A stretch of DNA of 64,000 bases from Leisingera daeponensis DSM 23529 (GTDB taxonomy: Bacteria > Pseudomonadota > Alphaproteobacteria > Rhodobacterales > Rhodobacteraceae): contig NZ_KI421500.1 in assembly GCF_000473145.1 (NCBI RefSeq), forward strand, positions 3,187,725 through 3,251,724. Direction: 5' to 3'. The notes beneath the pieces are model-generated. The model searched no databases, was not told where the DNA came from, and worked only from the letters and a program-made list of their open reading frames with translations. Below are positions 1 through 64,000 of the stretch, piece after piece. Each line of letters begins with the position of its first letter. Within the stretch, counting starts at the first letter, position 1. The translations under genes were made by a program, and so were the position numbers.

Positions 1-397
1 CCCGGCCCAGGGCGCGGTAAGGGTTTTCGTGCCACGCCTTTTCCCCGCCGTTCAGCAGATCAAACAGGATCGCGCCCGGCACCAGCGGCACCCGCGCGGA
101 CCCGACCGGAAAACCGCGGCCCTGGCCGTGCAGCGCGTCCATCACGCCGGAACAGGCGTCCAGCCCGAAGGCAGAGCCGCCCGACAGCACCAGCGCGTCG
201 ATCCTGGCGACCGATTTGTCCGGCGCCAGCAGATCCGTCTCCCGCGTGCCCGGCGCGCCGCCCATCACGTGGACCGAGGCGGTGAAGGGCGCGTCCGCGG
301 TCAGCACCGTGGTGCCGGATTTCAGCGCCGTGTCCTGAGCGTTTCCAACAAGGATGCCGGGCACATCGGTGATCAGGTTTCTGGGGCCGGGGAGCAT
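1..397 (-). CDS. P1 family peptidase (DmpA/L-aminopeptidase type), C-terminus beyond window
   Basis: The first 132 codons of a minus-strand gene run off the left edge. The protein opens with residues like MLPGPRNLITDVPGILVGNAQD and contains DALVLSGGSAFGLDA, typical of P1/DmpA N-terminal nucleophile peptidases, which remove N-terminal residues from peptides, often D- or beta-amino acids. The self-processing catalytic serine lies beyond the window, so activity cannot be judged. ATG at 397 is chosen because it gives the standard family N-terminus. The SDR gene lies 86 bp upstream on the same strand, with a repeat element between them. The family is fairly certain; the substrate is unknown. Confidence 0.8.
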   Translation of the reverse strand, partial: MLPGPRNLITDVPGILVGNAQDTALKSGTTVLTADAPFTASVHVMGGAPGTRETDLLAPDKSVARIDALVLSGGSAFGLDACSGVMDALHGQGRGFPVGSARVPLVPGAILFDLLNGGEKAWHENPYRALGR

Positions 398-422
398 GGA
401 AAGCAGTCCTTTTCGTCAAGGG

Positions 423-480
423 AGCGCGCTGGCGCGCGCTGCCTCCGGCGGGAGTATTTTGCGGAAAGATGAAAGCCGGA
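423..480 (+). repeat. Composite extragenic repeat: GC hairpin plus GGAGTATTT/GGAAAGATGAA motif
   Basis: A short inverted repeat (AGCGCGC at 423-429 against GCGCGCT at 434-440) is followed by GCCTCCGGCG and then GGAGTATTT, a few variable bases and GGAAAGATGAAA (451-474). The same AT-rich motif recurs at 36908 and 52555, always on the plus strand. It sits between two minus-strand genes. Function unknown. Confidence 0.6.
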
Positions 481-483
481 ACG

Positions 484-1230
484 CTAGATGCAGCGCCCGC
501 CGTCCACTTCCATTGCGACGCCGGTGATCATGCTGGCCTCGTCCGAGCACAGGAAACAGGCCGCGTTGCCCATGTCCTCCGGCGTTGAGAAGCGGCCGAT
601 CGGGATGGTGGACAGGAACTTGGCGCGCATTTCCGGGGTGTCCTCGCCCATGAAGGATTTCAGCAGCGGCGTTTCCCCGGCAACCGGGTTGATCGCGTTC
701 ACCCTCACGCCATGCGGCGCCAGCTCCACCGCCATGGTCTTGGTGGCGGTGATCATCCAGCCCTTGGAGGCATTGTACCAGTTGAGGTTGGGGCGCGGCG
801 AGACGCCGGCGGTGGAGGCCACGTTCAGGATCGCGCCGCGCTTGTTAGCCTTCATATGCGGCACCAGGGCGCGGGCGGTCAGGTAGACCGATTTCATGTT
901 GACGCCCATCACCCGGTCAAAGTCGTCCTCGCGGATCTCCTCCAGCGGCGCGGGCAGATGGGTGACGCCGGCATTGTTCACCAGGATGTCGAGATGCCCG
1001 AAGGCCGCCAGCGCCGCCTCCGCCATCGCAGTGACCGAGGCGCCGTCCGAGACATCCGCCGCCTGCGCTATCGCATCGCCGCCCAGTTCCGCCGCCATCG
1101 CTTCTGCCGCGGCGCCGTTGATGTCGGCGATCATCACCCGTGCGCCTTCCGCCAGGAACTTGCGCACGATGCCTGCGCCAAAGCCCGAGGCGCCGCCGGT
1201 CACAATGGCGGTCTTTCCGTCCAGCCGCAT
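484..1230 (-). CDS. SDR family NAD(P)-dependent oxidoreductase
   Basis: A 248-aa classical short-chain dehydrogenase/reductase, the usual length. The cofactor loop TGGASGFG spans residues 11-18, NNAG is at 85-88, and the catalytic set is N111, S139, Y152 and K156. Asp36 at the end of beta-2 (MIADIN) suggests NAD preference. The C-terminus ends in the usual GVAMEVDGGRCI-type motif. It resembles glucose 1-dehydrogenase/3-oxoacyl reductase-like enzymes, but the substrate cannot be assigned. It lies upstream of the P1 peptidase on the same strand and is separated from arfB by 63 bp. Confidence 0.88.
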   Translation of the reverse strand: MRLDGKTAIVTGGASGFGAGIVRKFLAEGARVMIADINGAAAEAMAAELGGDAIAQAADVSDGASVTAMAEAALAAFGHLDILVNNAGVTHLPAPLEEIREDDFDRVMGVNMKSVYLTARALVPHMKANKRGAILNVASTAGVSPRPNLNWYNASKGWMITATKTMAVELAPHGVRVNAINPVAGETPLLKSFMGEDTPEMRAKFLSTIPIGRFSTPEDMGNAACFLCSDEASMITGVAMEVDGGRCI

Positions 1231-1293
1231 GGTCTCCCTCCCGCACTGTTTGGCGCCAGAATGCGGGGAGCGGGCGGCGGACGCAATCCCATG

Positions 1294-1713
1294 TCAATCC
1301 GGGTCGATTTTACCGCGCGTCGCTTTCAATTCGCCGCGCTGCTTCTTGGCGTCCAGCCGCCGCCTGACGGAGCCGCGGGTGGGTTTGGTGGCAATCCGCC
1401 GCTTCGGCGCTACCAGCGCCTGGCGCACCAGCTCCGCCAGACGCTCACGCACGATCTCGCGGTTCCTTTGCTGCGAGCGGGTCTCGTCGCATTGCAGGAT
1501 GATGGCGCCGTCCTTGGTCCAGCGGCGGCCGGCCAGCCGCTTCAGCCGCGATTTGACCGCAGGCGTCAGCGAAGGCGAGCGTTCAGCCTCGAACCGGAGT
1601 TCCACGGCGGTCGCCACCTTGTTCACATTCTGCCCGCCCGGGCCCGAGGCGCGGATGAAGCTCTCGGTCATTTCCCAGTCCTGCAGGCTGATTTGGTCGT
1701 TGATGCGGATCAT
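1294..1713 (-). CDS. arfB: Alternative ribosome-rescue factor ArfB (peptidyl-tRNA hydrolase)
   Basis: A 139-aa ArfB/YaeJ protein. The GGQ motif (GPGGQNVNKV, Gln28) hydrolyses peptidyl-tRNA on stalled ribosomes, and the basic tail (RRRLDAKKQRGELKATRGK) is the part that in this family enters the empty mRNA channel. Length and order match the family, which releases non-stop ribosomes when trans-translation fails. ATG at 1713 follows a short AAAGAG ribosome-binding site. The start lies only 31 nt after a strong hairpin in an unusual leader (1745-1920), so expression may depend on leader structure. That regulatory idea is inference. Confidence 0.93.
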   Translation of the reverse strand: MIRINDQISLQDWEMTESFIRASGPGGQNVNKVATAVELRFEAERSPSLTPAVKSRLKRLAGRRWTKDGAIILQCDETRSQQRNREIVRERLAELVRQALVAPKRRIATKPTRGSVRRRLDAKKQRGELKATRGKIDPD

Positions 1714-1744
1714 GGCTCTTTATGAAATAGCCACCGGAAAATCG

Positions 1745-1777
1745 AAAGGGCTGTTCCCACACTTGGGAACAGCCCTT
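1745..1777 (-). terminator. Strong hairpin (terminator/attenuator) directly upstream of arfB
   Basis: A 13-bp perfect stem (AAGGGCTGTTCCC at 1746-1758 against GGGAACAGCCCTT at 1765-1777) has a 6-nt loop. Pairing extends outward through TCGA ends with one bulged A. On the minus strand it is followed by a T-rich stretch (TTTCGATTTTCC). It ends 31 nt before the arfB ATG, so it can act as a terminator for the leader transcript or as an attenuator of arfB. Confidence 0.7.
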
Positions 1778-1785
1778 CGAGATGA

Positions 1786-1920
1786 TAGGAGGTGCACCGG
1801 TTAGGTCAGCACCAATTCAGTGATCTATACGCGCCAAGGGCTGCCTCGGCCGCACTCCTTCTGAACTGTTCCGGTACTGCTCTCCATAGCTTCTCTAGAC
1901 AATGGGCACCTCCTTTCTAA
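1786..1920 (-). ncRNA. Candidate structured leader RNA of arfB with extended Shine-Dalgarno and anti-SD strand
   Basis: On the minus strand, AGAAAGGAGGTG (1918-1907) is a 12-nt complement of the alphaproteobacterial 16S rRNA 3' end (CACCTCCTTTCT). About 110 nt downstream lies GCACCTCCT (near 1788-1796), a perfect 9-nt partner of AGGAGGTGC, so the leader can fold back and hide its own ribosome-binding site. A TTGACA box lies at 1964-1959, but no convincing -10 follows. Either a free-standing small RNA or a cis leader of arfB would fit. I do not recognise an Rfam family. Confidence 0.5.
1825..1902 (-). CDS. Candidate leader peptide / small ORF, 25 codons
   Basis: A TTG codon at 1902 sits 6 nt after the very strong AGAAAGGAGGTG site and opens a 25-codon frame ending KECGRGSPWRV then TAG; an internal ATG is at codon 6. 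Spacing and Shine-Dalgarno strength favour translation, but the start codon is non-standard and I do not recognise the peptide. A second frame is also open over most of the stretch but lacks a start. Possible roles are a leader peptide whose translation sets the fold of the arfB leader, or no role at all. Confidence 0.35.
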   Translation of the reverse strand: MSREAMESSTGTVQKECGRGSPWRV

Positions 1921-1971
1921 TGTTTCGTGTAGGTCCAGCCTGCCACAGATTCGGTTAATGTCAAAACAAAA

Positions 1972-2607
1972 TCATGTGGTCTTTGCGGTAAGCTTACGCA
2001 CGATGATGCGGAAGGGCACAAGGGCGATCACGGCCAGCGACAGTTTCACCAGCCAATCGGCCACGGCCAGCGAGACCCACAAGGGGGTTTCGGGGCCAAT
2101 GCCCAGCAGCGGCAGAACCTCTGCGGCCCAGGATACGTCGTTGGCCGGCTCCAGCCAGCTGAGCGCCGCCGAAAACGCCAGGGTGAAGAAAATCGCAGTG
2201 TCGACGGAGGAGCCGATCAGGGTGGAGGCCAGCGGCGCGCGCCACCATTTGCCCTCGCGCAGGGCGGAGAACACGGCCACATCCAGCATCTGCGCCGTAA
2301 GGAAGGCAAGACCGGAGCCAAGCGCGATGCGCAGGGTCACCGCCGGATAGGTGAAGCCATCGCCCTGCAGCATGATCCGGGTGCCGATGAGCGAGCAGAT
2401 CACCCCGGCGACAAAGCCGGCAGCCACGACCTTGCGCGCGGCGGCGGCGCCGTAGACCCGGTTCATCACATCGGTGACAAGAAAGGCGGCCGGGTAGGTG
2501 AAGGCGCCCCAGGTCAGCCACTGGCCGAACAGGAATTGCACCAGTATGTTGGAGGCCACCACCACGGCGGCCATGGCAAGAATGCCGGGGATATGCGAGC
2601 GGGTCAT
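1972..2607 (-). CDS. yhhQ: Queuosine precursor transporter (VUT/YhhQ family)
   Basis: A 211-aa inner-membrane protein with about six hydrophobic segments, including the family segments FGQWLTWGAFTYPAAFLVTD and VYGAAAARKVV. YhhQ proteins import queuosine precursors (preQ0/preQ1) for tRNA modification. Length is normal for the family. The ATG at 2607 starts the standard MTRSHIPGILAMAAVV-type first helix. The gene lies upstream of the arfB leader on the same strand. I looked for a preQ1 riboswitch in the 140 bp upstream and did not find a convincing one. Confidence 0.85.
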   Translation of the reverse strand: MTRSHIPGILAMAAVVVASNILVQFLFGQWLTWGAFTYPAAFLVTDVMNRVYGAAAARKVVAAGFVAGVICSLIGTRIMLQGDGFTYPAVTLRIALGSGLAFLTAQMLDVAVFSALREGKWWRAPLASTLIGSSVDTAIFFTLAFSAALSWLEPANDVSWAAEVLPLLGIGPETPLWVSLAVADWLVKLSLAVIALVPFRIIVRKLTAKTT

Positions 2608-2747
2608 GGATCGGATCCGTTTGTTTCGGGGCGCGGAAAGGGTGTCCGCGGCAGCAAAAGACCGGCCCGTTTAAAATGCTCCGGCCTGCGGTGCAAGCCT
2701 TCCGGGTGCGGGCAGGGGCTGACGCCCGCGGTTGGGCCGGGCGCGGA

Positions 2748-3662
2748 TCAGAGGGGCAGGGCGTATTCCACCAGTTCCGTGCGCTGCAGCGGCAGGAAAT
2801 TGTCGTCGGACACCATGGTGGCGCGCAGCCGCCCGGTGTCGTCGGTCCAGACCGACAGGCCCTCAAGATTGTCGTGGGTGCCGGGGCCGGTCTGCAGCAG
2901 GACCGTCTCGTTCACCGGCCCGGCAGCGGTCATGTCCCAGCGGCGCAGGCGGCTGCGGAAGCCCAGAAAGGTCAGGTCCCGCTCCAGCAGGTAAAAGCGC
3001 CCGTCAGGCCCGAAATCGGCATCCACCGGCAGGAAGCCGCCTGAGGGCGGCAGGCTGAAGGGGCGCGACCAGCGGCGGCCGTTCCAGCGCCAGACCGGGA
3101 TCTGCCCGTTCTGGTCAAAGGCCTGTTCCGGCAGCGTGTAGAGATCGCCGTGGGCATCGATCGCCAGCGTCTCCAGCGACTTATTCACCGGCAGCTTGCG
3201 GAACGCCGCAGGCCGCGGCAGCACCTTGGCGCGGCCCTCGGGGCGGCGGTAGCGGGCGACCCGCGCGGCGCCTTCAAAGGAGATGTAACGGCTGCCGTCC
3301 GGCGCGATGGCCAGGCCCTCGCTGTCGCCGGCAAAGCCGCTCAGCATCTTGCCGGTGGAGGCGCGCAGCCCATGCGCGGTGCGGGCGGTCACGCCGGAGA
3401 TCTGCCCCTGCTTGCGCTGGATGCTGGTTGTCACCAGCGTGGCCCGGTCGCTGAGCACCGTCATTTCGCGGCCGCCCGCGCTGATCTTCAGCGCGGAGAA
3501 GCCGCCGAACCAGGGCTGTTTCAGCGTCCAGGTGTAGCTGCCCAGATACTGCGCCTTGGCGGTCACGGCTGCGGCCGGGCGGCTGGCCGCAAAAGCCGCC
3601 GCCGCCAGCCCGGCGGCAGCGGCAAACGCAAGGATCAGTTTGAGTGCAGAACGGCGGCGCAT
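2748..3662 (-). CDS. Exported esterase-like/phytase-like beta-propeller protein
   Basis: A 304-aa protein with a clear signal peptide (MRRRSALKLILAFAAAAGLA) matching the 'esterase-like activity of phytase' family: GDSEGLAIAPDGSRYISFEG, SLETLAIDAHGDLYTL, DADFGPDGRFYLLERD and THDNLEGLSVW are propeller-blade signatures. Acidic residues in the blades may bind metal. The true substrate is unknown for most members. The start lies inside the 3' end of mepA (28-nt overlap), implying translational coupling. It is exported and probably periplasmic or extracellular. Confidence 0.75.
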   Translation of the reverse strand: MRRRSALKLILAFAAAAGLAAAAFAASRPAAAVTAKAQYLGSYTWTLKQPWFGGFSALKISAGGREMTVLSDRATLVTTSIQRKQGQISGVTARTAHGLRASTGKMLSGFAGDSEGLAIAPDGSRYISFEGAARVARYRRPEGRAKVLPRPAAFRKLPVNKSLETLAIDAHGDLYTLPEQAFDQNGQIPVWRWNGRRWSRPFSLPPSGGFLPVDADFGPDGRFYLLERDLTFLGFRSRLRRWDMTAAGPVNETVLLQTGPGTHDNLEGLSVWTDDTGRLRATMVSDDNFLPLQRTELVEYALPL

Positions 3663-4504
3663 TGCTGGGGCAGGTCCGAAAGGGTGTAGTCCCGCCGAGG
3701 TTTAGGCTTTGGCGCGTTGCGGTCAACCGGTTTCGCCGGCTGCGGGTTCAGGATGTTGCTGACCCACTGCTGCGCATCGGCGCAGCCGTCCCCCTTGGGC
3801 GGGGCCGCCTGATCGACACAGCCGCGCGCGCCGCGGGGGCAGTTCAGCCGCACGTGGAAATGGTAATGGTGCCCCCACCAGGGCCGGATCTTGCGCAGCC
3901 AGCGGCGGTCTCCCTTCTCGTCGTTGCACATCTGCACCTTGGCGCCGGGGAACACAAAGATCCGCGCCACCCGCTTGTCCTGTGCGGCCGCCTTCAGGAT
4001 CTCGTGATGCGCCCGCGTCCAGCTGCTGTTCACATAGGCGCCATTGGCCCGTCGCATCGAGATCGAGGAGATGTTCTCGCGCGCGTTGCGGCTGAGATCC
4101 AGCCGGTCCGGCGGGCGCATCCAGATGTCGATGTCCAGGCCGATCTGGTGGCTGCTGTGGCCCGACAGCATCGGCCCGCCGCGCGGCTGGCTGATGTCGC
4201 CGATATAAAGCCCCTTCCAGCCGCGCTGCTTCGCCGCCACGCGGCTCAGGTCCTTGACGAAATCAATCGCCGCCGGGTGCCCCCAGTTGCGGTTGCGGCT
4301 CAGCCGCATGGCCTGCCAGGTGGGGCCGGTTTCCGGCAGCTGCTCGGCGCCGGCAACACAGCCCTTGGCGTAAGAGCCGAAGGGGGCCGGACGGTGCGGG
4401 GAGGCGACCGGCTTGGCCCCGAACAGGGCCTTGGCGGGGGTCTGTGCGCTTGCCGGACTGAGTAAACCAGCAATCGCTAAACAAGTGGCAAATAACAGTC
4501 TCAA
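3635..4504 (-). CDS. mepA: Penicillin-insensitive murein endopeptidase MepA
   Basis: A 289-aa LAS-type (M74) metallopeptidase that cuts D-alanyl-meso-diaminopimelyl cross-links of peptidoglycan. A signal peptide (MRLLFATCLAIAGLLSPASA) precedes the catalytic domain. Zinc ligands are H119 and D126 (GHSSHQIGLDID) and a third in GHHYHFHVRL near residue 217. The start is taken as TTG at 4504, because AAGGAG lies 7 nt upstream and the TTG overlaps the TGA of the MFS gene as TTGA. The signal peptide uses several TTA/TTT codons, rare in this GC-rich DNA. The frame also stays open far upstream through the MFS gene, but that extension is not coding. Confidence 0.9.
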   Translation of the reverse strand: MRLLFATCLAIAGLLSPASAQTPAKALFGAKPVASPHRPAPFGSYAKGCVAGAEQLPETGPTWQAMRLSRNRNWGHPAAIDFVKDLSRVAAKQRGWKGLYIGDISQPRGGPMLSGHSSHQIGLDIDIWMRPPDRLDLSRNARENISSISMRRANGAYVNSSWTRAHHEILKAAAQDKRVARIFVFPGAKVQMCNDEKGDRRWLRKIRPWWGHHYHFHVRLNCPRGARGCVDQAAPPKGDGCADAQQWVSNILNPQPAKPVDRNAPKPKPRRDYTLSDLPQQCAAVLHSN

Positions 4505-5865
4505 CCCTGATCTCCTTCTCCATGAACCCAGAATAACAGTATCAGTCCGATCAGAAACAGCCCGATGACGGGGGTGATCCCCAGCCGGGCGCTGCCGGTC
4601 AGCGTGGTCGCCAGGCCGATCAGCGCGGGGGCTAGAAACGCTGTGGCCCGTCCAGACAGGCCATAAAGGCCAAAGCTTTCGGTCGCGTCGCTGGGGCTGG
4701 TGTGGCGCACCATCAGGCTGCGGCTGGCGGCCTGCAGGATGCCGCCGAAGCCGCCGATCAGCACGCCGCAGCCGAAAAACACCGCGTCCGGCAGGGTGGA
4801 GCCTTCTGCCAGCGCGATGCCGAAGACCTGGGTGCGTGACATGCTGACGATGATCAGGCAGACCAGCGACAGCACCAGGATCGCGGCGATGATCACCGGC
4901 TTCGGCCCGAACTGCCGGTCCGCCTTGCCGCCCAGCCAGCTGAACAGGGTGGCGGCAAGGGCGGCGACGATCCCGAACAGGCCGATCTGGGTGATCTCCC
5001 AGCCCAGCACCAGCTTGGCGTAGACGCCGCCAAAGCCGTACAGCCCGTTCAGCGCATCGCGGTACAGCATCGAGGAGCCAAGGTAGCTCGCCAGGCTCAG
5101 CCGCCGGCGCAGGCCGGAAACCAGCTTGACCACCATCTGCCAGGCCTTGCCCGGCGTCGCCTTGCGCCCGGTCGCGCCGCGGTCCTTCACCCACAGGAAA
5201 TAGGGGATCATGAAGACGGCAAACCAGATCGCGGTGAAGGGTCCAACGGCGCGGGTGCCTTCCTTGGCCCCGGCATCCAGGCCCAGGGCCGGGCTGAGGC
5301 CGATCAGGGTCTTGCCGCTGCCCTGCTCGACGAACAGAAGCAGCATGATGAACAGCGCAATCACCCCGCCGAGGTAGCCAAAGGCAAAGCCCGAGCCGGA
5401 AATGGCGCCGACATCCTCGCGGCTGGCCAGCGTCGGCAGCTGGGCGTTGACAAAGATCAGGGCAAATTCGGCGCCGATGAAGCCGAAGCCGAAGCTGATC
5501 AGCATCCACCACAGGTTGCTGCCCGCCGGGTCCATGTACCACAGGCCCCAGGCACCGATCAGATACATCAGCGAAAACACCATGATCCAGGGCAGGCGCC
5601 GCCCGGTGATGTCCGCCAGCGCGCCCAGGAACGGCGCCCCGAAGCCGATGATCAGCCCGGTCACGGTCAGGCACATCGACCACACGGTTTGCGCCTGCGC
5701 CTTGGCGGCCTCGCCGTCCAGGCCCAGCCCCATGAAGTGCTCGGCGGCCACGGCGGCAAAGAACGGGCTGAAGATAAAGGTGACCAGCAGTGTCTGGTAC
5801 GGCTGGCTGGCCCAATCGAAGAACCACCACCCCCAGATCCGCTTGCGCGTGGACACCTGCTGCAT
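4501..5865 (-). CDS. UMF1/Atg22-type MFS transporter
   Basis: A 454-aa polytopic membrane protein (about 12 helices) beginning MQQVSTRKRIWGWWFFDWAS. The WGWWFFDWASQPYQT opening and the SREDVGAISGSGFAFGYLGG segment match the bacterial UMF1 family related to yeast Atg22 effluxers. Substrate unknown; amino acids are possible. The ATG at 5865 is chosen because the conserved first helix starts just after it; the frame remains open upstream through the thioesterase gene but in the wrong frame for it. Its TGA overlaps the TTG of mepA, so the two are probably one transcript. Confidence 0.82.
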   Translation of the reverse strand: MQQVSTRKRIWGWWFFDWASQPYQTLLVTFIFSPFFAAVAAEHFMGLGLDGEAAKAQAQTVWSMCLTVTGLIIGFGAPFLGALADITGRRLPWIMVFSLMYLIGAWGLWYMDPAGSNLWWMLISFGFGFIGAEFALIFVNAQLPTLASREDVGAISGSGFAFGYLGGVIALFIMLLLFVEQGSGKTLIGLSPALGLDAGAKEGTRAVGPFTAIWFAVFMIPYFLWVKDRGATGRKATPGKAWQMVVKLVSGLRRRLSLASYLGSSMLYRDALNGLYGFGGVYAKLVLGWEITQIGLFGIVAALAATLFSWLGGKADRQFGPKPVIIAAILVLSLVCLIIVSMSRTQVFGIALAEGSTLPDAVFFGCGVLIGGFGGILQAASRSLMVRHTSPSDATESFGLYGLSGRATAFLAPALIGLATTLTGSARLGITPVIGLFLIGLILLFWVHGEGDQG

Positions 5866-5915
5866 ACCCGGCCTCTTTTTATAGTTGCCTTCAGGTATGA
5901 CAGGCCGCCAGGGGC

Positions 5916-6464
5916 CTAGGCAAGCCCGTCCTGCATCGGCGGCCAGGGCCGGCCCGCATCCGCCTGGCACCAGTCCTTGATCCAGTCCGGCAGCTCGGGC
6001 GAGGGTTCCGCAGTCTGCCCCAGCGCCGCCAGCACCTTGGCGGGCGGCACAATGCCGTTCTTGTCCGTCACAGCGGTGCGCAGCATCACATGGCTGGCGC
6101 AGTCGCCGTTTTTCTTCCACATGGATTGCTCGACATAGATGAATTTATCATCCCAGCCCGCGGTGCGGCTGCGCATCTCGAACTTCTCGAAGCCGCGGAT
6201 GCGGCGGCGGTAGCGCACCGAGGACCCGGCCACCGTCAGCCCCCAGCGGTGCTCGCGCAGGCAGCGGATCAGCCCGGCGCGCTGCGCCAGCATGGTGCGG
6301 CCCAGATCGTACAGGGTCATGGTGCGGCCGTTGTTCAGCTCCATCCACATGTCCAGATCCCAGGGCCAGCAGATGTGGCTGGACACATGCAGGCCGGTGA
6401 TCGGCAGCCGCTCCATCCGGCTGGCCAGAACGGTATCCTTGATCAGGCGGAATATCGGGTACAT
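5916..6464 (-). CDS. Thioesterase-family (hot-dog fold) protein
   Basis: A 182-aa single hot-dog protein with the features of the 4HBT-like acyl-CoA thioesterase group: WPWDLDMWMELNNGRTMTLYDLGR near residues 34-57, RRRIRGFEKFEMRSRTAGWDDKFIYVEQ in the middle. Such proteins hydrolyse acyl-CoA; members with this LNNGR pattern are mostly uncharacterised. ATG at 6464 follows AGGAG by 8 nt. It lies 50 bp upstream of the MFS/mepA genes on the same strand and diverges from yggT. Confidence 0.75.
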   Translation of the reverse strand: MYPIFRLIKDTVLASRMERLPITGLHVSSHICWPWDLDMWMELNNGRTMTLYDLGRTMLAQRAGLIRCLREHRWGLTVAGSSVRYRRRIRGFEKFEMRSRTAGWDDKFIYVEQSMWKKNGDCASHVMLRTAVTDKNGIVPPAKVLAALGQTAEPSPELPDWIKDWCQADAGRPWPPMQDGLA

Positions 6465-6597
6465 CGCACGGCGCTCCTGTTTCGCATGTGCCCGTGATGC
6501 CACCCGTTTACAGCGCGTCAACCGCAACCTCGCGGAAGCCTTGCGTATTTCCTGCCGGCTGCTTACCTGTGTGGCTGTTCGAAAAAGGGAAATACAG

Positions 6598-6885
6598 ATG
6601 GTCTCGCTGTTCCAAATCCTGATGCTGATCCTAGACATCGTCTGGTTCTTCATCATTGCCCATGTGATCATGAGCTGGCTGATCAACTTCCAGGTGCTGA
6701 ACCTGCACCAGCAGTTGGTGGCGCAGATCTGGTACGGGCTGAACCGGATCCTGGAACCGCTTTACGCCCCGGTGCGCCGGGTGATCCCGAACATGGGCGG
6801 GCTCGACCTGGCGCCGCTGGTGGTGCTGGTCGCGGTCTACGCGCTGCGCATCATCCTGATGAACAACATGGCGGCGTTCTACTGA
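6598..6885 (+). CDS. YggT family membrane protein
   Basis: A 95-aa protein with two hydrophobic segments separated by the conserved short loop LNRILEPLYAPVRRVIPNMGGLDLAPLVV, the hallmark of the YggT family. The family is linked to osmotic tolerance or cell-division/septum assembly in various bacteria, but no mechanism is known. ATG at 6598 is preceded by AAGGGA. A longer upstream extension of the frame is antisense to the thioesterase start and is not used. Confidence 0.88.
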   Translation: MVSLFQILMLILDIVWFFIIAHVIMSWLINFQVLNLHQQLVAQIWYGLNRILEPLYAPVRRVIPNMGGLDLAPLVVLVAVYALRIILMNNMAAFY

Positions 6886-6910
6886 CTTGAATTTCCTGTG
6901 CGAGGGCTGA

Positions 6911-6957
6911 GTCCGTCCATGCGGACGGACGGGCGCTGCCCGGCTTCACGGCCGGGC
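6911..6957 (+). repeat. GC-rich double-hairpin extragenic repeat
   Basis: Hairpin A (GTCCGTCC/GGACGGAC, 4-nt loop, 6911-6930) is followed by the core GGGCGCT and hairpin B (GCCCGGC/GCCGGGC, 6938-6957). The same architecture, with different stem sequences, recurs elsewhere in the window. It lies between yggT and recQ. Confidence 0.6.
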
Positions 6958-7068
6958 GGAACCTGATTGGCAGCTTCGGCTCCCCCTCTACCCCTTGCCG
7001 CCCCATGCCTCCTGTGGGATTGTGCCTGCCAAGCAAGAGCAGCACTGACCACGAGGCCCTCCGCCCCC

Positions 7069-9126
7069 ATGACGGAAATGACCGCCCTGACCGGCGCGAC
7101 TCCCATTCTGCGCGAAATTTTCGGCTTTGACGCCTTCCGCCCGGGGCAGGAGGAGATCGTCGACGCCGTGACCGCCGGGGAGAACGTGCTGGCGATCATG
7201 CCCACCGGCGGCGGCAAGTCGCTGTGCTACCAGCTGCCCGCGCTGCTGCGCGACGGCATCACCGTGGTGATCTCCCCCCTGATCGCGCTGATGCGCGACC
7301 AGGTCCGCGCCCTGCAGGAGGCGGGCGTCACCGCAGGCGCGCTCACCTCCGGCAATACCGATGAAGAGACCGAAATGGTCTGGCAGGCGATTGAGGCCGG
7401 ACGGCTGAAACTCCTCTACATGGCGCCCGAACGCCTCGCCTCCGGTGCCGCAATGGGGATGCTGCGCCGTATCGGCGTCAGCCTGATCGCGGTGGACGAG
7501 GCCCATTGCGTCAGCCAATGGGGCCACGACTTCCGCCCCGACTACCTGCGCATCGGCGAACTCCGCCGCGCCCTGGGCGTGCCGCTGGCGGCGTTTACCG
7601 CGACCGCGGACCAGGAAACCCAGGAAGAGATCGTTCAGAAACTGTTCGACGGCGAGGCCCCCCGCAGCTTCCTGCGCGGCTTCGACCGGCCCAACATCCA
7701 CCTGGCCTTCGCCGCCAAGGACAGCCCGCGCCGCCAGATCCTGGACTTCGCCGCTGCCCGCAAAGGGCAATCCGGCATCGTCTACTGCGGCACCCGCGCC
7801 AAGACCGAAGCGCTGTCCGCCGCCCTGCGCGACGCAGGCCACAGCGCCTGCTTCTACCACGGCGGCATGGATCCCGAGGACCGCCGCATCGTCGAAACCC
7901 GCTTTGCGCGCGAGGACGGCCTGATCGTGGTCGCCACCGTCGCCTTCGGCATGGGGATCGACAAGCCCGACATCCGCTGGGTCGCCCACGCCGACCTGCC
8001 GAAATCCATCGAGGCCTATTACCAGGAAATCGGCCGGGCAGGGCGCGACGGCGCGCCTGCGGAAACCCTCACCCTGTTCGGTCCCGACGACATCCGCCTG
8101 CGCCGCTCGCAGATCGACGAGGGCCTCGCCCCGCCCGAACGCCGCGCCGCCGACCACGCCCGCCTGAACGCTCTCCTTGGCCTGGCCGAGGCGCTGCACT
8201 GCCGCCGCCAGAAACTGCTGGGCTATTTCGGCGAGGAGGCAGCGCCCTGCGGCAACTGCGACCTCTGCGACACGCCGGCGGATGTGTTCGACGGCACCAC
8301 CGTGGTGCGCAAGGCGCTGTCAGCGGTGCTCAGGACAGAGGAATGGTTCGGCTCCGGCCATCTGATCGACATCCTGCTGGGCGCCGACAACGAGCGTATC
8401 CGCGCCAAGCGCCATGACGAGCTGTCGGTCTATGGCTGCGGCAAGGAGTTCGGCAAGCGCCAGTGGCAGGCGGTGTTCCGGCAGATGATGGGCCACGACC
8501 TCTTGCGCCCCGACCCCGAACGCCACGGCGCCCTGCGCTTTACCGAAGCCGCGCTGCCGATCCTGCGCGGCGAGCAATCCATTGAGCTGCGCCGCGACAC
8601 CATCACATCCGCAGACCGCCGCCCGGCGGTGAAGGCGCTGGTCTCCGAGGAGGACGCGCCGCTGCTGTCTGCCCTGAAGGCCAAGCGCCGCGCGCTGGCC
8701 GAGGCGCAGAAAGTGCCGGCCTATGTGATCTTCCCCGACCGCACCCTGATCGAGATGGCCGAGATACGCCCGGAAACGCTGGACCAGATGGCCCGCATCA
8801 ACGGCGTCGGCGCCAAGAAGCTGGAACGCTATGGCGATGATTTCCTGAGCGTGATCACCGGCGCGGCAGAGCAGCTGCACCCCGCGCGGCGCAAGCTGGC
8901 GGGGCGCGAGTCCGGTTCGGTCTACGATTCGCTGCTGGAGGCCCAGGCGCAGCTAGCGCGCGGCGAATGCGGCACGCTGAAACCGCTCACCTGTTCTGCG
9001 TCGCTCTTGGCCAAAGTGGCGCAGTTGCGCCCGGAGGACGAGAGCGGCGTCACCAGGCTGCTGGGGGAGCGCCGCGCCGAACGTTTCGCGGCGGCGTTTC
9101 TGGACGTCCTGCGCGGCGCGGGCTAG
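7069..9126 (+). CDS. recQ: ATP-dependent DNA helicase RecQ
   Basis: A 685-aa RecQ helicase (3'-5' unwinding in recombination and fork repair). The order is typical: Walker A TGGGKS at 46-51, DEAH box at 143-146, helicase C domain with GRAGRDG near 322-328, zinc-binding cysteines C378/C394/C397/C400 (CGNCDLC), winged helix, then an HRDC domain around 540-615 (VPAYVIFPDRTL). ATG at 7069 gives the usual N-terminus; the ribosome-binding site is weak (GAGG about 12 nt upstream) and ATG 7078 is possible. Followed 42 bp later by yaaA. Confidence 0.95.
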   Translation: MTEMTALTGATPILREIFGFDAFRPGQEEIVDAVTAGENVLAIMPTGGGKSLCYQLPALLRDGITVVISPLIALMRDQVRALQEAGVTAGALTSGNTDEETEMVWQAIEAGRLKLLYMAPERLASGAAMGMLRRIGVSLIAVDEAHCVSQWGHDFRPDYLRIGELRRALGVPLAAFTATADQETQEEIVQKLFDGEAPRSFLRGFDRPNIHLAFAAKDSPRRQILDFAAARKGQSGIVYCGTRAKTEALSAALRDAGHSACFYHGGMDPEDRRIVETRFAREDGLIVVATVAFGMGIDKPDIRWVAHADLPKSIEAYYQEIGRAGRDGAPAETLTLFGPDDIRLRRSQIDEGLAPPERRAADHARLNALLGLAEALHCRRQKLLGYFGEEAAPCGNCDLCDTPADVFDGTTVVRKALSAVLRTEEWFGSGHLIDILLGADNERIRAKRHDELSVYGCGKEFGKRQWQAVFRQMMGHDLLRPDPERHGALRFTEAALPILRGEQSIELRRDTITSADRRPAVKALVSEEDAPLLSALKAKRRALAEAQKVPAYVIFPDRTLIEMAEIRPETLDQMARINGVGAKKLERYGDDFLSVITGAAEQLHPARRKLAGRESGSVYDSLLEAQAQLARGECGTLKPLTCSASLLAKVAQLRPEDESGVTRLLGERRAERFAAAFLDVLRGAG

Positions 9127-9168
9127 GGTCGCGCCAAGAAACCGGGCTATGAAAAATTGGGGGCAGAT

Positions 9169-9933
9169 ATGCTGGTAGTGACCTCTCCGGCCAAGAAGCT
9201 GGACTGGGCGGAACGGGATCAGGAGATGACCTGGCCTGCGCTGCACGACGATGCCGTGGCGCTGGCTGAGGTGGCCCGCGGGCAATCGGTGGCGGACCTG
9301 ATGAAGCTGATGCACATCAGCGAGGATCTGGCCAAGCTGAATTATGCACGGTTCCAGGAGTTTGCCGCCGACCCCAAGACAGTCGCCACCCGCCCGGCGG
9401 CGCTGGCCTTTGCCGGCGACACCTACCAGGGGCTTGAGGCCGCCTCGCTGGAGCCTGAGGAAATGGCCTGGGCGCAGGAGCATTTCCGCATCCTCTCCGG
9501 TCTTTACGGCGTGCTGCGGCCGTTGGATGCGATGCAGCCCTACCGGCTGGAAATGGGCTCGCGCCTGAAGAACCCGCGCGGCAAGAACCTCTATGACTTC
9601 TGGGGCAGCCGGATTGCGCAAGCACTGAATGAACAGGCAGACGCGGTGGGCGCGAAGGTGCTGGTGAACTGCGCCAGCCAGGAATATTTCGGCGCGGTGG
9701 ATCTGGCGGCGCTGAAGCTGCGGGTGGTCACGCCGGTTTTCATGGAAGACAAGAACGGCACCCCCAAAGTGGTGAGCTTCTACGCCAAGCGCGCCCGCGG
9801 CGCGATGACACGGTTCATCATCCAGCACCGTCTGGCGGAGGCAGAGAGCCTCAAGGACTTCGATGCCGGCGGCTACGCCTACCAGCCGCAGATGTCAGAG
9901 CCGGACAAGCCTGTCTTTCTGCGCAAGGCTTGA
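9169..9933 (+). CDS. yaaA: Peroxide stress protein YaaA
   Basis: A 254-aa DUF328/YaaA protein starting MLVVTSPAKKLDW, the family N-terminal signature, with RFQEF, FNGDVY-equivalent AFAGDTYQGLEA and SGLYGVLRPLDAMQPYRLEMG motifs. In E. coli YaaA limits free iron and protects DNA during hydrogen peroxide stress. Its position right behind recQ would couple it with repair, though that link is inference. ATG 9169 follows GGGGGCAG. A TTG four codons earlier is an alternative. Confidence 0.93.
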   Translation: MLVVTSPAKKLDWAERDQEMTWPALHDDAVALAEVARGQSVADLMKLMHISEDLAKLNYARFQEFAADPKTVATRPAALAFAGDTYQGLEAASLEPEEMAWAQEHFRILSGLYGVLRPLDAMQPYRLEMGSRLKNPRGKNLYDFWGSRIAQALNEQADAVGAKVLVNCASQEYFGAVDLAALKLRVVTPVFMEDKNGTPKVVSFYAKRARGAMTRFIIQHRLAEAESLKDFDAGGYAYQPQMSEPDKPVFLRKA

Positions 9934-10003
9934 CCTGAACTTGATGTAAAAGGGAGCAGCTCCCGCCCGTTCCGGCACATTCAAATAGAATGCACCGTCC
10001 CGG

Positions 10004-10034
10004 TTGGGCGCGGCACGCGCGCTGCCGGGCCCAA
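10004..10034 (+). repeat. GC-rich hairpin (TTGGGC...GCCCAA)
   Basis: TTGGGC (10004-10009) pairs with GCCCAA (10029-10034), and inside this GGCA pairs with TGCC around a CG-rich loop that includes GCGCTGCCGGGCCCAA. The same GCGCTGCCGGGCCCAA string recurs near 60704, so this belongs with the dispersed hairpin family. It lies in the 458-bp gap between yaaA and the histidine kinase gene. Confidence 0.5.
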
Positions 10035-10130
10035 GGCCGCACAGAGGGCGTGCCGGCGCAGCCGGTGCGCCCGCGGGCGCGGGAGAGCCTGGCGGCTTCA
10101 CCTCTGCCGGGCGCAGGCAGCAGCCCGGGC

Positions 10131-10252
10131 TGAGCGCCGCCTCCGCCTGAGCCGCCTCCGCCTGAGCGGCTTCCGCCTGACTGCCCCAAGCCTGACTGGC
10201 CTCAGCACATCTGGCCACCGCCTGTGCGGTCTCCCTCTGACTGGCCTCAGCC
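10131..10252. repeat. Degenerate 15-bp tandem repeat array
   Basis: About eight head-to-tail units of roughly 15 bp, the clearest being TGAGCCGCCTCCGCC, TGAGCGGCTTCCGCC, TGACTGCCCCAAGCC and TGACTGGCCTCAGCC. Read on the minus strand one frame encodes QAEAA-type pentapeptide repeats, but no convincing gene covers them. Period 15 keeps frame, so a decayed repeat-coding segment is possible; so is simple slippage. Confidence 0.6.
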
Positions 10253-10391
10253 GGGCCGGCCGGTCCGGGCGGCCAGTTCAGGGCGCGGCACTGCCGCGGC
10301 TTCTGCGGGGCGGTTATCCCAGCCGCGGGCGGCCCGGCGCAGGCGCCGCCAGTGCCCGCGCAACCCGGTGCAGACCCGTCCCCGGCGCGGG

Positions 10392-12677
10392 TCAGGCTCC
10401 GGCTGCGGAGAGGGCGGGCGGGCTGCCGGGGTCCAGCGGCCTTGTGCCGGCCGGGGCGAAATCGCGGATCTTTTCGTGGATCAGCGCCTTGCGCAGCGGC
10501 TTGGTCAGGTAATGATCCAGCCCGGCCGCCAGAATCCCCTCGGAATCGCCCGCCATGGCATGCGCCGTCAGCGCTACTACCGGCACGTGGCGTCCGGTTC
10601 CGGCCTCGATCTTGCGGATCTCCGCGGTGGCTTCCTTGCCGTCCATCTTGGGCATGGAGATATCCATGAAGATCAGATCCGGCTCAAAGCTTGTATAGGC
10701 GTCGACCGCCTCCAGGCCGTTGCCGGCGAACTTCAGGTCGATGTCCAGCTCCTTCACCATCTTGCGGAACACCAGCTGGTTGGTCTTGTTGTCCTCAGCC
10801 GCCAGCACCCGCATCCGCCGGGCTTCGGAAGCGGCCGGCGGCAGGGGCGGCGGGTAGGGCTCCGGCCGCTCCGGCGGCGCGGCCAGCGGAATGGCGGCGG
10901 CAGGCTCCGGCGCCGCAACAGGGACCGCCTGCACCGCAGCGGGCCTGCCGGACCCCGCCAGCTCCGACAGTTGGCGGAACAGCTCGCCGCGCGGCACCGG
11001 GTTTTGCAGCACGCCGTTCACCAACTGGCGGATTTCCGGATCATTGGCAGCCTGCGGGCTGGAGTTCAGCAGCAGCATCGGCACCCCGCTCCACGGCCCG
11101 GACTTGAGATCCCGGGCCAGCTGCACACCGTCCAGCACTGGCAGGTTGTGGCCGCTGATGACCAGGTCGATCCCGTTCTGCATCGCCGCCAGCGCGGCCG
11201 CGGCGGTGCCGGCGGTGGTGACCTGGATGCCCAGCATCAGCAAATGCTTCTGCAGGATTTCGCAGTTCAGCGGCAGGTCATCCACCAGCAGCACGTGGCG
11301 CAGGGTGCTGGGCAGCGCCTGAACCGCCGCCTCGGGGCCGGCTTCCACTGGCAGCGGCAGGCGGAAGCCAAAGCAGGAGCCCTTGCCCTCCTCGCTGTCG
11401 ACCCAGATCTCGCCGCCCATCATCTCGATCAGCCGCTTGGAGATCGCCAGCCCCAGGCCGGTGCCTTCGAACTGGCGGTTGCGCTCGTCCTCGACCTGGT
11501 TGAACTCGCCGAAGATGTGGCTGATCTTCTCCTGCGGGATGCCGATGCCGGTGTCTTCGATATTGACATGCACCGCGCATTGCTTGTCGTCGGGAGAGGT
11601 GATGCCGGTCACCCGCAGCGTCACATGCCCCTCCTTGGTGAACTTCACCGCATTGCCGGCCAGATTGGTCAGCACCTGCCGGATCCGGCCCGGATCGCCG
11701 GTAAAGCGGGTCGGCAGGAACAGGTCGTAGTCGACCAGCAGGGCAATCCCCTTGTCCCGGGCGGTGGGCTGCAGCAGCATCACCACCTCATGCAGGCAGC
11801 GCTCCAGATCGAAGGGTTCGGGATGCAGCTCCAGCTTGTCGGCTTCGATCTTGGAGTAGTCGAGCACGTCGTTGATGATGACCAGCAGCGCCTCGCCCGA
11901 GTTCTTGATGGTGCTGGCATACAGCCGCTGTTCCTCGTCCAGCTCGGTGTCGCACAGCAGTTCCGCCATGCCGACCACCCCGTTCATCGGCGTGCGGATC
12001 TCATGGCTCATATTGGCGAGGAAGGCGGATTTTGCGCGGTTTGCAGCTTCGGCGCGGGCGCGGGCGGCGCGCAGCTCTTCTTCGTAGCGCACGGTCGAGG
12101 TGATATCGAGCGCCAGCGTCACCATGTCGCCGTCGTGGCCGCGTTGATCGATCAGCCGCAGGTACCGCTCATCCCAAAGCTGGACCACCACCGGTTCCGG
12201 CGCGGGGGATAGCCAGCGTTCGTTCATCATCGCCCGCCAGGCATTGGGGGCCATGCCGCCTGTGTTGATCAGCCCCTCGTCGGTCAGAAGCTGCAGGATG
12301 CGCATGTAGGAGATGCCGGGCGCCACCTCCTCCAGCCCGTCGAAGATGTTGATATAGGCAGTGTTGGCACCGATCAGGTTGCTGTCCGCATCAAAAAACG
12401 CAAACCCGTCCTGAAATGCCTGGATCGAATGCCACAGGCGCCGCTCCGCGGTTTCGATTTTCTCGTTGGCGGTGTGGAGATCGGATTTCACCTTGGCGTT
12501 TTCGTCGCGCACGGTGGCGACTTCGGCCTGGGTCTGGCCGATCTGCTTGGTCAGTGCCAGCGCGTGGCGGCCCAGCTTGCGGTTGGCGGCAGACAGCTCC
12601 GCCTGTTTCAGCTCAAGCAGCCGCTCGGCGGCCAGCCGGGCCCGCCTTTCTTCCGATAATTTGTCGGCAAGGCTCAT
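10392..12677 (-). CDS. Soluble hybrid sensor histidine kinase with PAS and two receiver domains
   Basis: A 761-aa protein without membrane segments. Order: N-terminal coiled coil (about 5-80), PAS-like domain (about 80-195), HisKA with phospho-acceptor H225 ([15 protein letters not shown]), HATPase with N342, DTGIGI (375-380) and GTGLGL (405-410), then two receivers. Receiver 1 (about 461-575) keeps the acidic pair VDD but has Gly509 where the phospho-Asp should be, so it cannot be phosphorylated normally. Receiver 2 (about 622-740) is intact with D672 and K727. A proline/alanine-rich linker joins them. ATG 12677 gives the start; output partner unknown. Divergent from the macroglobulin gene. 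Confidence 0.9.
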
Positions 12678-12780
12678 CCCTGCACACTCCGGCAATGCAT
12701 CAACACAAACTGCGCGCGGCAAAATCCCGCACGGGCGGCCGCAGGGCTGCCTCTCATGTGTTACGCGGAGGAATCTTGCT

Positions 12781-12915
12781 ATGACGTTAAGCCCGTGCCA
12801 GCCTGTCGCCAGTTTTGGAGGGTGCCATGCCGCGTCTGTTTGCTTCTGCCTTATTATATTTTATTGCTTTTATTGCATTTTTACCTTCGGCCTGGGCCGG
12901 GCCGGAGGTGCCTGA
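12781..12915 (+). CDS. Possible upstream overlapping ORF, 44 codons
   Basis: ATG at 12781 follows GGAGG by 9 nt and opens a 44-codon frame that overlaps the first 30 codons of the macroglobulin gene in another frame. The product would be hydrophobic and cysteine-rich ([14 protein letters not shown] core). Because the overlapping stretch encodes a T-rich signal peptide, hydrophobicity in the second frame is partly automatic. It may be a translational regulator or not translated at all. Confidence 0.25.
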
Positions 12916-15900
12916 TTACCGTTACCGCTCGTATGCGGATACGGATTTCTTCGGCTCCGACCTGCAGCCGCTCTACGGCACCGATGTGCAGTCCTGCGCC
13001 CGCGCCTGCTCCGCGCAGGCGGATTGCGCAGGCTTTGTGTTCAACCAGCGCGCCAATGCCTGTTTCCCCAAATCGGCGCTGACGCAGTCCAGCCCCTACG
13101 CAGGTGCCCTCTCAGCCGTGAAACAGCCCGCCGTCCCGGGTCTGGCCGCCGCCGCCGCGGCGCGTGCGGCGCGGCTGGATTTCCTGCCCGCGCAGGAGCT
13201 GCAGGACGCCGCTGCCTTCGCGCGCATTCTGGGGCTGGAATATCCGCTGGCCGCAAATACCCCGGCACAGGCCCGCGCCGCCGCCCGCAGCCTGCTGCGG
13301 GACGGTGATTCCCCGGCGGCCTTGCGCTGGATGGCGCAGGCGGTGGTGCTGGAAGACGCGGCCGCGGACTGGACGCAATTTTCCGCGTATCTGCTGCGCG
13401 CCGCCAAGGACAGCGGCAACCGCAGCCAGCAGACCCGCTACCGCGCGCAGGCCTATCATGCTGCGCTGAACGGCTATCTGCGTGCCGCGGACCCGGCGGC
13501 GCAGGCCCAGGCGCTGGCAGCCGCCGCCCAGGCGCAGGAGGTGCAGGGCAGGGGCCGCGCCATGCTGCCGCTGCTGCGGCTGGCGCAGGACATCGCCCCG
13601 GATGAGGCCCGCGCCGCCCGGCTGGAGGATGCGATTGGCAAATACGGCTTCCGCGTTCTGGCCAGCACCGCCGAAAGCGACAGCGCCGCGCCGCGCATCT
13701 GCGCCGAGTTTTCGGAGGATCTGGAACAGGCGGGCACCGATTATGAAAACTATGTCCGTCTGCCGGAGGGCAGCCTGGCCGTCACTGTCGAGGGCCGCCA
13801 GCTGTGCCTCGACGGGGCGGAGCACGGCAAGCGCTACCGCCTGACCCTGCGCCGCGGCCTGCCCGCGGCCAGCGGCGAACAGCTCTACAAGGATGTGGAG
13901 CTGACCCATTACGTGCGCGACCGCGCCCCGCGGGTCCGCTTCCCGGGCCGCGCCTATGTGCTGCCCGCGGGCGGCGCGGCGGCGCTGCCGGTGGAAACCG
14001 TGAACCTGACCGATCTCGACCTGCGCCTGCGCCGGGTCAGCAGCCGCAACGTGCTGCGCACCCTGCAGGAAGGCTATTTCGCCAAGCCGCTTTCCCAGTG
14101 GGAGGATGAACACTTCGCGTCCAGTATTGCCGAGGAAATCTGGACCGGCAGCGCCGAAGTGGACACCGCGCTCAACCAGGCGATGACCAGCCGCCTGCCG
14201 CTGGATGAGGCCTTGGCAGGGCAAAAGCCCGGTCTCTACGCCCTCACCGCCCGGGTGCCGGGTGCCGATCCCTATGAGGACGCCGGCGCCACCCAGTGGT
14301 TCGTGCTGACCTCGCTGGGCCTGTCCGCGATGTCCGGCAGCGACGGGTTGCATGTGCAGGTGCAGGGCCTGGCGGATGCCAAGCCGCAAGCCGGCGCCGA
14401 GGTCAGCCTGATCTCCTCCGCCAACGAGGTTCTGGCAACCGAAGCCAGCGACGCCAGCGGCTATGTGCATTTCGCCCCTGGCCTCACCCGCGGCACCGGA
14501 GGGGCGGCGCCCGCGCTGATCACCGCGCGCGCGGGGGAGGGGGATTTCACCTTCCTGCCCCTGAACGATGCCGCCTTTGACCTGTCCGACCGCGGCGTGG
14601 CCGGCCGCCCCGCGCCGGGGCCGGTGGATGTCTTCCTCGCCACCACCCGCGGCGCCTTCCGCGCGGGCGAAACCGTGCATGTGACCGCGCTGGCCCGCGA
14701 CAGCCAGGCGAAAGCCATCGGCGGCCTGCCGCTGACTGCGATTCTCCTGCGCCCCGACGGGGTGGAATACACCCGCCAGACCTCCGCCGCAGGCCATCAG
14801 GGCGGCCACGTCTTTGCGCTGCCGACCGGCCCCGCCGCCCCGCGCGGCACCTGGCGGATCGAAATCAAGAGCGACCTCAAGGCCCCCGCGCTCGCCAGCC
14901 GGCAGATCCTGGTCGAGGATTTCCTGCCCGAACGGATAGATTTCGAACAGCAGGTAACGAATGCAGAAAGCCTCCAGCCCGGCGGCACAGCTCAGATCGC
15001 GCTGCAAGCCGACTACCTGTTCGGCGCGCCGGGCGCGGGCCTGAAGGTGGAGGGCAGCGTCCGCCTCACCGCCGCCGATACGCTGGATCAGTGGCCGGGT
15101 TTCCGTTTTGGCCGCTATGACGAGGCGTCCTCGGCCCAGACCGAACATTTCGGCGGCCAGGAAACCGGCCCTGACGGCGCCGCGGCCTTCACCGTCAGCC
15201 TGCCAGCCGTCCCCCCGGCAGAGGGCAAGCCGCTGCTGGCGACCCTCACCACCCGCGTCGCTGACGGCTCCGCCCGCCCGGTGGAGCGCACGCTGGAGCT
15301 GCCCGTCCGCCCCGCTGGCCCGGTCCTCGGCATCAAGCCGCAATTTGACGAGGCCGCGGCAGAAGGCAGTGAAGCAGGCTTTGAACTCATTGCCCTGTCG
15401 CCGGACCTGACTCCGATGCCGATGCGTGTGAAATGGACCCTGAACCGGGTCGAGACGCGCTATCAGTGGTATCAGCTTTACGGCAACTGGAACTGGGAGC
15501 CCGTGACACGCCGCACCCGCATCGCCACCGGCGAGGCGCAGCTGGGCAGCGATCCGCTGCCGCTGTCGCAGCCCGTCGACTGGGGCCGGTATGAACTGGT
15601 GGTGGAGCGCCTCGACGGCGCATATGCCTCGGCGGCCTACGACTTCTACGCCGGCTGGTACGCGCCCGAGGGCAGCACCGAGACCCCCGCCCGGCTGGAG
15701 CTGTCGCTGGACAGCGAAAGCTACACCCCCGGCGATACCGCCCGCCTGCGCATCGTGCCGCAGGCCGCGGGCACCGCGCTGGTCTCGGTGGTCTCAAATC
15801 GCCTGATCCACCGCATGTCGGTTGAGGTTCCGGCAGGCGAAACCGTGATCCCGCTGGAGGTCACGCAGGACTGGGGCAGCGGCGCCTATGTGACCGCCAC

Positions 15901-18274
15901 GGTGATCCAGCCGGTGGCAGGCAGCCGCGGCCGCACCCCGCTGCGCGCTCTGGGCCTGGCCCACGCCGGCGTCACCCAGCCCGGCCAGCAGCTGCAGGTC
16001 GCGATTGACGTCCCCGATGTCGCCCGCCCGCGCGGCACGCAAGCGGCCAAAATCCGCGTGACCGGCGCGGCGGAGGGCGAGGAGGTCTGGCTGACCGCCG
16101 CCGCCGTCGATCTCGGCATCCTCAATCTGACAGGGTTCCAAAGCCCCGATCCCAGCGCGCATTACTTCGGCCAGCGCCGTCTGGGGATGGAGCTGCGCGA
16201 CGTCTATGGCCGCCTCATCGACCCCGGCAACGGCGCTTTGGGCCGCATCCGCTCCGGCGGCGATGCGGACGGCGGCATGAAGATGCAATCGCCGCCGCCA
16301 ACGCAGGACCTGGTGGCGCTGTTCTCCGGGCCGCTGCAAGTGGACGCGAATGGCGAGGTTGAATTCCCCCTGACGCTGCCCGCCTTCAACGGCACCCTGC
16401 GGCTGATGGCAGTTGCCTGGTCGGGCAAGGCCGTGGGCCAGGCCGAGGCCGACATGCTGGTGCGCGACCCGGTGGTGGTCACCGCCGCCCTGCCGCGTTT
16501 CCTGGCGCCGGGCGATCAAAGCCGCGCCCGCATAGAAATCGTCCACGCCGATGGCCCGGCTGGTGCGATGAAGCTGACCGCAACCACCGCAGGCGGCCTG
16601 ACGCTCGGCAGCCTGCCCGCCGCCGTCACCTTGCAGGAGCAGGGCAAGACCGTGCTGGATCTGCCGGTCACGGCGCAAACAGCGGGCGACCACGCGCTGA
16701 CCCTCGCTCTCACCACGCCCGACGGGCAGGAGCTGCGGCAGGACCTGCGAATGCCGGTCCGCGCCAACGATCCGGTGACGTCGGAAACCCGCCGCTTCAC
16801 TCTTGCAGCAGGCGACACCTTCCTGTTCAGCAAGGACGTCTTCGCGGGCCTGCGCCCAGGCACCGCCCGCGCCACCATCTCCTCCGGCCCGCTTGCCAAG
16901 TTCGACGTGCCGGGCCTTCTGGCGGAACTGGACCAGTACCCCTACGGCTGCACCGAGCAGGTGACGTCGAAGGCCTTGCCGCTGCTCTACCTCAGCAGCG
17001 TGGCGCAGGCGGCAGGGCTGGGGAACGGCCCGGCGGTGGACGCGCGCATCAATGCCGCCATCCGCCAGGTGCTGACCCGCCAGGCCCCTTCGGGCGCCTT
17101 CGGGATGTGGCGCGCCGACAGCGGCGAGTTCTGGCTGGACGCCTATGCCACCGACTTCCTCAGCCGCGCCCGCGCGCAAGGCTATGAGGTGCCGCAGCAG
17201 GCCTTCGCGCAGGCGATGGACAACCTGCGCAACCGCATCAGCTACGCCGCCGATTTCGACACGGGCGGCGAGGAGATCGCCTATGCCCTCCTGGTGCTGG
17301 CGCGCGAAGGCGCCGCCCAGATGGGCGATTTGCGCTACTATGCGGATGTGAAGGGCGACGCCTTTGCCACGCCCCTTGCCGCCGCCCAGCTGGGCGCCGC
17401 GCTCGCGGCCTATGGCGACCAGCGCCGCGCCGACCGGATGTTTGCCCGCGCCGCCCAAATGACCGGTTCCGAGGGGCAGGGCGAAGCCCGCCTCTGGCGT
17501 GCGGACTTCGGCACCGCCTTGCGCGACACCGCGGGCGTTCTGGCGCTGGCGGCGGAGGCCGGATCGGAGGCGGTGGACCGGACCCGCCTGTCGGCGCGGA
17601 TCTCGAACGCCAGCGGCCAGCGCTCCACGCAGGAGGCCGCCTGGACCCTGATGGCCGCCCATGCGCTGACCCAGCGGCCCGAGGAGTCCGGTCTGCTGGT
17701 CAACGGCCAGCCCGTCAAAGGCCCGTTTGTGCAGGCCGCAGACGGGCAGGACATGCCGGAACTTGCCCTGACCGCCGCCAATGGCCGCACCGCGGACATC
17801 ACCCTCACCACCCTTGGCGTGCCAGAGGTCCCGCCCGCCGCGGGCGGCTTCGGCTACACCATCGAACGCAGCTACTACACGCTGGAGGGCCAGCCGCTGG
17901 ACGCGCAGTCCGTGCAGACAGGCGCGCGGTTCGTGGCGGTCCTGCGGGTGATGCCGCATGAGGAGACCGGTGCGAGGCTGATGATCAACGATCCGCTGCC
18001 CGCGGGGTTTGAGATCGACAACCCCAACCTGCTGCGCTCCGGCGATCTGCGCGATCTCGACTGGCTGAACCCGGCAGAGGCCGAACACGCCGAGTTCCGC
18101 AGCGACCGCTTCCTGGCGGCGGTGAATGTGCGCGATGCCGCGCCGGTGACGCTGGCCTATGTGGTCCGCGCGGTGACGCCGGGCACGTTCCACCACCCGG
18201 CGGCCTCGGTCGAGGACATGTACCGCCCCGCCTACCGTGCGAGGACTGGCACGGGCCGCGTGGTCGTGAAGTGA
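12827..18274 (+). CDS. Bacterial alpha-2-macroglobulin with N-terminal PAN domain
   Basis: A 1815-aa exported protein. Signal peptide [20 protein letters not shown] ends in SAWA; there is no lipobox, unlike the E. coli lipoprotein YfhM. A cysteine-rich PAN/Apple-like domain (about 35-90: [15 protein letters not shown]) follows, then macroglobulin repeats, the bait-like MG regions and the thioester motif GCTEQ with C1375 and Q1378. Such proteins trap attacking proteases in the periplasm. ATG 12827 lies 6 nt after GGAGGG. The signal-peptide codons are AT-rich (TTA, TAT, ATT). The stop overlaps the pbpC start; macroglobulin with PBP1C is the conserved arrangement, suggesting joint repair/defence of a breached wall. 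Confidence 0.93.
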
Positions 18275-20415
18275 AACGCTGGCTGACCAAAGCAAAGGGC
18301 AGCGCCCGCGCCCGGGAGGGTGCGAAGCACCCTCCCGCGGGGAGGGGCGGGCGCTGCCCGGCGGTGCCGCCGGGCGGGAGGTGGAAACGGCGCGCAGCAA
18401 TCCTGGCCATTGCCGCTGCGGTGACGTTCACCGCCTGCCGCTCCTTCGACAGCTGGATCGACCGGACTGACCTCCCCCTCACCCTCGCGGAAACCTCCAC
18501 CGAGGTCCTCGACCGCAACGGCAAGCTCTTGCGCGCCTTCCCGGTCGGCACCGGCCTCTGGCGCCTCGCCGTGCAGCCCGCCGATGTCGACCCGCGCTTC
18601 CTGAACATGCTCCTGCGCTACGAGGACAAGCGCTTCCGCTCCCATGCCGGCATCGACCCCGTCGCCCTCCTGCGCGCCGCAGGGCAGGCGCTGTGGAACG
18701 GCAGAACAGTCTCCGGCGGCTCCACCCTCACCATGCAGGTCGCGCGCCTGCTGGAGGACGGCACCACCGGCCGCTGGTCCGGCAAGCTGCGCCAGATGCG
18801 GGTGGCGCTGGCGCTGGAACGCCGCCTCAGCAAGGATCAGATCCTCACCCTCTACCTGACCCACGCCCCCTACGGCGGCGCGGCAGAGGGCATCCGCGCA
18901 GCCGCCTACAGCTGGTTCGGCAAGGAGCCGAAGCGCCTCACCCCGGCGGAGGCCGCGCTGCTGGTCGCCCTGCCGCAATCGCCAGAACGCCGCCGCCCCG
19001 ACCGCTTCCCCGAGGCCGCCAGCGCGGCCCGCGACCGGGTGCTGGAGCGCATGGAACGCCAAGGCCTCCTGAGCGAAGAACAGGCCGGGGCCGCCCGCCG
19101 CACCCCGCTGCCGCACCGCATGGCCGCCTTCCCGCGCCGCGCCCCGCATCTGGCGGACCGGGTGGCAGCCCGGCACCCCGGCAAACGGAAGCTGCAACTG
19201 ACCCTCGACGGTGCGGTGCAATCGCGGATGGAGGCCCTGCTGGCAGAGGCCGTCCGCAGCAGCCCGCGCCTCTCTGCCGCCCTCATCGCCGCCGACCACC
19301 AGACGGGTGAGGTGCTGGCGATGGCTGGCTCCCCCGGCTATTCCGACGCCGCCCGCCGCGGCTTTGTCGACATGACCCAGGCCATCCGCTCCCCCGGCTC
19401 CACCCTGAAACCGCTGATCTACGGCCTCGCCTTCGACCAGGGGCTGGCGCACCCGGAAACCCTGATCCACGACGGCCCGGTCAATTTCGCAGGCTACGCG
19501 CCGCAGAATTTCGACGGCGATTTCCGCGGCGACATAATCGTGCGCGAGGCGCTGCAACTGTCGCTGAACATCCCCGTGGTGAAACTGACGCAGGAGCTTG
19601 GGCCGGCCCGCGTACTGGCATCTTTGCGCGCCAGCGGGGCCAGTCCGGAACTGCCCGGCGGCGCGCCGGGGCTGGCGCTGGCGCTTGGCGGCCTGGGCAT
19701 CAGCCTGCAGGACATGGTGCAGCTTTACGCCGGGCTGGCGGCAGGCGGGCAGGGTCCGCGCCTGCGCGTGGTGCAAGGCGAATTGCCCGCACCCGCAGGC
19801 CGCCTCACCTCGCCCGAGGCCGCCTGGCAGGTGGCAGACATCCTGCGCGGCCTGCCGGTGCCCGCTGGCGCGCGGGCCGGGACCATCGCCTATAAGACCG
19901 GCACCTCCTACGGCCACCGCGATGCCTGGGCGATCGGCTGGGACGGGCGCCACGCGGTCGGCGTCTGGATGGGCCGCGCCGACGGCACCCCGGTGCCGGG
20001 CATCTTCGGCGGCGACCTCGCCGCGCCGGTGCTGTTCGAGGCCTTCGGCCGCCTGAAGCCCGCGCTCGACCCGCTGCCGCCGCCGCCGCCCGCCACGCTG
20101 ATCGTCAGCTCTGCCGAGCTGCCCCAGCCGCTGCAGCGCTTCCGGCCCCGCGACGCGGCCTTCTCTGATCTGGCAGACGCGCCGGAACTGATCTTCCCGC
20201 CCGACGGCGCCCGGCTGGCGCTGGAGGGAGCGGACCTCACGCTCAAACTCCGCGGCGGCACCGCGCCCTTCCTGGTGCTGGCGAACGGCCAGCCGGTGCT
20301 GTCCGGCCAGCGCCGCCGCGAGTTCTCCCTGCCCAGCCCCGGTCCCGGCTTTTCATCCCTGGTAATTGTCGATGGCGCGGGGCGCTCCGACCGGGTTAAC
20401 CTGCGGATCGACTGA
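18271..20415 (+). CDS. pbpC: Penicillin-binding protein 1C (transglycosylase/transpeptidase)
   Basis: A 714-aa bifunctional class A PBP. The GT51 domain has the catalytic motif YEDKRFRSHAGIDP (E118) and GGSTLTMQ (149-156). The transpeptidase has S377-TLK, S431-LN and K542-TG, and a BiPBP_C-type domain closes the protein. The GTG start at 18271 overlaps the macroglobulin stop as GTGA. Residues about 12-37, before the membrane anchor (RRAAILAIAAAVTFTACRSF), are encoded by two GC-rich hairpins of the type otherwise found between genes. GTG 18364 is an alternative start that would skip most of this insert. Confidence 0.93.
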   Translation: MKRWLTKAKGSARAREGAKHPPAGRGGRCPAVPPGGRWKRRAAILAIAAAVTFTACRSFDSWIDRTDLPLTLAETSTEVLDRNGKLLRAFPVGTGLWRLAVQPADVDPRFLNMLLRYEDKRFRSHAGIDPVALLRAAGQALWNGRTVSGGSTLTMQVARLLEDGTTGRWSGKLRQMRVALALERRLSKDQILTLYLTHAPYGGAAEGIRAAAYSWFGKEPKRLTPAEAALLVALPQSPERRRPDRFPEAASAARDRVLERMERQGLLSEEQAGAARRTPLPHRMAAFPRRAPHLADRVAARHPGKRKLQLTLDGAVQSRMEALLAEAVRSSPRLSAALIAADHQTGEVLAMAGSPGYSDAARRGFVDMTQAIRSPGSTLKPLIYGLAFDQGLAHPETLIHDGPVNFAGYAPQNFDGDFRGDIIVREALQLSLNIPVVKLTQELGPARVLASLRASGASPELPGGAPGLALALGGLGISLQDMVQLYAGLAAGGQGPRLRVVQGELPAPAGRLTSPEAAWQVADILRGLPVPAGARAGTIAYKTGTSYGHRDAWAIGWDGRHAVGVWMGRADGTPVPGIFGGDLAAPVLFEAFGRLKPALDPLPPPPPATLIVSSAELPQPLQRFRPRDAAFSDLADAPELIFPPDGARLALEGADLTLKLRGGTAPFLVLANGQPVLSGQRRREFSLPSPGPGFSSLVIVDGAGRSDRVNLRID
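18314..18375 (+). repeat. GC-rich double-hairpin element located in frame inside pbpC
   Basis: Hairpin A has 10-bp arms GGGAGGGTGC/GCACCCTCCC with a 3-nt loop (18314-18336). After GGGCGCT, hairpin B has 9-bp arms GCCCGGCGG/CCGCCGGGC with a 2-nt loop (18356-18375). This is the same layout as the intergenic copy at 6911. Here it is read through as about 26 residues rich in Gly, Pro and Arg. Confidence 0.7.
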
Positions 20416-20440
20416 TCCCCGTCTTGATCGAGGCCTTTCC

Positions 20441-21289
20441 ATGCTGAAACCTTTCCTCGCAGCCTGCACTCTCGCCCTCGCGTCCCCTGCCGCCATGGCC
20501 GCCTGCGCCACTGACGCGGAAATCGCCGCCTTCGTGGACAGCTACCTGGCCAAGACCCCGGCGCAGGCGCTGTCGCCCGGCGGCAGCATGGAGGACGCGC
20601 TGTGTTCCCAGGCCAAACTCGCCGCCGCGCTGGAACCGCACATGGGTCCGGTCATCGGCCACAAGGCGGGCCTCACCAGCAAACCCGCGCAGGAGCGTTT
20701 CGGCGCAACTGAGCCCGTGCGGGGCCTGCTGTTTCAAAACATGATGCTGGAAGATGGCGCCACCCTCGACGCGCCCTGGGGCGCCGCCCCGATGGTGGAG
20801 GCCGATCTGGTGCTGGTGGTCGCGGATGCAGGGATCAACAGCGCCACCACGCCTGAGGAAGCCCTTGCCCATATCTCCGCCATCCGCCCCTTCATCGAAC
20901 TGCCCGACCTGACGCTCGCCAGGGATCAGCCCTTCACGGCTGAGACGATCACCGCCATGGGTGCCGGCACGCGGCTGGGCGTCCTTGGCGCCCCGGTGCC
21001 GGTGGAAGACCCGGCAGCGATGGCCCGGATGCTGGCGGAGATGTCCGTCACCATGCGCGACGCGGCGGGCGGCGTGCTGGTGCAGGCGCCGGGCCGCGCG
21101 GTGCTCGGCAACCCGGTCAATGCCGCCCTGTGGCTGCGCTCCAAAGGGGTGGAGTTCAAGGCAGGCGACCTGATTTCCGTCGGTTCCTTCGGTCCGCTGT
21201 TCCCGCCGCAAGCAGGCAAGGGCGGCGTCAGTGTCAGTTATGAGGGGCTGCCGGGCGATCCGGTGGTGCAGGTGGCATTCAAGGAATAA
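20441..21289 (+). CDS. Exported 2-keto-4-pentenoate hydratase/FAH-fold protein
   Basis: A 282-aa protein of the MhpD/2-keto-4-pentenoate hydratase group: VIGHKAGLTSKPAQERFGATEPVRGLLF, APMVEADLVLVV and IRPFIELPDL, followed by GNPVNAALWLRSKG and AGDLISVGSFGPL. Normal members are cytoplasmic catabolic enzymes of about 260 aa. This one carries a convincing signal peptide (MLKPFLAACTLALASPAAMA), so it should be periplasmic, and no aromatic-degradation genes lie nearby. ATG 20441 follows GAGG by 7 nt. It is 25 bp behind pbpC and probably co-transcribed. The metal-binding acidic residues appear present, but the substrate is unknown. Confidence 0.75.
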   Translation: MLKPFLAACTLALASPAAMAACATDAEIAAFVDSYLAKTPAQALSPGGSMEDALCSQAKLAAALEPHMGPVIGHKAGLTSKPAQERFGATEPVRGLLFQNMMLEDGATLDAPWGAAPMVEADLVLVVADAGINSATTPEEALAHISAIRPFIELPDLTLARDQPFTAETITAMGAGTRLGVLGAPVPVEDPAAMARMLAEMSVTMRDAAGGVLVQAPGRAVLGNPVNAALWLRSKGVEFKAGDLISVGSFGPLFPPQAGKGGVSVSYEGLPGDPVVQVAFKE

Positions 21290-21317
21290 CCGGCAGGCCG
21301 CTGGCTAGGAGGTGTTT

Positions 21318-21367
21318 CGCTTCGGGCTGTGCCCGAAGCGACCCGCGCCGCGCCTCCGGCGCGGCGC
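21318..21367 (+). repeat. GC-rich double-hairpin extragenic repeat
   Basis: Hairpin A, CGCTTCGGGC/GCCCGAAGCG (21318-21340), is followed directly by hairpin B, GCGCCGCGCC/GGCGCGGCGC (21345-21367), both perfect 10-bp stems with 3-nt loops. It sits between the convergent ends of the hydratase gene and the amidotransferase-like gene and may also end transcription in both directions, though no T-tract follows. Confidence 0.6.
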
Positions 21368-21438
21368 TTGGCCCAACGGTCGCGGGGTTTCGCAAGAAAA
21401 CCTGCGGCAGGCGGGAGACCCCCGGTTGCGTAAGCCGC

Positions 21439-23481
21439 CTAGCGCCGCCCCTCGCGCAGCCAGCCCGCGACGAGGAAGAAGGACGCCATCAACAGCGCCA
21501 GCCAGCCGGGCAGCAGCGGGCCTTGGGAAACCGACAGCGTCTCATAGGCCTCCCGCGGGGTCAGGCCGATCCAGCCGCGCCCCGAGGCCGGCCGCCCGGC
21601 CCGCACGCTGCGCAGGGCGGGCATTCCGTCCTCCAGCCGCAGAACACCGCCGCGCAGCGGCTCCAGCACCGGCGCCAGCACAGAACCCGTGGCAATGGTT
21701 TCCTCAAACTCCTTCGGCGCGGCAGGGCCAAGCCCCACAACCGCGCTCTCCTCGCCTTCCTGCAGCCGGTACAACCCCGGCTCCGGCCCCTCATAGCGGG
21801 TTTCCCACTGGCCCGGCGCGCTCGGACGCAGCTCCAGGTCCACGGTGGAGCCATCCGGCGCGGTCACCGTCACCGGTCCCGCCTGCTCCGCCAGCGTGCG
21901 GCGCAGGATGCGCATCCGCTGGCCCGTCACCTCGGCCCACAGCGCCTCTTCCTCCAGCTCCGGCTCCTTCATCATCCAGTGCGCCAGCCGCCGCAGCAGC
22001 TCCAGCTGCGGCCCGCCGCCCTCATATCCGCGGCTCCACAGCCAGGCATGATCCGACGCCAGCAGTGCCACCCGGCCCTCGCCCACCCGGTTCAGCACCA
22101 GCAAGGGCCGCTCGCCTGCGCCGCTCATCAGCACATGGCCCTCGGGCGCGCGCAGCTCGATCTGGCGCAGCCAGCGGCCCCAGTCCTCCGCCCCCTCCAG
22201 GCCCGAGGTGACGGGGTGCTGCTTGCCCAGGTCCGTCACCGCGGGGCGGTAGGCCTCCTCCAGCACCCGCGCTGATGGCTCAGCCGGCAGGATCAGCGAC
22301 AGCGGCGAGCGGTAGATGCTGTCGGCGCTGGCGAAATCGGGGCCGGCCGCCACCAGCACCGCGCCGCCGCCCATCGCGTAATTCGCCACATTGTCCAGAT
22401 AGACCGCCGGCAGGATGCCGCGCCGCTTGTAGCGGTCAAAGATGATCAGGTCGAAATCCTCGATCTTCTCCAGGAACAGCTCGCGGGTCGGGAAGGCAAT
22501 CAGCGACAGCTCCTCCACCGGCACCCCGTCCTGTTTCTCGGGCGGGCGCAGGATGGTGAAATGCACCAGATCCACCGCGCTGTCGGATTTCAACAGGTTG
22601 CGCCAGGTGCGCCCGCCCGCGTGCGGCTCGCCCGACACCAGCAGCACCCGCAGCCGGTCGCGCACCCCGTTGATCTGCACCAGCGCCTGATTGTTGCGCG
22701 CGGTCAGCTCGCCCGGCTCTTCCGGCACGCTGAACTGGATCACGTTGCGCCCGCCATGCTGCAATACCATCGGCAGCTCGAAATCCACACCGACGGGCAA
22801 GGTGAAGCGCTGCGGCGCGTCGCCCCCGACCGAGATATCCAGATCGGCAAAGCTGCCCTCAGCCGGCGCTGCGCCCTGATCCTCGATCCTGAGCGTCAGC
22901 GTCACCGGCTCGCCGATAATGGCAAAGCCTGGAGCGTTCTTGACGATCAGGCGGCGGTCCCAGTCGTCTTCGCGCCCGGTCAGCAGCAGATGCATCGGCG
23001 CGGGCAGGCTGACCGGCTGATCGGCGTCATGCACCTGCCCGTCGCTGAGGGCGATGATCCCCGCCACCCGCGCCCGCGGCTCATCCGCCAGCGCCTGGGC
23101 AATGGCCTCCATCAGCCGTGTGCCCTCGTCGCCCTCGCCGTCCGGCACGGTGACCCAGCGCACATCGGTGCCGGGCCGGTTGTCCAGCGCCGCCTTCAGA
23201 CCGCTGCGGGCGCGCTCCATCTGTTCCGGCCGGTCCCGCAGCTGCTGGCTGGCGGTCCGGTCCTCCGCCACGATCACGATGTCATCCAGCGGCGCGCGGT
23301 CCTCGCTCTGATGCACCGGACCTGACAGCGCGGCCAGCAACACCAGCGCCGCCAGCGCCCGCAAGGCCCAGCCCGACAGCCCCTTCCACAGCCCCAAAAG
23401 CAGCGCAGCAAGGGTCACAGCCCCCGCGGCCCAGATCACGGGCCAGGGCACCAGCGGGTCGAACAGGATCGTCTGCGTCAT
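21439..23481 (-). CDS. Membrane protein with vWA-like and glutamine-amidotransferase-like domains (MoxR operon)
   Basis: A 680-aa protein with N-terminal membrane segments (about 10-60), a vWA-like region (DIVIVAEDRTASQQL and later IIALSDGQVHD, a partly kept MIDAS), beta-rich middle, and a class I glutamine-amidotransferase-like region (LRVLLVSGEPHAGGRTWRNLL and LIIFDRYKRRGILP) without an evident catalytic Cys-His pair. A C-terminal helix (LLPGWLALLMASFFLVAGWL) re-enters the membrane. It ends the moxR operon; its start is 10 nt after the preceding stop. Function unknown; the family context suggests assembly or maturation of envelope proteins. Confidence 0.7.
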   Translation of the reverse strand: MTQTILFDPLVPWPVIWAAGAVTLAALLLGLWKGLSGWALRALAALVLLAALSGPVHQSEDRAPLDDIVIVAEDRTASQQLRDRPEQMERARSGLKAALDNRPGTDVRWVTVPDGEGDEGTRLMEAIAQALADEPRARVAGIIALSDGQVHDADQPVSLPAPMHLLLTGREDDWDRRLIVKNAPGFAIIGEPVTLTLRIEDQGAAPAEGSFADLDISVGGDAPQRFTLPVGVDFELPMVLQHGGRNVIQFSVPEEPGELTARNNQALVQINGVRDRLRVLLVSGEPHAGGRTWRNLLKSDSAVDLVHFTILRPPEKQDGVPVEELSLIAFPTRELFLEKIEDFDLIIFDRYKRRGILPAVYLDNVANYAMGGGAVLVAAGPDFASADSIYRSPLSLILPAEPSARVLEEAYRPAVTDLGKQHPVTSGLEGAEDWGRWLRQIELRAPEGHVLMSGAGERPLLVLNRVGEGRVALLASDHAWLWSRGYEGGGPQLELLRRLAHWMMKEPELEEEALWAEVTGQRMRILRRTLAEQAGPVTVTAPDGSTVDLELRPSAPGQWETRYEGPEPGLYRLQEGEESAVVGLGPAAPKEFEETIATGSVLAPVLEPLRGGVLRLEDGMPALRSVRAGRPASGRGWIGLTPREAYETLSVSQGPLLPGWLALLMASFFLVAGWLREGRR

Positions 23482-23491
23482 GGAACCACCC

Positions 23492-26302
23492 TCATTGCCC
23501 CAGCCGGTCCAGGAGGGCCGGCACATGCACCTGGTCGGATTTGTAATTGCCTGTCAGCACATGCATCACCAGGTTGACGCCGAACCGGAACGCCAGTTCC
23601 CGCTGCCGCTCGCCGGCATAGCCGCGCCCGACCGGCAGCAAGGGCCGCCCGTTTTCATCCACCGCCCAGGCCGCCGCCCAGTCATTGCCGCCGATCACCA
23701 CCGGCGTCACCCCGTCATTGAGGTTGCGGAAGGGGATGCCCTCGGCCTGCTCCGCATCCGGCGGCGCCGCCTCGACCCAGACCGGGCCGCGGGCATGGCG
23801 GCCGGGGAAGTCCTGCAGCAGGTAGAACGCCCGCGTCAGCACATGGTCCTCCGGCACCACCTCCAGCGGCGGGATGTCCAAGGGCAGCGCGATCTGCTGC
23901 AGCCGCCGCGCTGCCGGGCTGGTGGCGCCGGCAGAGGCCAGATCGGCGTCGCGGGTGTCAAACAGGATCATCCCGCCCGCCCGCAGATAGGTGTTCAGCT
24001 TGCCGTAAGCCTCGGAGGAGGGCAGCGGCTGGTCCCGCGTGACCGGCCAGTACAGCAGCGGGAAAAACGCCAGCTCATCGCGCTCCAGATCGACGCCTGC
24101 CGGGTTGGCCGGCTCCACCGAGGTGCGGAAGAACAGCGTGTCCGACAGCCCGCGCAGGCCCGCCTCGGCAATCCGGTCGACCTCCGCGTCGCCGGTCAGC
24201 ACATACGCCAGCACCAGTTCCGAGGCCAGTTCCGCCGCCCGGAAATCCGTCTGCGCCTGCTGCTGCGCCTGCTGCTGCGGCGGCGGGATCTCCTGCGCGC
24301 GCAGCTGCTGCGGCGCCGCCAGCGCCGCCAGCCCCAAAGCCGCGGCCAGCGCGGCAGTGCGGGCCCGGCCCAAGAGGCCGGACACCAGCAGCGTGCCCAG
24401 CACATCCAGCGCCAGCAGCATCAGCGCCCCCGTCAGCAAGGCCCCGCCCAGCGGCATCTCCTGCGGCGCGCCGTAGCCGCTGACCCGGACCGATGCAGGC
24501 CAGCGCGCCGCCAGCAGCTCATCATCCGGGCGCAGCACATTGCGCGCCAGCATCCGCCGCCCGCCGTCATAGACCCCGGGCCGCAGCTCCGGCCCCGCGG
24601 GCGCGGCCACCAGATCCGGCCCCTTGACCCCGGGCAGCGTCTCCGCCGCCTCCAGCCGGCCGAACCCGTCCAGCACCTCGACCGGGGTCCAGGTGGTGCC
24701 TTCCAGGTCTTCGGCCTTGGGCGCCGCGGCAGAGGAGGACACCGCCAGCCGTTCCAGCATCGACACGAACAGCCCCGACAGCGGCAGGCTGCTCCACTCC
24801 GCATTCGCCGTCACGTGAAACAAAACCACCTGGCCCTGGCCCAGCGTCTTGCGGGTCACCAGCGGCGTGCCGTCGGCCAGTTCCGCGATGACGCGGTCCG
24901 CCAGCTGCGGATCGGGCTGCGCCACCACTTGCGAGCTGATCGCCACCTCCTGCGGCACCTCCAGCCCGTAGAAGGGAGAGCTTTCGGAAAACGGCGCCAG
25001 CGTCTTCGGCTCGCCCCAGCTCATCGCGCCGCCGATGCTGCGCCCGCCGATGCGCAGGCGCACCGGCATCAGCGGCTCCTCACCGCTGCGCGCGGTGTCG
25101 CTGGCCGCCAGCCGCGGCCCGGCAAAGCGCAACAGCAGGCCGCCGTTTTCCACCCATTCGATCACCGCCTCTTCCTGCGCGGGCGCCAGCCGCGCCACGT
25201 CGGCCAGCACGATCACATCCGGGTTGGCAGGCAGCAGATCCCGCAGCGCGCCCTCCAGCAGCTCGGCCGAAGGCGCCAGCGCCTGCCGCAGGTAATGCAG
25301 CGGCGACAAGAGCGCCAATCCTTCATCCGCGCTTTCGGAGGACACCAGCGCCACCTCGCGCCGCCGCAGGGAATCATCCGTCAGCGCCACCGCGCCCGCC
25401 GATGTCTCGCCGCGGATTTCAAACCGCGACAGCCGCGCCCGCAGTTCGGCGGGCAGCGACAGCTCAGCCGAGGCTGCACGGGCGCCATCGGCAAACCGCA
25501 GGGTCAGCGACGCCAGGCTGCGCTCGGTGCCGCCGGGATCCTTGCCCTGCGCCACCACCGCAACCTCCTGCGCCGGTCCGGCGCGGCTGCGCTGCGCCGT
25601 CAGTCCGATGGCGCCTCCGGTATAGCTGGCGGGCAGCAGCCCCAGCACCGGTGCGGGCTGTTCAAACACCTCGATGCCGCCGCGGCGGCTCAGCGCTTCG
25701 ATCAGGCCGTCGCGGCCCGGGTATTCCAGCCCGTCACTGAACCAGAGGGTGTCAAAACCGCCCTCCGCCCCGTCGATTGCCGCCAAAGCCTGCGCCAGCT
25801 GCTCCGGCCCCGGCTGCCAGGGCAGCGGCGCCAGCCCGGCCAGCTGCCGCTGCCAGTCGCTGGCGGCGCGGAACTGCAACGCCTCCGGCGCGCTCAGGCG
25901 CAAGACCGCCACCGGCCGTCCGGCGCGGCCCGCTTCCTCCAGCTGCACCTCGGCCTGCGCGCTGGCCTGGTCCCAGCCCGACGCGCCGCCCCAGCTCGCG
26001 TCCATCACAATCAGCAGCGGCCCGCGGCCGCCCGCGTCTTCGGTGGAGGGGTTCAGCACCGGCCCCGCCAGCCCGATGATCGCCGCCGCCACCGCGAGCA
26101 GGCGCAGCAGCAGCAGCCACCACGGCGTGCGGTCCGACAGGCTCTCGTCATCCTTCAGCCCCAGCAGCAGCGTCACCGCCGGGAACGGCTGGCGCTTCGG
26201 CGCGGGCGGGATCGCCCGCAGCAAGAGCCACAGCACCGGCAGGGCCAGCAGCCCCAGCAAAAGCCAGGGCGCGGTAAAGCCGATGCCTGCAATCATGGTC
26301 AT
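23492..26302 (-). CDS. DUF4159 domain protein with BatA-like N-terminus
   Basis: A 936-aa membrane protein. Residues about 1-90 form the BatA-type double membrane anchor (FTAPWLLLGLLALPVLWLLLRAIPP). A vWA-like domain follows whose MIDAS is degraded (VMDASWGGASGWD instead of DxSxS). A further membrane segment lies near 640-700, and the C-terminal third is DUF4159 (FFPLLYWPVTRDQPLPS, AGGMILFDTRDAD). The ATG at 26302 overlaps the DUF58 stop as ATGA, fixing the start. Such proteins accompany MoxR ATPases and DUF58 proteins; the biochemical role is unknown. Confidence 0.8.
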   Translation of the reverse strand: MTMIAGIGFTAPWLLLGLLALPVLWLLLRAIPPAPKRQPFPAVTLLLGLKDDESLSDRTPWWLLLLRLLAVAAAIIGLAGPVLNPSTEDAGGRGPLLIVMDASWGGASGWDQASAQAEVQLEEAGRAGRPVAVLRLSAPEALQFRAASDWQRQLAGLAPLPWQPGPEQLAQALAAIDGAEGGFDTLWFSDGLEYPGRDGLIEALSRRGGIEVFEQPAPVLGLLPASYTGGAIGLTAQRSRAGPAQEVAVVAQGKDPGGTERSLASLTLRFADGARAASAELSLPAELRARLSRFEIRGETSAGAVALTDDSLRRREVALVSSESADEGLALLSPLHYLRQALAPSAELLEGALRDLLPANPDVIVLADVARLAPAQEEAVIEWVENGGLLLRFAGPRLAASDTARSGEEPLMPVRLRIGGRSIGGAMSWGEPKTLAPFSESSPFYGLEVPQEVAISSQVVAQPDPQLADRVIAELADGTPLVTRKTLGQGQVVLFHVTANAEWSSLPLSGLFVSMLERLAVSSSAAAPKAEDLEGTTWTPVEVLDGFGRLEAAETLPGVKGPDLVAAPAGPELRPGVYDGGRRMLARNVLRPDDELLAARWPASVRVSGYGAPQEMPLGGALLTGALMLLALDVLGTLLVSGLLGRARTAALAAALGLAALAAPQQLRAQEIPPPQQQAQQQAQTDFRAAELASELVLAYVLTGDAEVDRIAEAGLRGLSDTLFFRTSVEPANPAGVDLERDELAFFPLLYWPVTRDQPLPSSEAYGKLNTYLRAGGMILFDTRDADLASAGATSPAARRLQQIALPLDIPPLEVVPEDHVLTRAFYLLQDFPGRHARGPVWVEAAPPDAEQAEGIPFRNLNDGVTPVVIGGNDWAAAWAVDENGRPLLPVGRGYAGERQRELAFRFGVNLVMHVLTGNYKSDQVHVPALLDRLGQ

Positions 26303-27192
26303 GGCGCGGTCCGCTCCAATGCGTGGTACAGCCACATCAGCGCCGCCTGCGCCGGGTCGCCCGTGTGATGCTGCCCGAACCGCCAGCCGGCCGCGCGGCA
26401 CAGCCGCTCCAGCGCGTCCCGCCGTTCCGCCAGCCGGTCCAGATAGCGCGCCTGAAGGGCAGAGGCCTTCAGTGTTTCATGTGTGACACCGCCTGCGATG
26501 CTCTGAAACAGGGTGCGGCCGGTGAAGGGAAAGGCTTCCTCCGCCGGGTCCAGCACCTGCAAAAGCACCCCCCGGACGCCGCGCGCGGCGGCCTTGGACA
26601 GCGCCTGTTCCACCGGCTCGAACGGTCCCAGAAAATCCGAGATGAACAGCGCCCGCGCGTGCGGGATCAGCGCCCGGTGGCCGGGCGGGGCGTAATCCTC
26701 CGCCTCATCCGCCGACAGCGCCTCCGCCAGCCGCAGGATCTGCACGTTGCCGCGCCGCGGCGGCAGGCTGCCGCCGGTCAGGCCCACCCGCTCGCCGCCC
26801 TGCACCATCAGAACCGCGGCAGCGAGGCCCAGCAGCCGGGCCTGATCCACCTTCTGCGGCAGCTTGGGGGAGGAGGCAAACCGCATCGAGGCGCCGGTAT
26901 CCACCCACAGATGCACGGTCTGCGCGATATGCCATTCCCGTTCGCGCACATATTGCACGTCGCCCATGGCAGAGCGGCGGTGGTCGATCATCCGGCGGCT
27001 GTCGCCGGGCTGGGCCGGGCGGTACTGCCAGAAATCATCCCCCGTGCCGGCCCGGCGGCGGCCATGCTCGCCCATCAGGACGGACCCCGCCAGATGCCGC
27101 GCCTGCACCAGCAGGGGGGGCAGGGCGCTGGCCTCGGCCTCCGCGCGGTGCCGCAATCCGGTTGCAGCATGAGAGGCCGCAGGCCTGGTCAC
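26299..27192 (-). CDS. DUF58 domain-containing protein
   Basis: A 297-aa DUF58 protein, a vWA-related family found beside MoxR ATPases. It contains the family core GDDFWQYRPAQPGDSRRMIDHRRSA near residues 50-75 and REREWHIAQTVHLWVDTGASMRF, where DTGAS occupies the MIDAS position (DxSxS-like, with a Gly). The GTG start at 27192 overlaps the moxR stop (GTGA), so it is translationally coupled. It presumably acts as the client or adaptor of the ATPase; that is inferred from the family. Confidence 0.87.
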   Translation of the reverse strand: MTRPAASHAATGLRHRAEAEASALPPLLVQARHLAGSVLMGEHGRRRAGTGDDFWQYRPAQPGDSRRMIDHRRSAMGDVQYVREREWHIAQTVHLWVDTGASMRFASSPKLPQKVDQARLLGLAAAVLMVQGGERVGLTGGSLPPRRGNVQILRLAEALSADEAEDYAPPGHRALIPHARALFISDFLGPFEPVEQALSKAAARGVRGVLLQVLDPAEEAFPFTGRTLFQSIAGGVTHETLKASALQARYLDRLAERRDALERLCRAAGWRFGQHHTGDPAQAALMWLYHALERTAP

Positions 27193-28196
27193 GCGGCGGC
27201 CCCGGTCCGGGCCAGTTCGCTTGCGGTTTCCTCGATCAGCGCCGCCAGGCTCTCCCCGCGCGCCCGCGCGGCAAAGTTCAGCTGCATCCGGTGGCTCAGC
27301 ACCGGTTTCGCCATGTCCAGCACGTCTTCTGCGTTGGGCGCCAGCCGCCCCTGCAACAGCGCCCGCGCCCGCACCGCCAGCATCAGGGCCTGCGCCGCCC
27401 GCGGGCCCGGTCCCCAGGCCACGGTCTGCGCCACATGGTCAGAGACGCCCGGCTCCTCGGGGCGGAAGGCGCGCACCAGGTCCAGGATCATCTCCACCAC
27501 CGACTCGCCCACCGGCATCCGCCGCAACAGGGCCTGCGCCGCGATCAGCTCTGCGGCGGTGAACACCTGATAGGCCGCCGCTTCCTCCGCCCCGGTGGTA
27601 GCCAGCAGGATGTCCCGCTCAGTCGCGCGATCGGGATAATTCACGTCGATCTGCAACAGGAACCGGTCCAGCTGCGCCTCCGGCAGCGGATAGGTGCCTT
27701 CCTGCTCGATCGGGTTCTGGGTCGCCAGCACATGGAACGGCGCCCCCAGCGAACGGTCCTCGCCCGCCACCGTCACCATCCGCTCCTGCATCGCCTGCAG
27801 CAGCGCCGATTGGGTGCGCGGGCTGGCGCGGTTGATCTCATCCGCCATCAAAAGCTGGCAGAACACCGGCCCCGGCACAAACCGGAACGAACGGTGCCCG
27901 TCGGCGGCGGTGTCCAGCACCTCGGACCCCAGAATGTCGGCGGGCATCAGGTCGGGGGTGAACTGGATCCGGTTGCCGTCCAGCCCCATCACCGTGCTGA
28001 GGGTTTCCACCAGCCGGGTCTTGCCCAGTCCCGGCAGGCCGATCAGCAGCCCGTGGCCGCCGCACAGCAGCACCGAGAGCGTGAGGTCCACCACCCGCTC
28101 CTGTCCGATAAAGCGCCTGGTGATCGACGCGCGCGCCTCTTGCAGCTTGGCTTCCAGCGCTTCGATACCGGCCAGCAGATCGTCCGTTTCAGGCAT
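27189..28196 (-). CDS. MoxR family AAA+ ATPase
   Basis: A 335-aa MoxR ATPase: Walker A GLPGLGKT near 74-81, Walker B LLMADEINRA, sensor 1 ATQNPIEQEGTYPLPEAQLDRF, followed by the lid domain. MoxR proteins act as chaperone-like remodelers that help insert cofactors into or assemble partner vWA proteins. ATG 28196 follows GAGG by 6 nt and gives MPETDDLLAGIE; a longer open extension upstream is antisense to the DUF1285 start and is not used. First gene of a four-gene operon. Confidence 0.93.
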   Translation of the reverse strand: MPETDDLLAGIEALEAKLQEARASITRRFIGQERVVDLTLSVLLCGGHGLLIGLPGLGKTRLVETLSTVMGLDGNRIQFTPDLMPADILGSEVLDTAADGHRSFRFVPGPVFCQLLMADEINRASPRTQSALLQAMQERMVTVAGEDRSLGAPFHVLATQNPIEQEGTYPLPEAQLDRFLLQIDVNYPDRATERDILLATTGAEEAAAYQVFTAAELIAAQALLRRMPVGESVVEMILDLVRAFRPEEPGVSDHVAQTVAWGPGPRAAQALMLAVRARALLQGRLAPNAEDVLDMAKPVLSHRMQLNFAARARGESLAALIEETASELARTGAAA

Positions 28197-28260
28197 GACA
28201 TTCCTCGTTTCCCGGATATATGCTGTTACTCTATCGTGCTGACAGGAAATGGCAAAAGCA

Positions 28261-28857
28261 ATGAGCGGACAAAAACCTGTGACACCCGATGCCGAAGGCC
28301 TCGCCGCCGCTGCCAAAGCCGCGGGAAAAGACGCCAAGAAGCGCGGAGGTTTGCCGCCCGTTCACCTGTGGAACCCGCCGTTCTGCGGCGATCTGGACAT
28401 CCGCATCGCCCGCGACGGCAGCTGGCATTACCTCGGCACCCCCTTTACCCGGTTTGAGCTGGTCAAGCTGTTTGCCTCCATCCTCAAGCGGGAGGACGGC
28501 AAGTACTACCTTGTAACGCCTGTCGAAAAGGTCGGCATCACCGTCGAGGACGCGCCCTTTGTGGCGGTGGATTTCGATGCGGCCGGGCAGGGGCGCGAAC
28601 AGGTGATAACCTTCACCACCAACATCGGCGACACCGCGGCGGCGGGGCCGGAGCATCCGGTCCGGGTCACCCGCGACGGCGAGAGCGGCGAGCCTGCGCC
28701 TTATGTCATGATCCGCGCAGGCCTTGAGGCGCTGATCGACCGCAAGAGCTTTTACCGGCTGGCGGAGCTGGGCGAACACCACGGCGATTGGTTCGGCGTC
28801 TGGTCCGGCGGGGAATTCTTCCCGCTGATTCCGTCCGCAGAACTGCACGAGGGCTGA
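28261..28857 (+). CDS. DUF1285 domain-containing protein
   Basis: A 198-aa protein of the DUF1285 family, with the diagnostic LPPVHLWNPPFCGDLDIRIARDGSWHYLGTPFTR region and VEDAPFVAVDFD. Structures of relatives are small two-domain folds; no function is established. Divergent from the moxR operon with about 60 bp between starts, so shared control is possible. ATG 28261 is chosen for the family-like MSGQKPVTPDAEG start; ATG 28249 four codons upstream is equally possible because GGAA lies close to both. Confidence 0.85.
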   Translation: MSGQKPVTPDAEGLAAAAKAAGKDAKKRGGLPPVHLWNPPFCGDLDIRIARDGSWHYLGTPFTRFELVKLFASILKREDGKYYLVTPVEKVGITVEDAPFVAVDFDAAGQGREQVITFTTNIGDTAAAGPEHPVRVTRDGESGEPAPYVMIRAGLEALIDRKSFYRLAELGEHHGDWFGVWSGGEFFPLIPSAELHEG

Positions 28858-28885
28858 TAACCCCCGGCACTTTGCAATCCTGCCG

Positions 28886-28928
28886 CCCGGCCGAAAGGCC
28901 GGGTGCTGCCCGCTGCGGTCTGCCGCAG
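28886..28928 (+). repeat. GC-rich double-hairpin extragenic repeat
   Basis: Hairpin A CCCGGCC/GGCCGGG with GAAA loop (28886-28903), core TGCTGCC, then hairpin B CTGCGG/CCGCAG (28913-28928). It follows the DUF1285 stop by about 28 bp and could also form its transcript end. Confidence 0.6.
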
Positions 28929-28975
28929 GCAGCTGAAGCCTGGCAGACAGGCGGCGGAATCCGGCCAACCCGCGG

Positions 28976-28991
28976 TTAACGAAGGCTTAAC
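28976..28991 (+). promoter_or_regulatory. CtrA-type binding site upstream of hydroxypyruvate isomerase
   Basis: TTAA, seven bases (CGAAGGC), then TTAAC: an exact match to the full alphaproteobacterial CtrA consensus TTAA-N7-TTAAC. It ends 77 bp before the hyi start. Binding is untested; in this family CtrA governs motility, gene-transfer-agent and cell-cycle genes. Confidence 0.5.
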
Positions 28992-29068
28992 ATGAAAATT
29001 CTGCTCTTTTGACGCCTTGGCTGCCCCGCCCTGCGGCGCTAGACCAACAGTCAACAAGGGAGAATCCT

Positions 29069-29821
29069 ATGCCCCGCTTCGCGGCCAACATTTCGATGCT
29101 GTTTGCCGAGCTGCCCTATCTCGACCGGTTCCAGGCCGCCGCCGCCGCCGGGTTCGAGGCGGTGGAGATCCTCTACCCCTATGAGCTGGCCGCCAAGGAA
29201 ACCCAGCGCGCGCTGCTGGCCAACGGGCTGGAGCTGTTGCTGATCAACGCGCCGCCGCCGAACTACACCGGCGGCATGCCCGGCTACGCGGCGGTGCCCG
29301 ACGGGGTCGACCGCTTCCAGCGCGACATCCGCCGGGTGCTGCGCTACGCCGAGGCGCTGAAGGCGGGCAAGATCCACGTGATGGCGGGCTATGCCAAGGG
29401 CGAGGCCGCGCAGCGGACCTTTGTCGAAAACCTGCAATGGGCCGCCGACCGCGCGCCGGGGCAGCAGTTCACCATCGAGCCTTTGAACAGCGGCGACCAG
29501 CCCGGCTATTTTCTCGATGACTACACCCTGGCGGTGGAGGTGCTGGACGCGGTGGACCGGCCCAATGTCGGCCTGCAGTATGACGCCTACCACGCCCAGC
29601 TCATCCACGGCGACGCGGCCAAAGTGTGGGAGACCTTCGGCAGCCGCGCGGTGCATGTGCAGATCGGCGCCGCCCCCGGCCGCTGCGAGCCGGGCACCGG
29701 GCCGGTCGATTTCCAAAGGCTGTTCGCGGCCATCGACGCCAGCGGCTACGGCGGCTGGGTCAGCGCCGAATACACGCCCTCCACCCGGCGCACCGAAGAC
29801 AGCCTGGGCTGGATGCGCTGA
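29069..29821 (+). CDS. hyi: Hydroxypyruvate isomerase
   Basis: A 250-aa TIM-barrel isomerase of the Hyi/xylose-isomerase-like group that interconverts hydroxypyruvate and tartronate semialdehyde in glyoxylate metabolism. Signatures: MPRFAANISMLF start, FEAVEILYPYE, INAPPPNYTGGMPGYAAVP, TIEPLNSGDQPGYFL (metal ligand Glu), LQYDAYHAQLIHGD and VSAEYTPS. Length matches the family. ATG 29069 lies after AAGGGAG. Partner glyoxylate genes are not in the window. A CtrA-like site lies 77 bp upstream. Confidence 0.9.
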   Translation: MPRFAANISMLFAELPYLDRFQAAAAAGFEAVEILYPYELAAKETQRALLANGLELLLINAPPPNYTGGMPGYAAVPDGVDRFQRDIRRVLRYAEALKAGKIHVMAGYAKGEAAQRTFVENLQWAADRAPGQQFTIEPLNSGDQPGYFLDDYTLAVEVLDAVDRPNVGLQYDAYHAQLIHGDAAKVWETFGSRAVHVQIGAAPGRCEPGTGPVDFQRLFAAIDASGYGGWVSAEYTPSTRRTEDSLGWMR

Positions 29822-29910
29822 GCCGCCGCAGGTCAGAAACATATTCGTGAATTGAAATGTGATGCGGCGGGCGTCATAACGCAGGGGTGAGTCGACCAAG
29901 GAGGCCGCCG

Positions 29911-30147
29911 ATGCTGCCCGCCCGTTTTGCGCCTGTGCTGTTCAGCCTGATCCTGTCGGGGCTGATGTCCTGCCTCGTGACCTGCGTGGCGACCTGGAAG
30001 GCACTGGGGTTCGGTGCGGGAATGACCGCGGCCTGGATGCAGGCCTGGTCGCTCAGCTGGCCCATCGCCTTTGCCGTTGCCTTTACCGCCGCGCCGCTGG
30101 TGCGCCGGCTGGTGGCGAAACTCGTCAAACAGCCGCTGCAGGGCTAA
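29911..30147 (+). CDS. DUF2798 domain-containing small membrane protein
   Basis: A 78-aa protein with two membrane helices (FAPVLFSLILSGLMSCLVTC and WSLSWPIAFAVAFTAAPLV), matching the DUF2798 pattern with its short basic ends. Function unknown. ATG 29911 is fixed by AAGGAGG 6 nt upstream; an in-frame GTG at 29887 would place that site inside the gene. Confidence 0.78.
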   Translation: MLPARFAPVLFSLILSGLMSCLVTCVATWKALGFGAGMTAAWMQAWSLSWPIAFAVAFTAAPLVRRLVAKLVKQPLQG

Positions 30148-30182
30148 GCGCCGCAGCGGCGGCTCCCTCCCGCCCGCTGCAA

Positions 30183-30232
30183 GCTGCATCACAGATGCAG
30201 CAGCAGCCGTTGGGCCGCGCGCCGCTGGCGCG
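30183..30232 (+). repeat. Hairpin pair at convergent gene ends
   Basis: GCTGCATC/GATGCAGC with an ACA loop (30183-30201) is followed by CGCGCC/GGCGCG (30218-30232). It lies between the stops of the DUF2798 gene and the lipoprotein gene and has the same two-hairpin layout as the other extragenic elements. Confidence 0.5.
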
Positions 30233-30256
30233 GCGCGGTTGCGCCCGGTGCCGCTG

Positions 30257-30520
30257 TCAGTTCAGGCAGAGAAACAGGTCGTAATTCGTCCGGGCAGCCG
30301 AATCCTTGCGCGAGGAGGCATGTTCGGCCTGCTTTCCGTGCCCCTTGCGGCAGATGCGGTCCGCCTCCTGCGCCGCCGCTTTCAGCGCCCAATGCCGGGG
30401 GTGATGCTGCGGCGTGGCGATGGTCACGCTGTCGCCGTTATACTCCGTGACCGCGGGCCGGATGTGATGCGCGCAGCCGCCTGCAACGGCGAGAACGCCG
30501 GCAAAAATCAGTGTTTTCAA
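30257..30520 (-). CDS. Small putative lipoprotein
   Basis: An 87-aa protein with a short signal sequence MKTLIFAGVLAVAGGC, where AGGC is a plausible lipobox placing Cys16 as the acylated residue. The mature part contains ADRICRKGHGKQAEHASSRKD and a C-terminal YDLFLCLN, with two further cysteines that might pair. I do not recognise the family; such small exported proteins are common and mostly uncharacterised. It sits downstream of polA on neither strand's operon (polA is 94 bp beyond its start on the same strand). Confidence 0.65.
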   Translation of the reverse strand: MKTLIFAGVLAVAGGCAHHIRPAVTEYNGDSVTIATPQHHPRHWALKAAAQEADRICRKGHGKQAEHASSRKDSAARTNYDLFLCLN

Positions 30521-30614
30521 TGGTCCGTCCTGAAATGTCTGGTCTCAATCCCGGGACCTCAGCCGCGTGCGGCGGCGGCCCCGGGCACAGGCATTCCAGC
30601 CCGTCGGCGCTGTG

Positions 30615-33425
30615 TCAATGCGCCTCGGCCCAGTTCTTCCCGCGGCCGGCATCCACCACCAGTTTCACATCCAGATGCACCGCCGGATCGGCAGCGTTTT
30701 CCATCACCTCGCGGGCGGCGGCAATGGTGTCCTCGACCGCCGCCTCCGGCACCTCGAACAAGAGTTCGTCGTGCACCTGCAACAGCATCCGCGCGGGCAG
30801 GTGGGCAATCGCCTCCGGCATCCGGATCATCGCCCGGCGGATCACATCCGCCGCGGTGCCCTGGATCGGCGCGTTGATCGCCGCGCGCTTGGCAAAGCCC
30901 GCCTTCGGCCCCTTGGCGTTGATCTCCGCGGTGTGGATCTTGCGCCCGAACAGGGTCTGCACGTAGCCATGCTCCTTGGCGAACTCCACGGTGGAATCCA
31001 TGTACTTGCGGATGCCCGGGAAGCGCTCGAAATAGCGGTCGATGAAGCCCTGCGCGTCCTTGCGCGGAATGCGCAGGTTGCGCGCCAGGCCAAAGCCGGA
31101 GATGCCATAGATCACACCGAAGTTGATCGCCTTCGCCTGGCGGCGGATTTCCGGCGTCATCTCCTCCAGCGGCACCCCGAACATCTCCGAGGCGGTCAGG
31201 GCGTGAATGTCCTGCCCCTCGGCAAAGGCCTGCTGCAGCGTCTCGATCCCGGCCATATGGGCCAGGATGCGCAGTTCGATCTGGCTGTAGTCGAGCGACA
31301 GCAGAACGTTGCCCTCTTCCGCCACAAACGCCTCCCGGATGCGGCGGCCTTCCTCGCTGCGGACGGGGATGTTTTGCAGGTTCGGATCGGTCGAGGCCAT
31401 GCGCCCCGTGCTCGCCCCGGTCTGGGCATAAGACGTATGCACCCGCCCCGTATCCTTCTTGATATGGTCCTGCAGCGCATCCGTGTAGGTCGATTTCAGC
31501 TTCGAAAGCTGCCGCCAGTCCAGCACCCGCCTGGGCAGGTCGTGTTCTGTGGCCAGATCCTCCAGAATATCAGCGCCGGTGGAGTATTTGCCGTTCTTGC
31601 CGCGCTTGCCGCCTTCCAGCCCCATCTTGTCGAACAGGATCTCCCCCAGCTGCGCAGGCGAGCCGACGTTGAAGGTTTCGCCCGCGAGTTCATGGATCTC
31701 CGCTTCCAGACCGGCCATCTTCTGGGCAAAGGCATTGGACATGCGGGAAAGCGTATCGCGGTCCACCTTGATGCCGTTGCGCTCCATCTCCGCCAAGACC
31801 GGCACCAGCGGCCGCTCCAGCGTTTCATAGACCGTCGTCACCCGCTCCTGATGCAGCTGCGGCTTGAAGGTCTGCCACAGCCGCAGGGTGATGTCGGCGT
31901 CCTCGGCGGCATAGGGCACCGCGTCCTCAATCGGCACCCGGTCAAAGGTGACCGCCGATTTGCCGCTGCCCAGCAACGGCTTGATCGGGATCGGCGTGTG
32001 GTCCAGATAGCGCTCCGACAGCGTGTCCATGCCGTGCCCATGCAGGCCCGCGTGCAGCGCATAGGACATCAGCATGGTGTCGTCGATCGGCGCCACATCC
32101 ACCCCGTAGCGGTGCAGGATCTTGGCGTCGTATTTCATGTTCTGGCCGATCTTCAGGACCGCCGGATCCTCCAGAACGTCTTTCAGCATCGCCACTGCCT
32201 CATCCAGCGGCATCTGCCCCTCCGACAGGCCTTCGCCGCCGAACAGGTCATCGCCCCCGGCCTTATGCGCCAGGGGGATATAGCAGGCCTCGCCCGCCTC
32301 CACGCACAGCGAGATGCCGACCAGATCGACGACCATCTCATCAAGGCCCGTGGTCTCGGTGTCCACCGCCACCCGGCCGCGCTCGCGGATGCGGTCGACC
32401 CAGACCTGCAGGGCGGCTGCGTCGCGGACGCATTCGTATTTGTCCTTGTCGAAGGCCACCGCTTCCGGCGCCTCTGCCGCCGCGGAAACCGGCGCTGCGG
32501 CGGGCGCCTCCGGGATTGCCGGCGCCTCAACGCCCAGCCGGTCTGCCATGCGTTTGGACAGGGTGCGGAACTCCATCTCCGTCAGGAAGGTCATCAGGGT
32601 CTCGGCGTCCGGCTCCATCACCTCCAGATCATCCAGGGTGAAGTCCAGTTCCATATCGCAGTCGAGCTGCACCAGCTTCTTCGACAGCTCGATCTGCTCC
32701 CGCATCTCGATCAGCGTCTGGCGGCGCTTGGGCTGCTTGATCTCCTCGGCCCGGTCCAGCAGCTCTTCCAGAGAGCCGAACTCGTTGATCAGCAGCGCGG
32801 CGGTCTTGATCCCGATGCCCGGCGCGCCCGGCACGTTGTCGACCGAGTCGCCCGCCAGCGCCTGCACATCCACCACCCGGTCGGGGCCGACGCCGAATTT
32901 CTCCACCACGCCGTCGCTGTCGATGCGCTTGTTCTTCATCGCATCCAGCATCTCGACGCCATCGCCGACCAGCTGCATCAGGTCCTTGTCCGACGAGATG
33001 ATCGTCACCCGGCCGCCCGCCTCGCGCGCCTGGCAGGCCAGCGTGGCGATGATGTCGTCGGCCTCGTATCCTTCGACTTCCTTGCAGGCGATGTTGAAGG
33101 CCTTGGTCGCCTCGCGGGTCAGCGGGAACTGCGGCACCAGATCCTCCGGCGCGGGCGGGCGGTTGGCCTTGTACTGGTCGTACATCTCGTTGCGGAAGGA
33201 CATGCCGGAATGGTCAAAGATCACCGCCACATGGGTCGGCGCATCCGGGCCCTTGTTGTCCTCCACCTGCTTGAACAGCATGTTGCAAAAGCCCGCCACG
33301 GCCCCGATCGGCAGCCCGTCGGATTTCCGCGTGAGCGGCGGCAGCGCGTGATAGGCGCGGAAGATGAAGGCCGAGCCGTCGATCAGATGCAGATGGCAGC
33401 CCTTGCCGAATGTTGTCCCGCTCAT
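30615..33425 (-). CDS. polA: DNA polymerase I
   Basis: A 936-aa full-length Pol I used in Okazaki-fragment processing and excision repair. The N-terminal 5' nuclease (LHLIDGSAFIFRAYHALPPL, GYEADDIIATLA), a 3'-5' exonuclease domain with the active DTETTGLDE motif, and the polymerase domain (LSLDYSQIELRILAHMAG; RRQAKAINFGVIYGISGFGL; QVHDELLFEVP with D886) are all present, so all three activities should be retained. ATG 33425 lies 6 nt after GGAGCG-type sequence. A weak LexA-like GTTC-N7-GTTT lies at 33452-33466 upstream. Confidence 0.96.
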   Translation of the reverse strand: MSGTTFGKGCHLHLIDGSAFIFRAYHALPPLTRKSDGLPIGAVAGFCNMLFKQVEDNKGPDAPTHVAVIFDHSGMSFRNEMYDQYKANRPPAPEDLVPQFPLTREATKAFNIACKEVEGYEADDIIATLACQAREAGGRVTIISSDKDLMQLVGDGVEMLDAMKNKRIDSDGVVEKFGVGPDRVVDVQALAGDSVDNVPGAPGIGIKTAALLINEFGSLEELLDRAEEIKQPKRRQTLIEMREQIELSKKLVQLDCDMELDFTLDDLEVMEPDAETLMTFLTEMEFRTLSKRMADRLGVEAPAIPEAPAAAPVSAAAEAPEAVAFDKDKYECVRDAAALQVWVDRIRERGRVAVDTETTGLDEMVVDLVGISLCVEAGEACYIPLAHKAGGDDLFGGEGLSEGQMPLDEAVAMLKDVLEDPAVLKIGQNMKYDAKILHRYGVDVAPIDDTMLMSYALHAGLHGHGMDTLSERYLDHTPIPIKPLLGSGKSAVTFDRVPIEDAVPYAAEDADITLRLWQTFKPQLHQERVTTVYETLERPLVPVLAEMERNGIKVDRDTLSRMSNAFAQKMAGLEAEIHELAGETFNVGSPAQLGEILFDKMGLEGGKRGKNGKYSTGADILEDLATEHDLPRRVLDWRQLSKLKSTYTDALQDHIKKDTGRVHTSYAQTGASTGRMASTDPNLQNIPVRSEEGRRIREAFVAEEGNVLLSLDYSQIELRILAHMAGIETLQQAFAEGQDIHALTASEMFGVPLEEMTPEIRRQAKAINFGVIYGISGFGLARNLRIPRKDAQGFIDRYFERFPGIRKYMDSTVEFAKEHGYVQTLFGRKIHTAEINAKGPKAGFAKRAAINAPIQGTAADVIRRAMIRMPEAIAHLPARMLLQVHDELLFEVPEAAVEDTIAAAREVMENAADPAVHLDVKLVVDAGRGKNWAEAH

Positions 33426-33631
33426 GTGCGCCGCGCTCCCGTTGGAAATCCGTTCGTGTTCTGTTTCCCGGTTATCGGTGATACTGCGGGGAAGGGCAAT
33501 TGCCGTTTGCCGCCGGTGGCAGGAACCGGCAGCGGCGGTCCGGCGCTGCCCCAGGCCGCCCGATGTTCCAGCCGCGGCGCGCCTGTGATAGACCTGCGGC
33601 CTCCCTTCATTGCACAGCAGGATCGAACCCC

Positions 33632-34339
33632 ATGCAGCTCCACGGAAAAACGGTCATTGTCACGGGCGGCAGCGATGGCATCGGCAAGCATATCTGCCTG
33701 AAGCTGGCCGCCGCGGGCTGCAAGCTGGCCATTCTGGGCCGCAACCAGGCGCGGCTGGACCAGGCGGCAGGGGAGGCCCTCAGCCTCGGCGCCCCCGAGG
33801 CGCGCAGCTACGCGGCGGACATGACCGATCCGGCGGCGATTGCGGCTGCCGCGGCAGACATCCTGCGGGACTTCGGCAGCGTCGATATCCTGATCAACAA
33901 TGCGGGCATCTGGCACAAGGCGGGTCCGCTCGACGGCATTTCAGAGGAGATGCTGATGGCCACAGTGCAGACCAACCTGACCGGCCTGATGCAGCTGACC
34001 CGCCACCTGCTGCCCGCCCTGCGCACCCGTGATGAGGCCGCGATTCTGAACGTCGCCTCCAAATCCGGCGTGGTCGCCCAAGCGGGGCAGTCGGTCTATA
34101 CCGCCACCAAATACGGGGTGCGCGGCTTTACCGATGTGCTGAAGCTGGATGAGGCGGAGACCGGCGTGCGCGTCGCGGGGCTGTATCAAAGCGGCACCAA
34201 CACCGGGATGTTCGCCAAGGCGGGCGAAGACGTCCCCAACCACATCTTCACCGAGCCGGAGGATCTGGCTGATGTGGTGGTTTTCATGCTGTCGCGCCCG
34301 CCGAAACTGTGGATGCACGAGGTCCGCGTGGAGCTGTAA
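33632..34339 (+). CDS. SDR family oxidoreductase
   Basis: A 235-aa short-chain dehydrogenase with TGGSDGIG (11-18), NNAG (89-92), S143, Y156 and K160. The Gly-rich loop followed by LGRNQARL (Arg after beta-2) suggests NADP preference. The active-site set is complete. It diverges from polA across about 200 bp. The C-terminus (VVVFMLSRPPKLWMHEVRVEL) resembles the YdfG/ketoreductase-like 'SDR family oxidoreductase' subgroup; substrate unknown. ATG 33632 follows AGGA. Confidence 0.87.
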   Translation: MQLHGKTVIVTGGSDGIGKHICLKLAAAGCKLAILGRNQARLDQAAGEALSLGAPEARSYAADMTDPAAIAAAAADILRDFGSVDILINNAGIWHKAGPLDGISEEMLMATVQTNLTGLMQLTRHLLPALRTRDEAAILNVASKSGVVAQAGQSVYTATKYGVRGFTDVLKLDEAETGVRVAGLYQSGTNTGMFAKAGEDVPNHIFTEPEDLADVVVFMLSRPPKLWMHEVRVEL

Positions 34340-34382
34340 GCGCAGCACAGCCGGCTGCCGGGGCCGCCGCGGGGCAGGGGGC

Positions 34383-34868
34383 CTAGAACACTCCCATGCT
34401 GAGGCCCGCGCCCAAAGCCAGCCCCAGCTCGCGGCAGGCTTCCAGCTCGTCTTCGGGGATCACCTTCTCCGCCAGGATCGCCGCCGGCGTCTGCGCATGG
34501 GTGCAGATAATCAGCGGCTTCTGCACTTCTTTCAGGCGCCAGCCGGTGGCAATCCGCGCGCATTGCCGCGCCGCGTTCTCCCCGTCGGAGCCGGCACAGA
34601 CCATCTGCGCATAAGGCCGCCCCTCGATCCGTCCCAGAACCGGGTAATAGCAGCGGTCGAAGAACTCTTTCATCTGGCCGGACAAGGCCGCCAGATTCTC
34701 CGGCGCGCAGAAGATATAGCCATCCGCCGCCAGCAGATCCTCCGGCCCGGCCTCATCGGCCCGTTTCAGGACGGTCCCGATTTCATCCTGCGCCGCCGCT
34801 GCCGCGGCCTCAGCCATCTGGCGGCTGCCGCCGGTGCGGCTGTGGTAAACGATCAAGAGCTGTGCCAT
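34383..34868 (-). CDS. Flavodoxin-family protein (NAD(P)H-dependent oxidoreductase-like)
   Basis: A 161-aa flavodoxin fold: the FMN phosphate loop is VYHSRTGGSRQMAEA (residues 6-20), followed by DGYIFCAPENLAALSGQMKEFFDR typical of WrbA-like quinone or flavin reductases. Probably binds FMN and transfers electrons; partner unknown. ATG 34868 (MAQLLIVYHSRTGG) is the natural start; the frame is open upstream without a good start. Convergent with the SDR gene. Confidence 0.82.
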   Translation of the reverse strand: MAQLLIVYHSRTGGSRQMAEAAAAAAQDEIGTVLKRADEAGPEDLLAADGYIFCAPENLAALSGQMKEFFDRCYYPVLGRIEGRPYAQMVCAGSDGENAARQCARIATGWRLKEVQKPLIICTHAQTPAAILAEKVIPEDELEACRELGLALGAGLSMGVF

Positions 34869-34999
34869 CGCTGCCGCCCGCCTGTTGCGCTCCCGCGGCA
34901 GCTTACCGGGCGCCTGCAAATTTCTTCAAAGAAATTTGGCCGGAAAATCCGGATTTTCCGGAACCCGGCCTCCGCCTGGCCAGCGTCACGCCGCTCGGA

Positions 35000-35182
35000 T
35001 CACTCCGCCGCCTTGGCCGCGTCCCGGTAAACATATTTGCAGTCGCAATAGGGGCATTCGACGAAATTCTCGTCCTCCGGAATCAGCAGATAAACCCGCG
35101 GATGCCCCAGCGCGCCTTCGCTGCCGTCACAGGCCACCTTGCGGCTGTCCACGATCTTGGTTTCCGGCGCTTCGATGCTCAT
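35000..35182 (-). CDS. Zinc-finger domain protein, zf-CHCC (NDUFS6-like)
   Basis: A 60-aa protein with the CHCC zinc site: [15 protein letters not shown] followed by [10 protein letters not shown]. This family corresponds to the mitochondrial complex I accessory subunit NDUFS6/13 kDa, and in Rhodobacteria it is linked to complex I assembly. No nuo genes are nearby. Divergent from the ABC ATPase gene. ATG 35182 follows AGGA at 10 nt. Confidence 0.87.
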
Positions 35183-35253
35183 GGCTGGCAGTCCTTTCGG
35201 TTTTCGGCTAGGCGCATTTATGAGCCAAGCAAATACCGGGGGCAAGAGCAGCA

Positions 35254-36186
35254 ATGACAAGCGATGCAATCCGAATTGAGGCTTTGCGCAAAATCTACGG
35301 CGGCTATAAGGGCCAGCCCGAGAAACACGCGCTGAAGGGCGTTGACCTGACGGTGCCGCGCGGCTCTGTCTTTGGCCTTCTTGGCCCCAATGGCGCAGGC
35401 AAATCCACCATGATCAACATCCTGGCCGGGCTGGTGCGCAAGACCTCCGGCAAGGTGACGATCTGGGGCTTTGACCAGGACGAGAACCCGCGCCAGAGCC
35501 GCGCCGCCATCGGGGTCATGCCGCAGGAACTGAACCTGGACCCGTTCTTCACTCCGCGCGGCGCGCTGGAGGTGCAGGCAGGGCTTTACGGCGTGCCCAA
35601 GCACGAGCGTCACAGCGACGAAATCCTGCGCATGGTGGGGCTGGAGGACAAGGCCGAGGCCTATGCCCGGACCCTGAGCGGCGGTATGCGGCGGCGGCTT
35701 TTGCTGGGCAAGGCGCTGGTCCACCGCCCGAGCGTGCTGGTGCTGGACGAGCCGACGGCGGGCGTCGACATCGAACTGCGCCAGATGCTGTGGGAGAACA
35801 TCCGCAAGCTGAACGCCCAGGGCATGACCATCATCCTCACCACCCATTACCTGGAGGAGGCCGAGGAGATGTGCGACGAGATTGCCATCATCAACCAGGG
35901 CGAGGTGGTCGCGCGCGACAGCAAGGCCAGCCTGCTGGGCCGGTTGGATGCCAAGACCATGGTGGTGCATCCGGCAGAGCCCGCCGCGGCGCTGCCGCAG
36001 GGCGACGGCATCGAGGCCAGCCTGCGCGAAGACGGCGCCGTGGTGCTGCGCTACCGCAGCCAGGCGACCAGCGCCGAGGACGTGCTGGCCGCGGTCCGCG
36101 CCGCCGGGATCAGCATCCGCGACGTCAAGACCGAGGAGGCGGACCTGGAGGATGTCTTCCTGTCGCTGACGAAGACACCGGCATAA
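35254..36186 (+). CDS. ABC transporter ATP-binding protein (YadG-like)
   Basis: A 310-aa ABC ATPase with an ordinary nucleotide-binding domain: Walker [10 protein letters not shown] near 44-52, signature LSGGMRRRL, Walker [12 protein letters not shown]-loop [14 protein letters not shown]. The C-terminal 70 residues are the regulatory extension of the YadG/CcmA-type drug/polysaccharide exporters. No permease gene lies beside it here, so it must pair with one elsewhere. No clear ribosome-binding site; ATG 35254 gives the standard N-terminus. Confidence 0.9.
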
Positions 36187-36206
36187 TTGATGACTGTTCT
36201 GCCCGT

Positions 36207-36225
36207 CCCGCCCCCACGGGGCGGG
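36207..36225 (+). repeat. GC hairpin of the extragenic family
   Basis: CCCGCCCC/GGGGCGGG with a 3-nt CAC loop (36207-36225), immediately followed by GCGCTGCGC. It lies 20 bp after the ABC ATPase stop and 36 bp before the convergent DUF1203 stop; it may serve as a terminator for the ATPase gene (a T5 run comes 12 nt later). Confidence 0.5.
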
Positions 36226-36261
36226 CGCTGCGCTCAACTTTTTGAGGCTGGCATCACGTTT

Positions 36262-36726
36262 TCACCCCCGGTCGATCCGCGCCTGATAGCAGTTGTTGCG
36301 CGATGACCGGATGTGGACGTACTCCACCCGCTCATCCGCGAAAATCGCCTCGGCCCGCGCCATCATCTCCGCCTGCGGGATGACAATGCCGGTGCCATAG
36401 ACGATCCGGTGATCCGCGCTGTAACCCTTGATCAGGTAATCTGGCGCGCCCTCCAGAACCTCCGGCATCTGCGCGCCCTCATGCCGCTTGCAGTGATCCG
36501 CACATAGAAAGATCGGCCCGGTCTCGGCATAGGGCTGCGCCTCGGGAAAGGGGCAATGGGCCAGGATCAGCATCTCCTTGCCTGCGGGAATGTAGTGCAG
36601 GCAATGCCGGCAGGGGTTCGCGCCGCCGTCCGAGACGGAGCGCTCCGGCACCTGGCCGTGCGCATCGGGGCCGCCGTCTTGCAGCGCGCGGACGATTTCT
36701 GTGGGCAGGGCGGTGATTCTGGTCAT
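36262..36726 (-). CDS. DUF1203 domain-containing protein
   Basis: A 154-aa protein with the DUF1203 pattern: CRHCLHYIPAGKEMLILAHCPF, PYAETGPIFLCADHC and YLIKGYSADHRIVYGTGIVI, ending VEYVHIRSSRNNCYQARI. Conserved cysteines and histidines suggest metal binding. No function is known. ATG 36726 lies 7 nt after AAGGAG, an excellent site. Confidence 0.87.
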   Translation of the reverse strand: MTRITALPTEIVRALQDGGPDAHGQVPERSVSDGGANPCRHCLHYIPAGKEMLILAHCPFPEAQPYAETGPIFLCADHCKRHEGAQMPEVLEGAPDYLIKGYSADHRIVYGTGIVIPQAEMMARAEAIFADERVEYVHIRSSRNNCYQARIDRG

Positions 36727-36907
36727 GGGGGTCTCCTTTTGCTGACGGAACCTTGGCGCATCCGCCGCGCGGCAATCGACCCGGATCCTGCGCATCCCGC
36801 AGACTGCTGGGGACGCATCCGCCCGCCGGGCGCTGCGCTGGCGCTGATCCGGCATCTGCTGGTGCCGCAGAACACGGGGCGCCGGTTAAAGCGGGCAGCG
36901 CGGAAAT

Positions 36908-36930
36908 GAGTATTTGGGGAAAGATGAAAG
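36908..36930 (+). repeat. GAGTATTT...GGAAAGATGAAAG motif, copy 2
   Basis: Same motif as at 451 and 52555, here preceded by GCGGGCAGCGCGGAAAT rather than a hairpin. It sits in the 330-bp divergent gap between DUF1203 and gpmI, which otherwise holds only the expected promoters; I see nothing else in that gap. Confidence 0.55.
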
Positions 36931-37056
36931 GCGCAGGGCGGGTTTGCGCCTGATCTTGCGCCTGATAACGCCAACTGCGGCAGGAATGGCGGTTCACCCC
37001 GGCGCGGCGAGGCGTTAGAAGGCTTGCGAACCTTTCCTTGCCCCGGAGTCTGACCC

Positions 37057-38574
37057 ATGACCGCACCCAAACCCGTTGTCCTGTGCATTCTCGATGGCTG
37101 GGGCAGTGCGGAGCCGGGCAAGGCCAACGCGCCTTATCTGGCGGACACCCCCGCGTTTGACGCCATCATGGCCAAGGGGCCGAGCGCAAAGCTGATCACC
37201 CACGGGCCGGATGTGGGGCTGCCGACCGGGCAGATGGGCAACTCCGAGGTCGGCCACACCAACATCGGCGCGGGCCGGGTGGTGGCGATGGACCTGGGCC
37301 AGATCGACCTGGCGATCGAGGATGGCAGCTTCTTTGAAAACGGGGCGCTGCAGGCGTTTATTGCCAAGCTGAAGGACACCGGCGGGGCGGCGCATCTGAT
37401 GGGGCTGGTCTCCGACGGCGGCGTGCACGGGCATATCAACCATATCCTGGCGGCGGTGAAGGCCGTTACCGGTGCCGGCGTGCCGGTCTGGCTGCATGCC
37501 GTCACCGACGGCCGCGACGTGGCGCCGAAATCGGCGTTCGGCTATTTCCGCGAGCTGGAGGAGAAGCTGCCCGAAGGCGCGCGGATCGCCACCGTGACCG
37601 GGCGCTATTTCGCGATGGACCGCGACAACCGCTGGGGCCGGGTCAGCGAAGCCTATGACGCGATGATCCATGCCAAGGGGCGCCCGGGGCTGAACGCCCA
37701 TGGCGCGGTGGACCATGCCTATAACCAGTCCGAAACCGATGAGTTCATCGCGGCCACCGTGCTGCAGGGCTATCCGGGGGTGAAGGACGGCGACGGGTTC
37801 TTCTGCCTGAACTTCCGCGCCGACCGGGCGCGCGAGATCCTGCGCGCCATCGGCGAGCCGGGCTTTGCGGAGTTCGACACCGGCGCGCGGCCCAAGCTGG
37901 CGGCGCTGATGGGGATGGTGGAATATTCCGATGCTCATAATGACTACATGACCACCTGCTATCCCAAGGCGGCCATCGTCAACACGCTGGGCGAGTGGGT
38001 GGCCAAGCAGGGCAAGCGCCAGTTCCGCCTGGCGGAGACCGAGAAATACCCGCATGTCACCTTCTTCCTGAACGGCGGCAAGGAAGAGCCGGAGGAGGGC
38101 GAGGACCGCTATATGCCGAAGTCGCCGAATGTGGCGACCTATGATTTGCAGCCGGAGATGAGCGCGCCGGAAGTGACGGCGAAATTCGTCGAGGCGATCG
38201 AGGCGGGCTACGATCTGATTGTCACCAACTATGCCAATCCCGACATGGTGGGCCACACCGGCGATCTGAAGGCGGCGATCCGCGCCTGCGAGGCGGTGGA
38301 TCAGGGGCTCGCCCAGGTGGTTCAGGCGCTGGAGAAGGCGGGGGGCGCGATGATCGTCACCGCCGACCATGGCAATTGCGAGGTGATGGTGGATCCGGTG
38401 ACCGGCGGCGCCCATACCGCCCATACGCTGAACCTGGTGCCGGTGGCGCTGGTCGGCGGGCCGGAGGGCGCGCGGTTGCGCGACGGGCGGCTGGCCGATC
38501 TGGCGCCGACGATCCTGGAGCTGATGGGGCTGGAGAAGCCTGCGGAAATGACCGGGGAGAGCCTTCTGTCATGA
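37057..38574 (+). CDS. gpmI: 2,3-bisphosphoglycerate-independent phosphoglycerate mutase
   Basis: A 505-aa iPGM (glycolysis/gluconeogenesis, interconverting 3- and 2-phosphoglycerate). The alkaline-phosphatase-type metal site begins with CILDGWG (D13), the phospho-acceptor is S63 in NSEVGHTNIG, and the C-terminal metal ligands are in HTGD and TADHGN plus GGAHTAHT. Length matches the family. ATG 37057 follows GGAG by 8 nt. Its stop overlaps the start of the next gene as ATGA; gpmI with an EnvC-like gene and ctpA is a common alphaproteobacterial arrangement. Confidence 0.96.
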   Translation: MTAPKPVVLCILDGWGSAEPGKANAPYLADTPAFDAIMAKGPSAKLITHGPDVGLPTGQMGNSEVGHTNIGAGRVVAMDLGQIDLAIEDGSFFENGALQAFIAKLKDTGGAAHLMGLVSDGGVHGHINHILAAVKAVTGAGVPVWLHAVTDGRDVAPKSAFGYFRELEEKLPEGARIATVTGRYFAMDRDNRWGRVSEAYDAMIHAKGRPGLNAHGAVDHAYNQSETDEFIAATVLQGYPGVKDGDGFFCLNFRADRAREILRAIGEPGFAEFDTGARPKLAALMGMVEYSDAHNDYMTTCYPKAAIVNTLGEWVAKQGKRQFRLAETEKYPHVTFFLNGGKEEPEEGEDRYMPKSPNVATYDLQPEMSAPEVTAKFVEAIEAGYDLIVTNYANPDMVGHTGDLKAAIRACEAVDQGLAQVVQALEKAGGAMIVTADHGNCEVMVDPVTGGAHTAHTLNLVPVALVGGPEGARLRDGRLADLAPTILELMGLEKPAEMTGESLLS

Positions 38575-39704
38575 TCCGGCGGGCGGGCCTGTTGCTGCTG
38601 GGGCTGCTGGCGGCGCCCGTGCCGGCGGCGGCCAACCCGGCGTCCGCGGCGCGCGAGGCGGCGGCAGAGCTGGAGGCCGCCTCGGTCCAGTTGCAGGAGG
38701 CCGCCAGTTCCCGCGACCGGGTGAAGGCGCTGACCTCGGCCGTGCAGGCCTATGAGGCCGGGCTGGCGGCGATGCGCGACGGCTTGCGCCGGGTGGCGCG
38801 GCGCGAGGCGCAGCTGAGCGCCCAGCTGGCGGCGCGGCAGGAGGAGGTCTCGGGGCTGTTGGGGATCATCCAGACGATTGAGACCTCGCCGCCGCCGGTC
38901 CTGATGGTGCATCCCTCCGGGCCTTTGGGCGCGGCGCGCTCTGCCATGATGCTGGCCGAGGTGACGCCGGCGCTGCACGCCAAGGCGCAGTCGCTGAAGA
39001 CGGATCTGGACGAGGTGCAGAGCTTGCGGCTGCTGCAGCAGAACGCCGCCAGGACGCTGGAAGAGGGGCTGGCGGGCGTGCAGTCCGCGCGGGTGCAGCT
39101 GTCGACCGCGATTGCCGACCGCACCACCCTGCCCAAGCGCTTCACCGCCGATCCGGTGCGCACCGCGATCCTGATCTCCTCGACCGAGACGCTGTCGGGG
39201 TTTGCCGACGGGCTGGCCGAAATCGCGGATGGCGAAATCGCCGAATCCAGCGCCGATATCAGCGATCTGCGCGGCACCCTGCCGCTGCCGGTCGAAGGGC
39301 TGGTGCTGCGCGGCTATGGCGAGCGCGATGCGGCGGGGATCGCCCGCCCGGGCCTGCTGATCGCGGCCCGCCCGCGGGCGCTGGTGACCGCGCCCGCCGC
39401 CGCCACCATCCGCTACCGCGGGCCGCTTCTGGATCTGGGCAACGTGGTGATTCTGGAGCCGCAGCCGGACACCCTGTTTGTGCTGTCCGGGCTGGCCGAG
39501 GTGTTCGGCGAGGCGGGGCAGGTGATCCCCGAGGGCACCCCCGTCGGCCTGATGAGCGGCGAAAACCCCGGGCCGGACGCAATTCTGTCAACAAGCGGTG
39601 AAGGGGGTGGAACTGACCGGACAGAAACGCTCTATATAGAAGTGAGAATGGACAACAGCCCGGTGGATCCGGAAACATGGTTCCGCACTGGAAAAGGTGG
39701 ATGA
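38571..39704 (+). CDS. EnvC-like murein hydrolase activator with degenerate LytM domain
   Basis: A 377-aa exported protein. Signal peptide MIRRAGLLLLGLLAAPVPAAA, long heptad-rich coiled coil (about 25-200), then an M23/LytM domain (about 240-377). The LytM zinc site is not conserved: where active enzymes have the HxH near the end, this has LVLRGYGERDAAG and YIEVRMDNSPVDP without both histidines. Like EnvC it should activate cell-division amidases rather than cut peptidoglycan. ATG 38571 overlaps the gpmI stop. CtpA follows. Confidence 0.83.
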   Translation: MIRRAGLLLLGLLAAPVPAAANPASAAREAAAELEAASVQLQEAASSRDRVKALTSAVQAYEAGLAAMRDGLRRVARREAQLSAQLAARQEEVSGLLGIIQTIETSPPPVLMVHPSGPLGAARSAMMLAEVTPALHAKAQSLKTDLDEVQSLRLLQQNAARTLEEGLAGVQSARVQLSTAIADRTTLPKRFTADPVRTAILISSTETLSGFADGLAEIADGEIAESSADISDLRGTLPLPVEGLVLRGYGERDAAGIARPGLLIAARPRALVTAPAAATIRYRGPLLDLGNVVILEPQPDTLFVLSGLAEVFGEAGQVIPEGTPVGLMSGENPGPDAILSTSGEGGGTDRTETLYIEVRMDNSPVDPETWFRTGKGG

Positions 39705-39711
39705 AGGCTTG

Positions 39712-41052
39712 ATGAGAAAATTTGCGATGGCCGCCCTGGGCGGCACGCTGGCAGGGATTGTCGCCACGACATATGTTGCAGGCCCCTTGCTGGCGCAGGA
39801 AGGCACGCGCGAGGCCAATGTCTATGAGCAGCTGGACCTGTTCGGCGACATCTTCGAGCGCATTCGCGCGCAATACGTCGAGGAGGTCGACGAGAAGGAG
39901 CTGATCGAGGCCGCGATCGGCGGCATGCTGACCTCGCTGGATCCGCATTCCAGCTACCTGTCGCCGGATGACGCGGCCAGCATGCGGGTGCAGACCCGCG
40001 GCGAGTTCGGCGGGCTGGGCATCGAAGTCACCCAGGAAGAGGGCTTTGTCAAAGTCGTCTCCCCCATCGACGGCACCCCGGCGGATGAGGCCGGCGTGGA
40101 AGCCGGCGATTTCATCACCCATGTGGACGGCGAAAGCGTGCTGGGCCTGTCGCTGGACGAGGCGGTCACCATGATGCGCGGGCCGGTCGGTTCGGAGATC
40201 GTGATCACCGTGGTGCGCGAGGGCGAGGATGAGCCGTTCGACGTCTCGATCATCCGCGACACCATCACGCTGACCGCGGTGCGCAGCCGTATCGAAGGCG
40301 ATACCGTGGTCATGCGGATCACCACCTTCAACGACCAGACCACGCCGAACCTGGAAGCGGGCCTGAAGGAGCAGATCGAGGAAGCCGGCGGGCTGGACAA
40401 GGTGAACGGCATCGTGCTGGACCTGCGCAACAACCCGGGCGGCCTGCTGAACCAGGCGATCCAGGTGGCCGACAGCTTCCTGGAGTCGGGTGAGATCGTC
40501 TCGACCCGCGGCCGCGACCCGGAGGATGGCGAGCGGTTCAACGCCACCCCGGGCGATCTGGCCGACGGCAAGCCGATCGTAGTGCTGATCAACGGCGGTT
40601 CGGCCTCGGCGTCGGAAATCGTGGCGGGCGCGCTGCAGGATCACCGCCGGGCGATTGTCGTGGGCACCAAGTCGTTTGGCAAAGGGTCGGTGCAGACGGT
40701 GATGCCGCTGAAGGGCGACGGCGCCATGCGCCTGACCACCGCGCGCTATTACACCCCGTCGGGCCGCTCGATCCAGGCGCTGGGCGTGTCGCCCGATATC
40801 GTGGTGGAGCAGCCCCGCCGGGTGGCCGCCGCGGAGGAGGAGGAGGACGCCTCTGCAGCCGCCCGCCGCTCCCGTTCGGAAGCCGACCTGCGCGGCCGCC
40901 TGAGCAACGACTCCCTGAGCGAGGATGAGATCCGCCAGATCGAGGAAGAGCGCGAAAAGGCCGAGAAAGCCGCCGAGCTGCGCGAGGAGGATTACCAGCT
41001 GGCCTATGCCATCGACATCCTGAAGGGGATGGTGGCGCTGGGTCCGAAGTAA
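39712..41052 (+). CDS. ctpA: S41 C-terminal processing protease CtpA/Prc-like
   Basis: A 446-aa periplasmic serine protease. A short signal/anchor (MAALGGTLAGIVATTYVAG), then a PDZ domain (about 85-175) and the S41 core. The catalytic Ser-Lys dyad is S299 (NGGSASASEIVAGAL) and K324 (SFGKGSVQ), 25 residues apart as in Prc; the substrate-binding PTP-type loops are present. In alphaproteobacteria CtpA processes envelope proteins and links to cell-wall hydrolase turnover. ATG 39712 is chosen (GAAGG upstream); GTG 39697 would extend it by 5 codons. Confidence 0.92.
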   Translation: MRKFAMAALGGTLAGIVATTYVAGPLLAQEGTREANVYEQLDLFGDIFERIRAQYVEEVDEKELIEAAIGGMLTSLDPHSSYLSPDDAASMRVQTRGEFGGLGIEVTQEEGFVKVVSPIDGTPADEAGVEAGDFITHVDGESVLGLSLDEAVTMMRGPVGSEIVITVVREGEDEPFDVSIIRDTITLTAVRSRIEGDTVVMRITTFNDQTTPNLEAGLKEQIEEAGGLDKVNGIVLDLRNNPGGLLNQAIQVADSFLESGEIVSTRGRDPEDGERFNATPGDLADGKPIVVLINGGSASASEIVAGALQDHRRAIVVGTKSFGKGSVQTVMPLKGDGAMRLTTARYYTPSGRSIQALGVSPDIVVEQPRRVAAAEEEEDASAAARRSRSEADLRGRLSNDSLSEDEIRQIEEEREKAEKAAELREEDYQLAYAIDILKGMVALGPK

Positions 41053-41079
41053 ACCCGCCGCAACACCGCAGCACAAAGG

Positions 41080-41106
41080 GGCCGTCCGGTTGGGCGGCCT
41101 TTTTTT
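41080..41106 (+). terminator. Rho-independent terminator of gpmI-envC-ctpA
   Basis: Stem GGCCGTCC/GGGCGGCC (41080-41087 and 41092-41099, one G-U pair) with a 4-nt loop, directly followed by seven T residues. It lies 28 bp after the ctpA stop. The best terminator in the window. Confidence 0.85.
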
Positions 41107-41209
41107 CTGTCTGCGTTGCCGCCGGGTCTGGCGGGGGTGGTTGCTGTGCCGTTTGAGCGCGGTATCCCGATTAAGGGGGCGGCGCCGCCGGGTGGAGGTG
41201 GACAGACCC

Positions 41210-41540
41210 CGCAGGGGGCCTGCTCGGACAAGCTCGCTTGGACGACCCCCTTTTTATCAGGGCCGGTCTCCGGGTGTTGCGCGGGCAGCCCATAGATGCC
41301 TGCGCCTCGTATCATGGCCCTTGCGCGGGGCCATGGCGGGGGATCGCGATCGTCTGGCAGGATGGCATGGGGGCGTGAGGATCGCGTGAAGGGGGCGTGC
41401 GGTGCCTGCGCAACACCTTGCCCGGAAGAAGGTGCGCAGCACCGCCGGGCTGCGCCTGCCTGCCCCCCGGCAGGCGCAGCCCTCTGTCGGAAACGGGAGC
41501 CCGAAAGCAAGAGGGCCGCGTTTTCTTTTCAGGCAGCTTC
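41210..41540 (+). other. Gene-free stretch with several strong hairpins
   Basis: Between ctpA and ada (about 510 bp past the terminator) I see no gene. At 41215-41259 AGGGGG pairs with CCCCCT around an inner CAAGC/GCTTG hairpin and ends in five Ts. At 41447-41482 a perfect 14-bp stem with an 8-nt loop occurs (GGGCTGCGCCTGCC and its complement). Near 41480-41515 CCCTCT and AGAGGG flank a shorter hairpin followed by a TTTTCTTTT stretch. A small RNA or decayed DNA could both explain this. Confidence 0.45.
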
Positions 41541-41620
41541 GCCCGCGCCCTTGCGTCATCCCGAAAATAAACGCCCGATATCCGGCGTACTGACCGGGCG
41601 GGCTGGTCTATGCTCCGGCC

Positions 41621-42685
41621 ATGATGTTTGACCTGCCTGATTCCAAGACCCTGTACCAGGCTTTGCTGGACCGTGACGCCGCCTATGAGGGGCGCGCCTA
41701 TGTCGGTGTGACCTCGACCGGTATCTTCTGCCGCCTGACCTGCCCGGCCCGCAAGCCCAAGTTCGAGAACTGCCAATTCCATGCCACCCCCGGCGACTGC
41801 ATCGGGGCGGGGTTCCGCGCCTGCAAGCGCTGCAAGCCCTTGGCCGCTGCCGCCGGCGATGATCCGGTGGTGCAGGACCTGCTGGCGCGGCTGGAGGAAC
41901 GGCCTGCCTACCGCTGGGGCGAGGGCGACCTTGCCCGGCTGGGGCTGGATGCCTCGACCGTCCGGCGGGCCTTCAAGCGGCATTTCGGGATGACCTTTCT
42001 GGAGATGGCGCGGCAGCGGCGGCTGCGCGAGGGCTTTACCGCGCTGAAGGCGGGGGAGCCGGTGATTGCGGCGCAGATTGACGCGGGGTTTGAAAGCGCC
42101 AGCGCCTTCCGCGCGGCCTTTGCCAGGCTGGTGGGGATTGCGCCGGGTGCCTTCCGCAAGGATGCGCTGTTGCTGGCGGACTGGATCGACACGCCCTTGG
42201 GGGCGATGATTGCGATCAGCTGCGCGCATCAGCTGCATCTGCTGGAGTTTGCCGACCGCAAGGCGCTGCCGCGGGAGGTGGCCAGGCTGCAAAAGGCGCA
42301 GCCCGGCGGTCTGGGCTTTGGCCGCCCCGCGCCGACCGGGCAGATTGCAGAGGAGCTGCGCCGCTACTTTGCCGGCGCGGGCGCGGATTTCCGCACCCCG
42401 CTGGCGCTGCATGGCACCGCGTTTGAGCGCGAGGTCTGGCGCTGTCTGCTGGCCATTCCGGCGGGGGAGACCCGCAGCTATTCGCAGATCGCGCGGGCGC
42501 TGGGGCGGCCGTCGGCCGTGCGGGCGGTGGCGCGGGCCAACGGCGCCAACCAGCTGGCGCTGGTGGTGCCCTGCCACCGGGTGCTGTCGGCGGACGGGTC
42601 GCTGACCGGCTATGGCGGCGGCTTGTGGCGCAAGCAAAGGCTGATAGAAATTGAGACAGGCTACAGACAAAGGATTTCAGCATGA
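41621..42685 (+). CDS. ada: Bifunctional methylated-DNA repair/transcription activator Ada
   Basis: A 354-aa Ada protein with all three parts. The N-terminal zinc methyl-acceptor has C37, C41, C68 and C71 (GIFCRLTCPARKP...CKRC), an AraC-type helix-turn-helix region (about 80-180) follows, and the C-terminal O6-methylguanine methyltransferase has C318 in LVVPCHRV. It repairs alkylated DNA and switches on the adaptive response. ATG 41621 is followed at once by a second ATG. The stop overlaps the next gene as ATGA. Confidence 0.95.
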   Translation: MMFDLPDSKTLYQALLDRDAAYEGRAYVGVTSTGIFCRLTCPARKPKFENCQFHATPGDCIGAGFRACKRCKPLAAAAGDDPVVQDLLARLEERPAYRWGEGDLARLGLDASTVRRAFKRHFGMTFLEMARQRRLREGFTALKAGEPVIAAQIDAGFESASAFRAAFARLVGIAPGAFRKDALLLADWIDTPLGAMIAISCAHQLHLLEFADRKALPREVARLQKAQPGGLGFGRPAPTGQIAEELRRYFAGAGADFRTPLALHGTAFEREVWRCLLAIPAGETRSYSQIARALGRPSAVRAVARANGANQLALVVPCHRVLSADGSLTGYGGGLWRKQRLIEIETGYRQRISA

Positions 42686-43425
42686 CATATTCCGACCGCG
42701 CCGCCGGTTTCGCGGCGCTGCACCAGCCCGGCAATCCGGTTGTGCTTTACAACATCTGGGACACCGGCAGCGCCAAGGCGATTGCCGGGGCCGGGGCCAA
42801 GGCGCTGGCGACCGGCAGTTTTCCGGTGGCGGCGGCGCAGGGGTTTCCCGATGGCGAGCAGATCCCGCTGGAGTTCGTGCTGGGCAATGCGGAGCGCATC
42901 GTCGCGGCCACCGATCTGCCGGTGACGATTGATTTCGAGGGCGGCTATGCCAGCGAGCCGGAGCAGCTGACCGTCAATGTGACGCGGCTGGCGCATACCG
43001 GCGCGGTGGGGCTGAACTTCGAGGATCAGGTGGTCGGCACTGCGGATCTGTACGGCATCATCGAGCAGGCCCGCCGGGTGACCGCGGTGCGGGCGGCCCA
43101 TGCGGATATGTTCGTCAACGCGCGCACCGATCTGTTTCTGAAGGAAAAGGATGCCTCCAAGCACGGCACCCTGCTGTCGGAGGCGCTGGAGCGCGGGGCG
43201 GCCTATGCCGAAGCGGGCGCGAACGGCTTTTTCGTGCCGGGGCTGAGCGATCCCGACCTGATTGCCCGGGTCTGCGAGGCGAGTGCGCTGCCGGTCAACA
43301 CAATGATGCGCGGCATCACGCTGGAGACGGCGCGGCAGGCCGGTGTGGCGCGCTGCAGCTACGGGCCGATCCCGCACGCGAAGCTGATGCAGGTGCTGGC
43401 GGAGCAGTTCCAGGCGCTGGAGTAG
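42682..43425 (+). CDS. Isocitrate lyase/PEP mutase family protein
   Basis: A 247-aa TIM-barrel of the PEP mutase/isocitrate lyase superfamily (oxaloacetate decarboxylase/2-methylisocitrate-lyase-like subgroup): VLYNIWDTGSAKAIAGAGAKALATGS, VTIDFEGGYASEPEQL and GLNFEDQVVG with conserved acidic metal ligands, VNARTDLFL. The KKCGH-type catalytic loop of true isocitrate lyases is absent; substrate unknown. The start overlaps the ada stop (ATGA), so the two should be co-transcribed, an unusual pairing with DNA repair. Confidence 0.82.
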   Translation: MTYSDRAAGFAALHQPGNPVVLYNIWDTGSAKAIAGAGAKALATGSFPVAAAQGFPDGEQIPLEFVLGNAERIVAATDLPVTIDFEGGYASEPEQLTVNVTRLAHTGAVGLNFEDQVVGTADLYGIIEQARRVTAVRAAHADMFVNARTDLFLKEKDASKHGTLLSEALERGAAYAEAGANGFFVPGLSDPDLIARVCEASALPVNTMMRGITLETARQAGVARCSYGPIPHAKLMQVLAEQFQALE

Positions 43426-43463
43426 GCGGCATGGCTGTGCATTCGGGCAATTGCTGATATTCC

Positions 43464-43488
43464 GCCCGGCCGGCAGGCCGGGCAGCGC
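43464..43488 (-). repeat. GC hairpin of the extragenic family (reverse orientation)
   Basis: GCCCGGCC/GGCCGGGC with a GGCA loop (43464-43483) is followed by AGCGCC, which is the complement of the GGGCGCT core seen elsewhere. It separates the converging stops of the PEP-mutase-family gene and the next minus-strand gene. Confidence 0.55.
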
Positions 43489-43500
43489 CGGGAAGTCAAT

Positions 43501-43878
43501 TCACGACGTTTCCAGGCAGTGGCGGCGGAAGGCGCGCTTGAGCATGTCCAGCTCGGCGCGCAGCAGCTCCACCTCGGCGCGCAGGTCGTCGGACACCGCC
43601 TCGCCCGCGATCAGGGTGAAATCGCCCAGCCGGGTGCTGCTGGCGGCGTCGAAGACCACGAAGGTCTGCACCCCGTCGGCCACGGCCTCAGCCGGGACCG
43701 GCACCGCCACCGTCCATTCGCCGCCGGTCTCGCCCTCGCTCAGCCGGACGTCCTGGACCGGCTGATCCTGGAACATCACGGTGATGTCCGGCCGGGCGCC
43801 GCTGGCGGGGGCGTTGCCGATCCGGCCTTCCCAGACGCCGTTGCGGAAGCGGATTTTGGTCAGTGTCAGATCGCTCAT
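43501..43878 (-). CDS. Conserved hypothetical protein, soluble, 125 aa
   Basis: A 125-aa acidic protein starting MSDLTLTKIRFRNGVWEGRI and ending with a helical tail SDDLRAEVELLRAELDMLKRAFRR that should form a short coiled coil. The beta-rich N-terminal part is not a family I recognise. It is downstream of the next gene on the same strand (41-bp gap). The start is the second of several closely spaced ATGs in a short GTCACTCATGTC-like repeat at 43862-43900. No function assignable. Confidence 0.65.
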   Translation of the reverse strand: MSDLTLTKIRFRNGVWEGRIGNAPASGARPDITVMFQDQPVQDVRLSEGETGGEWTVAVPVPAEAVADGVQTFVVFDAASSTRLGDFTLIAGEAVSDDLRAEVELLRAELDMLKRAFRRHCLETS

Positions 43879-43919
43879 GTCAGGTCACTCATGTCCAGTC
43901 ACGCATGGGGCAGGGCCGC

Positions 43920-44681
43920 TCAGATCGCCGCGCGGCGGTGGCGCGAGAAGGTCAGGTCGCGCAGGATCACCTGGTTCATGTCGGGCGCCTCGAAGATCAG
44001 GTCGAACCAGATCTTTTCGATCCGCTTTTCGTTGAGGCGGGAATAGGCCAGGTCGAATTCCACCACGATGTTGTTCTCCTCCATCGGCAGCTCGCGCACG
44101 AGCTGTTCGGTGTTGGGGCCGTGCTGGATGTTGAGCCGGGCGAAGATCTCGATCGGTTTTTCCGACTCGATGATGCTGTCCACCCGCAGGAGGTGCTGGC
44201 GGGTCATGCCGAGGGCGGCTTCGGGCGGCAGGTCGATCACCAGCGACAGGAAGGAGCCGTCGAATTTGAACACGTCCATGCGCAGGCCGAAGGGGGCAAG
44301 GTCCTCCTCGCGGGTGTTGCGGAGCTGGCGCAGGGTCAGTTCGGAGAAGGCGCAGTCATGGAACAGCTGCACCTCATTTCCGAGCCGCGCCTTGGGCGGG
44401 GCCGAGGCCAGGCCGCGTTCGGGCAGGGGGCCGCGCCACAGTTCCGGACGCCAGGACCAGTCGGTGCCATGCGGGCGCGGAAAGAAGGAAGAGCCGATCT
44501 GCGGCAGCGCCAGGCGGCCGTCGGCGGTGTGAATGAGCCGGTCCAGATGGGTGCGCAGCTGGCGGGCCTGGTTGCGCTGGCGGCGCAGCTCCGCCAGCGG
44601 CGCGCGCGCCGAGTCCTCAGCCGCGGCGCGCCAGCGGCGCAGGCTGCGCAGGTGAAGCAACCGGTCCATGATCCTGCCCAT
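43920..44681 (-). CDS. DUF6478-like conserved protein
   Basis: A 253-aa protein with a basic N-terminus (MGRIMDRLLHLRSLRRWRAAAEDS), then a beta-rich core with WSWRPELWRGPLPERGLASAPPKARLGNEVQLFHDC and LRMDVFKFDGSFLSLVIDLPPEA, ending VILRDLTFSRHRRAAI. I believe it corresponds to a Rhodobacteraceae-specific family (DUF6478), but this is from memory. No catalytic motif is visible. It probably forms an operon with the 125-aa gene after it and the lipoprotein gene before it. Confidence 0.6.
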   Translation of the reverse strand: MGRIMDRLLHLRSLRRWRAAAEDSARAPLAELRRQRNQARQLRTHLDRLIHTADGRLALPQIGSSFFPRPHGTDWSWRPELWRGPLPERGLASAPPKARLGNEVQLFHDCAFSELTLRQLRNTREEDLAPFGLRMDVFKFDGSFLSLVIDLPPEAALGMTRQHLLRVDSIIESEKPIEIFARLNIQHGPNTEQLVRELPMEENNIVVEFDLAYSRLNEKRIEKIWFDLIFEAPDMNQVILRDLTFSRHRRAAI

Positions 44682-44774
44682 CGTGCTCTCTCTTGCCTGT
44701 TCGAGGTCTTGCTGGCCTGTCCGGCCCCGGCGCGGCTGGCCGCGGGGGTCTGGCGGCAGTGTAACCGGGCCGGG

Positions 44775-45590
44775 CTATTGAAATAAACCGGCAATCCGCT
44801 GGCCGAGACCGCGTTTTTTGCGGGCGGCGGCCGCTTTGGCCCCCGTTTCGGGGCCTGCGGGCCGGACCCGGGGCCGCGGCGCTGCGGGTGCGGCTGCTGC
44901 CGGGGCCTGCGCCTGTTCCAGGGCGGGCAGGGTGGAGGCCTCCAGCGTGCGGTGGGTCACCTCGTTCAGCAGGGCGGCGCCGTGGCTGCCCAGGGCGCTG
45001 CTGCCGCCGGGCGCGTAAAGCGCCAGCGCGATCAGGTGGCGGTCCAGCACAAAGGCGCCGCGCCAGTGCACCGGGCTGGCGCCCTTGGCCACGGCGTCGG
45101 GGAATTCCAGCCTGACCAGCGGCAGCAGCTGATCCTCGCGGCTTTCCAGCAGCCGGGCGCCGGGGAACATCGCGGCGATGTCGCTGGCCCGCGGCGCCAG
45201 GGCATTCTGCCTGGCGGGGCCGATGGAGGCGGTCAGCACCGCCGCCTTGCGGGCGCCGAACCAGCCCCGCCCCTCCAGCCGGCTGCAATGTGCGATCAGG
45301 GCAAAGCCGCCGCCGTCCTGCGGCACGCTGCTGCGGCGGTCGAAACAGTAGCTTTCCGGCGCGGCCAGCATCACCTCGCCGTTGGCAAAGGACATCACCT
45401 GGTTGTCCTGCCGGGCAATGAGGTCAGCGCCGCGGGCGGCAAAGGAGAACTCTTGCGGCGCAGGGCTGCAGGCGGTCAGCAACGCACCGGTCAGCGCCGC
45501 CGCAACGGCCTTGGCCAATGGCCCGAAGTTCGGCGCCTTTCCGCCGTCCGGCGGAAAAGGCGCGGGTTTTCCGCTGGTTGTTCTGCTCAC
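44775..45590 (-). CDS. Putative lipoprotein with hairpin-encoded N-terminal extension
   Basis: A 271-aa protein. A lipobox LLTAC (Cys41) follows the hydrophobic stretch AVAAALTGALLTAC, so it should be outer-membrane or periplasmic lipoprotein, but its n-region is 28 residues long, much more than usual. Codons 10-20 of that region are encoded by a perfect GC hairpin (45533-45563). The C-terminus is proline/alanine-rich then basic (AAARKKRGLGQRIAGLFQ). Family not recognised. The GTG start at 45590 has a weak ribosome-binding site; TTG 45518 would give a conventional signal peptide. Confidence 0.6.
   Translation of the reverse strand: MSRTTSGKPAPFPPDGGKAPNFGPLAKAVAAALTGALLTACSPAPQEFSFAARGADLIARQDNQVMSFANGEVMLAAPESYCFDRRSSVPQDGGGFALIAHCSRLEGRGWFGARKAAVLTASIGPARQNALAPRASDIAAMFPGARLLESREDQLLPLVRLEFPDAVAKGASPVHWRGAFVLDRHLIALALYAPGGSSALGSHGAALLNEVTHRTLEASTLPALEQAQAPAAAAPAAPRPRVRPAGPETGAKAAAARKKRGLGQRIAGLFQ
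45533..45563 (-). repeat. GC hairpin inside the coding start of the lipoprotein gene
   Basis: GCGCCTTTCCGCCG pairs with CGGCGG-AAAAGGCGC across a 2-nt loop with one bulged A. Same style as intergenic hairpins, here in the N-terminal coding region. Confidence 0.55.
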
Positions 45591-45745
45591 TTCTGCCCCT
45601 GCCGCGCTTGTTTTTTGTAAAATCCATAGCGGGCGGGCGCGCAGACGGGCAAGAGCGAACCGGCCCCGGGCTCCGATGCCTTGCCTTGGCGTTGCAGCAA
45701 TGCATAACGTTGGCGCACCTTGCCGCCACCCGGACCGGAGGAACC

Positions 45746-46636
45746 ATGCTGCACAGTCACAGCTACAGAGCGCATGAGGCCCTGGTGCGGTTCGCCCGGG
45801 TGCAGCCGCAGCTGTGGCGGCTGATGCTGGGGCTGATGCTGGTGGCGGCGGTCAGTTTTGCGATGACGGCGGCGCTGCAGGTGACGGTGGCGGGGCTGTT
45901 TCCCGGCGCCTGGCTGCAGGGGCTGGCCGATGGCAGCAACCCAGGCGCGATGCTGGTGCTTTTGGGCAGCTTTGCCTTCCTGTCGCTGGGCGTTGCAATG
46001 GCGGCGCGTCTGTTTCACCAGCGCGGCTTTGCCACTGTGACCGGGCATCTGCGGCCGCTGGTGCGGCAGTTCGGGCAGGTCAGCCTGTATCTGCTGGGCC
46101 TTGGCCTGCTGCTGATGGCGCTGCCGCCCTATGGCATGGGGCCGCCGATGACGCCCAACCTGCCATTCTGGACCTGGCTGGGCATCCTGCCGCTGTCGAT
46201 TGCTGCGGTGCTGGTGCAGACGGGATCTGAGGAGATCCTGTTCCGCGGCTACATCCAGCAGGCGCTGGCGGCGCGCTTCCGCAGCCCGGCGGTCTGGCTG
46301 GTGGCGCCCTCGGCGCTGTTTGCGCTGGGCCACTACCTGCCTGTTGATGCGGGCGAAAACGCGCTGCTGATCACCGCCTGGGCCGGGCTGTTCGGGCTGC
46401 TGATGGCGGACCTGACGGCGCGGGCCGGCACCCTGGGGCCGGCGATGGCGGTGCATTTCTTCAACAACGCCGCAGCCCTCCTGCTGTTTGCCTCGCCGAC
46501 CAGCCTGAACGGGCTGGCCTTGTACCTGATCCCCTTTGACATGGCCGACACCGGCAACCTGCGCCCGTGGATGGCTGTCGACTTTGCGCTGATGCTGGTC
46601 AGCTGGCTGACAGCACGGCTTGCCATACGCCGCTGA
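45746..46636 (+). CDS. CPBP family intramembrane metalloprotease
   Basis: A 296-aa membrane protein with about eight helices and the CPBP (Abi/CAAX) protease motifs: SEEILFRGYIQ (E162, E163, R167), FALGH (H196) and HFFNN (H237, N241). In bacteria these cleave or modify membrane-tethered proteins, sometimes bacteriocin-immunity related; the client here is unknown. ATG 45746 follows GGAGG by 5 nt. It diverges from the lipoprotein gene and precedes accD by 63 bp. Confidence 0.88.
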   Translation: MLHSHSYRAHEALVRFARVQPQLWRLMLGLMLVAAVSFAMTAALQVTVAGLFPGAWLQGLADGSNPGAMLVLLGSFAFLSLGVAMAARLFHQRGFATVTGHLRPLVRQFGQVSLYLLGLGLLLMALPPYGMGPPMTPNLPFWTWLGILPLSIAAVLVQTGSEEILFRGYIQQALAARFRSPAVWLVAPSALFALGHYLPVDAGENALLITAWAGLFGLLMADLTARAGTLGPAMAVHFFNNAAALLLFASPTSLNGLALYLIPFDMADTGNLRPWMAVDFALMLVSWLTARLAIRR

Positions 46637-46699
46637 TTGCAATTGCGGCAAATGCGCCTTATCTGGGGGGCAAACCGCGCCCCCGGAGAGGCAAGCAAT

Positions 46700-47650
46700 A
46701 TGAACTGGATCACCAACTACGTCCGGCCCAAGATCAACTCGATCTTTTCGCGCCGCGAAGTGCCCGAGAACCTGTGGCAGAAGTGCGATGAATGCGGCAC
46801 CATGCTGTTTCACCGCGAGCTGAGCGACAACCAGAACGTCTGCACCAGCTGCGGCCACCATATGAACATCACCCCGCGCGACCGCTTCACCGCGCTGTTT
46901 GACGGCGGCGTGTTCACCGAAGTTGATGTGCCGGAGCCGCTGACCGATCCCTTGAAGTTCAAGGATCAGAAGAAATACCCGGAGCGGATCAAGGCCGCGC
47001 AGAAGAAGACCGGCGAGAAAGACGCGATGCTGGTGGCCGCGGGCGAGATCGGGCGCACCCCGATCATCGCGGCTGCGCAGGACTTCTCCTACATGGGCGG
47101 CTCGATGGGCATGTATGTGGGCAACGCCATCATCGCCGCGGCTGAGGAAGCGGTGAAGCTGGGCCGCCCGCTGGTCTTGTTCTCTGCGGCCGGCGGCGCC
47201 CGGATGCAGGAAGGCATCCTGTCGCTGATGCAGATGCCGCGCACCACCGTTGCGGTGGAGATGCTGAAAGAGGCCGGGCTGCCCTATATCGTGGTGCTGA
47301 CCCATCCGACCACCGGCGGCGTGACCGCGTCTTATGCGATGCTGGGCGACGTGCATATCGCCGAGCCGAACGCGCTGATCTGCTTTGCGGGCCCGCGGGT
47401 GATCGAGCAGACCATCCGCGAGAAGCTGCCCGACGGCTTCCAGCGTGCCGAGTACCTGCTGGACCACGGCATGCTGGACCGGGTGACCCCGCGCACCGAA
47501 ATGCGCCAGGAGCTGATCACCATCATCCGGATGCTGATGGGCCTGCCGCCGCAGGTGGTGGGCGATCTGCCGGTGCCGGAGAAGGAAGAGGCGCCCGAGG
47601 CCGCAAATGCGCCGGCCGATGGCGCTCCCAGTGAAGAAGCAGCCGAGTAA
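46700..47650 (+). CDS. accD: Acetyl-CoA carboxylase carboxyltransferase subunit beta
   Basis: A 316-aa AccD, transferring CO2 from biotin to acetyl-CoA in the first step of fatty acid synthesis. The N-terminal zinc ribbon is C29, C32, C48, C51, followed by the crotonase-fold domain with [11 protein letters not shown] and [13 protein letters not shown]. Its acidic/alanine C-terminal tail ([18 protein letters not shown]) is typical of alphaproteobacterial AccD. ATG 46700 gives [12 protein letters not shown]. folC follows, the common accD-folC pair, here separated by a terminator. Confidence 0.96.
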
Positions 47651-47689
47651 ACCGGCCTATAGTGAAACGCCTGGCCGCCTGGCCGGGCC

Positions 47690-47723
47690 GCGCCCGTCCT
47701 TATCAGGGCGGGCGCTGTTTTTT
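47690..47723 (+). terminator. Terminator between accD and folC
   Basis: A 10-bp stem (47690-47699 with 47706-47715, one T-G pair), 6-nt loop TTATCA, ending GGGCGGGCGCTG then six Ts. The stem has the same GGGCG(G)GCGCTG core as the extragenic repeats. It begins 40 bp after the accD stop. Confidence 0.75.
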
Positions 47724-47760
47724 GCCACCTAAGACACTCCGATCTGACAGGACCAGGCTG

Positions 47761-49029
47761 ATGACCCAGACCTCCGACGCGATCCTCGCCCGCATGATGG
47801 CGCTGCACCCCAAGATCATCGACCTGACGCTGGACCGGGTCTGGCGGCTGCTGGCCGCCTTGGACAACCCGCAGGACAAGCTGCCGCCGGTGATCCACCT
47901 GGCGGGCACCAACGGCAAGGGCTCGACCCAGGCGATGATCCGGGCGGGGCTTGAGGGGATGGGCAAGAGTGTTCACGCCTATACCTCGCCGCATCTGGCG
48001 CGCTTTCACGAGCGGATCCGCCTGGCGGGGGAGCTGATCTCGGAGCCGCATCTGACCGAGGTGCTGGATGAGTGCTACGCCAGCAACGGCGGCGGGAACA
48101 TCACCTATTTCGAGATCACCACGGCGGCAGGGCTGCTGGCGTTTTCGCGCACCCCTGCGGATTACACGCTGCTGGAGGTGGGCCTGGGCGGTCGGCTGGA
48201 TGCGACCAATGTGATCACCCCGGCGCTCAGCGTGATCACCCCGGTTTCGATCGACCATGAACAGTTCCTGGGCAACACGCTGGCCAAGATCGCCGCGGAA
48301 AAGGCGGGGATCATCAAGCGCGGCGTGCCGGTTGTGGTTGGCCCGCAGCCCGAAGAAGCGATGGAGGTGATCGAGGCCACCGCCGAACGCCTCGGCGCGC
48401 CCCTGATCGCCCATGGCCAGCACTGGCATGTCTGGGAGGAGCGCGGGCGGCTGGTGTTTCAGGACGAAACCGGCCTCTTGGACCTGCCGCTGCCGGTTCT
48501 GCTGGGCGCGCATCAGATCCAGAACGCCGGTGCAGCGCTGGCGGCGCTGCGCCATCTGGGCGCCGATGAGGCGGCCTGCGAGGCGGCGATGCTGAACGCC
48601 GAATGGCCCGCGCGGATGCAACGGCTCAAGACCGGCCCGCTGATCGAGGCCGCGCCGGAGGCTGAGCTGTGGCTGGACGGCGGCCACAACGCCGCGGCCG
48701 GCGTGGCGCTGGCGGATGTTCTGGCCAAGCTGCCGGAGCGTCCCACGCATCTGATCTGCGGTATGCTGAACACCAAGGACGTGCGCGGCTACATGGCCCC
48801 GCTGGCGCCGCATGTTGCAAGCCTCACGGCGGTTTCGATCCCCGGTGAGGCGAACACGCTGAGCGCCGGGGAGACCGAAGCCGCGGCCAGATCGGTGGGC
48901 ATCGAGGCCGGCACGGCGGAAAACCCGCTGGCGGCGCTGCAGGCGATTGCCGCCAAGGACCCGCAGGCGCGGGTGCTGATCTGCGGCTCGCTGTATCTGG
49001 CCGGTCACATCCTGCGCGAAAACGGCTGA
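47761..49029 (+). CDS. folC: Folylpolyglutamate synthase/dihydrofolate synthase
   Basis: A 422-aa FolC adding glutamate to folates. P-loop GTNGKGST at 49-56, the folate-binding TSPHLARFHERI, and VGLGGRLDATNVI. The C-terminal Mur-ligase-like domain has WLDGGHNAAAG. Length normal. ATG 47761 follows AGGCTG; the terminator upstream suggests its own promoter or read-through from accD. Its stop lies 2 bp from the stop of the next, convergent gene. Confidence 0.94.
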   Translation: MTQTSDAILARMMALHPKIIDLTLDRVWRLLAALDNPQDKLPPVIHLAGTNGKGSTQAMIRAGLEGMGKSVHAYTSPHLARFHERIRLAGELISEPHLTEVLDECYASNGGGNITYFEITTAAGLLAFSRTPADYTLLEVGLGGRLDATNVITPALSVITPVSIDHEQFLGNTLAKIAAEKAGIIKRGVPVVVGPQPEEAMEVIEATAERLGAPLIAHGQHWHVWEERGRLVFQDETGLLDLPLPVLLGAHQIQNAGAALAALRHLGADEAACEAAMLNAEWPARMQRLKTGPLIEAAPEAELWLDGGHNAAAGVALADVLAKLPERPTHLICGMLNTKDVRGYMAPLAPHVASLTAVSIPGEANTLSAGETEAAARSVGIEAGTAENPLAALQAIAAKDPQARVLICGSLYLAGHILRENG

Positions 49030-49031
49030 CC

Positions 49032-49484
49032 CTAGGATTCGGGTGGTGCGTTGTGCGAAAGCAGCCGCGCCTCCAGCAGGCGCTGTGCCTGATCAATAAT
49101 GCACAAGCGCGTGTTTGAGTGGTTGTTGTGGCGCACAAGTTTGACCGCGCCCGCGAGTGTGGCCAGAGATCCGGCGCCGCCCACCCAGAGGCCGACAAGA
49201 GCAGGCACACCGGTGACGGGCGCCGTCAGTCCGACGCCGATCACTATTGCCGTGACGCCGATGCCAGTGATCACATAGTCGGAGAGTGGCGGCGCCTTCT
49301 CGTTCTCCCGGGCCCGGGCCTGAGCCAGGAACTGCCGCCACCCGTCCACTTCCTCATAATCCCATTCGGCACGCGGGCGGTCAGTGCCGCTCCATTCCAG
49401 AATCTGCGAGGGATCCGCCGACAGCATGTCGACGCCATCGTCCAGATCCTCGGGGCTGAAGGCATTGGGCTGCGGCAGACGCAC
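49032..49484 (-). CDS. Unknown 2-TM protein (A of pair)
   Basis: A 150-aa protein: soluble acidic N-terminus (about 1-68, WRQFLAQARARENEKAP), two adjacent hydrophobic segments (YVITGIGVTAIVIGVGL and GVPALVGLWVGGAGSL), then a C-terminal DQAQRLLEARLL helix. I do not recognise it. Its organisation mirrors the next protein on the strand. GTG 49484 is used; no strong ribosome-binding site, so translation may be coupled to the upstream gene (11-bp gap). Confidence 0.55.
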   Translation of the reverse strand: MRLPQPNAFSPEDLDDGVDMLSADPSQILEWSGTDRPRAEWDYEEVDGWRQFLAQARARENEKAPPLSDYVITGIGVTAIVIGVGLTAPVTGVPALVGLWVGGAGSLATLAGAVKLVRHNNHSNTRLCIIDQAQRLLEARLLSHNAPPES

Positions 49485-49495
49485 GGAAACGCGGC

Positions 49496-49888
49496 CTAGA
49501 TGGCTTGACGCAGGCTGTGGAGTTTGGATTTGACTTTTGCCGCACCCTTGGCCGCACCCTCAGGAGAGCTGGCCTCCGGCGCCTGTTCTGCAATCAGCTT
49601 GGCAATGCGCCGGGAGGTCTCCTGAGCAACAAATGCCTGGCGCCGTTTGCGGTATCTGGATGACACGGCGGCGATCAGGCTGACCGCCGCGGCCAGGATC
49701 AGGACGGCGGGCACCGCGACCAGAGGATCGGGTGCAGGTTTGTAGGCGGCAACAAAGACGAGGCTGGCAACGATGCCGGAAGCGGCACCGCCAAGGGTTG
49801 CCAGGACGTCCTGCCAGGTGGAGCTGTACATCTCGCGCCCGCAGGCGGCCTGTGCGTCGGTCCAGCGCGGGCTTGTTTGGGTGGCCAT
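49496..49888 (-). CDS. Unknown 2-TM protein (B of pair)
   Basis: A 130-aa protein with N-terminal WTDAQAACGREMYSSTWQDV, two hydrophobic segments (GAASGIVASLVFVAAY and LVAVPAVLILAAAVSLIAAV) and a basic, helical C-terminus (RRQAFVAQETSRRIAKLIAEQ). Not a family I know. ATG 49888 is well placed (GGAGG, 6 nt). It lies 78 bp beyond the zapE stop, same strand, and may be read from zapE or from its own promoter. The length and 2-TM layout resemble SLATT-type proteins only superficially; no sequence claim is made. Confidence 0.55.
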   Translation of the reverse strand: MATQTSPRWTDAQAACGREMYSSTWQDVLATLGGAASGIVASLVFVAAYKPAPDPLVAVPAVLILAAAVSLIAAVSSRYRKRRQAFVAQETSRRIAKLIAEQAPEASSPEGAAKGAAKVKSKLHSLRQAI

Positions 49889-49966
49889 GATCAACCTCCG
49901 TTCAGGCCGCCAAGGATAAGCGCGACACGCGAAAATTGCAATCTCCCCGGCCGTGGCGGCCGGAAG

Positions 49967-51037
49967 TTACCCGCCGCTTCCCCAGTCCTTGTCCTGCATT
50001 TCCCTGAGGCGCGAGGCGGTGCGTTCGAATTCGAAGGTGCCTTCGCCCTCGACATAAAGCATTTCGGGCTGCGCCGCCGCCGAACAGATCAGCCGCACCT
50101 TGGCCTCGTACAAAGCGTCGATCAGGGTGACGAACCGTTTGGCCTCGTTGAAGTTGTTGCGTGACAGGCGGGGGATGTCCTCCATCACCAGCACTTTCAC
50201 TTCCTCGGCAATGGCGAGGTAGTCGCCCGGCCCCAGCATCTTGCCGCACAAGTCATAGAACGTGGCCCGCGCCACGCCGTTGCGGAAGGCGGGCAGGGTG
50301 ACTTCGCGGCCCTTCACCTCCAGCGTCAGCGGCTGCGCCGGGCCGCCCGAGAGATCCTCCCAGATCGCGCGGATCTGGGCGCGGGCCTCTGCGTCCACCG
50401 GCGAGAAATAGACCTGCGCGCCGGTCAGCCGGTCCTGGCGGTAATCGGTGGCGCTGGCCATCTCATGCACGTCCATATGCGCCTTGATCAGGCCGATGAA
50501 GGGCAGGAACAGCTGCCGGTTCAGGCCGTTCTTATAAAGGTCGTCCGGCACCCGGTTGGAGGTGGTGATCACGGTGACCCCGCCGGCAAACAGCGCCTCG
50601 AACAGGCGGCCCACGATCATCGCGTCGGTGATGTCGGTGATCTGCATCTCGTCAAAGGCCAGCAGCCGCACCGACTCCGCCACGCCCTTGGCCACCGGCG
50701 CCAGCGCATCCTCCACCCCGTTCTTGCGGGCCTCGTGCATCTGGGCGTGGATTTCCTGCATGAAGGCGTGGAAATGCACCCGGCGCGCGGGGATGCCGCC
50801 GAGGCTGTCGACGAACAGGTCCATCAGCATCGACTTGCCGCGCCCGACCCCGCCCCAGAGGTAGAGCCCCTTGACCGGCTCATACTCCGCCTTGCGGAAG
50901 AAGCCGCGTTTCACCGGCGGCGCCCTGAGGCCTTCGGCGATGCGGTCGAAATGGGGCAGCACAGCTTCCTGCGCCGGGTCCGGCTTCAGGTGGCCTGCGT
51001 CAATCTTCTGCCGGTAAAGCGTGGTCAGATGGGTCAT
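49967..51037 (-). CDS. zapE: Cell division protein ZapE (AFG1-like ATPase)
   Basis: A 356-aa AFG1/ZapE ATPase: Walker A WGGVGRGKSML near 61-71, Walker B LLAFDEMQ, and the family signature VTVITTSNRVPDDLYKNGLNRQLFLPFI. In E. coli ZapE destabilises FtsZ rings at low oxygen or stress; the mitochondrial relative aids respiratory complex turnover. ATG 51037 gives the usual MTHLTTLYR start; an upstream extension is antisense to nothing known but lacks support. Confidence 0.93.
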   Translation of the reverse strand: MTHLTTLYRQKIDAGHLKPDPAQEAVLPHFDRIAEGLRAPPVKRGFFRKAEYEPVKGLYLWGGVGRGKSMLMDLFVDSLGGIPARRVHFHAFMQEIHAQMHEARKNGVEDALAPVAKGVAESVRLLAFDEMQITDITDAMIVGRLFEALFAGGVTVITTSNRVPDDLYKNGLNRQLFLPFIGLIKAHMDVHEMASATDYRQDRLTGAQVYFSPVDAEARAQIRAIWEDLSGGPAQPLTLEVKGREVTLPAFRNGVARATFYDLCGKMLGPGDYLAIAEEVKVLVMEDIPRLSRNNFNEAKRFVTLIDALYEAKVRLICSAAAQPEMLYVEGEGTFEFERTASRLREMQDKDWGSGG

Positions 51038-51218
51038 GGGAGAAGGGATAGCGCGGGGCGCGGGGGATGGGAAGCGGGGCAATCAGGATTGAAACACAGC
51101 CGGCCCCCTGCGGCTTGTGCGCCTCGCATCAAAATTTCTTAATCATGCGCGCAAATTTCCTGATTTGACCGGGCAGTAAATTTCCTTGAGGGTTCACCGG
51201 CTTATCAGGAGAGAGCCG

Positions 51219-52463
51219 ATGGACCGTCCCGCGCCGCTGTTTACCCCCGTTCTGATCGTGGGCTGCATCATCATCATGGTGAGCTTTGCGGTGCGCGCGT
51301 CCTTTGGGGTGTTCCAGATCCCGATTGCCGAGGAGTTCGGCTGGCTGCGCTCGGAGTTTTCGCTGGCGATTGCCATTCAGAACCTGGCCTGGGGCATCGG
51401 GCAGCCCATTTTCGGCGCCATTGCCGAGAAAATCGGCGACCGCAAGGCGATCATCATGGGGGCTGTTGTCTATGCCGCAGGCCTTGTGCTGAGCGCCTGG
51501 GCCACGACGCCGTTTGAGATGCAGGCCTATGAGTGGCTGGTGGGGTTCGGCATTGCGGGCACCGGGTTTGGCGTGGTGCTGGCGGTTGTCGGGCGGGCAA
51601 GTTCCGATGAGAACCGGTCGATGTCGCTGGCGGTGGTCACGGCGGCCGGGTCGGCGGGGCAGATATTCGGGGCGCCGGCGGCGGAGTGGATGCTGGGGTT
51701 CCTCAGCTGGCAGAGCGTGTTCCTGATTTTTGCGGGCGCGGTGCTGGCGCTTATCCTGACCTTGCCGCTGATGCGGGCGCCAGTGGCGGCAAGCCGGGCG
51801 GAGCTGGAAGAGAGCATGGGCGCGATCCTGATGAAAGCGTTCAAGGATCCGTCCTATACGCTGATCTTCCTGGGCTTTTTCAGCTGCGGCTATCAGCTGG
51901 GCTTTATCACCGCGCATTTCCCGGCCTTCGTGACCGAGATGTGCGGGCCGATCCTGCCGGGCGGGGCGCTGCATGCGATCGGGATCACCACCACCTCGGC
52001 GCTGGGGGCGGCGGCGATTTCGCTGATCGGGGCGGCCAATGTGGGCGGCACGCTGCTGGCGGGCTACCTGGGCAAGCGGTATTCCAAGAAATACCTGCTG
52101 GCGGCGATCTATACCGGGCGCACCATTGCGGCGGCAGCCTTCATCCTGTTCCCGGTCACGCCGCTGAGCGTCATCGTCTTCTCGGTCGCGATGGGGTCGT
52201 TGTGGCTGGCGACGGTGCCGCTGACCTCGGGCCTGGTCGCGCATATCTACGGGCTGCGCTATATGGGCACGCTGTACGGCATCGTGTTTTTCAGCCACCA
52301 GCTGGGCAGCTTCCTGGGCGTCTGGCTGGGCGGGCGGATGTATGACACCTATGGCGATTACACCTTGGTCTGGTGGATCGGTGTGGCGGTCGGGGCGTTC
52401 AGCGCGATTGTGCATCTGCCGGTGAAGGAGCGCCCGCTGCCGCCGGCGGCGCTGGCGGCATGA
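51219..52463 (+). CDS. MFS transporter (oxalate/formate-antiporter-like)
   Basis: A 414-aa 12-helix carrier in the OFA/monocarboxylate-like subgroup: RASFGVFQIPIAEEFGWLRSEFSLAIA and GIGQPIFGAIAEKIGDRKAI (the cytoplasmic loop 2-3 motif). Probably carries organic acids; substrate unknown. ATG 51219 follows AGGAGAG. Upstream DNA (51082-51218) is comparatively AT-rich with TTGA-like promoter features. Convergent with the hydrolase gene. Confidence 0.85.
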   Translation: MDRPAPLFTPVLIVGCIIIMVSFAVRASFGVFQIPIAEEFGWLRSEFSLAIAIQNLAWGIGQPIFGAIAEKIGDRKAIIMGAVVYAAGLVLSAWATTPFEMQAYEWLVGFGIAGTGFGVVLAVVGRASSDENRSMSLAVVTAAGSAGQIFGAPAAEWMLGFLSWQSVFLIFAGAVLALILTLPLMRAPVAASRAELEESMGAILMKAFKDPSYTLIFLGFFSCGYQLGFITAHFPAFVTEMCGPILPGGALHAIGITTTSALGAAAISLIGAANVGGTLLAGYLGKRYSKKYLLAAIYTGRTIAAAAFILFPVTPLSVIVFSVAMGSLWLATVPLTSGLVAHIYGLRYMGTLYGIVFFSHQLGSFLGVWLGGRMYDTYGDYTLVWWIGVAVGAFSAIVHLPVKERPLPPAALAA

Positions 52464-52493
52464 CGCCGGCGGTCTGTTCCGGGGCGGTTTGAG

Positions 52494-52577
52494 GGACCGG
52501 GGCGCTGCCCGCTGCCATTGGGCTTGGACCAATGGCGCACCAATAGCAGCCCCCGGAGTATTTCCGGAAAGATGAAG
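52494..52577 (+). repeat. Composite extragenic repeat, copy 3
   Basis: The core GGGGCGCTGCCCG is followed by hairpin CCATTGG/CCAATGG (52515-52535) and then the GGAGTATTT...GGAAAGATGAAG motif (52555-52577). It fills the 127-bp gap between the convergent MFS and hydrolase genes and is the clearest fusion of both repeat types. Confidence 0.65.
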
Positions 52578-52590
52578 CTGGCGGGTTGGG

Positions 52591-53526
52591 TCAGCCGAGG
52601 CCGCGGCGGTGGTTCCGGGCGATGATCTCCAGCACCTGATCGGTGTGGGTATAGGGCAGACCGTGGTCGGCGCCCGCGATTTCCTCCTGCCGGACCGAGC
52701 GGGCGCGTTCGGCCAGGCGGCCGGGGGAGGTCGGCGGGATCACCGCGTCCTCCTGGCCCCAGATGGCCAGAGCCGGCACGCCCTTGCTGTGCAGGCTGCG
52801 CAACTCTTCGGTGAAATCCTGGTTCAGAATGCCGCGCAGGGAGGCGAGCACCGCGGGAATGAAGCCGCGGTAGCGCAGCTCCTGCTGCTGCAATGCGGTG
52901 ATGCCGGGGACCGAGGAGGGCAAATTGCGCCCGGCCCGGGTGCTGCGGATGTGCAGGGCGGGGTAAAGGGCGTGCATCAGCCAGTTTCCGATCAGGGGAA
53001 CATCGCGGATGATCCGGGTGAGCCGGTCCGGGCTGCGGCCGAAGCCGGCCGGGGCGAGCAGGATCAGCTCGCGCAGGCGGCCGGGATGGGCGGCGGCAAA
53101 GGCGGTGGCGATGGCGCCGCCCATGGAATAGCCGACCAGGGTGATATCCTCGCCCGCCTCCTGATCCGCCAGAAGCTCCTCCAGCTGGGTGAGGAAGAAG
53201 GCACGGTCCTGCGGGCCGCCTGGCCGGTCCGAGCAGCCGCGCCCGTAGAGGTCGTAGGTCAGCACCCGGTAGCCCATCGCGGCCAGCCCCCGGGCGATGC
53301 CGTTCCAGACGTAAGAAGGCGTGGTGAGCCCGTGCACGCAGACCGCAACGGGGCCGCGCAGCGGCCCCTGCCAGCGGTAATGGGTGAGGCCGCCGGAAAG
53401 CCGGGCAAAGGCGCCGGGGGCGGTTTGCCGCGCTGCGGCGTTCATCGGCTTGCGCAGCCGTTCGCGCAGCGGCGGGGCGATGATCAGGATCAGAAGGGCT
53501 GCCCCAAGGAGCAGCAGCCAGGTCAT
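52591..53526 (-). CDS. Alpha/beta hydrolase with N-terminal membrane anchor
   Basis: A 311-aa alpha/beta hydrolase behind an N-terminal helix (MTWLLLLGAALLILIIAPPL). Oxyanion VHGLTTPS, nucleophile elbow GYSMGG, catalytic Asp in WGQEDAVI and His in GADHGLPY complete the triad. Substrate unknown; lipase/esterase-like. The ATG at 53526 overlaps the cyclodeaminase stop as ATGA, fixing the start. Last gene of the DMT-HAD-cyclodeaminase-hydrolase operon. Confidence 0.85.
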   Translation of the reverse strand: MTWLLLLGAALLILIIAPPLRERLRKPMNAAARQTAPGAFARLSGGLTHYRWQGPLRGPVAVCVHGLTTPSYVWNGIARGLAAMGYRVLTYDLYGRGCSDRPGGPQDRAFFLTQLEELLADQEAGEDITLVGYSMGGAIATAFAAAHPGRLRELILLAPAGFGRSPDRLTRIIRDVPLIGNWLMHALYPALHIRSTRAGRNLPSSVPGITALQQQELRYRGFIPAVLASLRGILNQDFTEELRSLHSKGVPALAIWGQEDAVIPPTSPGRLAERARSVRQEEIAGADHGLPYTHTDQVLEIIARNHRRGLG

Positions 53527-54440
53527 GATTGCGCCTGCCACTTCTGCAGGATGTGGTGGCTGGTCATCAGGTCCAGATGGGCGCCGCCGCCGTTCTTGAA
53601 CAGGGTGATCCGGGCCGGGTCATAGGCGGGGAAGCTGTCCAGGGCATAGAAATCCGCCCGCACGTCGCTGCGCTGGATGGTGCCGGCGGCCAGCGGGATC
53701 TTGAATTCGCCGATGTGGTCGAGGGTGGTGTCAAAGCTGTCGCAGTAGATCTGCGCGCGCCTCAGCGCCGCGTCATCGGCCTCGCGCATGTCGGGGCGGT
53801 AGGCGCCGATCATGTTGAGGTGCTGGCCGGGGCGGAGCCATTCGCCCTGGATCACCGGCTGGGACGACATGGTGCAGGTGACGATGATATCCGCCGCGCG
53901 CACCGCCGGTTCCAGACCGGGGGCGTGGAGGGTGCTGGGGTACTGGGCGCAAAGCGCCTGCGCCTTGGCGGCGGTGCGGTTCCAGACGCGGATCTGCGCC
54001 TGCGGGAAACCGGCCCCGAAAGCCTCAATGAGGGACGCGCCGACGGTGCCGGCGCCGACGATCAGCACCTCTCGCGCGTCGGGGTTGGCCAGCCGCAGGG
54101 CGCCGAGCAGGCTGTCTCCGGCGGTCTTCCACTTGGTGACGAGGTGAAAGTCGACGAGGGCTTCAAGGGTGCCGTCGGTGTCGGAGTAGAGGCAGACGGA
54201 ACCGTTGACCATCGGCTTGCCTGCGCCTGGGTTGCGCGGGAAGATGCTGGCGGTTTTCACCGCCAGGCCCAGCCCGTCGATCCAGGCGGAGCGGCTGAGC
54301 AGCGTGTCGGGGTCGCGGTAGAGGAAGGTATCGCCGATCTCTGCCTTGGGCAGATTGTGGCTGGCGGCCAGCGTGTCAGTGAAGCTGACCCAATCGAGCA
54401 GCGCCTCGCCCTCTTCAAAGGGGATGAACGGGATGGTCAT
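53523..54440 (-). CDS. Ornithine cyclodeaminase/mu-crystallin family protein
   Basis: A 305-aa protein of the ornithine cyclodeaminase/mu-crystallin fold: NAD(P)-binding GAGTVGASLIEAF near 128-140, FHLVTKWKTAGDSLLGALRLA and SIFPRNPGAGKPMVNGSVCL in the substrate half. True cyclodeaminases make proline from ornithine; relatives reduce cyclic imines (delta-1-piperideine/pyrroline-2-carboxylate). Which applies cannot be told. ATG 54440 is chosen; 29-bp gap from the HAD gene. Co-transcribed with a DMT exporter, so amino-acid turnover/efflux is plausible. Confidence 0.83.
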   Translation of the reverse strand: MTIPFIPFEEGEALLDWVSFTDTLAASHNLPKAEIGDTFLYRDPDTLLSRSAWIDGLGLAVKTASIFPRNPGAGKPMVNGSVCLYSDTDGTLEALVDFHLVTKWKTAGDSLLGALRLANPDAREVLIVGAGTVGASLIEAFGAGFPQAQIRVWNRTAAKAQALCAQYPSTLHAPGLEPAVRAADIIVTCTMSSQPVIQGEWLRPGQHLNMIGAYRPDMREADDAALRRAQIYCDSFDTTLDHIGEFKIPLAAGTIQRSDVRADFYALDSFPAYDPARITLFKNGGGAHLDLMTSHHILQKWQAQS

Positions 54441-54469
54441 GTGCCTGTTGTCCTTCTGCGTGTGCCGTC

Positions 54470-55090
54470 TCAGGCGGCCTCTTGGTTTGTCAGCAGACCG
54501 GCCTGCACCAGCCGGGCCGCAAAGGGCGCGGGGGCGGTGAACAGATGGGTCTGCCAGCCGCGCGCGCGGGCAGCCTGGATGTTTTCGGGGCGGTCGTCGG
54601 TGAACAGCAAATGCGGCGGCGCCACTCCGGTTTCGCGTTCGAGAATGGCATAGATTTCCGGCTCTGGCTTGATGCATTTCAGATGCGCGGAGACAAATGT
54701 GCGGTCAAAGCCCCGCAGGAAGGGGTAGGTTTCGCAGGCCAGCTCAAAGGTCTCGGCGCCGAAGTTGCTGAGGGCGAAAACGGGCGTGCCGCGTGCCTGC
54801 AGCGCCTGCATCAGGCGGACGGTGCGGGGGATGGCGCGCGGCACCATTTGCAGCCAGCAATCGTGCCACCAGCGGATTTCCTCAGCCCAGTCCGGGTGCT
54901 GGTCCGCCAGCGCATAGACGCTGCCGCGGAAGGGGTGGCCGCGGTCGACGTTCAGGTTCATCTCGTGCAGCGGCACCTGTTCGAACAGCTGCGTGCGGCG
55001 GGCTTCGCCGATGCGGCTGTCGTAGAAGCGTTCCGGCTCCCACTCGATCAGCACGCGGCCGATGTCGAAGACGACGGCATCAATGGGCAT
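54470..55090 (-). CDS. HAD-family phosphatase
   Basis: A 206-aa HAD superfamily hydrolase: FDIGRVLIEW (nucleophile Asp; Gly two residues on, as in YihX-type enzymes), SNFGAET for motif II, K in HLKCIKPEPE for motif III and FTDDRPENIQAA for motif IV. Close to haloacid dehalogenase/epoxide hydrolase-N-like phosphatases of the YihX type, which act on sugar phosphates. ATG 55090 has AAGGA at 8 nt; ATG 55099 overlaps the DMT stop as ATGA and is possible too. Confidence 0.84.
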   Translation of the reverse strand: MPIDAVVFDIGRVLIEWEPERFYDSRIGEARRTQLFEQVPLHEMNLNVDRGHPFRGSVYALADQHPDWAEEIRWWHDCWLQMVPRAIPRTVRLMQALQARGTPVFALSNFGAETFELACETYPFLRGFDRTFVSAHLKCIKPEPEIYAILERETGVAPPHLLFTDDRPENIQAARARGWQTHLFTAPAPFAARLVQAGLLTNQEAA

Positions 55091-55095
55091 CGCGG

Positions 55096-56058
55096 TCATC
55101 CTTCTGCGCGCGGGCGGGGCCGCGGGGCGGGGCGGTTCTTGCGGGTCTCGCGCCAGACGGAGACCAGGCCGGAGGCGATGATCAGCGCGCTGCCGGCCCA
55201 GACCGCCGGATCGGGCCATTCGTTGAAGATCACAACGCCCCAGAGGACCGACATCGGCATCGCGATGTACTCAAATGGCGCGGCCAGCGTGGCCTCGTTC
55301 ATGCGGTAGGCCTGGCTGACCAGATAGCCGCCGATGGAACCGGCAAGGCCGACGCCGATCAGGTAGGGCCAGTCCTGGGGGGCAGGCCAGATCCAGGCGC
55401 GCAGCAGGAAGCCGAAGGCGGGGTTATCGCCGCTGGCAAAGCGGCCGTCGCCAAAGGCCAGACCGGCCAGGGCGCTGAGGATCAGGAAGCCCATCATCGG
55501 GTAGAAGGCGAGCGTGGCGCCCGCCTCTGTCCCGCCTGCGCGGCGGGTCAGCACGTGCAGACTCGCATAGCCGCAGGCGCCGAGGAGCGGCAGGATGGCG
55601 GCGGGCTGGAAGGTGCCGGGGCCGGGACGCATGATGATCAGCACGCCCAGGAAACCGGCGATAACCGCGCCCCAGCGCCAGGGGCCGGGGCGTTCGCCCA
55701 GGAACAGGGCTGACAGGGTGGTGACGATGAGGGGCGTGGCAAAGGCGATTGCGACGGCTTCGGCCAGCGGCAGCAGGGTGAGGCCGGTGAAGAAGCAGAT
55801 GTTGGCAAAGAACACCACCAGGCAGCGCAGCAGGTGCAGTTTCGGCTGGTGGGTGCGCAGGAGGTGGTAGCCGCCCTCCAGCGGCACGATGATGGCCAGC
55901 ATCACCGCCACCGCGATGACGGAGCGGAACAGGACCACCTCGTACAGGGGGTAGTCGCCGGACAGGAACTTGAAGATCATGTCGATGACGGAGAAGGCAA
56001 TGCCTGCGCCTGCCGCGGCAAACAGGCCGGGGACGCTGATTTTGACCTCTGCGCTCAT
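55096..56058 (-). CDS. DMT (EamA) family transporter
   Basis: A 320-aa 10-helix membrane protein with two EamA repeats (FSVIDMIFKFLSGDYPLYEVVLFRSVIAV and PLAEAVAIAFATPLIVTTLSALFLGERPG). DMT proteins of this kind (RhaT/SAM-type) export amino acids, nucleobases or cofactors. Substrate not determinable. A basic, proline-rich tail (ETRKNRPAPRPRPRAEG) ends it. The ATG 56058 start gives MSAEVKISVPGLF. First gene of the operon with the HAD phosphatase (stop/start overlap). Confidence 0.85.
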   Translation of the reverse strand: MSAEVKISVPGLFAAAGAGIAFSVIDMIFKFLSGDYPLYEVVLFRSVIAVAVMLAIIVPLEGGYHLLRTHQPKLHLLRCLVVFFANICFFTGLTLLPLAEAVAIAFATPLIVTTLSALFLGERPGPWRWGAVIAGFLGVLIIMRPGPGTFQPAAILPLLGACGYASLHVLTRRAGGTEAGATLAFYPMMGFLILSALAGLAFGDGRFASGDNPAFGFLLRAWIWPAPQDWPYLIGVGLAGSIGGYLVSQAYRMNEATLAAPFEYIAMPMSVLWGVVIFNEWPDPAVWAGSALIIASGLVSVWRETRKNRPAPRPRPRAEG

Positions 56059-56213
56059 CTGTGCCGCCTCCCGCTCCCTGAGTTTGATCAGTGGCGGATT
56101 TGGTGTGGCCGGGCAATGGGCGGGGGCGGAAAAATGCAATTTCTCCGGGCAGAATTCCGGGGCGGAATTTTGGGCGTGGAACGGGAGGGGCGGCGCGGAG
56201 CCTTGACCCGGGA

Positions 56214-56669
56214 TCAGGCCTGTTTGGCAGCCCGCAGTTCGCGCTCCAGCGCATCCAGGAACCGCGAGCGGTCGGCCTTGGTGAAGCCCTTGCCGCCGCC
56301 CTGCATCCCCAGCGGGTTGGCGGCGCGCAAGTCGGCCATCAGGTCGCGCATCGCCAGCTGCTGGCCGATGTTTGCTTCGGTGAACCGCTCGCCGTTGTGG
56401 CGCAGCACGCGGGCGCCGGCCGCGATGCATTTGGCGGCCAAGGGGATATCCCCCGTCACCACCACATCGCCGGGGCCGCAGCGGTCTGCGATCCACATGT
56501 CGGCCACATCGGCGCCCTCAGACACGATCACATTCTCCACCAGCGGGTTCTGCGAGGGGCGCAACCCGCCGTTGGAGACCACGAACATGCGCAGGCCGTG
56601 GCGGGTGGCGACCCGCTCGGCCTCCTGCTTCACCGGGCAGGCGTCGGCGTCGATGTAGAGGGCGGTCAC
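56214..56669 (-). CDS. YaiI/YqxD family (DUF188) protein
   Basis: A 151-aa DUF188 protein: [21 protein letters not shown] (PIN-like DADACPV motif), [10 protein letters not shown] and the conserved C-terminal [17 protein letters not shown]-like fold suggests a nuclease, but no activity is established. The GTG start at 56669 overlaps the sthA stop (GTGA), so it is translationally coupled to sthA, an unusual coupling worth noting. Confidence 0.88.
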
Positions 56670-58168
56670 TCTGCCGCCTTTTTGTCAGCCGCGGGTTTGG
56701 CGTCTGCCTTAGCCTCTGCCTTGGAGGCCGGTTTGGCCTTGCGGGCGGGTTTCTTCACCTTGAACTCCTCCGGGATCGGCATCCGGTTGAAGGCGTCGAG
56801 GCCCGCGATCTTGTAGGCCTCGGCCAGGGTCGGGTAGTTGAAGGTGTTCTGCACGAAGTAGTCCACCGTGCCCTTGAGGTTCAGCACCGCCTGGGCGATG
56901 TGAATGAGCTCTGTCGCGCCCTCGCCGACGATCTGCACCCCCAGCACCCGGCGGGTTTTCAGCGAGAACAGCATTTTCAGCATGCCGTGCTCCAGCCCCA
57001 TGATGTGCCCGCGCGAGGTTTCGCGGAAGCGGGCGACGCCAACCTCGTAAGGGATGCCGCGCTCCTTCAGCTCTTCCTCGGACATGCCGCAGGTGGACAT
57101 TTCCGGCACCGAATAGATGCCGTAGGGGTACCAGGGGCTTTCCGGCAGGGTCGGGGTTTCCAGCGCGTGGCAGGCGGCGACGCGGCCCTGCTGCAGCGAG
57201 GTGGAGGCCAGCGACGGGTGGCCGATCACATCGCCGGTGGCGTAGATGTGGGGCACCGCGGTCTGGTAGGTCTTGCGGTCCACGGACAGGCGGCCGCGGT
57301 GGTCGGTCTTGAGGCCGACGGCATCGAGGTTGAGCGCCTCGGTGGCGCCCATGCGGCCGGCCGCGAACAGCAGCATTTCGGCGCGCACGTGGCGGCCGTT
57401 GGCCAGCGACACCTCGATATGCTCGCCCGCGTCCTCGATGCTTTCCACGGCGGAACCCAGCCGCAGGTCGACGCCGTTTTCGCGGATCTGGTGGGTGAAA
57501 TCCTGGATCAGGGTCTTGTCGATGAAGTCGAGGAATGTCTCGCGCGGCTCGATCAGGGTGACGCGCACGTCCAGCGCCGAGAACATGGTGGCATATTCCA
57601 CTCCGATCACGCCGGCGCCGATGACTGCCAGCGAGCGCGGGATCTCGGCCATCTCCAGGAACTCGTCGCCGTCGACCACGGTCTTGCCGTTGAACGGCAC
57701 GTAATCCGGCCGGTAGGTGCGGGTGCCGGTGGCGATCAGAAACTTCTCTGCCGTCAGCCGGGTGGATTCGCCGGCCTCGGTGGCCACCTCGACCTCGTTC
57801 GGGCCGATGAATTTCGCCAGCCCGTTCAGGGTGTCGACGTGGTTGCGGTTGAACTGGTGCTCCAGCACGTCGACCTCGTAATCGAGGGTCATGTGCAGGC
57901 GCGCTTTCAGGTCGTTCGCCTCGATCTGGTCCTTCACCCGGTAGGAGCGGCCGTAGAAGGAGCGCTCGCGCCAGCCGGAGAGGTTCAGCACGGTTTCGCG
58001 CAGGGTCTTGGACGGGATGGTGCCGGTGTGGACCGACACGCCCCCCAGCCGGTCCTTGCGGTCGATCACCAGCACCCGGCGGTGCAGCTTGCCCGCCTGG
58101 ATGGCGGCGGCGCGGCCCGAGGGGCCGGAACCGATGATGATCAGGTCATAATCAAATTCGTCACTCAT
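56666..58168 (-). CDS. sthA: Soluble pyridine nucleotide transhydrogenase SthA
   Basis: A 500-aa FAD-dependent transhydrogenase converting NADPH and NAD to NADP and NADH. FAD loop GSGPSG (13-18), and [12 protein letters not shown] in place of the redox disulfide, the SthA hallmark that separates it from lipoamide dehydrogenase. E. coli SthA has about 466 aa; here a Lys/Ala/Pro-rich tail ([12 protein letters not shown] then [15 protein letters not shown]) adds roughly 30 residues. It lies 16 bp downstream of fghA. ATG 58168 follows AAGGA. Confidence 0.93.
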
Positions 58169-58184
58169 GGCCGCGTCCTTGTGT

Positions 58185-59018
58185 TCAGTTCTGGTACAGC
58201 GCGTCGGCATGGAAGGAGACATGCTCCTCCATGAAGGTCGACACGAAGAAATAGCTGTGGTCATAACCCGGCTGCATCCGCAGGGTGGCCTGCTGGCGGC
58301 GTTCGGCGACGGCGTGGGCCAGCGCTTCGGGCTTCAGCAGGTCGATAAACTGGTCGGAGGTGCCGGTGTCGACCAGGATCGGGCCGTCGAAGCCTTTTTC
58401 GCGCATCAGGAGGGTGGCGTCGTGCTTGGCCCAGGCGGTTTCATCGTCGCCCAGGTAGGCGCTGAGCTGCTTGCGGCCCCAGTCCGACTGGGCCGGGTGG
58501 GAGATCGGCGCGAAGGCGGAGACCGATTTGTAGCGGCCCGGCAGGTTCATCGCCAAGGTCAGCGCGCCGTGGCCGCCCATGGAATGCCCGGTGATCGCCT
58601 GGCGGTCCAGGTCGATGGCGAATTTGTCGCCCAGCAGTGCCGGCAGTTCCTCGGCCACGTAGTCCCACATGCGGAAATGCGGCGCCCAGGGCTGTTGCGT
58701 GGCGTTGACGTAGAAGCCCGCGCCCTGGCCCAGATCATAGGCCTCATCGTCGGCCACGCCCTCGCCGCGGGGGGAGGTGTCGGGGAAGACGATGGCAATG
58801 CCCTGCTCGGCGCACCAGGCCTGGGCGCCTGCCTTGGTCATCGCGTTTTCATGGGTGCAGGTGAGGCCCGAGAGATACCACAGCACCGGCACCGGCCCGT
58901 CCTTGGCCTCCTCCGGCAGAAACAGGCCGAAGGTCATGTCGCCGCCGGTGGCGCTGCTGGCGTGTTTGTAGACGCCCTGGGTGCCGCCAAAGGCGCGGTT
59001 CTCGGAAACGGTTTCCAT
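58185..59018 (-). CDS. fghA: S-formylglutathione hydrolase
   Basis: A 277-aa esterase-D type enzyme finishing glutathione-dependent formaldehyde oxidation (S-formylglutathione to formate and glutathione). Nucleophile S146 in GHSMGGHGAL, oxyanion region LSGLTCTHEN, catalytic His in GYDHSYFF. ATG 59018 follows GGAG. Its partner, the class III alcohol dehydrogenase, is not in the window. With sthA and yaiI it forms one transcript (gaps 16 bp and an overlap); pairing with a transhydrogenase fits recycling of NADH from formaldehyde. Confidence 0.94.
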   Translation of the reverse strand: METVSENRAFGGTQGVYKHASSATGGDMTFGLFLPEEAKDGPVPVLWYLSGLTCTHENAMTKAGAQAWCAEQGIAIVFPDTSPRGEGVADDEAYDLGQGAGFYVNATQQPWAPHFRMWDYVAEELPALLGDKFAIDLDRQAITGHSMGGHGALTLAMNLPGRYKSVSAFAPISHPAQSDWGRKQLSAYLGDDETAWAKHDATLLMREKGFDGPILVDTGTSDQFIDLLKPEALAHAVAERRQQATLRMQPGYDHSYFFVSTFMEEHVSFHADALYQN

Positions 59019-59245
59019 GGGTGAGGCTCCTCAAATCTGTTAGCCCTATCGCTATCCGCAGATTGCCGCAGCGTCCAGCGGGAGGGCGGCGGCAAGGCCG
59101 GTTTTTGCGGCAGAAGGCTTGCGAAACTGCAAACATCCGGGGCTTTGGGCGGCTGGCGGCGGCAGCAGCCGCGCCTGGGGGTTCTGGACAGCGGCGGTGA
59201 AAACCGGGACAGTCTGCCGCCAGAGCAACAGGGAGACCAAGGGCC

Positions 59246-59587
59246 ATGAGGGATTTTCTGAGGCTGACACCGGAGGCTGCGGAGGCCGAGGTCGAGCGCC
59301 CGTCGCCGGAGAAGGTGATTGCGGGAGACCCGGTGTTCACCACCTGGAACGCGGAGGAGCGTGACGGGCTGTACTGCGGCATCTGGCAGTCGACGCCGGG
59401 CAAGTGGCGGATATCCTATGACGAATGGGAATACTGCCGGATCCTGGAGGGGCGGTCGGTGATCACCAGCGACGACGGCACCGAGTATCCTCTGGCGGCA
59501 GGCGACAGCTTCATCCTGCGGCCCGGCTTCAGCGGCACCTGGGAGGTGATCGAGACCACCCGCAAGGATTACGTGATCCGGGTTTAG
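59246..59587 (+). CDS. Cupin domain-containing protein
   Basis: A 113-aa single cupin of the DUF861/EutQ-like group: WRISYDEWEYCRILEGRSVITSDDGTEYPLAAGDSFILRPGFSGTWEV, a compact beta barrel with few metal-binding histidines left. Possibly a small regulator or metal/sugar binder. ATG 59246 is preceded by GGGAG. Its TAG overlaps the stop of the convergent AEC gene by 4 nt (59584-59587). Confidence 0.8.
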   Translation: MRDFLRLTPEAAEAEVERPSPEKVIAGDPVFTTWNAEERDGLYCGIWQSTPGKWRISYDEWEYCRILEGRSVITSDDGTEYPLAAGDSFILRPGFSGTWEVIETTRKDYVIRV

Positions 59588-60507
59588 GAGACCCAGGCCA
59601 TCACTGCCGGCACGGTCACGATCGACACTACGGTGGAGATGAAGATGGCGGCGGAGGCCCGGTGCGGGGCCACGCCGTAGTGCTGCGCCAGCATGTAGAC
59701 ATTGCCCGCCACCGGCAGGGAGGCGGCGGCGATGGCAACCGCGGCGGAAAACGGCGCGGCGGGGATCAGCCACAGCACCGCGACGGCGACGCAGGCCGGG
59801 TGCAGCACCAGCTTGGCAAAGCTGAGCCAGCCGGCGACCTGGACCCGCTCCGCCGATTTCGACGCGAGCGACGCGCCGATGGCGAAGAGCGCGCCGGGCG
59901 TGGCGGCGCCGCCGAGGATGGTGAGGAAATCGTTGGCGGGCTCCGGGATCGGCAGCGCGGAGGCCGACCAGGCGAGGCCCGCGACGATGGACAGGATCAT
60001 CGGGTTCTTCAGCAGGCCCAAGCCGACCAGTTTCAGGGTCGCCAGACCTAGGCCCTGGCCGCGGCCCGCGTTGATCAGGATGACGATCAGCGAGGAGAAC
60101 ACCACCAGATCGACGCTGAGCACCACCATCATCGGCGCCGCGGAGGCCGGGCCGAACAGGATCGCCATCATCGGCAGCCCCAGGAAGCCCACATTGCCGA
60201 TTGCCGCGCATTGCGCCTCCACCGCTGCGGTGGGCACGTCCAGGCCGCGGATCATGGCGACGGCTGTCACCAGCAGGTAGACCGCCAGCGTGCCTGCCAG
60301 ATAGCCAAGGATCAGCGTGGGATCGAAGACCTCGGCAAAGGAGAGGTTGGCGGCAAAACCGAAGATCATCGCCGACAGCGGAAAGTAGAACACGAAACGG
60401 GTGAGGTAGGCGGTTGCTTCCTCGGTGAAAAACCGGCTGCGCCCGGCCCAGTAGCCAAGGCCGATGATTGCGAAGAAGGGCAGGGTGCGGAAGAAAATCT
60501 CGGCCAT
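59584..60507 (-). CDS. AEC (auxin efflux carrier) family transporter
   Basis: A 307-aa membrane protein with ten helices in two repeats, of the bile acid/auxin efflux (AEC) fold; it carries the GNVGFLGLPMMAILFG and PVAGNVYMLAQHY helix-break motifs. Substrates in bacteria are organic acids or malonate. ATG 60507 is chosen (family N-terminus MAEIFFRTLPFFAIIG). No good ribosome-binding site. A TTG 27 nt upstream cannot be excluded. Confidence 0.85.
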   Translation of the reverse strand: MAEIFFRTLPFFAIIGLGYWAGRSRFFTEEATAYLTRFVFYFPLSAMIFGFAANLSFAEVFDPTLILGYLAGTLAVYLLVTAVAMIRGLDVPTAAVEAQCAAIGNVGFLGLPMMAILFGPASAAPMMVVLSVDLVVFSSLIVILINAGRGQGLGLATLKLVGLGLLKNPMILSIVAGLAWSASALPIPEPANDFLTILGGAATPGALFAIGASLASKSAERVQVAGWLSFAKLVLHPACVAVAVLWLIPAAPFSAAVAIAAASLPVAGNVYMLAQHYGVAPHRASAAIFISTVVSIVTVPAVMAWVS

Positions 60508-60621
60508 GGGAGATTGGTAACAAGAGCTGACCAATTGGCAAAGGCTGTTTTTTGGGCAGGCTTTGAGCGGCAGGGGCGTGCTCCCGCCTGCTCATGGTCA
60601 TTCGAAGAATGCCCTTCGCAG

Positions 60622-60720
60622 TTGGGCGTGGCCCCGTGCTGCGCACGGGGCAGGGGTTTTCGCTGAGAGCGCCTGACCCGTGTGGCGCACCCGCAGCGCG
60701 TCAGCGCTGCCGGGCCCAAC
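60622..60720 (+). repeat. GC hairpin cluster between AEC and mbfA genes
   Basis: TTGGGC (60622-60627) and GCCCAA (60714-60719) flank a perfect 8-bp hairpin GCCCCGTG/CACGGGGC (60631-60651) and the GCGCTGCCGGGCCCAA string shared with 10019-10034. It is a variant of the extragenic element with a longer spacer. Nothing else is recognisable in the 269-bp gap. Confidence 0.5.
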
Positions 60721-60776
60721 CGGGGAGGGGCAGCCTGTGGCTGCTCCGGCGCGGGCGGGAGGGCCTTGCTGCGAGT

Positions 60777-61751
60777 CTAGCCGCTGCCGATCAGGGCGCC
60801 GGCGCCCAGCACCAGCGCGCCGCCCAGCACCACCTGCATGGTGGCGCGCCAGAAGGGGGTTTGCATGAATTTGTTCTGGATCCAGGCGATGGCCCAAAGC
60901 TCCACAAACACGATCAGGAGCGCCAGCGTGGTGGCGGTCCAGAATTCCGGGATCAGGTAGGGCAGGGCGTGGCCGAGGCCGCCGACGGTGGTCATGATGC
61001 CGGAGGCCAGTCCGCGCTTGACGGGGGAGCCGCGGCCCGAGAGTTCGCCATCATCCGAGGCCGCCTCGGTAAAGCCCATCGAGATGCCCGCCCCGACCGA
61101 GGCCGCCATGCCGACCAGGAAGGTGGTCCAGGTGTCCTGGGTGGCAAAGGCGGTTGCAAAGATCGGCGCCAGGGTGGAGACCGAGCCGTCCATCAGCCCA
61201 GCAAGCCCCGGCTGCACCCAGGTCAGCACGAACTGGCGGTGGGCGGCGCGGTCCTCATCGTCGCGGGTGCCGTCGTCCAGATGCGCCTCCTGCAGCGTGC
61301 CGGCGCGGGCCTGGTGGCCTGCCTCGGCGGCGGCGAGATCGCCCAACAGCTTGCGGGTGGCGGCGTCCTGCGTGCGGGCGGCGGCGGCGGTGTAGAAGCG
61401 TTCGGCGTCGCGCTCCATCGCGCGGGCCTCGTCGCGGATGCGGTCCAGGCTCAGGTTTTCCATCAGCCAGACCGGGCGGCGGGCGTAATAGCCTGCCACA
61501 TGCTCGCGCCGGATCAGCGGGATCGCCGGGCCGAACCTGTCTGCGTGCAGGGCAATCAGCTGGGCGCGGTGCTCATCCTCCTCCGCGGCCATGCCGTCGA
61601 ACATCGCCGCAGTTGCCGGGTAGTCCGCCCGCAGCCGCGCCGCATAGCTGCGGTAGATGCGCGCATCGTCCTCCTCGGAGGCGATTGCAAGGGCCAGGAT
61701 CTCCTGCCCGGTCAGGTCCGAAAAGTGCTTGCGCTGAGTAAAAAACCGCAT
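60777..61751 (-). CDS. mbfA: Membrane-bound ferritin/CCC1-type iron exporter MbfA
   Basis: A 324-aa protein with an N-terminal ferritin-like diiron domain (about 1-150: IASEEDDARIYRSYAARL, GMAAEEDEHRAQL, ARAMERDAERFYTAAA) and a C-terminal VIT1/CCC1 membrane part (about 170-324: LMDGSVSTLAPIFATAF, GFTEAASDDGELSGRGSPVKRG). MbfA exports iron and protects against peroxide; in alphaproteobacteria it is de-repressed by Irr. Matching this, TTTAGAATTATTCTAAA lies 13 bp upstream of the start. Confidence 0.92.
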   Translation of the reverse strand: MRFFTQRKHFSDLTGQEILALAIASEEDDARIYRSYAARLRADYPATAAMFDGMAAEEDEHRAQLIALHADRFGPAIPLIRREHVAGYYARRPVWLMENLSLDRIRDEARAMERDAERFYTAAAARTQDAATRKLLGDLAAAEAGHQARAGTLQEAHLDDGTRDDEDRAAHRQFVLTWVQPGLAGLMDGSVSTLAPIFATAFATQDTWTTFLVGMAASVGAGISMGFTEAASDDGELSGRGSPVKRGLASGIMTTVGGLGHALPYLIPEFWTATTLALLIVFVELWAIAWIQNKFMQTPFWRATMQVVLGGALVLGAGALIGSG

Positions 61752-61764
61752 CGTCTGCCCCTAG

Positions 61765-61781
61765 TTTAGAATTATTCTAAA
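61765..61781 (-). promoter_or_regulatory. Irr-type iron-control element (ICE) upstream of mbfA
   Basis: TTTAGAATTATTCTAAA is a perfect 8-1-8 palindrome fitting the Irr ICE consensus (TTTAGAA-N-TTCTAAA type). It lies 13 bp upstream of the mbfA ATG, overlapping the promoter region, where Irr would repress in low iron. It also sits 130 bp upstream of the divergent TetR gene. Confidence 0.8.
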
Positions 61782-61910
61782 CATAGCAAATCCCTGCGCC
61801 GCCGCAAGATGGCGCGCCAGCCTTGATGCACAGCCTTGTTGCAAAGCGGCGGCCCGCATTACATTAGAGGCAGGCCCTGCACCCCGCAGCCCGTATCCCG
61901 AGGAGCCTTC

Positions 61911-62528
61911 ATGAACCAGCAAGCCAGCGTCCTGCGCACCGGCCGGAAATTCGACCAGGTCCTGGAGGGCGCGCGCGAGGTGTTCCTGGCGGATGGATTT
62001 GAGGGCGCCAGCGTCGACAATATCGCCAAGGCGGCGGGAGTCTCAAAGGCGACGCTTTACAGCTATTTCCCTGACAAGCGGGTGCTGTTCATGGAGGTGG
62101 TGCGCTCGGCCTGCGTGCAGCAGGCGGACGCTTCGCTGGAGCTGGCGCCGGGCAGCCGCGGGCCGCGGGAGGTGCTGCGGGCGGCGGCGGAGCGGGTGCA
62201 CGGGGTGCTGCTGGGCGGCTTCAGCCTGCAGCTGTTCCGCATCTTCGTGGCCGAGGCCGACCGGTTCCCGGAGCTGGGGCCGATGTTCTACGAAAGCGGC
62301 CCGATGACGCTGCACGGGGAGATCCAGACCTATATGGAGGCCGCTGCGGCGCGCGGCGAGCTGAAGATCGAAGATGCGGATCTGGCCGCCGCGCAATTCA
62401 TCGAGCTGTGCAAGGCCGATGTGTTCCTGCGGTTCCTGTTCAAGATCGACACCGAGTTCACCGAGGCCGAGCGCGAGCGGGTGATCAGCGGCGCGATCGA
62501 CACGTTCCTGGCGCGGTTCGGCGCCTGA
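61911..62528 (+). CDS. TetR/AcrR family transcriptional regulator
   Basis: A 205-aa repressor. The N-terminal helix-turn-helix is ASVDNIAKAAGVSKATLYSYFPDKRVLFMEV (about 30-60), followed by a ligand domain (about 80-200) that I cannot match to a specific subfamily. ATG 61911 follows GAGGAG. Targets unknown: it is divergent from mbfA and points away from it. The neighbouring cytochrome gene converges. Confidence 0.88.
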   Translation: MNQQASVLRTGRKFDQVLEGAREVFLADGFEGASVDNIAKAAGVSKATLYSYFPDKRVLFMEVVRSACVQQADASLELAPGSRGPREVLRAAAERVHGVLLGGFSLQLFRIFVAEADRFPELGPMFYESGPMTLHGEIQTYMEAAAARGELKIEDADLAAAQFIELCKADVFLRFLFKIDTEFTEAERERVISGAIDTFLARFGA

Positions 62529-62558
62529 GAGACCGGCCCGGCGGGGCCGGCGTTCCGG

Positions 62559-63044
62559 TCAGTGGGTTGTGAAGCTGTTGGGCGTGCTGCGATAGGTTTC
62601 GTGGCAGCTGAGGCAGCTTTGCATCAGGCCGGGCAGGGTGCGGCGCAGACCGCTGAGCGAGCCGGTGTTGAGGTCCTTGGCCGCGGCTTCGGCGGTGCCG
62701 GCGCGGGCCTTGAAATCCTTCCACGCGTGCCAGATCAGCGGCCGGGCGTTGGACCGCGGGTCCAGGTGCGGCTTGCGGAAGTGCTTGCGGATGCTGCCGG
62801 TGGATTTGATCAGCTGCTTGCGGGCCGCGCGCGCCTGGCTGCGGTCAAAGGTGCTGCGCCCGGCAGCCATGCCGGTCAGCACGTCCATGGCGGCCTTTTG
62901 CGAGGTCATCAGCGCAATCCGCTTGGCCACATGCTTGCTGGTGCTGCTGCTGTCCCGGGCGGTCACCGGGGCGGTGCTGCCGATGGCCAGCGCGGTGATC
63001 ACCACGACCAGGGCCGCGGCTTTGTGCAGGCGGAAAGATGTCAC
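62559..63044 (-). CDS. Cytochrome c'/c556-type protein
   Basis: A 161-aa periplasmic cytochrome with a cleavable signal (LHKAAALVVVITALAIGSTAPVTA) and one heme site CLSCH near the C-terminus (QSCLSCHETYR), the position typical of cytochrome c'/c556 four-helix proteins. These bind NO or act in electron transfer. GTG 63044 is chosen: GGAGG lies 5 nt upstream and the signal peptide begins directly. Convergent with the TetR gene (30 bp). Confidence 0.85.
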   Translation of the reverse strand: MTSFRLHKAAALVVVITALAIGSTAPVTARDSSSTSKHVAKRIALMTSQKAAMDVLTGMAAGRSTFDRSQARAARKQLIKSTGSIRKHFRKPHLDPRSNARPLIWHAWKDFKARAGTAEAAAKDLNTGSLSGLRRTLPGLMQSCLSCHETYRSTPNSFTTH

Positions 63045-63413
63045 GATGCCTCCGCACGGGTTAACCGAATCGAGAAATGAGAACAAAATATGAGCATATC
63101 GCCTGTGCCTCCCGTTATCTGGCGGCCTTCCGGCCCTGCTGCCCCTGCCTGCCCTGACCGTTCCCCTGCGCCTGATGCCAAGCCCCGCCGCCGCATTCTT
63201 TCGCTTTGGTGTCCGCGTCTTGGGGCGGAGCGTGTTCTGCGGGCAGAGCGCGGCGGCACCGGCGGGCCGCTGGCCGTTGCCGGGGAAGTCTGCAACAGGC
63301 AGGTTATTTCCGCGTTAAGCGCCGCCGCATTGGCAGAGGGGCTGCGCAACAGTTCGCTGCGCGGCGAAGGGATTTGCTTGGGCCGGCCTGAAAGAAACGC
63401 ATAGGGTAGAGCC
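63045..63413. other. 369-bp divergent gap
   Basis: Carries the start regions of the cytochrome gene and of the ArsR-type regulator gene. A GGTTAACC palindrome lies at 63059-63066 and an AT-rich stretch (AACAAAATATGAGCATATC) at 63082-63100, the latter the best promoter candidate. A 104-codon open frame on the plus strand (63090-63404) has no ribosome-binding site and odd composition; I do not consider it a gene. Confidence 0.5.
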
Positions 63414-64000
63414 ATGATCACACCGCGTTTCGACATTCTGGGCCAGGCCCTCAGCGACGCCAGCCGCACGCAGATGCTGTGCGAGCTGATGGAGGGGCGC
63501 GCCTATACCAACAAGGAGCTGGCGGCGGCTGCGGGCGTGACGCCGCAGACCGCCTCGGCGCATCTGCGGCTGCTGCAGGACGCCGGGCTGGTGGTGGCAC
63601 AAAAGCGCGGCCGCTGCGTTTATCACCGGCTGGCAGGCGCGGAGGTGGCGCATGCGCTGGAGCAGCTGGCGGCGATTGCGCCTGCGGACAGCCTGCACCG
63701 CGCCCAGCAGCGCAAGGCGGGCGGGCTGGCGCAGCTGCGCAGCTGTTACGACCATCTGGCCGGGCCGCTGGCGGTGGCGATGACCCGGGCCTTGCTGGAC
63801 CGGGGACTGCTGGTGGAGGCGCACGGCGCCTTTCGCGCCGAACCCGCCGCGGAGTGGCTGAAACTGGGGGTGGTGCTGCCGGAGCGGCCGGGCCGCCAGC
63901 CCTTTGCCCGGCCTTGCCTGGACTGGACCGAGCGCAAGCTGCATGTGGCCGGGCCACTGGGGCGGCAGATCCTGGATCACGCGCTGGACAGCGGCTGGGT
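63414..64000 (+). CDS. ArsR/SmtB-type winged-helix regulator, C-terminus beyond window
   Basis: The first 195 codons of a plus-strand gene run off the right edge. The winged-helix part is residues 1-80 (ALSDASRTQMLCELMEGRAYTNKELAAAAGVTPQTASAHLRLLQDAGLVVAQKRGRCVYHRL). A long C-terminal extension follows (already about 115 residues), including LKLGVVLPERPGRQPFARPCLDWTERKLHVAG, a feature of the larger ArsR-type regulators with an added sensor domain (CDWTE-type). Effector unknown. ATG 63414 follows GTAGAG. Confidence 0.85.
   Translation, partial: MITPRFDILGQALSDASRTQMLCELMEGRAYTNKELAAAAGVTPQTASAHLRLLQDAGLVVAQKRGRCVYHRLAGAEVAHALEQLAAIAPADSLHRAQQRKAGGLAQLRSCYDHLAGPLAVAMTRALLDRGLLVEAHGAFRAEPAAEWLKLGVVLPERPGRQPFARPCLDWTERKLHVAGPLGRQILDHALDSGW

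Follow-up and report, generated by a model that had tools for sequence, protein, structure and literature searches.

The minus-strand stretch between vut and the ribosome-rescue gene arfB in Leisingera daeponensis DSM 23529, analysed within a window of 64,000 nt (the whole stretch of DNA under study), is, on comparative sequence evidence, most likely an autonomous RNA gene of about 185 nt and not a leader of arfB. It is a diverged relative of the Rfam family RF01867 (CC2171), to which it is linked by reciprocal searches without being a member by Rfam's rule. The RNA carries a mini-ORF behind a Shine-Dalgarno (SD) sequence that is masked by a distal strand, and selection appears to act both on pairing and on translation. 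A tentative reading, held with slightly less than even confidence, is that this structured RNA works as a ribosome-gated small mRNA or sRNA. With a mini-ORF that shows selection and a near-maximal SD hidden by folding, what had been an orphan sRNA becomes a translation-coupled device open to testing, and the RNA occurs in many members of a major bacterial class. Should ribosome gating prove correct, it would be a simple natural gauge of initiation capacity.

Architecture of the locus

The features of the locus are collected in Table 1. The elements that a sequence-only reading had listed ahead of arfB are all present, namely TTGACA, a 12-nt SD, a TTG-opened frame of 25 codons and a perfect 9-nt partner of the SD.

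Table 1. Features of the minus-strand locus upstream of arfB, in window coordinates
Feature	Position	Strand	Basis or comment
-35 element TTGACA	1959..1964	-	promoter-like, conserved in Rhodobacteraceae
-10-like element CAGGCT (CANNNT), TGTGG just before	1937..1942	-	alignment on TTGACA
Super SD AGAAAGGAGGTG, 12 nt	1907..1918	-	complement of 16S 3' end
Mini-ORF, TTG start 1902-1900, 25 codons, stop TAG 1827-1825	1825..1902	-	
Start-codon hairpin, CCAU 1905-1902 with AUGG 1887-1884	1884..1905	-	helix 2
Pseudoknot 5' arm GAGA (codons 3-4)	1892..1895	-	covariation
Helix 4 5' arm CCGG, within mini-ORF	1871..1874	-	covariation
Helix 4 3' arm CCGG	1797..1800	-	covariation
SD-masking strand GCACCTCCT, perfect partner of AGGAGGTGC 1914-1906	1787..1795	-	helix 1
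Pseudoknot 3' arm UCUC, directly before terminator-type hairpin	1779..1782	-	covariation
Terminator-type hairpin, T-rich tail to about 1738	1745..1778	-	strict hairpin scan; helix 7
arfB, neighbour, probably outside the unit	1294..1713	-	NF006718, 184.8 bits, cut-off 100
vut / queuosine precursor transporter, upstream neighbour	1972..2607	-	TIGR00697, PF02592

The promoter-like elements are shared within the family. TTGACA, matched at five or more of its six positions, occurs in 67 of 89 Rhodobacteraceae loci and begins 47-51 nt 5' of the SD in 63 of those 67. When the loci are aligned on it, a CANNNT box follows after a 16-nt spacer (C 0.88, A 0.91, final T 0.96), and transcription is predicted to start near 1930 on the minus strand. 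Outside Rhodobacteraceae the promoter signal is weaker, with a score of at least 8 of 12 in 52 of 120 sequences against 17 of 120 shuffled ones.

A pattern search of the strain's own genome returned three matches, two of them 16S ends reading ...GGATCACCTCCTTTCT (L297, L298) and one another place (L296). Both of these 16S-like 3' ends have the sequence ...CACCTCCTTTCT, so that AGAAAGGAGGTG matches them as an exact complement over 12 nt. In many relatives the SD has the longer form AAAGGAGGTGATCC, with at least 14 nt of perfect 16S complement, part of which has been lost in the window's genus together with the usual stop of the mini-ORF. The 201-nt stretch 1935-1735 is predicted to fold at -86.3 kcal/mol, compared with -58.9 +/- 4.3 for shuffles (z -6.4; 0 of 200 as low), and the locus is 93-97% identical in all 20 of the same-genus genomes searched.

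The final hairpin had been described as a 13-bp element of an arfB leader. It is indeed present, with 15 pairs when A-T and G-T are counted, and leaves 31 nt to the arfB ATG at 1713; what changes is its role, which is that of a unit-ending, terminator-type structure. Its T tract is interrupted (TTTCGATTTT), and a consensus scan of 1200-2700, the range within which this hairpin lies, returned no terminator-like site.

Hairpins of the GGGCCGC...GCGGCCCTTTT type recur elsewhere in Rhodobacteraceae genomes (L309-L314), some of them just past apparent ends of coding genes, and look like a common terminator shape. AAGGAGG is also present on the opposite strand of some copies of the RNA (L049, L317), where it lies across from a CCTCC stretch close to the mini-ORF end. 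In addition, a small hairpin of the GGGGCARCC type was observed after or overlapping the mini-ORF end in L040, L049, L053, L112 and Rhodobacteraceae loci.

Relationship to RF01867 and distribution

At the curated threshold, Rfam gives 0 matches in the window, and RF01867 is shown only by a permissive scan. The scores obtained (window 34.2 bits, L022 36.3, L003 29.1) lie below the gathering cut-off of 75. Since the three scanned Rhodobacteraceae copies fall below this cut-off, standard annotation is likely to miss the branch. The match to the window nevertheless spans the full model (1-159), with E 1.2e-5 in 501 bases and 2.4e-4 in 9566 bases, and a copy in another family genome (L050 in G061) was found at E 4.7e-5 in a whole-genome search. 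Across the class, the RF01867 model found 25 of 142 genomes at E <= 0.001, five of the 142 above the cut-off, under stricter filters by which the strain's own genome was missed; the count of 25 is slightly too high because two matches, L051 (G158) and L055 (the second in its genome), lack AAGGAGGTG, the SD, and are doubtful.

The reverse search used R1, a covariance model built from 72 Rhodobacteraceae copies. R1 finds the RNA in 62 of 101 relatives: 56 of 61 in Rhodobacteraceae, of which 15 genomes had supplied its sequences, and 6 of 40 outside. These six out-of-family matches (G039, G043, G048, G050, G054, G065) fall at the same places as the RF01867 matches, and they represent six of the nine RF01867-positive genomes among these 40 (G040, G045 and G047 were missed). 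Furthermore, R1 gave 13 weak extra matches, and the six inspected proved to be the common terminator shape at other places, so that an R1 score at or below roughly 30 bits may reflect nothing more than the hairpin. The six matches elsewhere in the class score 25-40 bits and are relied on as coinciding with RF01867 places. The helix that joins post-start codons to the pre-terminator strand in RF01867 is found in the window as the pseudoknot of Table 1.

Pattern searches extended this distribution. An exact 5' pattern, which the window's own variant does not fit, matched 74 of 385 class genomes, and the matches listed include none of the reversed control. A looser pattern matched 206 of 248 Rhodobacteraceae genomes and its reversed control two, and the matches listed for an MSHCH-subtype pattern include Bosea, Methylobacterium, Microvirga, Brevundimonas and a Caulobacter MAG. 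Most family genomes carry the RNA, mostly as a single copy; in some genomes the 5' module is present twice, at separate places (L036/L054 in one genome, L124/L168 in Methylobacterium tarhaniae). Five loci were dropped from the Rhodobacteraceae set, two being pattern matches that are not this RNA (L096, L253) and three belonging to the other subtype (L106, L112, L272). All five are counted in the totals of 113 given below and excluded thereafter, and the latter three were reused in the class set.

Conserved pairings

The sequence-only reading had proposed looking for covariation among relatives in the SD/anti-SD helix and the last hairpin, and pairings do covary across 72 aligned Rhodobacteraceae sequences (alignment A1, 217 columns). 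A strict hairpin scan of 93 loci, including six of the 21 genus members, reported the hairpin in 80, at least two of these picks (L242, L295) lying at another place; A1 comprises 72 of the 80, and the 13 loci missed by the scan all align full-length to R1. A structure of 39 pairs gives standard pairs in 91.8% of the cells of A1 and has 22 pairs with double changes, compared with 12.8 in shuffles, with no slid version coming close; as it was written from folds and covariation of A1 itself, these counts are biased in its favour. The aligned rows are related, and the shuffles and permutations reported here are therefore not strict probabilities. The search pattern itself included the SD and the TGTC that follows the start, and their invariance in A1 is therefore largely by construction.

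Among the individual helices, the SD mask (helix 1) is paired in 97.8% of cells in the 72 sequences and shows no double changes. Its variation is one-sided and lies on the mask, being mostly C to U in 25 cases (GC to GU) and A to G in 15 (UA to UG), so that wobble pairing is kept; the two wobble-changing pairs are broken in three sequences each. The start-codon hairpin (helix 2) is paired in 92.5% of cells, with double changes at two of seven pairs, and helix 4, within the ORF, in 93.7%, with double changes at four of four. All ten pairs of the terminator-type hairpin (helix 7) show double changes. Only 71.7% of cells retain helix 5, perhaps because a good register is lacking.

The pseudoknot, in which the start-hairpin loop pairs with the strand that precedes the terminator-type hairpin, is paired in 88.2% of cells. 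Its pair 36:173 (GC 53, AU 17, GU 2) is broken in none of the 72 sequences and ranks second among the covarying pairs listed; pair 37:172 is broken in 19 of 72. The covariation score of the pseudoknot is 0.322 against 0.159 in shuffles, and 0 of 500 shuffles reach either this score or the share paired, while 75 of 500 reach its number of pairs with double changes.

The early-codon pairing is also seen outside the family. For the early codons with the pre-terminator strand, 0 of 10000 permutations reached the observed energy over 99 distinct pairs (from related sequences), and the signal holds also among the 30 out-of-family sequences without CATTGTC. Where CATTGTC is present, it is answered by GACAATG in 42 of 69 distinct pairs. 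A second out-of-family pairing, the SD-masking signal there, links the spacer and start to an internal strand that in many copies is similar to the 16S end. It was reached by 0 of 10000 permutations in 121 sequences and by 4 of 10000 in the 49 with other spacers; this pairing is modest, with a median rank of only 0.26-0.27.

Signs of selection for translation of the mini-ORF

The start, open frame and stop position of the mini-ORF look selected. Among 87 Rhodobacteraceae loci outside the genus, the ORF is exactly 18 codons long in 76. Codon 19 is TGA in 34 loci, TAG in 27, TAA in 15 and TGG in one, with ten other sense codons once each, and a stop before codon 19 is absent from 85 of 87. The 18-codon ORFs are open by definition; across these 76, stops occur in 31 and 42 cases in the two alternative frames. 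Across the class, ORFs of 18-35 codons are found in 119 of 121 sequences, against 34 and 36 of 121 in shifted frames, 77 of the 121 coming from the MSHCH-subtype pattern, which fixes their first codons. Three loci found by R1 without a search pattern all keep the SD and have ORFs of 18, 18 and 23 codons. The window's genus has 25 codons in 21 of 21 cases, with the stop at codon 26 (TAG 20, TAA 1); at codon 19, where relatives have the stop, the window has CGA (1848-1846). Judged against the control frames, both the open frame and the stop position are thus kept, as expected of a translated small ORF.

These data also bear on what the product of the locus might be. A non-coding sRNA whose role is to capture 30S subunits or the 3' end of 16S rRNA, with incidental translation of the mini-ORF, would account for the strong fold and for the extended 16S complement of many relatives, but is unlikely in view of the long open frames and of a stop position that is fixed with three different stop codons, TGG appearing only once. 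A plain small-protein gene, in which the peptide of 18-26 residues does the work and the fold only tunes translation, is a rather more serious candidate, if still on the unlikely side. It is favoured by the MSRxxLExGVGT shared by Rhodobacteraceae peptides, by the MSHC(H/L)...TW..AS of many others (whose first codons are fixed by the pattern in the MSHCH-pattern loci), and by the synonymous share, which is 0.401 in the mini-ORF frame against 0.265 and 0.277 in the other frames (from codon 7: 0.376 against 0.260 and 0.349). However, the two peptide types share little beyond MS, and the second G of VGT varies at helix 4 positions (58:150 is GC in 67 sequences, AU in 3 and other in 2; 57:151 is AU in 6). 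Codons 13-18 have a mean entropy of 1.37/1.49/1.22 at the three codon positions, leaving this part of the peptide unconstrained. A fixed stop after a free peptide end suggests that the ribosome's end point matters more than the product.

Type I toxin mRNAs combine a short ORF with a strong, masked SD and a long-range interaction between 5' and 3' parts. By analogy, the RNA might be an mRNA of this kind whose fold-back blocks translation of a toxic peptide. This is extremely improbable, as the peptides are, by eye, mixed in character and poorly conserved between branches, and the RNA has the wide, mostly single-copy distribution described above.

Probable independence from arfB

The assignment of the locus as an arfB-specific leader, made in the sequence-only reading, is not upheld: the unit has promoter-like elements and a terminator-type hairpin of its own, and its persistence does not follow that of arfB. 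The closely related view that the RNA attenuates arfB in cis according to ribosome availability draws on the short gap between hairpin and arfB in the window and on gene order: of 113 Rhodobacteraceae loci, five of them non-members, 94 have a same-strand arfB downstream. The neighbouring vut is conserved too, however, being upstream in 100 of the same 113 loci (non-members likewise included), so that adjacency of arfB may be plain synteny. When the 21 genus members and the five non-members are left out, arfB is found at 73 and vut at 79 of 87 loci. The remaining 14 of the 87 have no ArfB match (E 1e-3) in the downstream flank, which is short in L264, while vut is present and the RNA kept. Ten downstream proteins from arfB-less family loci gave seven Pfam matches, and four of the seven are encoded on the opposite strand (L254, L271, L275, L288), that of L271 beginning 692 nt downstream.

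Outside Rhodobacteraceae, ArfB was found in the flanks (up to about 1.5 kb a side) of 0 of 56 loci, four of which are under 2.5 kb, and the constant regulated gene that an attenuator calls for downstream is thus lacking there. Downstream genes there differ in kind and are often convergent; 14 opposite-strand proteins were chosen from among them, and 12 gave Pfam matches of varied kinds. The gene calls are heuristic and their '-' tally mixes missing genes with opposite-strand genes, and the neighbour evidence therefore rests on Pfam. Because the RNA is kept without arfB in both the family and the class, it is independent of an adjacent arfB.

No clearly covarying antiterminator was detected either: among the 60 pairs listed, the best upstream partner of a terminator-arm column is 94:205, with a score of 12.4, between the 99% level (11.3) and the 99.9% level (25.0). 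Taken with the conserved vut and the arfB-less loci, this makes arfB attenuation very unlikely. GGAACAG of the mini-ORF was considered as an antiterminator against CUGUUCC of the hairpin; it fits the window and fails, by eye, in several relatives. A link to queuosine through the neighbouring vut was dropped on reasoning only.

The idea of an attenuator that senses ribosome availability thus survives in part. Its sensing half agrees with the selected mini-ORF, the conserved SD mask and the predicted access to the SD on nascent RNA, whereas attenuation of arfB is unsupported. The pairing is conserved among relatives, as that reading had proposed to check; regulation of arfB does not follow from it.

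Predicted folding and working model

Folding of the growing window RNA, computed at successive lengths with the pseudoknot ignored, predicts a mean unpaired probability of 0.39-0.68 for the SD up to 135 nt and of 0.0 from 140 nt. The start codon remains roughly half open throughout, with 0.52 unpaired in the finished RNA. The SD:16S duplex is predicted at -20.1 kcal/mol in the window and -25.4 on average, and the cost of freeing the SD at 12.8 and 8.1 kcal/mol, respectively, with the duplex outweighing the cost in all 72 sequences. The bare SD:mask duplex is as strong as SD:16S in the window (-20.4) and averages -15.8. On these predictions, a 30S subunit would reach the SD on nascent RNA, and on finished RNA only by invading the helix.

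The favoured reading of a ribosome-gated small mRNA or sRNA can be set out as follows. The SD of the nascent RNA would stay partly open until about 135 nt are made and would then be masked. Binding of a 30S subunit during or after synthesis may keep the RNA open and allow the mini-ORF to be translated, while an RNA without a 30S subunit would close into a compact, pseudoknotted form. The open and closed forms would have different stabilities or different binding partners, and because of this difference the effector is more likely to be the RNA than the peptide. It would presumably act in trans, since there is no constant neighbour. As to its target, the candidates are the freed CACCUCC strand, whose sequence is similar to the 3' end of 16S rRNA, and the captured 30S subunit itself.

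A wider proposal, on balance unlikely, is that of a class-wide RNA sensor of initiation capacity, in which the opened or closed RNA acts in trans and the peptide is largely dispensable. Each new transcript would offer a perfect partner of the 16S 3' end briefly, before the mask is made. Given this brief exposure, the fraction of transcripts opened and translated to the fixed stop would report on free 30S subunits.

Comparison with known systems

Ribosome-mediated attenuators such as the trp leaders consist of a short ORF with an SD, followed by further pairings and a terminator-type hairpin. The window RNA has the same succession of a short ORF with an SD, later pairings and a terminator-type hairpin. 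Unlike trp-type leaders, it has no constant downstream gene outside the family and no clear antiterminator, and by eye its peptide lacks a conserved run of control codons.

Small RNAs from related bacteria provide further points of comparison. Pos19 of Rhodobacter sphaeroides is described as a 219-nt small coding RNA of the RpoE regulon (PMC5036791); compared by description only, it resembles the window RNA as a small RNA with a coding label in a related bacterium. In Caulobacter, ncRNA regions are reported to be mostly untranslated, with two earlier predicted ncRNAs found to be translated (Schrader 2014, PMC4117421). In Mesorhizobium huakuii, the intergenic sRNA MH_s33, given as 215 nt in one column, is assigned to RF01867; its likeness to the window RNA is judged from this assignment, and its table row mentions no mini-ORF (PMC5596092). 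RF01867 is listed among the families with improved structure in Rfam 15 (PMC11701678). In the literature searched under the names CC2171 and RF01867, no functional study of the family was found.

The closest known system is RF01867 itself, an sRNA family first seen in Caulobacter, whose name CC2171 reportedly comes from Landt and colleagues. Both RNAs carry the 5' elements AACAA-GAAAGGAGGUG-spacer-UGUCU in the same order, and both end in a 3' hairpin of the GGGCCG/CGGCCC type. Unlike RF01867, which is typed in Rfam as an sRNA and not as an mRNA, the window RNA has its SD masked by a distal strand, and its early-codon pairing forms a pseudoknot into the start hairpin. To the extent of the literature searched, three things are new for this RNA: the masked SD together with its mini-ORF, the pseudoknot, and the branch in Rhodobacteraceae.
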